Of a DNA stretch of 38,875 nt, positions 1 through 38,875 are shown in pieces. Location: positions 1 through 38,875 of the forward strand of contig CAINDI010000145.1 in NCBI GenBank assembly GCA_903847335.1, in the 5' to 3' direction. The notes below the pieces were generated by a model, which saw only the letters and a list, made by a program, of their open reading frames with translations, did no database searches and was not told the DNA's origin. The DNA comes from an uncultured Verrucomicrobiota bacterium. Lineage in GTDB: Bacteria > Verrucomicrobiota > Verrucomicrobiia > Palsa-1439. Every line of letters begins with the position of its first letter. Position 1 is the stretch's first letter. The position numbers and the translations under genes are program-made.

Positions 1-1142
1 AGGAGATGATGGTGCAGGTCAATTCGTACCGGACAGACATCGGTGCAGGAACCGCAAAGCGAACTGGCAAAGGACAAGTGCGACCATTCTTCCGCACCGT
101 GCAAACGCGGTGTGAGGACGGAACCAATCGGGCCTTGATAAGTGGTGGCGTAAGTGTGGCCGCCGATGGTTTTGTAAACTGGGCAGGTATTCAAGCATGC
201 GCCGCAGCGAATGCAATGCAACACATCGCGCATTTCCGGATTGGCCAGTAATTTTGTCCGGCCGTTGTCGAGGAGGATGACGTGGAATTCAGTCGGGCCA
301 TCGGGCTCGCCGTCGCGACGCGGACCACCGACGAGCGTGCTGTAGCTGGTGAGCGCCTGACCGGTGCCGCTGGTACAGAGTAGTGGCCAGAATAATCCGA
401 GATCGCTCATTCGCGGAATTAATTTCTCGATACCGGCAATGGCGACATGGATGCGCGGCAGCGAAACGGTGAGGCGGCCGTTGCCTTCGTTGGTGGTGAG
501 GGCAATCATGCCGGTGTCGGCGATGAGAAAATTTGCGCCGGTAATACCCATGTCGGCGGTGAGAAAGTGTTGCCGGAGTTGCTCGCGCGCGACCATCGTC
601 AATTCTTCCGCCGGAGCATCGAGCGGCGTGCCGAAGCGCTCGTTGAAATCTTTGGCGATGTCGGCTTTACTTAGGTGCATGACCGGCGTGACGATGTGGT
701 AGGGCGGTTCGTTGCGGAGTTGGCAGATGTATTCGCCGAGGTCGGTCTCGACCGGTTGGATGCCGGCGGCTTCAAGCGCGGGGTTGAGGTGGATTTCCTC
801 GGTCGTCATGGATTTGGCTTTGACGACTTTGCGGACGCCGTGTTGTCGGGCGAGTGTTAAAACGATTTGACGGGCTTGCTCGGCGTCTTCAGCCCAGTGG
901 ACATGGCCGCCGTTGGCGAGGACGTTGCGCTCAAATTGCTCGAGGTACCGGTCGAGGTGGTTAATTGTTTCAAATTTAATTTGCGCGGCGCGAGACCGGG
1001 TGTTTTGCCAATCGGCGAACTTGTCTTTACCTCTAGCGACACCAACATCGTAGCTGGAAATATTTTTCTGGATGATTGCGCGATGTCGGAGATCGGTGGC
1101 TTTGGCAGCGGCGGCGTTGGAGAATTGTTGCGCAGTGTTCAT
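1..1142 (-). CDS. lutB: LutB-type iron-sulfur protein of L-lactate oxidation (partial, runs off left edge)
   Basis: LutB is the iron-sulfur electron-transfer subunit of the cytoplasmic LutABC complex that oxidises L-lactate to pyruvate. I translated the minus strand from the ATG at 1142; 380 codons stay open to the window edge, so the C-terminus and any lutC lie outside. The first 300 residues match the DUF162/LUD region (for example TADMGITGANFLIADTG at 195-211 and GNGRLTVSLPRIH near 220-232). Two 4Fe-4S motifs follow: C310, C313, C316, C320, and C363, C366, C370, each last Cys followed by Pro. The family segment GHTYATTYQGPIGS (328-341) lies between them. The start overlaps the lutA stop as ATGA, so the two genes are translationally coupled. 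It could be called YkgF in other nomenclature; the family assignment is firm. Confidence 0.93.
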   Translation of the reverse strand, partial: MNTAQQFSNAAAAKATDLRHRAIIQKNISSYDVGVARGKDKFADWQNTRSRAAQIKFETINHLDRYLEQFERNVLANGGHVHWAEDAEQARQIVLTLARQHGVRKVVKAKSMTTEEIHLNPALEAAGIQPVETDLGEYICQLRNEPPYHIVTPVMHLSKADIAKDFNERFGTPLDAPAEELTMVAREQLRQHFLTADMGITGANFLIADTGMIALTTNEGNGRLTVSLPRIHVAIAGIEKLIPRMSDLGLFWPLLCTSGTGQALTSYSTLVGGPRRDGEPDGPTEFHVILLDNGRTKLLANPEMRDVLHCIRCGACLNTCPVYKTIGGHTYATTYQGPIGSVLTPRLHGAEEWSHLSFASSLCGSCTDVCPVRIDLHHHL

Positions 1143-1837
1143 TGCGCGGCCAACACTTCTGCTAGCGAAATAGTTTTGATTGGAAATTTTTTGCGGCGCA
1201 GGCCGCCGCCGATTTGCATCAGACAACTAGAATCGGCGCTGATGACATACTCGGCACCGGTGCGCTGGATGGATTCAATTTTCACTTCATCCATCGCAAA
1301 CGACACGAGCGGGAACTTGACTGAGAATGTGCCGCCGAACCCGCAGCAGGTTTCGGCTTGATCCATTTCGATGAGTTCGAGATCGCGGACGTGCCGGAGG
1401 AGTTGCCGGGGTTCGTCTTTCAAGCGGAGTTCGCGCAGGCTGTGACAGGAATCGTGGTAGGTGACTTTCGCCGGGAACCGCGCGCCGACGTCGGTGACGC
1501 CGAGTTTTCGGACGAGGAATTCGCCGAACTCGAAAGTGTTGGCGGTGACCGGTGTGGCCGCGCCGAGGAGTTGGGGATAATTGTTCCGCACCATCGAGGT
1601 GCAGGAACCGGATGGACAGACGATCGCGTCGTAGCCGTCAAAAACTTTCAGATAGCGCTGGGCGAGTTCGCGGGCTTCGGGCCAGTAGCCGGTATTAAAG
1701 GCCGGTTGGCCGCAACAAGTTTGTTCCGCCGGGAACTCAGCGGTAATTTTGAGCCGTCGCAGGACAGTCACCATTGCTTTGCCGACTTCGGGATAAAGTT
1801 GGTCAATGAAACATGGAATGAATAGACCGACGCGCAT
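1139..1837 (-). CDS. lutA: LutA-type cysteine-rich (CCG domain) lactate oxidation subunit
   Basis: This is the cysteine-rich LutA/YkgE subunit of the LutABC lactate-oxidising complex. It is 232 residues long, the usual family size, and has two CCG repeats: C41-C42-G43 followed by QPAFN, and C164-C165-G166 followed by FGGTFSVKFP. Additional conserved Cys are at 9, 74, 79, 131 and 205, as expected for the heterodisulfide-reductase-like cluster fold. I choose the ATG at 1837, which has AGGTGG just upstream; an in-frame GTG two codons earlier (1843) is possible. It is first in a divergent operon with lutB, overlapping it by 4 nt. I see no recognisable LutR-type operator and no clear promoter on this strand. 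Confidence 0.92.
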   Translation of the reverse strand: MRVGLFIPCFIDQLYPEVGKAMVTVLRRLKITAEFPAEQTCCGQPAFNTGYWPEARELAQRYLKVFDGYDAIVCPSGSCTSMVRNNYPQLLGAATPVTANTFEFGEFLVRKLGVTDVGARFPAKVTYHDSCHSLRELRLKDEPRQLLRHVRDLELIEMDQAETCCGFGGTFSVKFPLVSFAMDEVKIESIQRTGAEYVISADSSCLMQIGGGLRRKKFPIKTISLAEVLAAQ

Positions 1838-1909
1838 TACCACCTAGACTAGGGGCTACATGAACGCACGACAAGCGGAAATTTTTATGAAAATAATTTA
1901 AAATCAGTG

Positions 1910-1937
1910 TTGACAGATTTTTGGCGAACGATATAGT
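1910..1937 (+). promoter_or_regulatory. Strong sigma70-type promoter for the tRNA-Thr/tuf cluster
   Basis: A perfect -35 box TTGACA (1910-1915) is separated by 16 nt from a -10 box TATAGT (1932-1937), which matches the consensus at five of six positions. Transcription would start near 1943-1945, giving a leader of about 180 nt before tRNA-Thr. It is the best promoter I can see in the window and the obvious driver of the tuf-to-rplQ gene series. Confidence 0.85.
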
Positions 1938-1943
1938 CACGAC

Positions 1944-2126
1944 GCGTTAGTAGTAGGAAAGTTCGGACATAATTTAATAAGTACGGTTGAATTCCGTTGC
2001 TCGTGATTTATAAAAAGTTACGAGAATGGGATTTTTTACCGTCTTTTTGTTTTGCAGTTTTAGTAGGCGAGCAGCGAGAGGGAAAGTCGACCTCGATGAT
2101 AGCAGGGCGGTAGGCGAAGAGAGTTT
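1944..2126 (+). promoter_or_regulatory. Untranslated leader upstream of tRNA-Thr/tuf, function unknown
   Basis: This gene-free stretch follows the promoter. It contains a hairpin CTCGTGA/TTACGAG with an 11-nt loop (about 2000-2024), followed after a short spacer by T-rich tracts (2032-2055). It also has two similar boxes, AGGAAAGTTCGGAC near 1956 and AGGGAAAGTCGACC near 2080. I cannot match it to a known structured RNA. It must be removed by tRNA processing (RNase P cuts at 2127), so it could be a released small RNA or an anti-termination leader. Both ideas are inference. Confidence 0.4.
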
Positions 2127-2202
2127 GCCCACGTAGCTCAGTTGGTAGAGCACGTCCTTGGTAAGGACGAGGTCATCGGTTCAAACCCGATCGTGGGCTC
2201 CA
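2127..2202 (+). tRNA. tRNA-Thr (anticodon GGT)
   Basis: The cloverleaf is complete: acceptor GCCCACG (2127-2133) pairs with CGTGGGC (2192-2198), and the anticodon stem CGTCC/GGACG carries loop TTGGTAA with anticodon GGT. A T-loop GTTCAAA and an encoded CCA end (2200-2202) are present. It lies 46 nt before tuf in the same transcript, the arrangement common upstream of tufB in bacteria. It reads the threonine codons ACC and ACT. Confidence 0.97.
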
Positions 2203-2248
2203 GATTTAATAAAACGACGTTCAATCAACAAGTAAAACGGAGAATAGC

Positions 2249-3439
2249 ATGGCAAAAGATAAATTCGAGCGCACAAAGCCACATGCGAATGTGGGAACGA
2301 TTGGTCACATTGACCATGGTAAAACAACTTTGACAGCTTCGCTGTTGGCAACCTTGTCAAAACAAGGGAAGGCTACAGTGAAGAGCTATGCCGATATTGC
2401 CAAAGGCGGTACAGTTCGTGACGATACGAAGACGGTCACGATTGCTGCGGCACACGTTGAATACGAGTCGGATAAGCGGCACTATGCACACGTCGACTGC
2501 CCTGGCCATGCTGATTATGTTAAGAACATGATTACCGGCGCCGCGCAGATGGACGGTGCAGTTCTTGTTGTTAGTGCTGCTGACGGCCCAATGCCGCAGA
2601 CGCGCGAGCATATTTTGCTGGCTCGCCAAGTCGGCGTCCCGGCAATCGTTGTGGCATTGAACAAGGTTGATTTGGTGGATGATCCGGACTTGTTGGAGTT
2701 GGTGGAAATGGAAATCCGCGATTTGCTGAACAAGTATCAATTTCCTGGTGACACGACGCCAATCGTGCGTGTCTGCGCTAGTAAGGCGTTGGCGGGAGAT
2801 CCGGAGGCTGAGAAGGGGATTCTCGCGCTAGTTCAGGCGATTGATGATTTTATCCCGCAGCCGGTTCGTGAAACTGATAAGCCTTTCTTGATGCCGGTCG
2901 AAGACGTATTCTCAATCACCGGTCGTGGAACGGTGGCAACAGGACGCGTGGAACGTGGTACGATTAAAGTCGGCGACGAAGTTGAAATTGTTGGTTTGCG
3001 CGACACGACGAAGTCAGTCGTGACTGGCGTGGAAATGTTCCGCAAGTTGTTGGATCGGGCGGAAGCCGGCGACAACATCGGCGCATTGCTGCGCGGCATT
3101 GAAAAAGACGGGATTGAACGCGGTCAGGTTATTGCCAAGCCGGGTTCCATCACGCCGCACAAGAAATTCAAAGCGGAAGTTTACGTTCTGTCGAAAGACG
3201 AAGGTGGTCGTCATACGCCATTCTTCACCAAGTACCGGCCGCAATTTTATTTCCGCACGACGGACGTGACCGGTCAGGTGACGTTGGCGGCGGGCGTTGA
3301 AATGGTTATGCCGGGCGACAACGTGAACGTGGAAGTTGAACTCATTACGCCAATCGCGATGGAAAAGACTATGCGTTTCGCGATTCGCGAAGGCGGTCGG
3401 ACCGTCGGCGCGGGCCGAGTAACAGAAATTCTGGAGTAA
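2249..3439 (+). CDS. tuf: Elongation factor Tu
   Basis: EF-Tu is the cytoplasmic GTPase that delivers aminoacyl-tRNA to the ribosome. The protein is 396 residues, full length, with P-loop GHIDHGKT (19-26), DCPGH (83-87, switch II with catalytic His87) and NKVD (138-141). The start ATG has GGAG seven nt upstream. The switch I region is unusual: where most EF-Tu have EEKARGITI, this one reads [11 protein letters not shown] (55-65), two residues longer, keeping the Mg-coordinating threonine as T64 but losing the Arg-Gly before it. I believe this form occurs in other Verrucomicrobiota, but that is from memory. It is the only tuf in the window and is not in its usual place after fusA. Confidence 0.98.
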
Positions 3440-3446
3440 CCGGTCA

Positions 3447-3602
3447 ATGCCGAGGGAATTAATCACGCTGGCCTGCACCGAGTGCAAGAGTCGCAACTAC
3501 GTTTCGACTAAGAATAAAAAGGGGCAACCCACCGGTCGCTTAGAGTTGCGGAAGTTTTGTGCGAAATGTGGCAAGCATATCATGCATCGCGAACAGAAGT
3601 AG
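3447..3602 (+). CDS. rpmG: 50S ribosomal protein L33
   Basis: L33 is a small zinc-ribbon protein of the large subunit near the E site. This 51-residue gene starts [18 protein letters not shown] and has both zinc pairs, C10-x2-C13 and C38-x2-C41, so it is the zinc-binding form. It begins seven nt after the tuf stop and is followed by tRNA-Trp, the order tuf-rpmG-trnW-secE-nusG seen in many bacteria. Confidence 0.96.
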
Positions 3603-3631
3603 TCGCGATGGGAACAGCGGTTCTGTTGGAT

Positions 3632-3707
3632 ACGCCAGTAGCTCAATTGGCAGAGCGACGGTCTCCAAAACCGTAGGTTGGGGGTTCAAGTCCCTCCTGG
3701 CGTGCCA
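3632..3707 (+). tRNA. tRNA-Trp (anticodon CCA)
   Basis: The acceptor ACGCCAG (3632-3638) pairs with CTGGCGT (3697-3703); the anticodon stem ACGGT/ACCGT holds loop CTCCAAA with anticodon CCA. Discriminator G3704 is followed by an encoded CCA (3705-3707). It lies between rpmG and secE, the standard place for tRNA-Trp in this cluster. Confidence 0.97.
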
Positions 3708-3734
3708 GCCCCGGTTAGCACTTGAGAGAATTTA

Positions 3735-3950
3735 ATGGACGAAACTAAAAAGCCGAATCTCGTTGTCAAAACGAAGACGTTCTTTGCGGAGGTCGTGACG
3801 GAGTTGAAAAAATCCGCATGGCCGACGCGTAAGGAATTGCTCGACTCGACCTTGGTCGTGATTACGACGATGTTGATTCTTGGCATATTTGTGGCGGTGG
3901 CGGACTTGGTGTTCGTCAAGATTATTGGAGCGCTGACTAAGTCGGCTTAA
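3735..3950 (+). CDS. secE: Preprotein translocase subunit SecE
   Basis: SecE clamps SecY in the SecYEG channel of the inner membrane. The protein is 71 residues, the short single-span form. The conserved amphipathic stretch FFAEVVTELKKSAWPTRKEL (17-36) is followed by one hydrophobic helix (about 39-65, VVITTMLILGIFVAVADLVF). It lies directly upstream of nusG with a 2-nt gap, as in most bacteria. Confidence 0.97.
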   Translation: MDETKKPNLVVKTKTFFAEVVTELKKSAWPTRKELLDSTLVVITTMLILGIFVAVADLVFVKIIGALTKSA

Positions 3951-3952
3951 GA

Positions 3953-4528
3953 ATGATCATGGTGGAACAAGAAACCAAATCTGAATTCCAGTGGTTCGTG
4001 TTGCACACGTTGTCCGGCCAAGAGAATAAGGTCAAGGACAGCATTGAAAAGCGACTCAAGATTGATGAGATAGATGACCTGATTAAGCAGGTACTCATTC
4101 CAACTGAAAAAGTTGCAGAAGTTAAAAAAGGCAAAAAGACCACCAGCACTCGGAAGTTTTACCCCGGTTATATTCTTGTTCACATGAAGTTGCTTGATGA
4201 AAAAGGCCGGTTACTCGACCGGCCATGGTATTTCATCCGCGACACGCCCGGTCTCATTGGGTTCATCGGTGGTGACCGACCGGTGCCGTTGAAGATAGAT
4301 GAGGTCAATAGCATTCTTTCGCAAATTGAAGAGCGGCAAGATAAGGCGACACCGAAGGTGGCCTTTGAAAAGGGCGAGACCATCAAGGTGACCGACGGAC
4401 CATTCCAAAACTTTACGGGCGTGATCGACGAAATCGATCCGTCGCGCGGCAAACTCAAAATTTCGGTTTCAATTTTCGGGCGTTCAACCCCGGTGGAGCT
4501 GGAGTATTGGCAAGCGGAGAGGGCATAA
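3953..4528 (+). CDS. nusG: Transcription termination/antitermination factor NusG
   Basis: NusG binds RNA polymerase and links it to Rho or to ribosomal protein S10. The 191-residue protein has the NGN domain ([21 protein letters not shown] near 14-34, then YPGYILVHM) and a C-terminal KOW domain ([20 protein letters not shown]). Two starts are possible, ATG 3953 or ATG 3959 (MIM...); I keep the first. Length is slightly above E. coli NusG. NusG and S10 are encoded in the same gene series here, fitting their physical partnership. Confidence 0.97.
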
Positions 4529-4529
4529 C

Positions 4530-4961
4530 ATGGCATCAGGCAAACCAGTTACCGGTATTATTAAACTTCAGATTCCAGCCGGTCAGGCGAATCCGGCGCC
4601 ACCGGTCGGTCCGGCGCTCGGTCAGCAGGGCGTTAACATCATGGCGTTCTGCAAAGAATTTAACGCCGCGACGCAAAAGCAAGCCGGCTTGATTTTGCCG
4701 GTCATTATCACGGTCTACAAAGACAAGACATTCACTTTCATTCTCAAATCACCACCGGCAAGCGTATTGTTGAAGAAAGCTGCCGGGATTGCGACGGCGA
4801 GTGGCGTGCCGAACCGGACGAAGGTTGGCAAGGTGACGAAGAAGCAAGTTTTAGAAATTGCCAAGACGAAGATGGCCGACCTCAACGCGAAAGACGATGA
4901 GGGTGCTTGCCGGATTATTGCCGGCACGGCGCGGAGTATGGGCATCGACGTCATCGATTAG
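4530..4961 (+). CDS. rplK: 50S ribosomal protein L11
   Basis: L11 forms the base of the stalk where translation GTPases are activated. The 143-residue protein is full length, with the proline-rich N-terminal domain that is the thiostrepton target ([19 protein letters not shown]) and a C-terminal RNA-binding domain ending [12 protein letters not shown]. It starts one base after the nusG stop, so its translation is probably coupled to nusG. Confidence 0.98.
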
Positions 4962-4971
4962 TGAAACCAAC

Positions 4972-5007
4972 GCGGGAGGTCGCCAGTCGGGTGGCCGTTT
5001 GTACTGC
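4972..5007 (+). promoter_or_regulatory. L1-binding mRNA motif (autogenous leader) before rplA
   Basis: The rplK-rplA gap folds like the L1-binding site of 23S rRNA. Outer stem GCGG (4972-4975) pairs with CTGC (5004-5007). An asymmetric internal loop GA (4976-4977) faces GTTTGTA (4997-5003). An inner 7-bp stem GGTCGCC (4978-4984) pairs with GGTGGCC (4990-4996) over a 5-nt loop. The GGGAGG...CCGTT pattern in this rplK-rplA position is how L1 represses its own mRNA in many bacteria. The ribosome binding site of rplA (AAGGA, 5012-5016) lies just downstream, so bound L1 would hinder initiation. Confidence 0.72.
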
Positions 5008-5024
5008 AACAAAGGAAAAGAAAA

Positions 5025-5729
5025 ATGGCAAAGCACGGTAAACGTTATACGGCAGCGCTGAAATTGGTGGACCCAAAGCGCAATTATAAACTCGGCGAAG
5101 CTGTCGAGTTGTTGAAGCAGCTGCCGAAACCAAAATTTGATGAGACCGTTGAGCTGGATTTTAAGCTCGGCGTAGATCCGAAACAAAGCGACCAGATGGT
5201 GCGCGGAACGACTCCGCTGCCGCATGGCTCCGGTAAGAAAGTACGCGTGGTGGTGTTCGCAAAAGGCGCGGCAGCATTGGCGGCAAAAGAAGCCGGTGCG
5301 GATCAAGTTGGTTTTGAAGAATTGGTGAAGCAAGTGCAGACCGGCTGGACGGATTTTGATGTTGCGATTGCGACGCCGGAGGCGATGCAAGAAGTCCGAA
5401 AGCTCGGTAAGCAACTCGGTCCAAAAGGACTGATGCCGAACCCGAAGACCGGCACAGTGACTGACGACGTGGCGAAAGCCATCGCGGAAGTCAAAGCAGG
5501 TCGAGTGGAATTTAAGATGGACAAAGCCGGTAACATACACGTCGCGTTTGGCAAATTGTCATTTGAGGCGAAAGCGATTGAAGAGAATGGTCGAGCAATC
5601 ATCAGCGCGCTGATGCATGCGAAGCCTTCCAGTTCAAAGGGCAAGTTTATCGAGAGCTGCACGCTGTCCAGCACGATGAGCCCTGGGCTGAGCATTGACA
5701 CGCACGAATTTGCGCCGAGCACAACGTAG
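5025..5729 (+). CDS. rplA: 50S ribosomal protein L1
   Basis: L1 forms the mobile stalk that guides deacylated tRNA out of the ribosome and also acts as a translational repressor. The 234-residue protein has the family signatures RGTTPLPHGSGKKVRVVVF (about 61-79) and QLGPKGLMPNPKTGTVT (about 130-146). AAGGA nine nt upstream supports the start. It sits after the L1-binding mRNA motif, which suggests feedback on rplA and possibly rplK. Confidence 0.98.
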   Translation: MAKHGKRYTAALKLVDPKRNYKLGEAVELLKQLPKPKFDETVELDFKLGVDPKQSDQMVRGTTPLPHGSGKKVRVVVFAKGAAALAAKEAGADQVGFEELVKQVQTGWTDFDVAIATPEAMQEVRKLGKQLGPKGLMPNPKTGTVTDDVAKAIAEVKAGRVEFKMDKAGNIHVAFGKLSFEAKAIEENGRAIISALMHAKPSSSKGKFIESCTLSSTMSPGLSIDTHEFAPSTT

Positions 5730-5746
5730 GCTGGTCAGGATTACCA

Positions 5747-6286
5747 ATGAGAGATGAGAAAAAACAGATTGTTGATGACTTAAGCAAGCAAGTCGGTGCG
5801 TCGCCGTTTGTGTTGATTACCGACTACACGAAAATGACGGTGACAGAGTTCGCTTCGTTGCGCAAGAAGTTGCGCGGGGCGCACGCCGAATGCCATGTCG
5901 TGAAGAACTCGATGCTCCGGCACGCCGCGAAGGAAGCCGGTCTCGGTGAGTTTGATAGCGTGCTCGCTGGGATGACCGCAGTGGTCATCGGTAGTGCGAA
6001 GGCCGATGTGAGCGCGACGGCGAAAATTTTGAAGGAGTTCACCAAGGCCACCGAAAAAGGCAAGGTGAAACTCGGCGTAATGGGTAAGCAAGTTCTGCAA
6101 CCTGCGGACGTGGATGTCGTGGCTGAATTGCCATCGCTCGACGTCTTGCGTGGACAGTTGGTGGGCTTGCTCCAAACGCCGGCCACGCGGATCGCCGTTG
6201 TTGTCGGCGCGCCGGCCAGTCAACTTGCGCGCGTCATTCAGGCGCACGCAGACAAAGAAGCTGCCGCTCAACCAGCGGCGGCGTAA
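5747..6286 (+). CDS. rplJ: 50S ribosomal protein L10
   Basis: L10 anchors L12 dimers to the ribosome stalk base. The 179-residue protein has a typical N-terminal domain (MRDEKKQIVDDLSKQVG, KNSMLRHAAKEAGL) and an alanine-rich helical C-terminus (LARVIQAHADKEAAA) that binds L12. AGGA seven nt upstream marks the start. Only 17 nt separate it from rplA, so no full L10 leader is present in the gap. Confidence 0.97.
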   Translation: MRDEKKQIVDDLSKQVGASPFVLITDYTKMTVTEFASLRKKLRGAHAECHVVKNSMLRHAAKEAGLGEFDSVLAGMTAVVIGSAKADVSATAKILKEFTKATEKGKVKLGVMGKQVLQPADVDVVAELPSLDVLRGQLVGLLQTPATRIAVVVGAPASQLARVIQAHADKEAAAQPAAA

Positions 6287-6300
6287 CCGGTTCCTCGTCG

Positions 6301-6318
6301 AGCCGCCGGCTGGCGGTT
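6301..6318 (+). promoter_or_regulatory. Small GC-rich hairpin between rplJ and rplL
   Basis: AGCCGCC (6301-6307) pairs with GGCGGTT (6312-6318) over a GGCT loop, seven bp with one G-U. It follows the rplJ stop by 14 nt and has no T-run after it. It may help set the higher L12 output or act as an mRNA stabiliser; this is inference. Confidence 0.4.
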
Positions 6319-6370
6319 TCAAATGCTTCGTAGCTGCGAGGCGCGACGATACCAGAAAAAGGAAAAGAAA

Positions 6371-6751
6371 ATGGCAGCAGACTTAGATCAAATCGTAGAG
6401 CAGTTGAGTGGGTTGACGGTGATTGAAGCCGCACAACTTTCGAAAAAATTGGAAGAAAAATGGGGCGTGAGCGCCGCGGCTCCGGTCGCAGCCGCCGCGG
6501 CTCCAGTCGCCGGTGGCGCGGCTCCGGCAGCGGAAGCCAAGACGACATTTGACGTCGTGTTGAAAGAAGCCGGTGCGAACAAGATTGGCGTGATTAAAGA
6601 AGTTCGCGCGATGACCAGCCTCGGCTTGAAAGAAGCCAAGGATTTGGTTGAAGGCGCGCCGAAGACTGTGAAAGAAGGCGTTAGCAAGGAAGAAGCCGAA
6701 GAGCTGAAAAAGAAGCTCGAAGCGGCCGGTGCTAAAGTCGAATTGAAGTAG
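6371..6751 (+). CDS. rplL: 50S ribosomal protein L7/L12
   Basis: L12 is the multi-copy stalk protein that recruits EF-Tu and EF-G. The 126-residue protein has an N-terminal dimerisation domain, an alanine/proline/glycine hinge (about 36-57) and the conserved C-terminal domain ([20 protein letters not shown]). An upstream in-frame ATG exists at 6323, but the canonical [12 protein letters not shown] start at 6371 has AAGGA seven nt upstream and is clearly right. Confidence 0.98.
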
Positions 6752-6778
6752 TCGGAGTTCGTTGTTGTTTTGTTGTGT

Positions 6779-6810
6779 GTGTCGGGGTAGAGGCAACTCT
6801 GCCCCGACAC
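6779..6810 (+). promoter_or_regulatory. 14-bp GCAA-capped hairpin between rplL and rpoB
   Basis: The arm 6779-6792 pairs completely with 6797-6810 (13 Watson-Crick pairs and one T-G), closed by a GCAA tetraloop (6793-6796). No T-run follows, so it is not a plain terminator. In E. coli the rplL-rpoB gap holds a partial attenuator and an RNase III processing hairpin; the same position and shape suggest the same role here. Confidence 0.7.
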
Positions 6811-6854
6811 CAAACTAAAGTAGTTGACCAAGCCGCAAGGCCGAGGAAATCAGA

Positions 6855-9800
6855 ATGCGCGAGCGCAAATATTACGGCAAATTGGGAGATGTGATTGAGC
6901 CACCTCAACTGATTGAGGCGTTGCTCAAATCCTACGAGGAATTTTTGCAAGCCAACGTACCGGTGAGTCGCCGGAAACCTGTTGGGCTGCAGACGGTCTT
7001 CAAAGAAGTGTTCCCAATCGAGAGCTATGACGGGCAAGCCACGCTTGATTTTGTCGATTATCAAATCGGCGATGTGAAGTTGTCGTGGTTAGATGCATTG
7101 AGCGAAGGCATTACTTTCAGCGCGCCGTTGCATGTCACCTTCCGCCTCAAAGATGCCAGCGGAACAAAGGAAGAAAAAGTGTACATGGGCGAAATTCCGC
7201 TCATGACACCTTCCGGTAGTTTCGTCATCAATGGCGCTGAGCGTGTCATCGTCAGTCAGCTCCACCGTTCGCCTGGTATTTGTTTTGAATCAACTATTCA
7301 CACCTCCGGTAAGGTGTTGTTTGGTTTCCGAATTATTCCAGACCGTGGCACTTGGCTCGAGTGTCAATTCGACCAAAATGATTTACTCAATGTTTATCTT
7401 GACCGCCGTCATCGTCGCCGGAAATTCCTTGTTACCACGTTCCTTCGGACGCTTGGCTATGGCAAAGACGAAGATATTCTCAAACTTTTTTATCAGATTG
7501 AAGATGTGAAGTTGAAAGACTTCACCACCGGTGAAGAAGAAAGCACAAAAGTTCTTATCGCCGATGTCGAGGACAAAGAAAAAGGCGTGGTTGTCGCACG
7601 CGCTTTCGAGCCGTTGACTAAAAATATTTGTCGGCAGCTTCAAGACCTCGGAATCGACAAAGTTAAAGTTGTAGATACCGTGGTGGATGATGGCGTGATT
7701 ATTAAGTGTCTCAAGAAGGATCCAACCAAGGATACCGAAGAGGCGCTCAAAGATATTTACCGTCGGCTCCGTCCTGGAGATCCGCCCACTGTGGCGAATG
7801 CGAATGCGCTCATCAAGCGTTTGTTTTTTGATGCGCGCCGGTACGACCTCGGTCGCGTCGGTCGGTACAAGATTAATCAGAAGCTCAACCGGAGCGTCGA
7901 CCTTGAAAGTCGAATTCTTGAAAAAGAAGATTTGATCGAAGCAATCCGGTACGTCACGAATTTGAAAAAGGGCGAAGGTTCGGTGGATGACATTGATCAT
8001 CTCGGTAGCCGCCGGTTGCGGTGCGTCGGCGAATTGCTCGCTAACCAATGCCGAATCGGGTTAGCCCGGACCGAACGTGTCGTCAAAGAGCGTATGACGT
8101 TGTTTGATGTGACCACCAACTCGATGACGCCGCAGGCACTCGTGAATCCGAAGGCGCTGTCAGCGGTGGTTCGTGATTTCTTTGGTCGTAGTCAATTGAG
8201 TCAGTTCATGGATCAGACCAATCCGCTTAGCGAGATGACGCACAAACGGCGTCTCTCTGCCCTCGGGCCGGGCGGCCTCTCACGCGACCGGGCAGGTTTT
8301 GAAGTTCGTGACGTGCATCCGTCGCATTACGGACGCATTTGTCCGATTGAAACACCTGAAGGTCCGAACATTGGTTTGATCAGCGCGATGTCGATTTATT
8401 GCCGAATCAATGAATTTGGTTTCATTGAAACACCGTACCGGAAGGTCAAGGATGGACGGGTGACGGGGCAGATTGATTATCTGACTGCTGACCAAGAAGA
8501 AAATTATGTTGTCGCACAGGCGAATATCGCAGTGGACAGCAAAGGTAATTTCCAAACCCAGAAGGCATCGTGCCGGTACAAAGGCGACTTCATCGAAGTC
8601 GAACCAGAGCGCGTGCATTACATGGACGTTTCGCCGAAGCAATTGGTTTCAGTTGCCGCCGGTTTGATTCCATTCCTTGAGCATGACGACGCAAATCGTG
8701 CGTTGATGGGCTCGAACATGCAACGTCAAGCAGTGCCGTTGTTGCAGAGCGAAGCACCGTTCGTCGGAACTGGTCTCGAAGGTTTGATTGCGCGGGATTC
8801 GAAGGTTTGTATCCTCGCAGATGAAGCCGGCGTTGTCGCATCGGTTACGGCACAACGAATCGTGATTACGAAAAACGGCGAGATGCCAGACGGTAAGCGA
8901 AAGTTGGTGACGGATTCCGAAAATCATCTTTGGGTTTACGAACTGCGGAAGTTCATGCGCTCGAATGCCGGTACCTGTTTTAACCAGAAACCGATTATTA
9001 AAGTCGGTGATAAAATTAAAAAGGGCCAAGTTCTCGCGGATGGACCAGCGTGTGACGGTGGCGAATTAGCGCTCGGACGGAATGCGCTTGTGGCGTTCAT
9101 GCCGTGGTGCGGTTACAACTTTGAAGACGCGATTCTTGTCAATGAGAAGCTCATCAAAGAAGACACATACACTTCGATTCATGTTGAAGAATATGAATGC
9201 GGTGCTCGCGATACCAAGCTCGGGCCGGAAGAAATTACGCGCGACATACCGAATGTTGGCGAAGAAGCGTTGAAAAATTTGGGTCACGACGGCGTCATTC
9301 GCATCGGTGCGGAAGTGAAGCCGGGTGATATTCTTGTCGGTAAAATTACGCCGAAGGGTGAAACTGAACTCGCGCCGGAAGAACGATTGCTTCGTGCGAT
9401 TTTCGGTGAAAAAGCGGCGGACGTAAAAGATACGTCGCTGCGCGTGCCCTCCGGTAGTTATGGGATTGTGATGGACGTGAAGGTTTCGTCCCGGACGGAA
9501 TTGGCGAAGCCGAAATTTACGCAGACTGAACTGCGCCGGCAACGCAAGACGATTGAAGACGATTACAAAACTAAGTCGACGGAACTCCGCGAAGAATTGA
9601 CCGATAAGTTGTCGAATATTCTGCTTGGTGAAAAGATTCCGTTGGACGTGGTGAATAGCGAAACCGGCGAAATTATTATTCCGGCGAATCGCAAAATTAC
9701 GAAGACGTTGCTCCGGAAGCTTTCAACGGTGTACGACCGAATTGAAATCGATCCGTCGCCGATTCGGATTAAGATTCGCGAAATCATTGGCGAGTTTGAA

Positions 9801-10643
9801 CACCGGTTCAGTGAAATGGAACTGGAACACGACCGGAAAACAGAACAAATCGAATCCGGTGAAGATGTCGATCCGGGAATTATCAAGCAGGTGAAAGTTT
9901 ATATTGCTAGTAAGCGTAAGCTTGGCGTTGGCGATAAGATGGCGGGCCGTCATGGTAACAAGGGTGTTATCGCGAAAATTCTACCGGAAGAAGATATGCC
10001 GTTCCTCATTGACGGTCAGCCGGTGGATATTGTTTTGAATCCGCTCGGCGTGCCAAGTCGTATGAACGTCGGTCAGGTGTTGGAAACGCACCTCGGTGTT
10101 GCGGCGAAGGCGCTTGGTTTTAATTTCACGTCACCGGTGTTTGATGGTGTGACGGAAAAAGAAATCAAAGACATGCTGCATGAAACGAAGAAGTCACCGG
10201 GATTTGAGTGGGTGACAATGCATGGTAAGACGCGACTCTATGACGGTCGGACCGGCGATACGTTCGATCAGGAAGTTGTGGTCGGTTATATTTATATGCT
10301 GAAGCTGCACCATTTGGTGGCAGACAAGATTCATGCGCGGGCGGTTGGACCGTACTCGTTGGTGACGCAGCAGCCGCTGGGCGGTAAGGCGCAATACGGC
10401 GGCCAACGTTTCGGTGAAATGGAAGTCTGGGCGATGGAAGCCTACGGCGCGGCCTATGCGTTGCAGGAATTGCTGACGGTTAAATCTGATGATGTGCAAG
10501 GGCGCACGCGGATTTATGAATCGATTGTGAAGGGTGAAAATACACTCGAAGCCGGAACACCGGAATCGTTCAATGTGTTGATGAAGGAAATGCAAAGTCT
10601 CTGCCTCGATGTTCGCGTCGGGAAGAGCGGAGGCGACAAGTAA
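6855..10643 (+). CDS. rpoB: DNA-directed RNA polymerase subunit beta
   Basis: RpoB forms one pincer of RNA polymerase and part of the active site. The protein is 1262 residues, somewhat shorter than the 1342 of E. coli, consistent with lack of some lineage-specific insertions. The rifampicin-binding cluster ([20 protein letters not shown], then RLSALGPGG, about residues 443-475) has the sensitive-type residues. RHGNKGV and [21 protein letters not shown] near the C-terminus are canonical. The ATG at 6855 follows GAGGAAATCAGA. rpoC begins two nt after the stop. Confidence 0.98.
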
Positions 10644-10645
10644 TC

Positions 10646-13600
10646 ATGAGCACCACTACCAAGACTACTGCGGATATCGTTACGCCAACAACGCCAACCG
10701 CAACTGCGGCGGCGCGCGCGGCACTCGGACTCGAAAAAGCTGAGGCATTTGATAACGTCAGTATCGGAATTGCGGCGCCAGATGTGATTCGTTCATGGTC
10801 ACACGGCGAGGTGAAAAATCCGGAGACGATTAATTACCGGACGTTCAAACCGGAAAAAGGCGGCTTGTTCTGTGAGCGTATTTTCGGGCCAGTGCGCGAC
10901 TGGGAATGTAATTGCGGCAAGTACAAACGCATCAAACATCGTGGCGTAATCTGCGACCGGTGCGGCGTTGAAGTGACTCTGGCGCGCGTGCGTCGGGAGC
11001 GTATGGGGCATATTGAACTCGCGGTGCCGGTGAGTCATATTTGGTTTTTCAAGGCGATGCCGTCGCGCTTGGGTTTGATGCTCGACTTGACGGCGCGCGA
11101 GCTGGAACGCGTGTTGTATTACGAAGATTATGTGGTGATTGACGAAGGTAAAACGCCGCTCAAGGCGAAGCAATTGCTAACGGAAATGGAATACCGTGAA
11201 GCGCGCGAGCAATACGGCGACGGATTCGTCGCGAAGATGGGTGCGGAAGCGGTGAAAGATTTGCTCTCCCGGATTGATCTCCGGAAGAATGCGCACGACT
11301 TGGAGCATCAGCTTGATACGACTAAGAGCAAGCAGATTAAAAAGAAAGTTGCCAAGCGATTAAAAATCACGAAAGCGTTTCTCGCCTCAAAAATGCGGCC
11401 GGAGTGGTTGGTGCTCGAAGTGCTGCCAGTAATTCCGCCAGATTTGCGTCCACTCGTGCCACTGGAAGGTGGGCGGTTTGCGACGAGCGATCTTAATGAT
11501 TTGTACCGGCGCGTTATCAACCGGAATAACCGGTTGAAGAATTTGCTCCAGCTTCGGACACCGGATGTGATTATCCGGAACGAGAAGCGCATGCTGCAGG
11601 AAGCGGTCGATGCGTTGCTTGATAACGGTCGTCATGGCCGGCCAGTGACTGGTGCCGGTGGACGTTCGTTAAAGTCGCTCGCTGACATGCTCAAAGGTAA
11701 GTCGGGACGGTTCCGTCAAAATTTACTCGGTAAGCGCGTGGATTATTCGGGTCGGTCGGTCATCGTCATCGGGCCGGAGCTTAAACTCAATCAATGCGGG
11801 TTGCCGAAGAAGATGGCGCTCGTTTTGTTCGAGCCGTTTATCATTCGACGATTGCGCGAAATGGGTTTGGTACACACGATTCGCTCGGCGAAAAAATTGA
11901 TTGAACGTCAAGCACCGGAAGTTTGGGATATTCTCGACGAAGTCACGAAGGGGCATCCGGTCATGCTCAATCGCGCGCCGACGTTGCACCGGCTTTCGAT
12001 TCAAGCTTTCGAGCCGCAACTAATCGAAGGCGAAGCGATTCGAATTCATCCGTTGGTTTGTACAGCTTACAATGCGGACTTCGACGGTGACCAAATGGCC
12101 GTGCATGTGCCGCTGTCAATCGAAGCGCAGATGGAAGCGCGGATGTTGATGTTGGCGACAAATAATATTTTCTCGCCATCCTCCGGTAAGCCGATTACGA
12201 CGCCGACGCAGGATATTGCGTTGGGCGTGTACTACCTCACGAATGTTGGCAAGGACAAGGTTGCGGAAGGATCCCGTCCGAAGTTGTTTAATGGTCTGGA
12301 CGAAGTATTTTTTGTGCGGGATGAAAAAGATGTCAAGATTCACGAGAAGATTCGTCTGAAGAATCCGGATTATGGTCGGAAGACAGTCTATGGCGACGCG
12401 GTCTCGAAAGTTATTGAAACCACAGTTGGTCGTGTAATCTTTAATGAAATTTGGCCGGCGGAACTCGGTTTTCATAACAAGAACGTCAACAAATCTACGC
12501 TGGGTGAAATTATTTGGCAGTGCTACCGGACAGCTGGTCATGCGCGTACTGTCGAGGTGCTCGATAAGTTGAAGGCGCTTGGTTTTGACAGCGCAACGCG
12601 AGCCGGTATTTCTATCGGTATTGACGACATGATTGTGCCGAAGGAGAAGAACGAAGTTATTCACGGCGCTCAAAAAGATGTCGGCGAAGTTGAAAAACAA
12701 TACCGGCGCGGTGTGATTACTGACGGCGAACGGTATAACAAGATTGTTGATATTTGGACGCACGCGACCGACAAAATTTCGTCGATCATGTACAGCGCGA
12801 TGGAACACAACGGCGGCAAGGCTGAGTTGAATCCAGTGTTCATGATGGTTGACTCCAAGGCGCGTGGTTCGAAACAACAAATCCGTCAGCTTGCTGGTAT
12901 GCGTGGTTTGATGGCGAAGCCGTCCGGCGAAATTATTGAGCGGCCGATTTTGTCGAACTTCCGTGAAGGATTGACGGTTCTCGAATACTTCATCTCGACG
13001 CACGGTGCGCGTAAAGGTTTGGCGGATACCGCGCTGAAGACCGCGGACTCTGGCTACATGACGCGAAAACTTGTGGACGTTGCGCAAGATGTAATCATTC
13101 TTGAAGAAGACTGCGGCACGGTTAACGGAATTGTCGTCAAACCGATTTACGAAGGCGAAGACGAAATCGTGAAGTTGACTGAACGGATTGTCGGACGCAC
13201 GGCAGCGGAAGATATTACCGATCCAGTTTCGAAAAAGAAAATTGTTAAAGCGAATACTGAAATTAATGAGGCGACGGCTGATGCGATTAGTAAGCTCGGC
13301 TTGGAGCGCATCAAGATTCGGTCGGTGCTGACGTGCGAATCGCGTCGCGGGACTTGCGCTCAGTGCTACGGACGTAACCTTGCGACCGGCAATCTTGTGA
13401 AGATTGGGCAAGCAGTCGGAATTATTGCCGCCCAATCTATTGGTGAGCCTGGTACACAGTTAACGATGCGTACCTTCCATATCGGTGGTACGGCGAGTCA
13501 GGTGTTTAAGCAGCCGCAAATCAAAGCGAAAAATGACGGTATCGTCCGGTATCATGAATTGCGTGCGGTCAAGCGTATCGAAGGCAATTGGGTTGTGTTG

Positions 13601-14818
13601 AATAAGAATGGGCAAGTTGCCATTTACAATGCCGAAGGCCGGGAACTCGAGCGCTACACGGTCGTGGTCGGTGCAGAAATTATCGCAGCCGACGGCGGCA
13701 CTGTGAAAAAAGGGGAGATTTTTGTCCAGTGGGATCCGTATAATGTACCGGTGTTGTCGGAAATGGCCGGCACAGTTAAATTTAATGATTTGATTGAAGG
13801 CATCACGATTAAGCGTGAACTCGACGAAGCGACCGGTTTGATGGGCACGGTTGTTATCGAGCACAAAGAAGATCTGCATCCGCAGATTAATATCGTGAAT
13901 GATGCCGGTGAAGTACTGGCATTCTATAGCATTCCTGCTGGTGCGCACATCGTCGTGGAAGAACGGACGAAGGTGCAAGGCGGTGGATTGTTAGCGAAGA
14001 CGCCGCGTAAGGTTTTTAAAACGAAAGATATTACCGGTGGTTTACCGCGCGTTGCGGAATTGTTCGAGGCGCGTCGTCCGAAAGATGCTGCTGAAATTGC
14101 GAAGATCGACGGCTTAGTGGATTTTGCCGGTACCGTACGTGGTAAGCGCCGGATTCTTGTCAAAGATCCGAAGAGCGGTGCAGAGGAAGAGCATCTCATT
14201 CCGATTTCGAAACACATCATTGTGTTCCGTGGTGATGTCGTAAAAAAAGGTCAGCAGCTGACGGAGGGTCCGGTTGTGCCGCACGAAATTTTGGAAGTTT
14301 GCGGACCGCAGGACTTGCAAGAATATCTCGTCAATGAAGTACAAGAAGTTTACCGGCTACAAGGCGTCGAAATTAACGACAAGCATATTGAAATTATTGT
14401 GCGTCAAATGTTGCGCAAGGTGCGCGTTGTCGATCCGGGGGATACAAAATTCTTGTGGGATGATCAGATTGATAAGATCACCTTCGAGGAGGAAAACAAG
14501 CGCGTGGCTGAAGCGGGCGGCAAACCTGCTGAAGCACAGCCGGTATTACTTGGTATTACTAAAGCATCGCTGAGTACGGAATCATTTATCAGTGCCGCAT
14601 CATTCCAAGACACGACGAGAGTGCTGACGGAAGCAGCGACGCACGGTCGCGTGGATACATTGCGTGGCTTCAAAGAAAACGTAATTATGGGGCATTTAAT
14701 CCCTGCGGGAACGGGATATTCGAAGCACCGGAATCTGCGAGTTGTTGCGCTCGGAGAGCCAGTTGAGCAACCAGAAGAAAAACTGATTGAGCAGTCAGTG
14801 GAGATTGTGGAAGAATAA
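10646..14818 (+). CDS. rpoC: DNA-directed RNA polymerase subunit beta-prime
   Basis: RpoC carries the catalytic centre of RNA polymerase. The 1390-residue protein has the N-terminal zinc ribbon (C88, C90, C103, C106), the catalytic NADFDGD motif with D478, D480 and D482 binding Mg, and the second zinc site (C823, C897, C904, C907). The N-terminus has a Thr/Ala-rich extension of about 35 residues before the conserved [18 protein letters not shown], and the C-terminus has an acidic tail. rpoB and rpoC are separate genes here. Confidence 0.98.
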
Positions 14819-14915
14819 AAATTGCAGAAAGTTGAGAAAATAACTTGCGCTAATTAGTGCGGACTGATAATTTCCACACTCCCCGCGCAGAAGTGTGCAG
14901 GACTAATTTTTAACA
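14819..14915 (+). promoter_or_regulatory. rpoC-rpsL intergenic region with two dyads
   Basis: This 97-nt gap is one of the longest breaks in the cluster. It contains the dyad GCGCTAATTAGTGC (about 14848-14861) and a hairpin CACACT/AGTGTG over an 11-nt loop (about 14875-14897). A poor promoter-like pair, TTGCGC and TAATTT with a 17-nt spacer, overlaps the first dyad. It may be a secondary promoter or processing point for the str segment; evidence is weak. Confidence 0.35.
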
Positions 14916-15314
14916 ATGCCGACAATCAATCAATTAATTCGTAAAGGACGTGACAGGTTGAAGTCGCGGTCGAAGTCGCCCGCACTTGAAAACTGTCCGC
15001 AACGTCGTGGTGTCTGCTTACAGGTGATGACGCGTACGCCAAAGAAACCAAATTCGGCGTTGCGAAAAGTTGCCAAAGTTCGTTTGACCAATGGCACAGA
15101 AATCATTGCCTACATTCCTGATGAGGGTCACAACTTGCAAGAACACTCGATTGTTCTGGTGCGTGGTGGACGTGTGAAAGATTTGCCGGGCGTGCGTTAC
15201 CACATTGTGCGTGGAACGCTGGATGCGCTTGGGGTGGAAAAGCGGCGTCGCAGCCGTTCGAAATACGGCGTGAAACGCCCGAAGGAGGCCGCGGCCAAGC
15301 CAGCGGCAAAATAA
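14916..15314 (+). CDS. rpsL: 30S ribosomal protein S12
   Basis: S12 monitors codon-anticodon pairing in the decoding centre. The 132-residue protein has canonical [31 protein letters not shown] (with the streptomycin-sensitive lysine) and [14 protein letters not shown] basic, alanine-rich tail ([13 protein letters not shown]) extends the usual C-terminus by about eight residues. It opens the str segment, five nt before rpsG. Confidence 0.98.
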
Positions 15315-15319
15315 TTTAG

Positions 15320-15790
15320 ATGCGTAGACACCGATCAGAACGAAGAGTCCGTCCCGGCGATCCAAGATTCAATAGTCAGTTGATTACGCGGATGATTAAT
15401 ACTGTAATGCGTGGTGGTAAAAAATCAGTAGCTGAACGTGTGGTGTATGGCGCGTTTGACCGGATTGCAGAAAAGAATAAAGACAAGAGTCCAATGGATG
15501 TCTTGCAGGCCGCGATGGATAACGTGAAGCCGAAGTTGGAAGTCAAATCCAGGCGTGTAGGTGGTGCAAACTATCAGGTGCCGGTGGAGGTAACTTCTGA
15601 CCGTCAGGAAGCATTGGCACTGCGCTGGATGATTGATTATGCTAAAGGTCGTAAGGCGACCGGTATGACGGATGCATTGGCATCAGAAATTATGGATGCT
15701 GCCAATAACACCGGTTCGGCAGTTAAAAAACGTGAAGATATGCACAAGATGGCGCAGGCTAACCGGGCTTTTGCGCACTACCGCTGGTAG
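15320..15790 (+). CDS. rpsG: 30S ribosomal protein S7
   Basis: S7 nucleates assembly of the 30S head and contacts E-site tRNA. The 156-residue protein has the expected length and motifs (MRRHRSERRVRPGDPRFNS at the N-terminus, RRVGGANYQVPVEV, LRWMIDYAKGR, C-terminal AFAHYRW). The 5-nt rpsL-rpsG gap leaves no room for the S7 repressor site that E. coli has between these genes. Confidence 0.98.
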   Translation: MRRHRSERRVRPGDPRFNSQLITRMINTVMRGGKKSVAERVVYGAFDRIAEKNKDKSPMDVLQAAMDNVKPKLEVKSRRVGGANYQVPVEVTSDRQEALALRWMIDYAKGRKATGMTDALASEIMDAANNTGSAVKKREDMHKMAQANRAFAHYRW

Positions 15791-15851
15791 TAGTCTTTGG
15801 ATAGTCTTACCAAGAAAAGTTCATCGGGAATAACTTTCGTTAGAGATAAAA

Positions 15852-18008
15852 ATGGTAGCTGTTGCTGAACAATCGAAGATACAGACGAAGTCGCGGTCCG
15901 ACGCGAAGCGCCAAGTGACGCTGGAGCGGACACGCAACATCGGGATTTGTGCGCACATCGACGCCGGTAAAACGACGACGACGGAGCGGATTCTTTACTA
16001 TACCGGTAAGGTGTATAAGATTGGTGAAGTTCACGAAGGCACTGCGACCATGGACTGGATGGAGCAGGAGCAAGAACGCGGCATTACAATTACCAGTGCT
16101 GCAACGACATGTTTCTGGCATGACCACCGGATCAATATTATTGACACGCCTGGGCACGTCGATTTTACGGTTGAAGTTGAACGCAGCTTGCGCGTGTTGG
16201 ATGGCGCTTGCGCTGTGTTCTGTGCTGTTGGCGGTGTCGAACCACAATCAGAAACGGTTTGGCGGCAGGCGAACAAGTATAAAGTTCCGCGGATCGCTTT
16301 TGTTAATAAAATGGATCGTACCGGTGCTGACTTCGAGGCAGCGGTTGCGCAGATGCGTGATCGACTTGCGGCAAACGCTGTTCCTATTCAATTGCCAATT
16401 GGGAAAGAATCCGCGTTCAAGGGGATTATTGATCTCGTTGAGATGAAGGCGCACATTTGGTCGGGCGAAGAACTCGGCGCGCAATTTGAGGTGACTGATA
16501 TTCCAGCGGACTTGCAGGAGTATGCGAAAGCTGCGCACACCAAGCTGGTGGAAGCGATTGCCGATAAAGATGAAGAGACCACGAATCTTTATCTCGAAGG
16601 TAAAGAAATTTCGATTGAACAGTTAAAGGCTGGCCTCCGGCGGTTGGTCATTAAGAACGAACTCGTACCGGTGGTCTGTGGTTCAGCCTTTAAGAACAAA
16701 GGCGTGCAGCCATTGCTCAATGCGGTGGTGGATTACTTGCCTTCACCGGTGGACATTCCGGATGTTTCCGGGATGAATCCCGACAGTAAGGTGCCAGAAA
16801 CGCGACCAGCGGATGACAATGCGAAATTTAGTGCGCTGGCATTTAAGATTTGGACTGATCCGTATGCTGGTAAATTGATTTTTTTCCGCGTGTATTCCGG
16901 TAAAGCCACAAAAGGTATGACGGTGTACAATCCTCGAAATAACAAACGCGAGCGTATCGGTCGGCTCCTTGAAATGCACGCCAATCACCGGCAAGAAATT
17001 GATACGGTGTACTCTGGTGATATCGGCGCGTTGGTTGGTCTAAAAAATATTACCACCGGTGACACGATTTGCGACGAAGACGAAACGATTTTGCTCGAGT
17101 CGATTACGTTTCCAGAGCCGGTTATTTCGATGGCGATTGAGCCGAATACGAAAGCGGATCGCGAGAAGATGGCGACTGCACTGCAACGTCTTGCTGAAGA
17201 AGATCCGACTTTCCGGTTGACTAGCAATCACGAAACCGGTCAGACCATTATTTCCGGTATGGGTGAGTTACACCTCGACATTATCAAAGACCGGATGTTC
17301 CGAGAATTTAACGTTGGCGCTACCGCTGGTCGTCCGCAGGTGGCTTACCGGGAGACAATCACGAAGTCTGCTGAGGGCGAAGGTAAATTTATCCGTCAAT
17401 CGGGTGGTCGCGGTCAATACGGTCACGCTTGCATCACAATTGCGCGTGGTGAAAAAGGTTCTGGCGTTGTTGTTGAAGACGAAACTGTCGGCGGTTCAAT
17501 TCCTCGCGAATACATCGGAGCGGTTGAGGATGGCATCATTGAGGCGGCGCAGACTGGCGTGCTCGGTGGTTATCCGATGGTGGATGTGAAAGTTGAAATT
17601 GTTGACGGCACATTCCATGAAGTCGATAGCTCGGAAATCGCATTCAAAATGGCTGGAATTTTCGCATTCAAGGATGCTTGTAAAAAAGCGGGCGCAATCA
17701 TGCTTGAGCCGATTATGAGTGTTGAAGTAATCACGCCCGAAGAGCACATGGGTGATGTGATTGGTGATTTGAATAGTCGGCGTGGTAAAATTAGTCACAT
17801 TGAATCGCGCTCAAATTCAACCATCGTCCATGCGACCGTGGCATTGGCGGAAATGTTTGGTTATGCGACCGGATTGCGGTCATTGACAAAAGGCCGGGCG
17901 AGTTATTCGATGGAGCCGGCGGCGTTTGAGAAGGTGCCGGAAAACGTTCTCGCAACAATTTTGGATAAGTTAACTGTCGATAAAGCCGCCGAGGCGCAGA
18001 AGAAATGA
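15852..18008 (+). CDS. fusA: Elongation factor G
   Basis: EF-G is the GTPase that drives ribosomal translocation. The 718-residue protein has P-loop [15 protein letters not shown], switch I with the normal [16 protein letters not shown] and NKMD, followed by domains II-V ending in the TKGRASYSM region. The canonical switch I here contrasts with the altered one in EF-Tu. A basic N-terminal extension of about 30 residues precedes the P-loop. fusA overlaps rpsJ by four nt (ATGA) instead of being followed by tuf. Confidence 0.98.
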
Positions 18009-18313
18009 ATAATCAGCGTATCAGAATCCGTTTGAAAGGGTACGATCACCGGCTGCTGGATCAGTCAGCGCACGAGATCGTCGAAACTGCGAAGCGCACC
18101 GGCGCGAAAGTTGCCGGTCCGATTCCGTTGCCGACCGACATTTGGCGGCACACAGTCAATCGTTCGCCGCACTGCGATAAGAAATCAATGGAGTCATTTG
18201 AAATGCGGACGCACAAGCGGTTGTTGGATATTATTGATCCGACGGCGAAGACAGTGGATGAATTGAAGAAACTTAACCTCCCGGCAGGCGTGGACATCAC
18301 GATTAAGATTTAG
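18005..18313 (+). CDS. rpsJ: 30S ribosomal protein S10 (NusE)
   Basis: S10 is a 30S head protein that also binds NusB and NusG in antitermination. The 102-residue protein is canonical ([28 protein letters not shown] in two adjoining stretches, [21 protein letters not shown], then [10 protein letters not shown]). Its ATG lies inside the fusA stop (ATGA), so the S10 operon has no separate leader and the L4-dependent attenuator known from E. coli is absent. Confidence 0.98.
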
Positions 18314-18315
18314 TC

Positions 18316-18951
18316 ATGGAACTCCTCGGAAAAAAAATTGGAATGACGCAGATTTTCGACGCGAAGGGCAACTTCATTGGCGTGACCGCCATCGAAGTTG
18401 GTCCGTGTACGGTTCTGCAAAAGAAATCCCCAGAAACTGATGGCTATCACGCCGTACAACTTGGGTTTGGCGAGCGTAAACCAAAGCATGCGACGAAGCC
18501 GATGATTGGACATTGTAAAAAAGCAAACGCAGCTCCGGCGAGATCCATTCGAGAGTACCGGACGGAAGCACCGGTTGCATTTAATGTTGGCGATAAGATT
18601 ACGGTGAAAGAATTTCAGCCCGGCCAATTCGTGGATGTGATTGGGACGAGCAAGGGCAAGGGTTTTCAAGGTGTGGTGTTCCGTTATAAATTTGCCGGTG
18701 GTCCGATGACACACGGTAATAAAGGTTGGAAACGTCGGACCGGTGCGATTGGTGGACGTTTATTCCCTGGGCGCGTGTTTCGTGGTCAGAGAATGCCAGG
18801 TCACATGGGAAATGCACAAATTACCACGCAAAATTTACGGGTTGTCCAAGTGCGGGAAGCGGATAACCTGTTGCTAATCGAAGGCGCGGTGCCAGGTCCT
18901 CGTGGCGCAGTCGTCGTGATTCGGCACGCGAAGAAGAAGAGTAGCAAATGA
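18316..18951 (+). CDS. rplC: 50S ribosomal protein L3
   Basis: L3 is an early assembly protein reaching the peptidyl transferase centre. The 211-residue protein has MELLGKKIGMTQIFDAKGNF, then KGFQGVVFRYKF and GRVFRGQRMPGHMGN. The residue at the PrmB-methylated glutamine of E. coli (GQMGN) is His here (GHMGN). It starts two nt after rpsJ and overlaps rplD by four nt. Confidence 0.97.
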   Translation: MELLGKKIGMTQIFDAKGNFIGVTAIEVGPCTVLQKKSPETDGYHAVQLGFGERKPKHATKPMIGHCKKANAAPARSIREYRTEAPVAFNVGDKITVKEFQPGQFVDVIGTSKGKGFQGVVFRYKFAGGPMTHGNKGWKRRTGAIGGRLFPGRVFRGQRMPGHMGNAQITTQNLRVVQVREADNLLLIEGAVPGPRGAVVVIRHAKKKSSK

Positions 18952-19577
18952 AGATTTCTGTGATTAATACAGCCGGTGTTGCGAAGGGTGAAATTGAAAT
19001 CGCCGATGAACTCATCATTAAGACCGGAAAAGGTTCGCAAGCTGTGCACGATGCAGTGGTGGCGTACCGGGCCAATCAACGGCTCGGTACACACAAAACG
19101 AAGATGATTGGCGATGTTGCCGGTAGCGGTAAAAAGCCGTGGAAACAAAAAGGCACCGGTCGCGCGCGTGCTGGTTCGTTTGCTTCGCCGATTTGGCGGG
19201 GTGGCGGTATCGCTCACGGACCACAACCGCGAGATTACTCGATAAAGATTAATAAGAAGACTAGAGATTTGGCGTTGCGTAAGGTTTTGAGTGAACGGTT
19301 GATTGCCGGAGACATTGTGGTTGTGGATGAGTTGAAGTTAACCAGTCCGAAAACAAAAGATTTTGTCGGATTGCTCAGCAAGGTTGGCGCAGTGAATGGC
19401 GTGACTTTGGTGGTGACGGATGTGGTTGAAAAGAATTTAAAATTGGCGGCGCGTAACTTGCCGGCAGTCCAAGTTGAAGTCGCAGATTCAGTCAATACCT
19501 ATGAGTTATTGCGCTTTGATAAGATTGTGGTGACAAAAGCGGGCTTCGCAAAATTAGCAGCGCGGGTGGGTAAGTAA
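18948..19577 (+). CDS. rplD: 50S ribosomal protein L4
   Basis: L4 lines the exit tunnel and in some bacteria represses its own operon. The 209-residue protein has the conserved loop KKPWKQKGTGRARAGS followed by PIWRGGGIAHGP. Start and stop overlap the neighbours (ATGA with rplC, TAATG with rplW), so these three genes are tightly coupled. Confidence 0.97.
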   Translation: MKISVINTAGVAKGEIEIADELIIKTGKGSQAVHDAVVAYRANQRLGTHKTKMIGDVAGSGKKPWKQKGTGRARAGSFASPIWRGGGIAHGPQPRDYSIKINKKTRDLALRKVLSERLIAGDIVVVDELKLTSPKTKDFVGLLSKVGAVNGVTLVVTDVVEKNLKLAARNLPAVQVEVADSVNTYELLRFDKIVVTKAGFAKLAARVGK

Positions 19578-19861
19578 TGAAAAATCCGTACGATGTCATC
19601 AAAACTGTTCGCGTGACTGAAAAAGGCACCGAGCAAACGACGAAGTTCAACCAGTATCAGGTGGTGGTGGACAAGCACGCCAACAAGCTCGATATCAAAC
19701 ATGCGGTTGAACATGCGTTTAAAGTGAAAGTTGTGCGTGTGAACACGATGCGGGTTCGCGGTAAGGCGCGGCGGCAACGAACGCTACAGGCGGGATATTC
19801 AGCGGCGTGGAAAAAAGCAGTTGTCACTTTGAAACAGGGCGAAAAAATCGAACTTACGTAA
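19577..19861 (+). CDS. rplW: 50S ribosomal protein L23
   Basis: L23 sits at the tunnel exit and is the docking site for trigger factor and SRP. The 94-residue protein has the conserved RVTEKGTEQ, NKLDIKHAVEHAFKVKVVRVN and KKAVVTLKQGEKIEL. Its ATG shares one base with the rplD stop. Confidence 0.97.
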   Translation: MKNPYDVIKTVRVTEKGTEQTTKFNQYQVVVDKHANKLDIKHAVEHAFKVKVVRVNTMRVRGKARRQRTLQAGYSAAWKKAVVTLKQGEKIELT

Positions 19862-19867
19862 TCAATC

Positions 19868-20704
19868 ATGGGCCTCAAATCTTTTAGACCATTAACAAGT
19901 TCGCTGCGCGGAACAGTCCTCTCGGACTTCGCGGAGTTGACGAAGCGTACTCCGGAGAAGTCGCTGACTGTTGCGAAGCGGCGCACCGGTGGACGGAATA
20001 ACCTTGGGCGGATGACGGCGCGAGGCATTGGCGGCGGACACAAGCAACGCTACCGGATTATTGATTTCAAGCGAGATAAAGTTGGCGTCCCGGCGATTGT
20101 AGAAGCGATTGAATATGATCCAAACCGGACGGCGCGAATTGCGTTGTTGAAATACGAAGATGGCGAGAAGCGTTATATCATTGCTCCGATTGATTTGAAG
20201 GTTGGCGCAAAAGTGATGAGCGGTCCGGATGCGGAATTGGCCACCGGTAACGCATTGCCGTTGCGAAAGATTTTGCCGGGGATGCCAATTCACAATATCG
20301 AATTGCATCACGGTCGCGGCGGCCAGCTTTGCCGAAGCGCGGCGATGGCGGCGCAGATTATGGCTGTCGAAGGCGACTATGCGTTGGTGAAGTTGCCATC
20401 GAGTGAAATTCGGAAAATTCATGCGGATTGCTATGCGACGATTGGTCAAGTTGGCAATCCAGACAACATGAACATCATGCTTGGGAAAGCCGGTCGGAGC
20501 CGTTGGCTTGGAATTCGTGGAATCAGTCGTGGGATGTGCCGGAACCCAGTGGATCACCCAATGGGCGGTGGACAAGGTAAGAGTAAGGGTGGTGGCGGTT
20601 GGCATCATCCGTGTTCGCCGTGGGGTAAATTGGCGAAGGGTGGAAAGTCACGACGCCGGAAGAAGTATTCAAATTCACTTATCGTAGAGCGAAGGAAGAA
20701 ATAA
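19868..20704 (+). CDS. rplB: 50S ribosomal protein L2
   Basis: L2 supports subunit joining and peptidyl transfer. The 278-residue protein is full length. The highly conserved loop normally written DHPHGGGEG reads DHPMGGGQG, keeping the first His (the E. coli H229 equivalent) but replacing the second with Met. It is followed by a glycine-rich [11 protein letters not shown] segment. I believe related phyla also vary here. The rpsS ATG follows the TAA with no gap. Confidence 0.97.
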
Positions 20705-20983
20705 ATGGGACGTTCGCTAAAAAAAGGTCCGTTTGTAGATGCCCACCTGATGGAGAAGGTGGAGAAAATGTTGACGAGCGAGAAGAAGCCAGTCAAGACT
20801 TGGTCTCGTCGCTCAATGATTGTACCGGACTTTATTGGTCACACATTTTTAGTGCACAATGGCAAGAGTCACTTACCGGTGTTCGTAACGGAAAATATGG
20901 TCGGTCACCGGTTAGGTGAATTTGCGCCGACGCGGACATTTAGAGCGCACGGTGCGGCGACGGAGAAAGCCGTCGCGAAGTAA
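20705..20983 (+). CDS. rpsS: 30S ribosomal protein S19
   Basis: S19 lies in the 30S head and contacts S13. The 92-residue protein starts [19 protein letters not shown] and has [17 protein letters not shown]. In nearly all bacteria rplV follows directly; here a 714-bp foreign-looking gene intervenes. Confidence 0.98.
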
Positions 20984-20987
20984 TATC

Positions 20988-21701
20988 GTGCTGGCGCGAG
21001 CTAAGTTTGCTTGGGTTGTTTTGTTCTTTGTAATCGGTGGAGTTATATGGGCAGACGATGAGTCGCTCCGGAAGGCACTGGATCAGCTCAGTGCGAGCTA
21101 CGCGGAAACGCAAAGTAAATTGCGTGACCGAGAAATAGCTCTGAAAGCGTTGACGGAAAGTCTGGCAATTGCGAAGACAGAGAGTGAATTAATTCAAAAT
21201 CTCTGGGCCGATGCGCAGGCGCGAGCGCAAACAGTGAGCGCGAATCTGACGGAGTCAGACGCAGCGGCAATACAATGGCAATTAGTCGAGACACTTCATA
21301 AATTATATTTAGCGGAGACGGAGCAAAAGCGGTTGGTAGAGTTGCTGAAGCGATTGGTCTCAGGAGTTGAGTCGAATCGGAATATTGTCAGTGAGATTAT
21401 AGAGGCAAAGCAATTGTTGGCAGAGAAGCCGATAGGTGCAATAAAGCCGTCAGGCAGTTCATCGTTAGTCACGGCGCGGATTTTAGAAGTGAATCCAAAG
21501 CTCCGTCTGGTGGTATTCGATGTTGGGATGCAGCAAGGTGCGAGAATCGGAATGCCGTTAATAATTTTTCGCGGCGACCATGCGGTTGCCGAATTGCGAG
21601 TCGTGGATGTGCGCCAGAAAATTTGCGGCGCAGTGATTGAAAATGTGGATAATAACGTCACATTAAAGGCGGGTGATACCGCACGAGTGACGAAGGGTTA
21701 G
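20988..21701 (+). CDS. Predicted secreted coiled-coil protein inside the S10 operon, function unknown
   Basis: I do not recognise this gene by name. It fills the place between rpsS and rplV, which are normally adjacent. I read a GTG start at 20988, five nt after the rpsS stop, giving 237 residues; the longer open frame from 20916 overlaps rpsS and is less likely. Residues 1-22 look like a signal peptide (basic LARAK, hydrophobic core, cleavage IWA/DDE). Residues about 24-145 form long charged helices with heptad character, then a Ser/Pro linker (146-158). A beta-rich C-terminal domain (159-237) has the pattern ILEVNPKLRLVVFDVG and RIGMPLIIFRGD, resembling the small barrel of MreC- or FlgT-like envelope proteins. 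Rare codons ATA, TTA and AGA appear that the ribosomal genes nearly lack. There is no good ribosome binding site, so translation may depend on coupling to rpsS. Confidence 0.85.
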   Translation: MLARAKFAWVVLFFVIGGVIWADDESLRKALDQLSASYAETQSKLRDREIALKALTESLAIAKTESELIQNLWADAQARAQTVSANLTESDAAAIQWQLVETLHKLYLAETEQKRLVELLKRLVSGVESNRNIVSEIIEAKQLLAEKPIGAIKPSGSSSLVTARILEVNPKLRLVVFDVGMQQGARIGMPLIIFRGDHAVAELRVVDVRQKICGAVIENVDNNVTLKAGDTARVTKG

Positions 21702-21710
21702 ATAAATTTT

Positions 21711-22046
21711 ATGGATGTGTTAGCGACAACTAAATATGCGCGAATGAGTCCCGCCAAGGTTGGCGAGGTGACGCGAATGATTCATGGCAAACGTGCCGGA
21801 GAAGCACTGGAATTGTTGCGGGCGGTTCCGCGTAAGTCGGCGCGCTTGATTGAAAAAACTTTGAAGTCAGCGATTGCCAATGCGACGAACAACGCGAAGT
21901 TAGCGGCGGATACTTTAGTTGTGAAAGAAGCGATGGCGAATGAGGGGCCTCGTTTGAAACGATTTCAGCCAAAGGCGCGTGGAAGCGCGGGACCGATTAT
22001 TAAGCGGTTAAGTCATATTCGGATCGTGTTGACGGACGGACAATAA
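21711..22046 (+). CDS. rplV: 50S ribosomal protein L22
   Basis: L22 lines the peptide exit tunnel with a long beta hairpin. The 111-residue protein has YARMSPAKVGEVTRMIHGK at the N-terminus and the tunnel hairpin GPRLKRFQPKARGSAGPI near residues 79-96. It resumes the ribosomal series nine nt after the coiled-coil gene, so that gene has not broken the operon. Confidence 0.97.
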   Translation: MDVLATTKYARMSPAKVGEVTRMIHGKRAGEALELLRAVPRKSARLIEKTLKSAIANATNNAKLAADTLVVKEAMANEGPRLKRFQPKARGSAGPIIKRLSHIRIVLTDGQ

Positions 22047-22049
22047 TCT

Positions 22050-22730
22050 ATGGGACAAAAAGTAAATCCGATTGGTTTTCGCGTGGCAGTCACCAAAGAC
22101 TGGCTGTCGAAGTGGTATGCCGATAAGAAAGATTACGCACCGCTCTTGCTCGAAGACATTAAGATTCGTGAAATTGTAAAGACGAAGCTCGCTGCGGCAG
22201 CGGTGTCGAAGATTACCATCGAACGCTATGCGAACCGGGCGCGGATTACAATTCACACCGCACGGCCTGGGATTGTTATCGGACGGAAAGGTTCGGAAAT
22301 CGACAAGCTCAAAGAAGATTTGGGCAAGATGACCGGTAAAGAAATTTACGTTGATATTGTCGAGGTGAAACAGCCGGAGACGAACGCGCAATTAGTGGCG
22401 GAGAATATTGGACTGCAACTCGAGCGTCGGATTAGTTTTCGTCGGGCTATGAAAAAGACGGTGCAGACGGCAATGGATTTTGGTGCGCAAGGAATTAAGG
22501 TTGCTTGCGGTGGACGGCTTGGTGGATCGGAAATTGCGCGGCATGAAAAATACCGGGTCGGAAAGATTCCGTTGCACACATTACGGGCCGATATTGATTA
22601 TGGTTTTGCCGAAGCCAATACGGTGTACGGCAAAATTGGGATTAAAGTTTGGGTTTGTAAGGGCGAACGCGCCCGTAAAGAGCCGATACCGGTAGCGAAG
22701 CCGGTGGCTCCAGCCGCACCGGTAGCTTAG
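22050..22730 (+). CDS. rpsC: 30S ribosomal protein S3
   Basis: S3 forms part of the mRNA entry site. The 226-residue protein has [18 protein letters not shown], a KH domain with GXXG ([14 protein letters not shown]), and a C-terminal domain with [10 protein letters not shown]. The tail [13 protein letters not shown] is a low-complexity extension, similar in style to tails on S12 and L17 here. Confidence 0.97.
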
Positions 22731-22743
22731 GAGATATTTTGAC

Positions 22744-23154
22744 ATGCCACTGATGCCAGCCAGAGTAAAGCACCGCAAACAACAACGCGGTAATCGTGCC
22801 GGGATTGCTTGGCGCGGTACGGAAGTATCGTTTGGTGAATTTGGATTACAGGCGTTAGATCGCACTTGGTTGACGGCGGTGCAGATTGAGGCGTGCCGGG
22901 TTGCGTTGTCGAGGAATATGAAACGTCGTGGGAAGCTTTGGATCCGGATTTTCCCAGACAAGCCATTCACGAAGCGACCACCGGAGACCCGGATGGGTCA
23001 TGGTAAGGGAAATGTTGAAGGTTGGGTCGCAGTGGTGCGACCGGGAAATGTATTATTTGAGATGGGCGGCGTGACCGAAGCGTTGGCGCAGGATTCGTTC
23101 CGGCTGGCGGCGGCGAAATTGCCAATCAAGACTCGTTTTGTAAAGAGACGCTAA
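22744..23154 (+). CDS. rplP: 50S ribosomal protein L16
   Basis: L16 helps position A-site tRNA. The 136-residue protein has canonical [17 protein letters not shown] and [26 protein letters not shown] upstream supports the start. Its TAA shares a base with the rpmC ATG. Confidence 0.97.
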
Positions 23155-23369
23155 TGAAATCGAAGGAAATTCGGGAATTATCAGACGTGGAAGCGCAAGC
23201 AAAGGTGCGTGATCTACGACAGGAATTGTTTAACTTGCGCCTGCAACAGCAAGGCGCGCGGTTGGAGCGTCCTAGCCGGTTGCATGATGTGCGCCGGGAT
23301 GTCGCGCGAATCGAAACTATTTTACGCGAACGCCAGTTAAAGGCTGTTGCAAGTAAGTCAGAGAAATGA
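23154..23369 (+). CDS. rpmC: 50S ribosomal protein L29
   Basis: L29 sits beside L23 at the tunnel exit. The 71-residue protein has the two-helix fold with [22 protein letters not shown] and [10 protein letters not shown]. It overlaps rplP by one base and rpsQ by four. Confidence 0.96.
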
Positions 23370-23665
23370 TCATGGTCGAGCAAACTCAACAATCTATTGT
23401 GCAGCAAAAAGAACTTGTCGGTGAAGTCGTCAGCGACAAGATGAATAAGACCATTGTCGTCAAGGTTTCACGGCGGGTGCGGCATCCGAAATATCATAAG
23501 GTAATTACGAAGCATAAAAAGTTTTATGCGCACGACGAAAAAGGTGAAGCGGGGATCGGCGATAGTGTGCGTATTGTTGCATCGCGACCATTGAGCAAGT
23601 TAAAGCGCTGGACGCTTGTGGAAATTGTCGTCAAGTCGAAGTCGGTTGAGAAGGTGGAAGCATGA
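23366..23665 (+). CDS. rpsQ: 30S ribosomal protein S17
   Basis: S17 is a primary 16S-binding OB-fold protein. The 99-residue protein has [19 protein letters not shown] and [17 protein letters not shown]. About 15 residues ([15 protein letters not shown]) precede the usual N-terminus. A second ATG at 23372 could be used; the ATG at 23366 overlaps the rpmC stop. The start region is nearly identical to that of nusG. Confidence 0.96.
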
Positions 23666-24027
23666 TTCAGATTCGTACCAATTTAGATGTGGCTGATAAT
23701 ACCGGCGCTCGCTTAGCGTGGGCGATTGGTGTCTTGGGTCACCAGAAGCGGTATGCTCGCGTTGGCGATGTTATCAAAGCGCACATCAAAGAAGCGGCGC
23801 CGGATGGTACAGTGAAAAAAGGTGAAGTTGTCACCTGTGTCGTCGTTCGCACTCGTTCAGCGCTCCGGCGGTCGGATGGTTCATATTTGCGATTTGATAG
23901 TAACGCGGTGGTGATTATTGATGACCAACACAATCCGAAAGGCACGCGTATTTTCGGACCGGTGGCGCGTGAGTTGCGCGATAAAAATTTCAGCAAGATT
24001 ATTTCATTAGCGCCTGAGGTGCTGTAA
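23662..24027 (+). CDS. rplN: 50S ribosomal protein L14
   Basis: L14 forms an intersubunit bridge with 16S helix 14. The 121-residue protein is standard: [20 protein letters not shown], then DAPDG-like [18 protein letters not shown] and a C-terminal [24 protein letters not shown] segment. It overlaps rpsQ as ATGA and opens the spc part. Confidence 0.98.
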
Positions 24028-24029
24028 CG

Positions 24030-24314
24030 ATGAATACGCTGCACATTAAAAAAGATGATTTGGTGGTGGTAGTCTCCGGTGAAGACAAGGGAAAATCTGG
24101 TAAGGTGCTGGTCGCATTACCGGAAAAACTTCGAGTCGTCGTCGAAGGCGTTAACTTGATGAAGAAAGCGATTCGTAAGTCGCAGGATAATCCAAAGGGC
24201 GGAATCATTACGAAAGAGTTTCCGATTGCGGCCGGGAAAGTAATGTTGCAAGAAAAATTTGAGCTGCGTAAGAAGAAGCGCGGCGTGCCGGTCACTAACG
24301 CGGCAAACGATTAA
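24030..24314 (+). CDS. rplX: 50S ribosomal protein L24
   Basis: L24 is an assembly-initiating protein with a KOW domain. The 94-residue protein has IKKDDLVVVVSGEDKGKSGKV and VEGVNLMKKAIR, followed by GGIITKEFPI. It starts two nt after rplN. The 8-nt gap to rplE leaves no room for the S8 repressor hairpin known in E. coli. Confidence 0.97.
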   Translation: MNTLHIKKDDLVVVVSGEDKGKSGKVLVALPEKLRVVVEGVNLMKKAIRKSQDNPKGGIITKEFPIAAGKVMLQEKFELRKKKRGVPVTNAAND

Positions 24315-24322
24315 TACGGATT

Positions 24323-24859
24323 ATGTCACAACTTCAGGAACATTATAAAACAAACGTGGTCGAGCAACTCATCAAGGGCGGCAAGTATGCCAACCGGATG
24401 CAAGTGCCAAAGTTGGAAAAAGTCGTTATCAACATGGGCGTCAACTCGAAACACGATAAAGACGTTATCAACGAAGCGCAGGCAGAGTTGGTGACGATTA
24501 CCGGTCAGAAACCGATTGTCACACACGCCAAAAAGAGCGTTGCGAATTTTAATGTTCGCGAAGGGATGCCGGTCGGAGTGAAGGTCACCTTGCGCGGAAA
24601 ACGGATGTACGAATTTCTCGAGCGCTTTTTGAATGCCGCCTTACCGCGGATTCGTGATTTTCGCGGTGTGAATCCTCGTGGATTTGATGGGCGCGGGAGT
24701 TACACGATGGGCGTGAAGGATCAAGCGATTTTTCCAGAGGTCGAGATGGATAAGGTAAAACACAATCTCGGGATGGATGTGACGATTGTCACGTCGGCAA
24801 ATACCGATGCAGAAGCGAAAGAGCTGCTGAAGCTGCTCGGAATGCCGTTTAGCAGTTAG
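24323..24859 (+). CDS. rplE: 50S ribosomal protein L5
   Basis: L5 binds 5S rRNA and contacts P-site tRNA. The 178-residue protein has [13 protein letters not shown], the loop [21 protein letters not shown] and [21 protein letters not shown], all canonical. Confidence 0.98.
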
Positions 24860-24872
24860 AGGACGAAACGTT

Positions 24873-25058
24873 ATGGCGAAATTAACCTGGGAACTGAAAG
24901 CAGCGGGACCGGCGAAGTTTTCTTCGCAGAAGTACAACCGTTGCAAAACCTGTGGACGCCGGCATGCATTTATCCGGCGCTTTCAGATTTGCCGGATTTG
25001 CTTCCGGGAATTGGCCAGCCAGGGAAAAATCCCCGGCGTTACAAAGGCGAGTTGGTAG
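24873..25058 (+). CDS. rpsZ: 30S ribosomal protein S14, zinc-binding short type
   Basis: S14 completes the 30S head near the A site. At 61 residues this is the short zinc-binding form, with C24, C27, C40 and C43 in a CxxC-x12-CxxC pattern and the C-terminal [18 protein letters not shown] lies upstream of the ATG. It sits between L5 and S8 as usual. Confidence 0.97.
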
Positions 25059-25061
25059 GAC

Positions 25062-25460
25062 ATGAATCAGACTGATCCCATTGCCGATATGTTGACGCGG
25101 ATTCGCAACGCGAATAGCGCACTTAAACCCGAAGCCGCGATGCCATTTTCACGGATGAAGGGTGAGATTGCAAAAGTTCTCAAGCGCGAAGGTTACATCG
25201 CAGACTTTTATGTTGAGAAGCCGGAAGCCGGTCCGCAGCTTCTAAAAATTCAACTCAAAATTGTCGGCAAAGAGCGTTCGATTGTCGGCATCGCACGCAT
25301 CAGCCGTCCGGGCTTGCGGCGCTATACCGGCGCACAGAAAGTTCCGCGTGTGTTAGGCGGAATGGGCATTTCGATTGTCACGACCTCCAAAGGCGTGATG
25401 ACCGGCCACGAGGCCAAAAAGGCTAATCTCGGCGGCGAAATTCTAGCATACGTTTGGTGA
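25062..25460 (+). CDS. rpsH: 30S ribosomal protein S8
   Basis: S8 is a primary binder of the 16S central domain. The 132-residue protein has DPIADMLTRIRNANSA, KPGLRRY-type RPGLRRYTG and the C-terminal GGMGISIVTTSKGVMTG segment followed by GGEILAYVW. Confidence 0.98.
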   Translation: MNQTDPIADMLTRIRNANSALKPEAAMPFSRMKGEIAKVLKREGYIADFYVEKPEAGPQLLKIQLKIVGKERSIVGIARISRPGLRRYTGAQKVPRVLGGMGISIVTTSKGVMTGHEAKKANLGGEILAYVW

Positions 25461-25463
25461 GAT

Positions 25464-26024
25464 ATGTCACGCATCGGAAAACAACCAGTTTTAATACCAG
25501 CCAAAACCAAAGTTGCGGTTACCGGTCAGTTGGTCGCGGTCGAAGGACCGAAGGGCAAACTTGAATTCACGGTCCCGACGCCAATTATTGTCGTTGTCAA
25601 GGATGGAAAAGTTATTGCGTCCACCAAACAATTGGATCGCACCGGGAAGTCGCGGTGGGGATTGACTCGCAGTTTAATCGCAAACATGGTCAAAGGTGTC
25701 AATGACGGTTACTCGAAGCAATTACTCGTTGAAGGTGTTGGTTTCCGGGCTGCTGTGCAAAATACAAACTTGAATCTTCAACTTGGCTATTCGCATCCGA
25801 TTAATTTTGAGATTCCGAAAGGCATCAAAATCACAGTGGTGGACACGGCGGACAAAAAACCGCAAATCACCATTGAAGGTGCCGACAAACAAATGGTTGG
25901 CGAAGTCGCCGCGCGGATTCGCCGGTTCTACAAACCTGAGCCGTACAAGGGTAAAGGAATTCGGTATGTTGGTGAAATCGTTCGCCGCAAGGCTGGTAAG
26001 ACTGTTACTACGGCAGGTGGTTAA
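25464..26024 (+). CDS. rplF: 50S ribosomal protein L6
   Basis: L6 binds near the sarcin-ricin loop. The 186-residue protein has [29 protein letters not shown] and the C-terminal [18 protein letters not shown] signature. Confidence 0.98.
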
Positions 26025-26029
26025 TTCTC

Positions 26030-26386
26030 ATGACTCCGAAAAATAAAACTCAATCGCGAAATCGTCGGCATCTCCGGCTGCGACAAAATATTTCTGGCAC
26101 AGCTGTCCGCCCGCGGATGGCAGTGGCGATGACCGGTAAACATATTTACGTTCAGTTCATTGACGATGTGGCCGGTAAGACACTCGCCGCAGCCAGCACG
26201 ATTGCTGACGACGGCAAGGGGACGAAATCCACTGTCGCCGGTGCGAAGAAAATTGGCGCACTCGCTGCGCAAAAGGCGAAAGAAAAAAACATTAGCACGG
26301 TCGTATTTGACCGGGGCGGATTCCGGTATCACGGTCGCGTAAAAGCGTTGGCTGATGCCGCCCGCGAAGCAGGATTGAAATTCTAG
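26030..26386 (+). CDS. rplR: 50S ribosomal protein L18
   Basis: L18 brings 5S rRNA into the large subunit. The 118-residue protein has [37 protein letters not shown] and the C-terminal [20 protein letters not shown]. Confidence 0.97.
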
Positions 26387-26388
26387 TT

Positions 26389-26982
26389 ATGGCACCAGAA
26401 AAAAAGCCCAGACTCGCCAAGCCCGTTGTTCCGAAAGCCAAGGAGGCCTCACCGGTCGCCGCTGCCGAAGAACTCGGTGTTGAACTTGAAGCCCGCGAAG
26501 GCGAGCTGATTGAGAAAGTTGTTTTTGTCAACCGGAGCGCTAAGGTCGTCAAAGGTGGTCGCCGTTTCCATTTTAGTGCGTTGGTTGTCGCCGGGAACCG
26601 GAATGGAAAAGTTGGTTGGGGTTTTGGTAAGGCGAACGAAGTGGCAGATGCGATTCGCAAAGGCACCGATCAAGCCAAGAACGCATTGGTCAAAATGAAT
26701 TTAAAAGGCAGCACGATTCCACACGAGATTGTCGGCGTGTTTGGTGGTGGTCGTGTATTGTTGCGGCCAGCATCGCCAGGGACAGGTGTTATTGCCGGTG
26801 GTAGCGTTCGCGCGGTGCTTGAAGCGGTCGGTGTGCACGATGTGCTCACGAAATCGCTCGGCTCCAGCAATGCGGTCAATGTTGTCAAAGCCACGCTGGA
26901 TGCGCTTTCGAAGTTGCGGTTACATGATGAAATTTACCGAGTGCGCGGGATTAGCAAATCGAAACCAGCAGGAGTGAGTTAA
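26389..26982 (+). CDS. rpsE: 30S ribosomal protein S5 with N-terminal extension
   Basis: S5 acts in decoding fidelity and mRNA unwinding. The core is canonical ([56 protein letters not shown]). The 197-residue protein carries about 40 extra N-terminal residues, lysine/proline-rich then acidic. No ribosome binding site is visible; the ATG lies two nt after the rplR stop, so reinitiation is likely. rpmD (L30), which normally follows, is absent; rplO starts one base after the stop. Confidence 0.97.
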
Positions 26983-26983
26983 T

Positions 26984-27472
26984 ATGACGATGCGTTTGCA
27001 TAATCTTAAACCGCGTCCTGGTGCCAAACATCGTAGCAAGCGAAAGGGTCTTGGCGAAAGTTCCGGTCACGGTAAAACTTCTGGTCGTGGCGGCAAAGGT
27101 CAGACCGCCCGTGCCGGTAGCGGAATTCGTTTGGGATTTGAAGGCGGTCAGATGCCGTTGTTGCGTCGGATTCCGAAGCGCGGCTTTAATAATAAAGCGT
27201 TCGGCACGCATCTTTCGATTATCAATGTCGAGACGCTCAATGCGTTTGACAACGGTGAGATAGTGACGCCGGAAGTCTTATTGGAGCAGGGGATTCTTAA
27301 GAAATTACTCGAAGGCGTGAAGGTGCTTGGCACCGGTGATCTCACGAAGAAGTTAACGGTAAAGGCGCAACAATTTAGCGCTACGGCTCGTGAGAAAATC
27401 ACAAAGGCCGGCGGCACTTGTGAAGATTTGCCATTGCCGGGCATTCATACGAAGGCTGTTGCCGCGAAGTAA
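26984..27472 (+). CDS. rplO: 50S ribosomal protein L15
   Basis: L15 is a late assembly protein of the large subunit. The 162-residue protein has MRLHNLKPRPGAKHRSKRKG (after a short MT start), GHGKTSGRGGKGQTARAG and FEGGQMPLLRRIPKRGF. Confidence 0.97.
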   Translation: MTMRLHNLKPRPGAKHRSKRKGLGESSGHGKTSGRGGKGQTARAGSGIRLGFEGGQMPLLRRIPKRGFNNKAFGTHLSIINVETLNAFDNGEIVTPEVLLEQGILKKLLEGVKVLGTGDLTKKLTVKAQQFSATAREKITKAGGTCEDLPLPGIHTKAVAAK

Positions 27473-27473
27473 A

Positions 27474-28820
27474 ATGTTTTCTGCGTTCCTCAATAGTTGG
27501 AAGATACCGGAACTGCGACGACGCCTTCTGTTCACTCTTGGCATCATTGCGTTGGCGCGAGTCGGTGCAAATATTCCATGTCCCGGTGTTGATCCTTCTG
27601 CTTTGAACGAATACATCGGAAAAATCCAAAGTCAGGTGGGTGGTAGTTTTGTCGGCTTGGCAATGTTGATGACCGGTGGCGGTCTTCAGAATTGCGCCGT
27701 TTTCGCTCTCGGTGTGATGCCGTATATCAGCGGTTCGATTATCATGACGCTGCTGACGGCGGTGATTCCTTCGTTTGAACGGCTCCGGCAGGAAGGCGAG
27801 TCCGGTCGTGCGAAGATTATTCAATACGGCCGGTATCTCACAGTGCTGATTTGTATTATCCAAGGTTTTTTCCTCGCGAAGGCGTTTGAGAATCCGGGGC
27901 GATTGTTTCCAGGTTTCAGCGGCGTTTTGGTGAAAGATCCTGGTTTAGGATTTGAATTGCTGACGGTTTTAACAATTACCAGTGGCACGGTGTTGCTGAT
28001 GTGGCTTGGTGAACAAATCACTGAGCGCGGGATTGGTAACGGCGTATCGATCATTATCACGGTTGGGATTGTGGACCGGTTACCGCGAGCAATCATGCAG
28101 GCGTGGACACTATTTTTCGGACCGGAAAGTTCATTCAATATTTTGCACGCGGTTTTATTGTTGGTCATGGTGTTGGCAGTTGTTGCTGGGATTATTGCGG
28201 TGACACAAGCAACGCGGAAGATTCCGGTGCAATATGCGCAGCGGATGGTCGGTCGAAAAATGCTCGGTGGCGGACAGACGTTTATGCCGTTGCGTGTTAA
28301 CTATGCCGGTGTGATGCCGATTATTTTTGCGCAGGCGATTTTGTTGTTCCCGCAGAAAATTATTTCGATGTCGCACTTAGCATTTTTCCAGCAAGTAGCG
28401 CGGCAGTTGACGGAAGGCGAGGGATTGTATCTGGCGCTTTACGGATTGATGATTTTGTTCTTCTCGTACTTCTGGGTAGCGACGCAATTTAATCCGCTTC
28501 AGATTGCGGATGATTTGAAACGATATGGTGGTTATGTTCCCGGAATTCGCCCCGGCAAGCCAACGGCGGAATATTTGGATCACACGATGACGCGGATTAC
28601 TTTGGCGGGTGCGGTATTCCTGACGGTGATTGCGGTGATTCCGTACATTCTTTCACACAATTTTAAGTTACCATATTTGACGGCGAGTTTTTTCGGCGGC
28701 ACGAGCATGTTAATTACGGTCGGTGTGATGCTCGACACGATGCGGCAGATTGAATCGCATCTGTTCATGCGCGGGTATGACGGATTTTTGCGTAAGGGCA
28801 AAGTACGTGGTCGCCGGTAG
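27474..28820 (+). CDS. secY: Preprotein translocase subunit SecY
   Basis: SecY is the protein-conducting channel of the inner membrane. I start it at the ATG at 27474 (MFSAFLNSWKIPELRRR), two bases after rplO, not at the longer upstream frame that overlaps rplO; this gives 448 residues. Ten hydrophobic segments fit the family, and the motifs LRRRLLFTLGIIALARVGANIPCPGV, ALGVMPYISGSIIMTLL and GVMPIIFAQ, plus the C-terminal MRGYDGFLRKGKVRGRR, are recognisable in the translation. adk, its usual downstream neighbour, is missing; map follows after 33 nt. Confidence 0.97.
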   Translation: MFSAFLNSWKIPELRRRLLFTLGIIALARVGANIPCPGVDPSALNEYIGKIQSQVGGSFVGLAMLMTGGGLQNCAVFALGVMPYISGSIIMTLLTAVIPSFERLRQEGESGRAKIIQYGRYLTVLICIIQGFFLAKAFENPGRLFPGFSGVLVKDPGLGFELLTVLTITSGTVLLMWLGEQITERGIGNGVSIIITVGIVDRLPRAIMQAWTLFFGPESSFNILHAVLLLVMVLAVVAGIIAVTQATRKIPVQYAQRMVGRKMLGGGQTFMPLRVNYAGVMPIIFAQAILLFPQKIISMSHLAFFQQVARQLTEGEGLYLALYGLMILFFSYFWVATQFNPLQIADDLKRYGGYVPGIRPGKPTAEYLDHTMTRITLAGAVFLTVIAVIPYILSHNFKLPYLTASFFGGTSMLITVGVMLDTMRQIESHLFMRGYDGFLRKGKVRGRR

Positions 28821-28853
28821 GCAGTTCATTGACAAGGGACAGGTAGTACCGGT

Positions 28854-29612
28854 ATGATTCCGGTTAAGTCGGCAGCAGAAATTCAGCGGATGCGCGCAGC
28901 ATGTGCGGCAGCGGCAGAGGTTTTGTACGGCGTGGCGGCGTTGGTGGTGCCGGGGGTGACGACGAGGGAATTGAATGATGCCGCTGGTGAGTTGATTGTC
29001 CAGCACTGCGGGAAGAGTCCGTTTCTGGGTTACAAAGGTTATCCAGGTAATATTTGCGTATCGGTGAATGAGGAAGTGGTGCACGGGATACCGGGTAAAC
29101 GGCGCGTTCAATATGGCGATATTGTCAGTTTAGATGTAGGAATAATTTTAGATGGTTACGTCGGCGATAATGCGACGACGGTAGCAGTCGGTGTGGTGAA
29201 GCCACAAACGCAGGAGTTGTTGCGAGTAACAGAACGGGCGTTGATGGCGGGGATTGGTAAGGCAAAGGCCGGTAACCGCGTGGGAGAAATTTCGTTTGCG
29301 GTGCAAAGCGTAGTGGAGGCGCACGGTTTTTCGGTGGTGCGCGAATTTGTTGGTCATGGTGTCGGAAAGAAGCTGCATGAAGAACCGCAGATTCCGAATT
29401 ATGGACGGAGCAGTGACGGTCCGAAGTTGAAGCCGGGAATGACGTTAGCAATTGAGCCGATGATCAATGCCGGTACGTTAGAAGTGCAGGTGCTCAGCGA
29501 TGGTTGGACAGTTGTAACTGCGGATAGATTGCCGAGCGCACATTTTGAGCATACGGTGTTAGTGACGGACGGAGAACCAGAAATTTTGACATGGCCAAAG
29601 AAGAAGCCATAA
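28854..29612 (+). CDS. map: Methionine aminopeptidase, type I
   Basis: MetAP removes the initiator methionine from new proteins in the cytoplasm. The 252-residue protein is a type Ia enzyme without an N-terminal SH3-binding extension. All five metal ligands are visible: D94, D105, H168, E201 and E232, with the substrate-binding H77. The last 22 nt overlap infA in another frame. Confidence 0.97.
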
Positions 29613-29809
29613 AGGTAGAAGGCACGGTTGTGGAGTTGTTGCCAAATACGATGTTTCGGGTAGAATTGCCGAATAAACATCGGGTGTTGGCACACATCTC
29701 CGGGAAGATGCGGCTGCATTTCATCCGGTTGTTGCCGGGAGATAAAGTGATGATTGAAATGAGTCCGTACGATTTGAGCAAAGGTCGGATTACGTTCCGG
29801 CAAAAGTAG
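29591..29809 (+). CDS. infA: Translation initiation factor IF-1
   Basis: IF-1 occupies the 30S A site during initiation. The 72-residue OB-fold protein is canonical ([36 protein letters not shown] and [20 protein letters not shown]). Its ATG lies inside map, overlapping it by 22 nt, so its expression is tied to map translation. A GGAG is present but about 16 nt upstream. Confidence 0.98.
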
Positions 29810-29822
29810 GAAGTTCGAAAAA

Positions 29823-29936
29823 ATGAAAGTGAAACCATCAGTTAAACGATTGTGCGAACGCTGCAAAGTGGTTCGTCGTAAAGGTGTGGTGCGGATTATC
29901 TGCACCAACCCACGGCACAAACAGCGGCAAGGGTAG
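29823..29936 (+). CDS. rpmJ: 50S ribosomal protein L36
   Basis: L36 is the smallest ribosomal protein, in a zinc-bound form here. I read 37 residues starting [17 protein letters not shown], with zinc ligands C11, C14, C27 and H32. It lies between infA and rpsM, its standard place. Confidence 0.96.
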
Positions 29937-29944
29937 AGGTTGTC

Positions 29945-30334
29945 ATGGCACGAATTATTGGGGTAGAAATTCCAGACGCGAAAAAAGTCGGTATCTCGTT
30001 GCGCTATATTTTTGGCATCGGGCCGACCACGGCATTAGAGGTCTGCGCGAAAGCGAAAGTGGACCCACATGTCCGGACAAAAGATTTGAACGATGAACAG
30101 TTGGCGCATTTGTCAACGGCGTTGCAGAGTCACCGGATTGAGGGTGATCTTCGTCGGGAAATTCAGACGAATATCAAACGCAAGATGAGCATCAATTGCT
30201 ATCAAGGTAGCCGTCACAAAAAAGGGTTACCGGTGCATGGCCAACGCACATCCACCAACGCCCGTACCCGGAAGGGTCCACGGAAGACTGTTGGCGTTCA
30301 GCGCGGTAAAGAGACAAAGGCTGCTGCCGCTTAG
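29945..30334 (+). CDS. rpsM: 30S ribosomal protein S13
   Basis: S13 forms bridges between the 30S head and the 50S subunit. The 129-residue protein has MARIIGVEIPDAKKVGISLR, YIFGIGPTTALEVC and the C-terminal RGLP-type HKKGLPVHGQRTSTNARTRK, with a short Lys/Ala tail. Only 8 nt precede it, so no S4-repressor pseudoknot can occur as in the E. coli alpha operon. Confidence 0.97.
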   Translation: MARIIGVEIPDAKKVGISLRYIFGIGPTTALEVCAKAKVDPHVRTKDLNDEQLAHLSTALQSHRIEGDLRREIQTNIKRKMSINCYQGSRHKKGLPVHGQRTSTNARTRKGPRKTVGVQRGKETKAAAA

Positions 30335-30352
30335 GATTAATTAAGGAACCAA

Positions 30353-30901
30353 ATGGCGAAAGACGCAAAAAAGTCCGAGCAACTAAAAGACAAAGTTGAA
30401 AAGGCCGCCGCACCGGCAGCACAACCGGTCACCGAAGCGAAAGCGAAGGCACCGGCGGCTGAAGTGAAAATACCGGCAGTGCCGGCCACTGCGGCTGATG
30501 TTCTCGGCGAAGGCGAAGCGGCCAAGAAGGTCGTCAAGGCGAAGCACAGCAAGAATGTTATCCAAGGCATCGCGCATATCATGGCGACGTTTAATAACAC
30601 CATCGTTTCGATTACCGATGTAAAAGGTCGCGTCATTGGTTGGTCGAGCGCCGGTCGCGCTGGATTCAAGGGTTCGCGGAAGAGTACGGCGTATGCCGCG
30701 CAGCTCGCTGCTCAGGACGCTGCCCGTCAAGGTATGGCGCATGGTCTCCGGGAAGTTGAAGTTTGGGTCAAAGGTCCCGGCACTGGTCGTGAGTCGGCGA
30801 TTCGTGCGTTGCAAGCAGTCGGCTTGGAAATCACGCTGATCAAGGATGTCACTCCGGTTCCGCACAATGGTTGTCGGCCACCGAAGGCGCGGCGCGTTTA
30901 G
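30353..30901 (+). CDS. rpsK: 30S ribosomal protein S11 with long N-terminal extension
   Basis: S11 lies on the 30S platform and contacts mRNA near the Shine-Dalgarno region. The core from about residue 63 is canonical ([47 protein letters not shown], with the Asn-Gly that forms isoaspartate in E. coli). The protein is 182 residues, about 50 longer than usual. The extra N-terminus is rich in Ala, Lys and Pro. AAGGA six nt before the ATG supports the long form. Confidence 0.96.
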
Positions 30902-30916
30902 TCAGGAGAATTTCAC

Positions 30917-31528
30917 ATGGCACGTTACAAAGGTCCACGCATTCGCATTAGCCGCAAGTTCGGGCAACCGATCTTCGGTCCATCAAAATATCTCGAACGC
31001 CGAGCATATCCACCCGGTGTTCACGGTCCGAAAAAGTCGCGCCGTAAGTTGAGTGATTACGCCATTGGTCTCGCGGAGAAGCAGAAGCTCCGGTACCAAT
31101 ACGGTTTATTGGAACGGCAATTCCGCCGGATGTTTGAAATCGCCCGCAAGACGCGTGGCGTGACTGGCGAAACATTATTGCAATTGCTGGAAACTCGGTT
31201 AGACAATGTGGTGTTCCGAATTGGCTTCGGAAGCACTCGCGCATTGGCCCGGCAAATCGTTAACCATGGCCATGTTCGCGTCAACGGACGGAAGGTGAGC
31301 ACGGCTTCGTTCAACGTGAAACCCGGTGACGTAATTGAAGCGCGTCCGACAGCGGTTTCACAGCAGCTCATTAGCAAGAGTTTGGAATCAGCAGCGATTC
31401 GGCCAGTGCCGGATTGGCTTAGCTTCCAAAAAGACGCGTACCGGGCACAGATGATTCGCATCCCGACACGGGATGACATCCAGCCGATTGTGAATGAGCA
31501 GTTAATCGTCGAATTTTATTCTAGATAA
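30917..31528 (+). CDS. rpsD: 30S ribosomal protein S4
   Basis: S4 is a primary 16S-binding protein and a fidelity factor. The 203-residue protein has the S4 RNA-binding fold (ETRLDNVVFRIGFGSTRALA, then RQIVNHGHVRVNGRKV) and lacks the N-terminal zinc cysteines, so it is the C-minus form. TCAGGAG upstream marks the start. Confidence 0.98.
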   Translation: MARYKGPRIRISRKFGQPIFGPSKYLERRAYPPGVHGPKKSRRKLSDYAIGLAEKQKLRYQYGLLERQFRRMFEIARKTRGVTGETLLQLLETRLDNVVFRIGFGSTRALARQIVNHGHVRVNGRKVSTASFNVKPGDVIEARPTAVSQQLISKSLESAAIRPVPDWLSFQKDAYRAQMIRIPTRDDIQPIVNEQLIVEFYSR

Positions 31529-31541
31529 CCCAAGCAAAACC

Positions 31542-31583
31542 GGATTGTCGGTCCGTGTTTCTAGGACACGGGAAACCCAATCC
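31542..31583 (+). promoter_or_regulatory. Bulged hairpin in the rpsD-rpoA gap
   Basis: Three helices stack into one arm: GGATTG (31542-31547) with CAATCC (31578-31583), GGT (31550-31552) with ACC (31575-31577), and CCGTGT (31553-31558) with ACACGG (31566-31571). A TC bulge is on the 5' side, a GAA bulge on the 3' side, and the loop has seven nt. It ends five nt before the AGGAGG of rpoA. No T-run follows. It could be a processing site or a protein-binding control element. Confidence 0.55.
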
Positions 31584-31602
31584 ATGTAGGAGGAAGTACA
31601 TC

Positions 31603-32643
31603 ATGCCAGTTCGTCTAGGTCGTTTTGAAATGCCGAAGCGTTTGACGCGTGAAGACGCCAGTGCTACGCCAACCTATGCCAAGTTTATTGCCGAACCGTT
31701 TGAAGCCGGCTACGGCAACACCATCGGCAACTCGTTGCGCCGCGTGCTGCTCAGCTCGCTCGAAGGCGCGGCGGTCAGCTCTGTAAAAATCGAAGGTGCG
31801 CCGCACGAATTCACCGCCATTCCCGGCGTTGTGGAAGATGTCACCGACATCATTTTGAATCTCAAGAAAGTGCTGCTGAAATCCAGCAGCCGTGAACCGC
31901 ATACCGTTTACCTTTCGGTGAACAAAGAAGGCGCGGTTACCGCCGGAGACATCAAAACCGATCAAATCGTCGAGGTGGTGAACCCCGACCAACACATTTG
32001 CACGCTCGATAAAAAGCAAAAGTTTGAAGCGGAGCTTGAAATCAAAGTCGGGCGCGGCTTCTGCCCAGCTGAAGAAAATAAAAAGCCGGACCAAGCCATT
32101 GGCATCATTGCCATTGATACTTTGTTCTCACCGGTGCGTCGCGTCCGGTACGCGATTGAAAATACTCGCGTTGGCCAGCGGACGGATTACGACAAGCTCA
32201 TCGTCGAAGTTTGGACGGATGGTCGGATTACGCCGGAAGACGCGATGGTTCAATCGAGCAACATTCTTCGTCATCACCTCGATGTGTTCTGCGATTACGA
32301 CAAGAATATCGTGATTGAATTCGAGGAAGCGCAGGAGAAAGTCAGCGCGGAATCTGTCAAACTCAAAAAGATTCTCGGCATGAGCGTCAATGAGATTGAA
32401 CTGAGTGTTCGCGCTGCGAATTGCCTCAACAATGCCAATATTACCACCGTGGGTCAGTTGGCAATGAAGAGCGAAGCCGAAATGCTTAAGTATCGCAACT
32501 TCGGGAAGAAGTCTCTCAACGAAATCAAAGAGAAATTAACTACGCTGGGACTCTCCCTCGGAATGCACGTCGAAGGTGGTGCCGATGCGGCACCCATTGA
32601 CGCGACTGCCGAGTTGTTGAGTGCGCCGGCCAAGTCTGAATAA
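31603..32643 (+). CDS. rpoA: DNA-directed RNA polymerase subunit alpha
   Basis: RpoA dimerises to nucleate RNA polymerase and binds activators and UP elements. I start it at ATG 31603, with a perfect AGGAGG (31588-31593) nine nt upstream; an in-frame ATG at 31555 lies inside the leader hairpin and is rejected. The 346-residue protein has the N-terminal dimerisation domain (GYGNTIGNSLRRVLLSSLEG) and the C-terminal domain with ELSVRAANCLNNANI, including R270 at the DNA-contacting position of E. coli R265. The Shine-Dalgarno is among the strongest in the cluster. Confidence 0.98.
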   Translation: MPVRLGRFEMPKRLTREDASATPTYAKFIAEPFEAGYGNTIGNSLRRVLLSSLEGAAVSSVKIEGAPHEFTAIPGVVEDVTDIILNLKKVLLKSSSREPHTVYLSVNKEGAVTAGDIKTDQIVEVVNPDQHICTLDKKQKFEAELEIKVGRGFCPAEENKKPDQAIGIIAIDTLFSPVRRVRYAIENTRVGQRTDYDKLIVEVWTDGRITPEDAMVQSSNILRHHLDVFCDYDKNIVIEFEEAQEKVSAESVKLKKILGMSVNEIELSVRAANCLNNANITTVGQLAMKSEAEMLKYRNFGKKSLNEIKEKLTTLGLSLGMHVEGGADAAPIDATAELLSAPAKSE

Positions 32644-32657
32644 CGGGAGCGATTACC

Positions 32658-33125
32658 ATGCGACATCGAAAAGGTCCTGCTAAGCTGGGAATGAAGTCCC
32701 AGCATCGTCGAGCGGTGTTGGCCAATTTGGTCTGCAGTCTGATTGAACACAGCCGCATCACCACAACCATTGCTAAAGCCAAGGTCGCGCGCCGGTTCGC
32801 TGACAAGATGATCACGCTCGCCAAGAGCGGCACCGTGCATCATCGCCGGCAAGCCATCGCGTTCCTCCGTCAAAAAGATCTGGTCAGTAAACTCTTCACG
32901 GAACTCGGGAAGCAACATTCTGACCGGCAAGGTGGTTACACGCGGATTATTCGTGTTGGCCCACGTCCCGGAGATGCTGCCGAAATGGCGATTCTTGAAT
33001 GGACTGGCACGGTAGTAACTGCGCCGGAGTCAACCACTGGAACAGAAGTGGCGACTACGGAAGCAGTTGCTGCGACTGAAAAGCCAGCGAAGAAAGCCAA
33101 AAAAGCTAGCGTTAAGTCTAAGTAA
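32658..33125 (+). CDS. rplQ: 50S ribosomal protein L17
   Basis: L17 lies near the tunnel exit. The core (MRHRKGPAKLGMKSQHRRAV, LIEHSRITTTIAKAK, GGYTRIIRVGPRPGDAAEMA) is canonical. The 155-residue length reflects about 35 extra C-terminal residues, Thr/Glu-rich then Lys/Ala-rich. It is the last gene of the series and is followed by a terminator. Confidence 0.97.
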   Translation: MRHRKGPAKLGMKSQHRRAVLANLVCSLIEHSRITTTIAKAKVARRFADKMITLAKSGTVHHRRQAIAFLRQKDLVSKLFTELGKQHSDRQGGYTRIIRVGPRPGDAAEMAILEWTGTVVTAPESTTGTEVATTEAVAATEKPAKKAKKASVKSK

Positions 33126-33153
33126 CCGGCGGAACAGAAATATAAATCAAACA

Positions 33154-33190
33154 ACAAGGGCGAACCGACTCTGGTTCGCCCTTGTGCTTT
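33154..33190 (+). terminator. Terminator of the tuf-rplQ cluster
   Basis: A perfect 13-bp stem (33154-33166 with 33173-33185) has a six-nt GACTCT loop and starts 29 nt after the rplQ stop. The tail GCTTTGTTG is only moderately T-rich, so termination may be incomplete, but stem strength and position make it the natural end of the cluster. Confidence 0.85.
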
Positions 33191-33282
33191 GTTGACTGTG
33201 GCTAAATTGTCGTGACTGTTGGGGCATGGTTGGTTAGAACAAGTCCGTGCTAAGTCGTTATCAATCGCTAAAAGGAATCTTT

Positions 33283-34725
33283 ATGAATTCTGCTATCATC
33301 AACAAGTGTTCAGATCACCGGGGCCGGTTCGTAGGGCTGGTGTTGGTTGCGTTGTTTGGTTTTTGTGGCGCTGTGCCGCCGGCGGTGGCGCAATTGTCGG
33401 GGTTAGAAATTTTGACCACGAGTCCCTTACCGGTCGGGATGCAGGGCGTCACATATAACTTGGCGTTCCAAGCGACAAACGGCGTGTCGCCGTATATTTG
33501 GTCGGCCACGAAAGGCGTGCCGTCAGGGTTGGGATTGACGAGTGCGGGTTTGCTTACCGGAAAGCCGCTCACTCTTGGGACGACTAACTTTTCCATTATC
33601 GTGAGAGATTCGGCCAATCCTAGCCACAGTGTAACGAACTTATTCAGTTTGTCGGTGACCAATCCTTTGCCGATTTTTACGCCGGTGATGGGAACGTACA
33701 CGGGGTTGATTCTCCAGACAAATCCTCCGACATATGCGAGTTCAGGTTACGTGCAAATTGTTCTCACGAAGACTGGGTCGTTCGTTGCGAATATCGCATT
33801 GGGAGGACTCAAGACGGCGTACACTGGACAATTTGATCCGAACGGCAATACGACGACCAACAACATCGCGGCTCCGGGAGTCCTGATTAGCAATAATGTC
33901 GGGGTAACTCTCGCAATGAATCTGGGCTTTGGCGACAATCGGGGAACGATTGTCGGCACGGTGACGGGGACGAATTTTACCTCGATTCTACAGGCGGAAT
34001 TACCGGAGACTAATCACACATGGACCGGGTGCTACACGTTGGCGTTGATTCCGGCAGATGTCACGGTCACGAATTTACCGCAAGGCTACGGCTATGCGAC
34101 GTTAAATGTTGCTAAGTCTGGCATCGGCACATTGACGGGGTTGTTGTGTGACGGAACGCCGATTTCTGAAACTGCACCGGTCTCGCAATCGGGTCTGTGG
34201 CCGTTTTATCTTGTGCAATTCAATGCGAGCGCACCGAAGTTTTTCATTACCCTTTACCAGAATGCGTTGCCCTTGTCGTATGAGTATTTGTACGGAAATC
34301 CGGGGGCGTGCATCAGTTGGGTAACGCTGACGAGTAGTAACGCGACAGGCGTGGTGGACTGGTTTGTTTTGAAAGGTAAAGGCTATCCGGCGACGAATAC
34401 CACGCTGACATTGGAAGGTGCGCCTTACACCACCGGGCCGCTACTGAATAATACTTGGACAATGAGCTTCAGCGGAGCTGGCTTGACGACGACGAATCTA
34501 CCGGTGGTGCTCAATGCGACCGGGAAAGTGGTCGGCGCAAATCCGTTAACCTTGAAGGTGACACCGTCCACTGGACAATTCAGCGGAAGTCTCGTTCCGA
34601 AAGCCGGTGGCAAAGCGATTCCGTTTACCGGCTTACTTTTGCAAAATCAGAGTGCGGGTTATGGATTGTTCCAAACCACAAATGGTACTACTGGTTGGCT
34701 GAAGATTGCGCTACCCGCTGACTGA
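33283..34725 (+). CDS. Secreted protein with putative Ig (He_PIG-like) domain, function unknown
   Basis: The specific role is unknown. I start at ATG 33283, with AAAGGA seven nt upstream, giving 480 residues. Residues 1-36 form a signal peptide (hydrophobic LVLVALFGF, cleavage AVA/Q). Residues about 44-127 are an Ig-like fold of the He_PIG type (PLPVGMQGVTYNLAFQATNG, YIWSATKGVPSGLGL, then LTGKPLTLGT). Two beta-rich modules follow: one near 137-190 starting GTYTGLILQTN, and one near 257-320 with QGYGYATLNVAKSGIGTLTG, then LLCDGTPIS. This module pair recurs, to my knowledge, in large secreted proteins of Verrucomicrobiota. It stands alone after the terminator and converges on the next gene. Confidence 0.85.
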   Translation: MNSAIINKCSDHRGRFVGLVLVALFGFCGAVPPAVAQLSGLEILTTSPLPVGMQGVTYNLAFQATNGVSPYIWSATKGVPSGLGLTSAGLLTGKPLTLGTTNFSIIVRDSANPSHSVTNLFSLSVTNPLPIFTPVMGTYTGLILQTNPPTYASSGYVQIVLTKTGSFVANIALGGLKTAYTGQFDPNGNTTTNNIAAPGVLISNNVGVTLAMNLGFGDNRGTIVGTVTGTNFTSILQAELPETNHTWTGCYTLALIPADVTVTNLPQGYGYATLNVAKSGIGTLTGLLCDGTPISETAPVSQSGLWPFYLVQFNASAPKFFITLYQNALPLSYEYLYGNPGACISWVTLTSSNATGVVDWFVLKGKGYPATNTTLTLEGAPYTTGPLLNNTWTMSFSGAGLTTTNLPVVLNATGKVVGANPLTLKVTPSTGQFSGSLVPKAGGKAIPFTGLLLQNQSAGYGLFQTTNGTTGWLKIALPAD

Positions 34726-34748
34726 CGCCGGAATCTGCGGCGCGCGCC

Positions 34749-35642
34749 TTACTTCCAAAGTTGCGCAGGATATTCGCCGCGCTGGACAAGTTGCCGGACG
34801 CTCTCGATGACGATGGGGCGATCTTCCCGGTAGGTCACGCCGAACCATGATGATGTCGTGCGCAAGATTTGGCAGGTGGCCTGACCTTGGTTAACCAATC
34901 CGCCAACTACCATTGGAATTAGGAATTCACTTTTTTCTTCTTGGCCGTGCGCTTGGAGGAATTTTTGGAACTCGGTGTGAAGATGGCCAAACAATGTCGG
35001 CGTGAAACCCCAGAAGTTCATCGAGACCGGCTCGTCACCGGTCAACGTCACATCGCCTTGCCGAGCACCGGTGGCAATTTTTTCAATCTTGAGCATTTCG
35101 ACGATGTGTTTAAGTTTGCCGGTATCGTCCACTTGGCAGACGCCGCGTGCGACGGTGCCGTGTTCGCTCAATGTCTTCCGGAGTGTGAATCCAACCATGG
35201 CATAGGCGCTGGAATCGGCGCGGACTTGCCGGAGGTAATCAGCGAGAGTGCGGAAGGTGTCGGCGCCGTAGAAATCATCGGCATTAATCATGGCAAACGG
35301 TTCGTGAATCACTTTTTCCGCGACAAGAATCGCGTGGCCGGTGCCCCACGGTTTGGTGCGACTGGCCGGCACGGTGAACGAGGCTGGGGTGTCGGTGATT
35401 TCTTGGAAAGCGTATTCGACCGGTAAGCGTTTTTCGAATTTGCTGCCGACAACTTCCCGGAAGGTTTTTTCAATGTCATGGCGAATCACGAACACGACTT
35501 TGCCGAAGCCGGCGCGGATGGCATCGTAGATTGAGTAATCAATGATGGTCTCACCGGACGGGCCGACTGGATCAATTTGTTTGAGACCGCCATACCGGCT
35601 GCCCATGCCAGCGGCGAGAACGAGAAGAGTTGGTTTTTGCAT
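34749..35642 (-). CDS. Nucleotidyltransferase-like protein (NTP_transferase family)
   Basis: The 297-residue protein looks like a sugar-phosphate nucleotidyltransferase, an enzyme that joins a nucleoside triphosphate and a sugar phosphate. It has the N-terminal nucleotide-binding signature LLVLAAGMGSRYGGLKQ (6-22) and the metal-binding NADDFYG. WGTGHAILVAEKVI is typical for the uridine/guanine-binding loop region. The substrate cannot be told. The gene is monocistronic and converges on the Ig-domain gene, with only 23 nt between the stops. Confidence 0.85.
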   Translation of the reverse strand: MQKPTLLVLAAGMGSRYGGLKQIDPVGPSGETIIDYSIYDAIRAGFGKVVFVIRHDIEKTFREVVGSKFEKRLPVEYAFQEITDTPASFTVPASRTKPWGTGHAILVAEKVIHEPFAMINADDFYGADTFRTLADYLRQVRADSSAYAMVGFTLRKTLSEHGTVARGVCQVDDTGKLKHIVEMLKIEKIATGARQGDVTLTGDEPVSMNFWGFTPTLFGHLHTEFQKFLQAHGQEEKSEFLIPMVVGGLVNQGQATCQILRTTSSWFGVTYREDRPIVIESVRQLVQRGEYPAQLWK

Positions 35643-35654
35643 TGGTGAACATAG

Positions 35655-35683
35655 GTATTACCGGGCGCAACGCAGACTGTCAA
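35655..35683 (-). promoter_or_regulatory. Candidate promoter of the nucleotidyltransferase gene
   Basis: On the minus strand, a perfect TTGACA (35678-35683) is followed after 17 nt by TAATAC (35655-35660). The -10 is weak. The start codon at 35642 is only about 12 nt beyond the -10, so the transcript would be almost leaderless, or another promoter is used. Confidence 0.45.
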
Positions 35684-35835
35684 GTCGTGTTCGAATTTCA
35701 ATAATTGCGGATTTTTTAAAATGAAGAATTTTAATTTTAAATTCATGAAACTTTGCACGTTTGGGTGTATGGTGTAGTGTGGAGATTAGAAAAACAACTT
35801 CCAGTCCTGTTGCTGGAACTCGTAAGGAGATCATC
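35684..35835. other. AT-rich intergenic region between divergent genes
   Basis: This gap holds an AT-rich dyad GAATTT/AAATTC (near 35725-35743) and a hairpin TTCCAG/CTGGAA (35799-35818) ending just before the ribosome binding site of the next gene. I see no convincing promoter for the + strand gene. Confidence 0.4.
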
Positions 35836-36231
35836 ATGAGCGTGATCAATATGTCTCGTCGAATTGCGGTCGTTATACTTTTGGCTGGTGTAACTGCTAA
35901 TGCTGCCACCAACTACACGCTCGTCGGGTGGAACAATCTCGGCATGCATTGCATGGATAACGATTTTTCCGTTTTCTCGTTGCTCCCGCCGTACAACACC
36001 ATTATGGCTCAACTTATTGATTCTAATGGTAAACTTGTAACGAATTCTACGGGGATTACTGTCACTTATCAGGCAATCGCTGACCCGACCGGTTCCATCA
36101 ACACCACCTCGCTTGGTAAGGCAAATTTCTGGGATCACGTTCTGGTGCGTATTTCGGTGAAAGTTGCCACTGATTCCGGTTTTAAGTTTCCACGCATCGG
36201 AGCGCAGCGACGCTGGCGGTTGTGTTCATAA
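35836..36231 (+). pseudogene. Secreted protein of unknown function, cut off by an IS21-family insertion
   Basis: The ATG at 35836 has AAGGAG seven nt upstream. The first 24 residues are a signal peptide (RRIAVVILLAGVTANAA). Then comes YTLVGWNNLGMHCMDNDFS (27-45) followed by LLPPYNTIMAQLID. I know this WNNLGMHCMD-type start from uncharacterised secreted proteins in several phyla that are normally several hundred residues long. Here the native sequence stops at residue 103, where the insertion sequence begins (36146). The remaining residues up to the stop at 36231 are read from the IS end and are not native. The 3' part of the gene is not in the window. The function is unknown. Confidence 0.8.
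36146..36192 (+). repeat. Left terminal inverted repeat and subterminal repeats of the IS
   Basis: The terminal repeat is 36146-36169. AAGTTGCCA (36161-36169) recurs as AAGTTTCCA (36184-36192), 23 bp apart, the same spacing as at the right end. These are likely transposase binding sites. Confidence 0.8.
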
Positions 36232-36269
36232 TAAAGTGGAATCTTTCTGTCAAGTTTATGTGTTGGTAT

Positions 36270-36356
36270 TCGTCGAAGTCCTGCGGAGCAGGACGACGAG
36301 TCCGGCCTGCCCCTGCGCACCGCGTCCCTCTTGAAGCCGCCCGCGTAGGCGGGCGG
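36270..36356. other. Two strong hairpins in the IS end downstream of istB
   Basis: GTCCTGC (36278-36284) pairs with GCAGGAC (36288-36294), extended by TCGTC/GACGA across a GAA bulge. A second stem, CCGCCCGC (36337-36344) with GCGGGCGG (36349-36356), has a GTAG loop. Neither has a T-run. They may block transcripts reading into or out of the IS. Confidence 0.55.
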
Positions 36357-36383
36357 AACCGGGGGGTGCGCTTCCGAGTGTTG

Positions 36384-37106
36384 TCAGTGTTTGCGTAAGG
36401 AGTCGCCTTTCATGTCCACACGGTGGGCGTTATGAATGAGTCGGTCGAGCATGGCATCGGCGACCGTCGGGTCGGGGACGACTTCGTGCCAGGCACTGAC
36501 GGGAAACTGACTGGTAATTACTGTTGAACCTTGGCCGTGGCGGTCATCGAGGATCTCTAAGAACTCGCGGCACTGGCGTTCATCAATTTTGGCCAGTCCC
36601 CAGTCGTCCACCACGAGCACTTGCACTTTGGCGATCTTCTTCAACAGCTTGGTCAGACTGCCATCGGCGGTGGCATTGCTGAGGGCGCGAAACAGTTTGG
36701 GGGCGTAGAAGTACAAGACCCGGTGCCCGGCGCGACAGGCTTTGTGTGCCAGCGCACAGGCGACGAAGGTTTTGCCGCAGCCGGTCGGGCCGGTGATGAT
36801 GATGTTCTGGTGTTGATGCACCCAGTCACAGGGACTGAGTTGATCGATTACGGCGCGTTTCAAGCCCCGCGCCGCGCTGAAGTCGAGGTCTTCAATGCAC
36901 GCCGGTTGTTTCAAGCGGGCGTGGCGCAGCCGAGCGACCAAGGCGCGGTTCTCGCGCCACAGCCATTGGCGTTCGACGAGCAGGCCGAAGCGTTCCTCGA
37001 AGGATAACTCGGCACTGCGCGGCTGCGCCCGTTGTTCTTCATAGGCTTCGGCCATGCCGGTGAGTTTCATTTCGTACAGTTTGGTTTTGGTTGGTTCATG
37101 CAACAT
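36384..37106 (-). CDS. istB: IS21-family transposition helper ATPase IstB
   Basis: IstB is the AAA+ ATPase that selects the target and stimulates the IstA transposase. I start at ATG 37106 with AGGAG eight nt upstream, giving 240 residues, instead of the longer frame overlapping istA. Walker A is GPTGCGKT (106-113) and Walker B is VLVVDDWG (163-170). The N-terminal helical segment MLHEPTKTKLYEMKLTGMAE is typical. It is intact and lies 28 nt after istA. Confidence 0.95.
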   Translation of the reverse strand: MLHEPTKTKLYEMKLTGMAEAYEEQRAQPRSAELSFEERFGLLVERQWLWRENRALVARLRHARLKQPACIEDLDFSAARGLKRAVIDQLSPCDWVHQHQNIIITGPTGCGKTFVACALAHKACRAGHRVLYFYAPKLFRALSNATADGSLTKLLKKIAKVQVLVVDDWGLAKIDERQCREFLEILDDRHGQGSTVITSQFPVSAWHEVVPDPTVADAMLDRLIHNAHRVDMKGDSLRKH

Positions 37107-37134
37107 GCAGGTTCTCCTGGGGGTTGGGGTTGGG

Positions 37135-38670
37135 TTATTGGTAATAGTGGCCGCCACGCAGATTGTTGTGGGTGACCAGGGTGGCCGGGGTCGACAGGAT
37201 GGGTTGGGTCTCCAACTTGGATTCGAGGATGGATTTGATACTGGGATACGAGCAGACATCCAACACCACCGCCCGCTGGCAGGCTTGCTCCAACCGGCTG
37301 TGACCGTGGTGCCGACTCAAGCGCATTAAGCCAAGGCAGGAACGATAGCCCATCTCAGGATGGGGTTTGTGTTCGAGGATGTAACTGACAGCGGCCGCGC
37401 ATTGCGGGCCGACTTGGTTGCGGGCCCAACCAATCAAGCGCATGGGCGTCCATTCGAGATGGCGCTGATGCGCTTTCGGCCGATGGGCTGGATCCGTGGT
37501 GAAGCCACCGGAGTGATGACTGCGTGGGTGGAGTGCGACCCGCTGCTGCCGATGGAAGATCTCGACGGTGCGCTCACTCAAGCGGACATCCACCGTCTGA
37601 TGCGTCAGCCGGTACGGCACACTGTAATTGTGCCAGTCGACTTGGATGTGGTAGTCGATATTGACCTTGGCCTGCCGCCACGCGGCCAGTTCGTAACGCG
37701 TGGTCGGCAACGGGAGCAACACGGGCCGGTCGAGTTCCGCAAACAACTCCGTCCGGGAACCGGGCAGTTTCTGGAAGGGATGGTCATTGAGGGCCTGGAG
37801 TGCCCGGCGGATGGCAACATTCAGCTCGCCTAAGCTAAAGAAGCGTTGGTCCCGCAACCCTGCGAGGATGCGGCGTTCGGCGTGTTGCACGGCGGCCTCC
37901 ACCTTGCCTTTGTCCTGCGGTTTGCGAGCGCGGGCTGGTAACACTACGGTCCCATAATGCGTCGCCAACTCTTGATAGCTCGTGGTCAGTTCGGGTTCAT
38001 ACCGGCAGGCGTAGGTGACAGCGGTCTTTGGATTGTCGGGCACGGTTAAGCGCGTCACCCCACCAAAGAACTCCCACGCCTGCATATGGGCTTCGATCCA
38101 AGCGGGGCTGCGCGTGTTCTCAAACGCGGCCGCAAAGGTGTAGTTGCTGGCTCCCAACACCGCGACAAACAGATACGCCGGGCGGGATTGCCCTGTCTGC
38201 GCATCCCATAGCGGGATGGTCATGCCCGCCCAGTCCACAAACATTCGTTCCCCAGCCGGGTGCGGCTGGCGGAGCACCGGTTCGAGTTGGGAGCAGAACC
38301 GTCGATAGTATTCCCAGAACTGGGTATAGGCATACCCATCAGGATGCGCCCGTTGGTATTCCTCCCAGAGCAGTTGCAGCGTGACGCCCTTCCGTTGGAG
38401 TTCCCGATGAACTTCCGCCATCGGGGGGAGATACCGTTTCGGTGGGGGTGGCGACGCGGCCATCCGCAGCAACTGCCGGAACCGATCTTCGTCAAGATCA
38501 GCGGGAAACGGCCAGCCAATTCCCACCTGCCGCGCCTGTGCCAAGTGTTGTCCGACGCAGGTGTGACTGAGGTTCAAGCTGGCGGCGATCTGACGGTTGG
38601 TCAGCCCCAGTTCGTGTTTGAGTCGTAGGATCTCTTTTGTTTTGCGCATGGATATCGGCCTGCGAGCCAT
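37135..38670 (-). CDS. istA: IS21-family transposase IstA
   Basis: IstA is the DDE transposase of the element. I start at ATG 38670, with GAAAGGA upstream, giving 511 residues. Residues 17-48 form a helix-turn-helix (LGLTNRQIAASLNLSHTCVG). The catalytic triad is visible as D146 (FVDWAG), D212 (VPDN) and E258 (DKGKVEAA). A C-terminal beta-barrel and tail follow. The frame is open throughout, so the element may be active. Confidence 0.95.
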   Translation of the reverse strand: MARRPISMRKTKEILRLKHELGLTNRQIAASLNLSHTCVGQHLAQARQVGIGWPFPADLDEDRFRQLLRMAASPPPPKRYLPPMAEVHRELQRKGVTLQLLWEEYQRAHPDGYAYTQFWEYYRRFCSQLEPVLRQPHPAGERMFVDWAGMTIPLWDAQTGQSRPAYLFVAVLGASNYTFAAAFENTRSPAWIEAHMQAWEFFGGVTRLTVPDNPKTAVTYACRYEPELTTSYQELATHYGTVVLPARARKPQDKGKVEAAVQHAERRILAGLRDQRFFSLGELNVAIRRALQALNDHPFQKLPGSRTELFAELDRPVLLPLPTTRYELAAWRQAKVNIDYHIQVDWHNYSVPYRLTHQTVDVRLSERTVEIFHRQQRVALHPRSHHSGGFTTDPAHRPKAHQRHLEWTPMRLIGWARNQVGPQCAAAVSYILEHKPHPEMGYRSCLGLMRLSRHHGHSRLEQACQRAVVLDVCSYPSIKSILESKLETQPILSTPATLVTHNNLRGGHYYQ

Positions 38671-38780
38671 GATGTTGTTCCTTTCATTGGTTGAAAGGAG
38701 ACAGCATAGCCTCCGTATCCAGCGCCGCTGCACCGCGTTTCGGAGTTCGGTTGCCACCCCTTCCGGACTCAGCCGAAAAG

Positions 38781-38875
38781 TGGCAACTTTCAAACCGGAA
38801 TCACTGGCAACTTTGCTCCGGATTCAGTGGCAACTTATTCCCGGAACGCCTGGCAACTTTCCTCCGAAATCCGCA
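38781..38875 (-). repeat. Right terminal inverted repeat with four subterminal repeats
   Basis: TGGCAACTT occurs at 38781, 38805, 38828 and 38851, spaced 24, 23 and 23 bp, each followed by a CCGGA/CCGAA-like core. The outermost copy is part of the terminal repeat (38851-38875). The region lies upstream of istA, probably binds IstA and may overlap the istA promoter. Confidence 0.85.

Follow-up and report, generated by a model that had tools for sequence, protein, structure and literature searches.

Few gene junctions in bacteria are as conserved as that between rpsS and rplV, and the gene order of the S10 cluster is generally very stable. In the stretch of DNA analysed here (the window: 38,875 nucleotides from an uncultured Verrucomicrobiota bacterium, contig CAINDI010000145.1), a gene for a predicted exported protein, referred to below as X, occupies this junction. 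Its presence raises the question of whether X is a genuine and old member of the cluster, what kind of protein it encodes, and whether its place beside ribosomal genes carries a functional meaning. The X frame is intact and extends from a GTG at 20988 to a stop at 21701, encoding 237 aa. The gaps of 4 nt from rpsS and 9 nt to rplV agree with the coordinates in the original prediction, which was made from the sequence alone, and from this spacing X is very probably co-transcribed with rplV. The features of the locus are as follows.

20705 to 20983, forward strand: rpsS (ribosomal protein S19), the 5' neighbour of X, used as a tblastn bait.
20988 to 21701, forward strand: X, exported coiled-coil and small beta-barrel protein, 237 aa, GTG start (open reading frame, homologues, dN/dS).
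20988 to 21053, forward strand: export signal of X, residues 1-22, MLARAKFAWVVLFFVIGGVIWA (sequence; hydrophobic N-terminus in homologues).
21057 to 21425, forward strand: helical, probable coiled-coil region of X, residues 24-146 (AlphaFold2 model; missing in short forms of X).
21474 to 21689, forward strand: C-terminal small beta barrel of X, residues 163-234, FlgT-C-like fold (models, alignments, Foldseek, FlgT_C profile matches).
21711 to 22046, forward strand: rplV (ribosomal protein L22), the constant 3' partner of X.

A promoter and terminator scan of 20400-22200 gave signals no commoner than in shuffled sequences. Elsewhere in the window (15852-18313), fusA and rpsJ overlap by 4 nt, with no tuf between the two.

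The N-terminus of X (MLARAKFAWVVLFFVIGGVIWA|DD) reads as a typical export signal, and a hydrophobicity scan detected a hydrophobic N-terminus in 61 of the 67 homologues at the S10 site and in 21 of the 27 from split clusters. Lipobox-like cysteines occur at the end of the signal in six loci, often in a C-S-L motif; judging from these residues, some lineages may make X as a lipoprotein. The AlphaFold2 model of X (input alignment of 34 sequences, mean pLDDT 85.6) begins with a helix over the signal; further helices span residues 24-83, 89-129, and 131-146, and the strands of a compact beta domain lie between 163 and 234. Modelled in isolation, the C-terminal domain reached a pLDDT of 88.6. Sequence and model thus bear out the proposed layout of a signal peptide, a coil of about 120 residues, and a small beta domain. 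The whole-chain pTM was 0.40, and neither the domain arrangement nor the oligomer state is fixed by the model. The barrel is the most conserved part of the protein, with the elements GxxxGxxxGM, R195, VxVR, and GD. The window's X carries the marks of the rplV-linked family, namely the barrel signature (GxxxGxxxGM, VxVR, GD), the place 5' of rplV, and the export signal.

The GTG start, low codon adaptation, and missing ribosome binding site of X could be taken as signs of a decayed fragment or a spurious open reading frame, a reading whose probability we consider negligible, given that the open frame and the protein sequence are conserved across the phylum and that dN/dS lies well under 1. In ten pairs, the dN/dS of X ranged from 0.13 to 0.31, mostly above the values of the flanking ribosomal genes and far below 1; X is under purifying selection. 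Homologues were recovered from 45 of the 57 related genomes searched. Decay of the gene, or its absence from all close relatives, would have spoken against the original prediction, and neither was found. Each of the homologues is a complete frame of about 235-300 aa, in nearly all cases with a hydrophobic N-terminus, the short forms described below apart.

Codon usage had been singled out as a peculiarity of X. This was confirmed for ATA, which supplies 7 of 17 Ile codons in X compared with 4 of 216 in 18 neighbouring genes, and to a mild degree for TTA, but AGA is not enriched. The codon adaptation index of X (0.612) is the lowest of the cluster, the other genes lying between 0.658 and 0.773. 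Its GC content (0.49) and GC3 (0.51) both fall inside the range of the neighbouring genes, so that X does not look foreign. A clear ribosome binding site is indeed missing, as had been noted; since rplB, rplC, rplV, and rpsC share this lack, it is ordinary for the cluster and was dropped as an argument about X. The GTG start is found in 9 of 10 members of the window's family, compared with ATG in all ribosomal genes of the cluster in the window, and 34 of 114 X genes from all loci analysed begin with GTG or TTG, a count with a rule-based choice of start in which some genomes appear repeatedly. The overall profile is that of a native, moderately expressed gene, and its starts, taken together with its weaker codon use, suggest a lower yield of X per mRNA than of the neighbouring proteins.

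How far the arrangement extends beyond the window was then a matter of synteny. All 30 of the best-match loci fetched in the first search of relatives held X between rpsS and rplV; a single-sequence scan of genome contigs gave no confirmed match. A survey of the phylum searched 135 genomes with the baits rpsS and rplV and took in the surrounding DNA; 122 of the genomes could be judged, the categories being assigned by hand from the search outputs (one locus, L071, was counted as X between rpsS and rplV by coordinates). X lies between rpsS and rplV in 43 of the 122 genomes, in full length in 32 and as a short form in 11, so that homologues in the same position do exist in other Verrucomicrobiota. 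In a further 28, the S10 cluster is broken after rpsS, which is found elsewhere, and X stands directly 5' of rplV. The remaining 51 genomes are without X: in 41, rpsS and rplV lie together, mostly with gaps of 1-20 or 85-150 nt, and in 10 the cluster is broken and X was not detected. Of 42 families, 29 include one or more genomes with X, and both states occur within five families. The median gaps are 12.5 nt from rpsS to X and 10.5 nt from X to rplV, and in two relatives the rpsS stop overlaps the X start.

Some details of these loci deserve separate mention. The short forms of X occupy the same slot with 110-130 aa and consist of signal and barrel, the whole coil being gone (L050, L051, L049, L099-L101, L118, L119, L220-L222, and L020, the last from the window's own family). 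In many families of other classes, the break in the cluster falls exactly behind rpsS, and the second half begins with X or rplV (L083, L091, L092, L097, L098, and L234-L272). Several families without X have a spacer of 85-120 nt between rpsS and rplV rather than a few bases (eleven loci).

Because X occupies the same site everywhere, this distribution is most simply explained by repeated loss, and the presence of both states within five families indicates that losses have occurred; the 41 intact clusters without the gene show that some backgrounds can do without it. In 28 of the 38 judged broken clusters X has stayed with rplV, and the genes on its 5' side vary there (TatC and His_biosynth were confirmed by Pfam, others were read by eye), which marks the X-rplV pair as the unit that is kept. 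The framing of X as an insertion special to this genome therefore does not hold: with same-slot homologues in tens of families, X is an old gene of the phylum, tied mainly to rplV. Recent insertion or horizontal import is ruled out by class-wide synteny and normal GC content.

Descent of the protein was assessed from its C-terminal domain. Distances between these domains track those of S3, S19, and L22 (rho 0.50; 0 of 999 permutations), and in a tree that covers 110 of these domains and rests on a short alignment, which leaves many forks unresolved, the rplV-site proteins are separate from paralogues elsewhere in the genomes, which form one clade with a support of 97. The proteins at the rplV site are thus orthologues. 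The paralogues share with X an N-terminal hydrophobic segment, a long coil, and a homologous C-terminal barrel (HMM E 4.6e-18), but differ in clade, barrel residues, and genome location. One of them is encoded in the window's own genome (locus L102; G000:C143:5738-6517), flanked by a yacP-like NYN gene on one side and ruvB on the other. In four loci, such paralogues occur as tandem pairs.

The original prediction compared X to an envelope protein of the MreC or FlgT type, and the two likenesses fared differently. Pfam and NCBIfam searches with the window's X gave no model over cut-off, and Pfam returned chance matches only. In a Foldseek search with the isolated C-terminal domain, the top two solved matches were 8z5n_0 (E 2.6e-4), which is FlgT as part of the LPHT ring of the flagellum, and 3w1e (E 7.6e-4), the FlgT crystal structure, both with a TM score of about 0.68. 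The next matches, with a nearly equal score, were the N-terminal barrels of F1-ATPase subunits. The top viral structure match of X also carries the name FlgT C-terminal domain. The FlgT_C profile (PF16538) is weakly matched by 10 of 41 family members (best E 8.1e-5); its curated cut-off was not reached, and the window's X gave no match to it. A PDB sequence search with the whole X profile returned coiled coils only; the best PDB sequence match of the X-family profile was TsaP (E 0.008), a secretin- and pilus-associated envelope protein. X therefore resembles FlgT-C in its fold but does not qualify as a member by its profile score, and the FlgT half of the comparison gains support accordingly from the best solved matches and the weak profile matches. 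The Vibrio flagellar H/T-ring protein FlgT (PF16538; 3w1e, 8z5n chain 0) resembles X in being exported and in ending in a small barrel of the same fold class; it has N-terminal and middle domains where X has a long helical region, and X differs further in its place in a ribosomal cluster. Both FlgT and TsaP work at machines of the periplasm or the outer membrane, and for this reason a docking or assembly role is proposed for X. Small barrels recur in unrelated proteins, which counts against a FlgT-type docking role.

The MreC comparison rests on topology, as MreC (PF04085) also has a membrane-proximal coil followed by a beta barrel, and some X-family members match MreC models weakly (best 7.7e-6 with NCBIfam, 0.0018-0.0032 with Pfam). 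On these grounds X could be a diverged form of MreC, acting as a scaffold for wall elongation. However, the window's X has no match over cut-off to PF04085, and MreC was found over cut-off as a separate gene in 118 of the 135 Verrucomicrobiota genomes, many of which also have X. X adjoins rplV, not mreB, and its barrel fits FlgT better. The window's own genome (G000, 99.6% complete) keeps X although neither MreC nor a true MreB was found in it by Pfam; a genome of the same genus (G001) has MreB. The missing mre genes could reflect loss of the rod system or an assembly gap and are not decisive alone. Taken together, these observations largely refute a divergent MreC, which we regard as very improbable, and the MreC type, like a role for X as a replacement of MreC, is given up.

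There remains the question of the gene's place. The strongest rival to a functional coupling is positional inertia, by which X would be an ordinary envelope protein placed there without functional significance, as an old insertion beside rplV that persists because breakage of a ribosomal operon is costly. The general stability of S10 gene order fits this reading, as do the repeated losses of X, which left a gap of 1-20 nt in many families, and codon use and start codons that suggest only modest expression. Against it, the breaks fall on the rpsS side, and X remains with rplV behind differing upstream genes; clean losses, moreover, show that removal is possible. That X is nevertheless found in so many families suggests a benefit from the gene, not necessarily from its place, and we hold inertia to be possible, though on the unlikely side. 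An alternative of a different kind would have X act in cis, its translation and export bringing the S10 mRNA to the membrane or monitoring secretion and so tuning rplV and later genes in the manner of SecM or VemP. The constant presence of an exported protein just 5' of rplV at short spacing is what such a device would require, and the overlaps of rpsS stop and X start in L008 and L009 and the fact that linkage of X to rplV outlasts that to rpsS point the same way. Conservation, however, resides in the folded C-terminal barrel rather than in a short arrest-like tail: two X-family alignments show no short conserved stretch behind the barrel. In some relatives the protein is reduced to signal and barrel, and an Rfam search of 15000-27000 found no element. 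A conserved folded barrel and short forms made of signal and barrel indicate that the product matters, not only the translation of an exported protein in cis, and we judge a cis-acting role to be quite unlikely.

The reading we favour, with a probability of roughly 0.5, is that X is an ancient Verrucomicrobiota exported protein that has a structural or assembly role in the envelope and is made in step with the ribosomal proteins. X is most likely periplasmic and probably oligomeric, with a synthesis that would follow ribosomal protein transcription. According to this proposal, the gene, directly 5' of rplV in the S10 cluster, would be transcribed together with rplV, and the N-terminal signal would take the protein across the inner membrane, being cleaved, lipid-attached, or retained as an anchor depending on the lineage. 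X would then oligomerise via its long helix, and the FlgT-C-type barrel could dock it on an envelope structure in the periplasm or at the outer membrane. The position in the cluster would cause the synthesis of X to rise and fall with ribosome production, and such a link to growth rate may be the reason why the position has been kept. The phylum-wide place 5' of rplV suggests a link between the production of this envelope protein and that of ribosomes, and the position of X and its lower codon optimisation are compatible with a coupling of envelope growth and translation capacity.

Other non-ribosomal genes, such as secY, adk, map, and infA, are co-located with ribosomal protein genes, as X is. 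Their products work in the cytoplasm or in the translocon itself, whereas the product of X is exported and its gene lies in the S10 part of the cluster, between rpsS and rplV. No description of gene X was found in the open-access full-text literature. The PVC signature protein CT421.2 of Gupta and co-workers is, like X, a hypothetical protein typical of this superphylum, with 53 to about 80 aa (PMC3444138); X, with 237 aa, a signal, and a barrel, is a different protein, and the CT421.2 paper does not mention S19, L22, or the rpsS-rplV site (PMC3444138).

A more far-reaching version, which we put forward tentatively and consider rather unlikely, is that the phylum has a built-in link between ribosome and envelope, in which an exported scaffold made from the S10 mRNA scales envelope assembly with translation, or the export of X feeds back on ribosomal protein expression. 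X gives concrete access to the question of how a phylum of ecological and medical relevance adjusts its envelope growth to its production of ribosomes. In organisms with a little-known cell biology it is also a clear gene target, and it may serve as a marker of the phylum.
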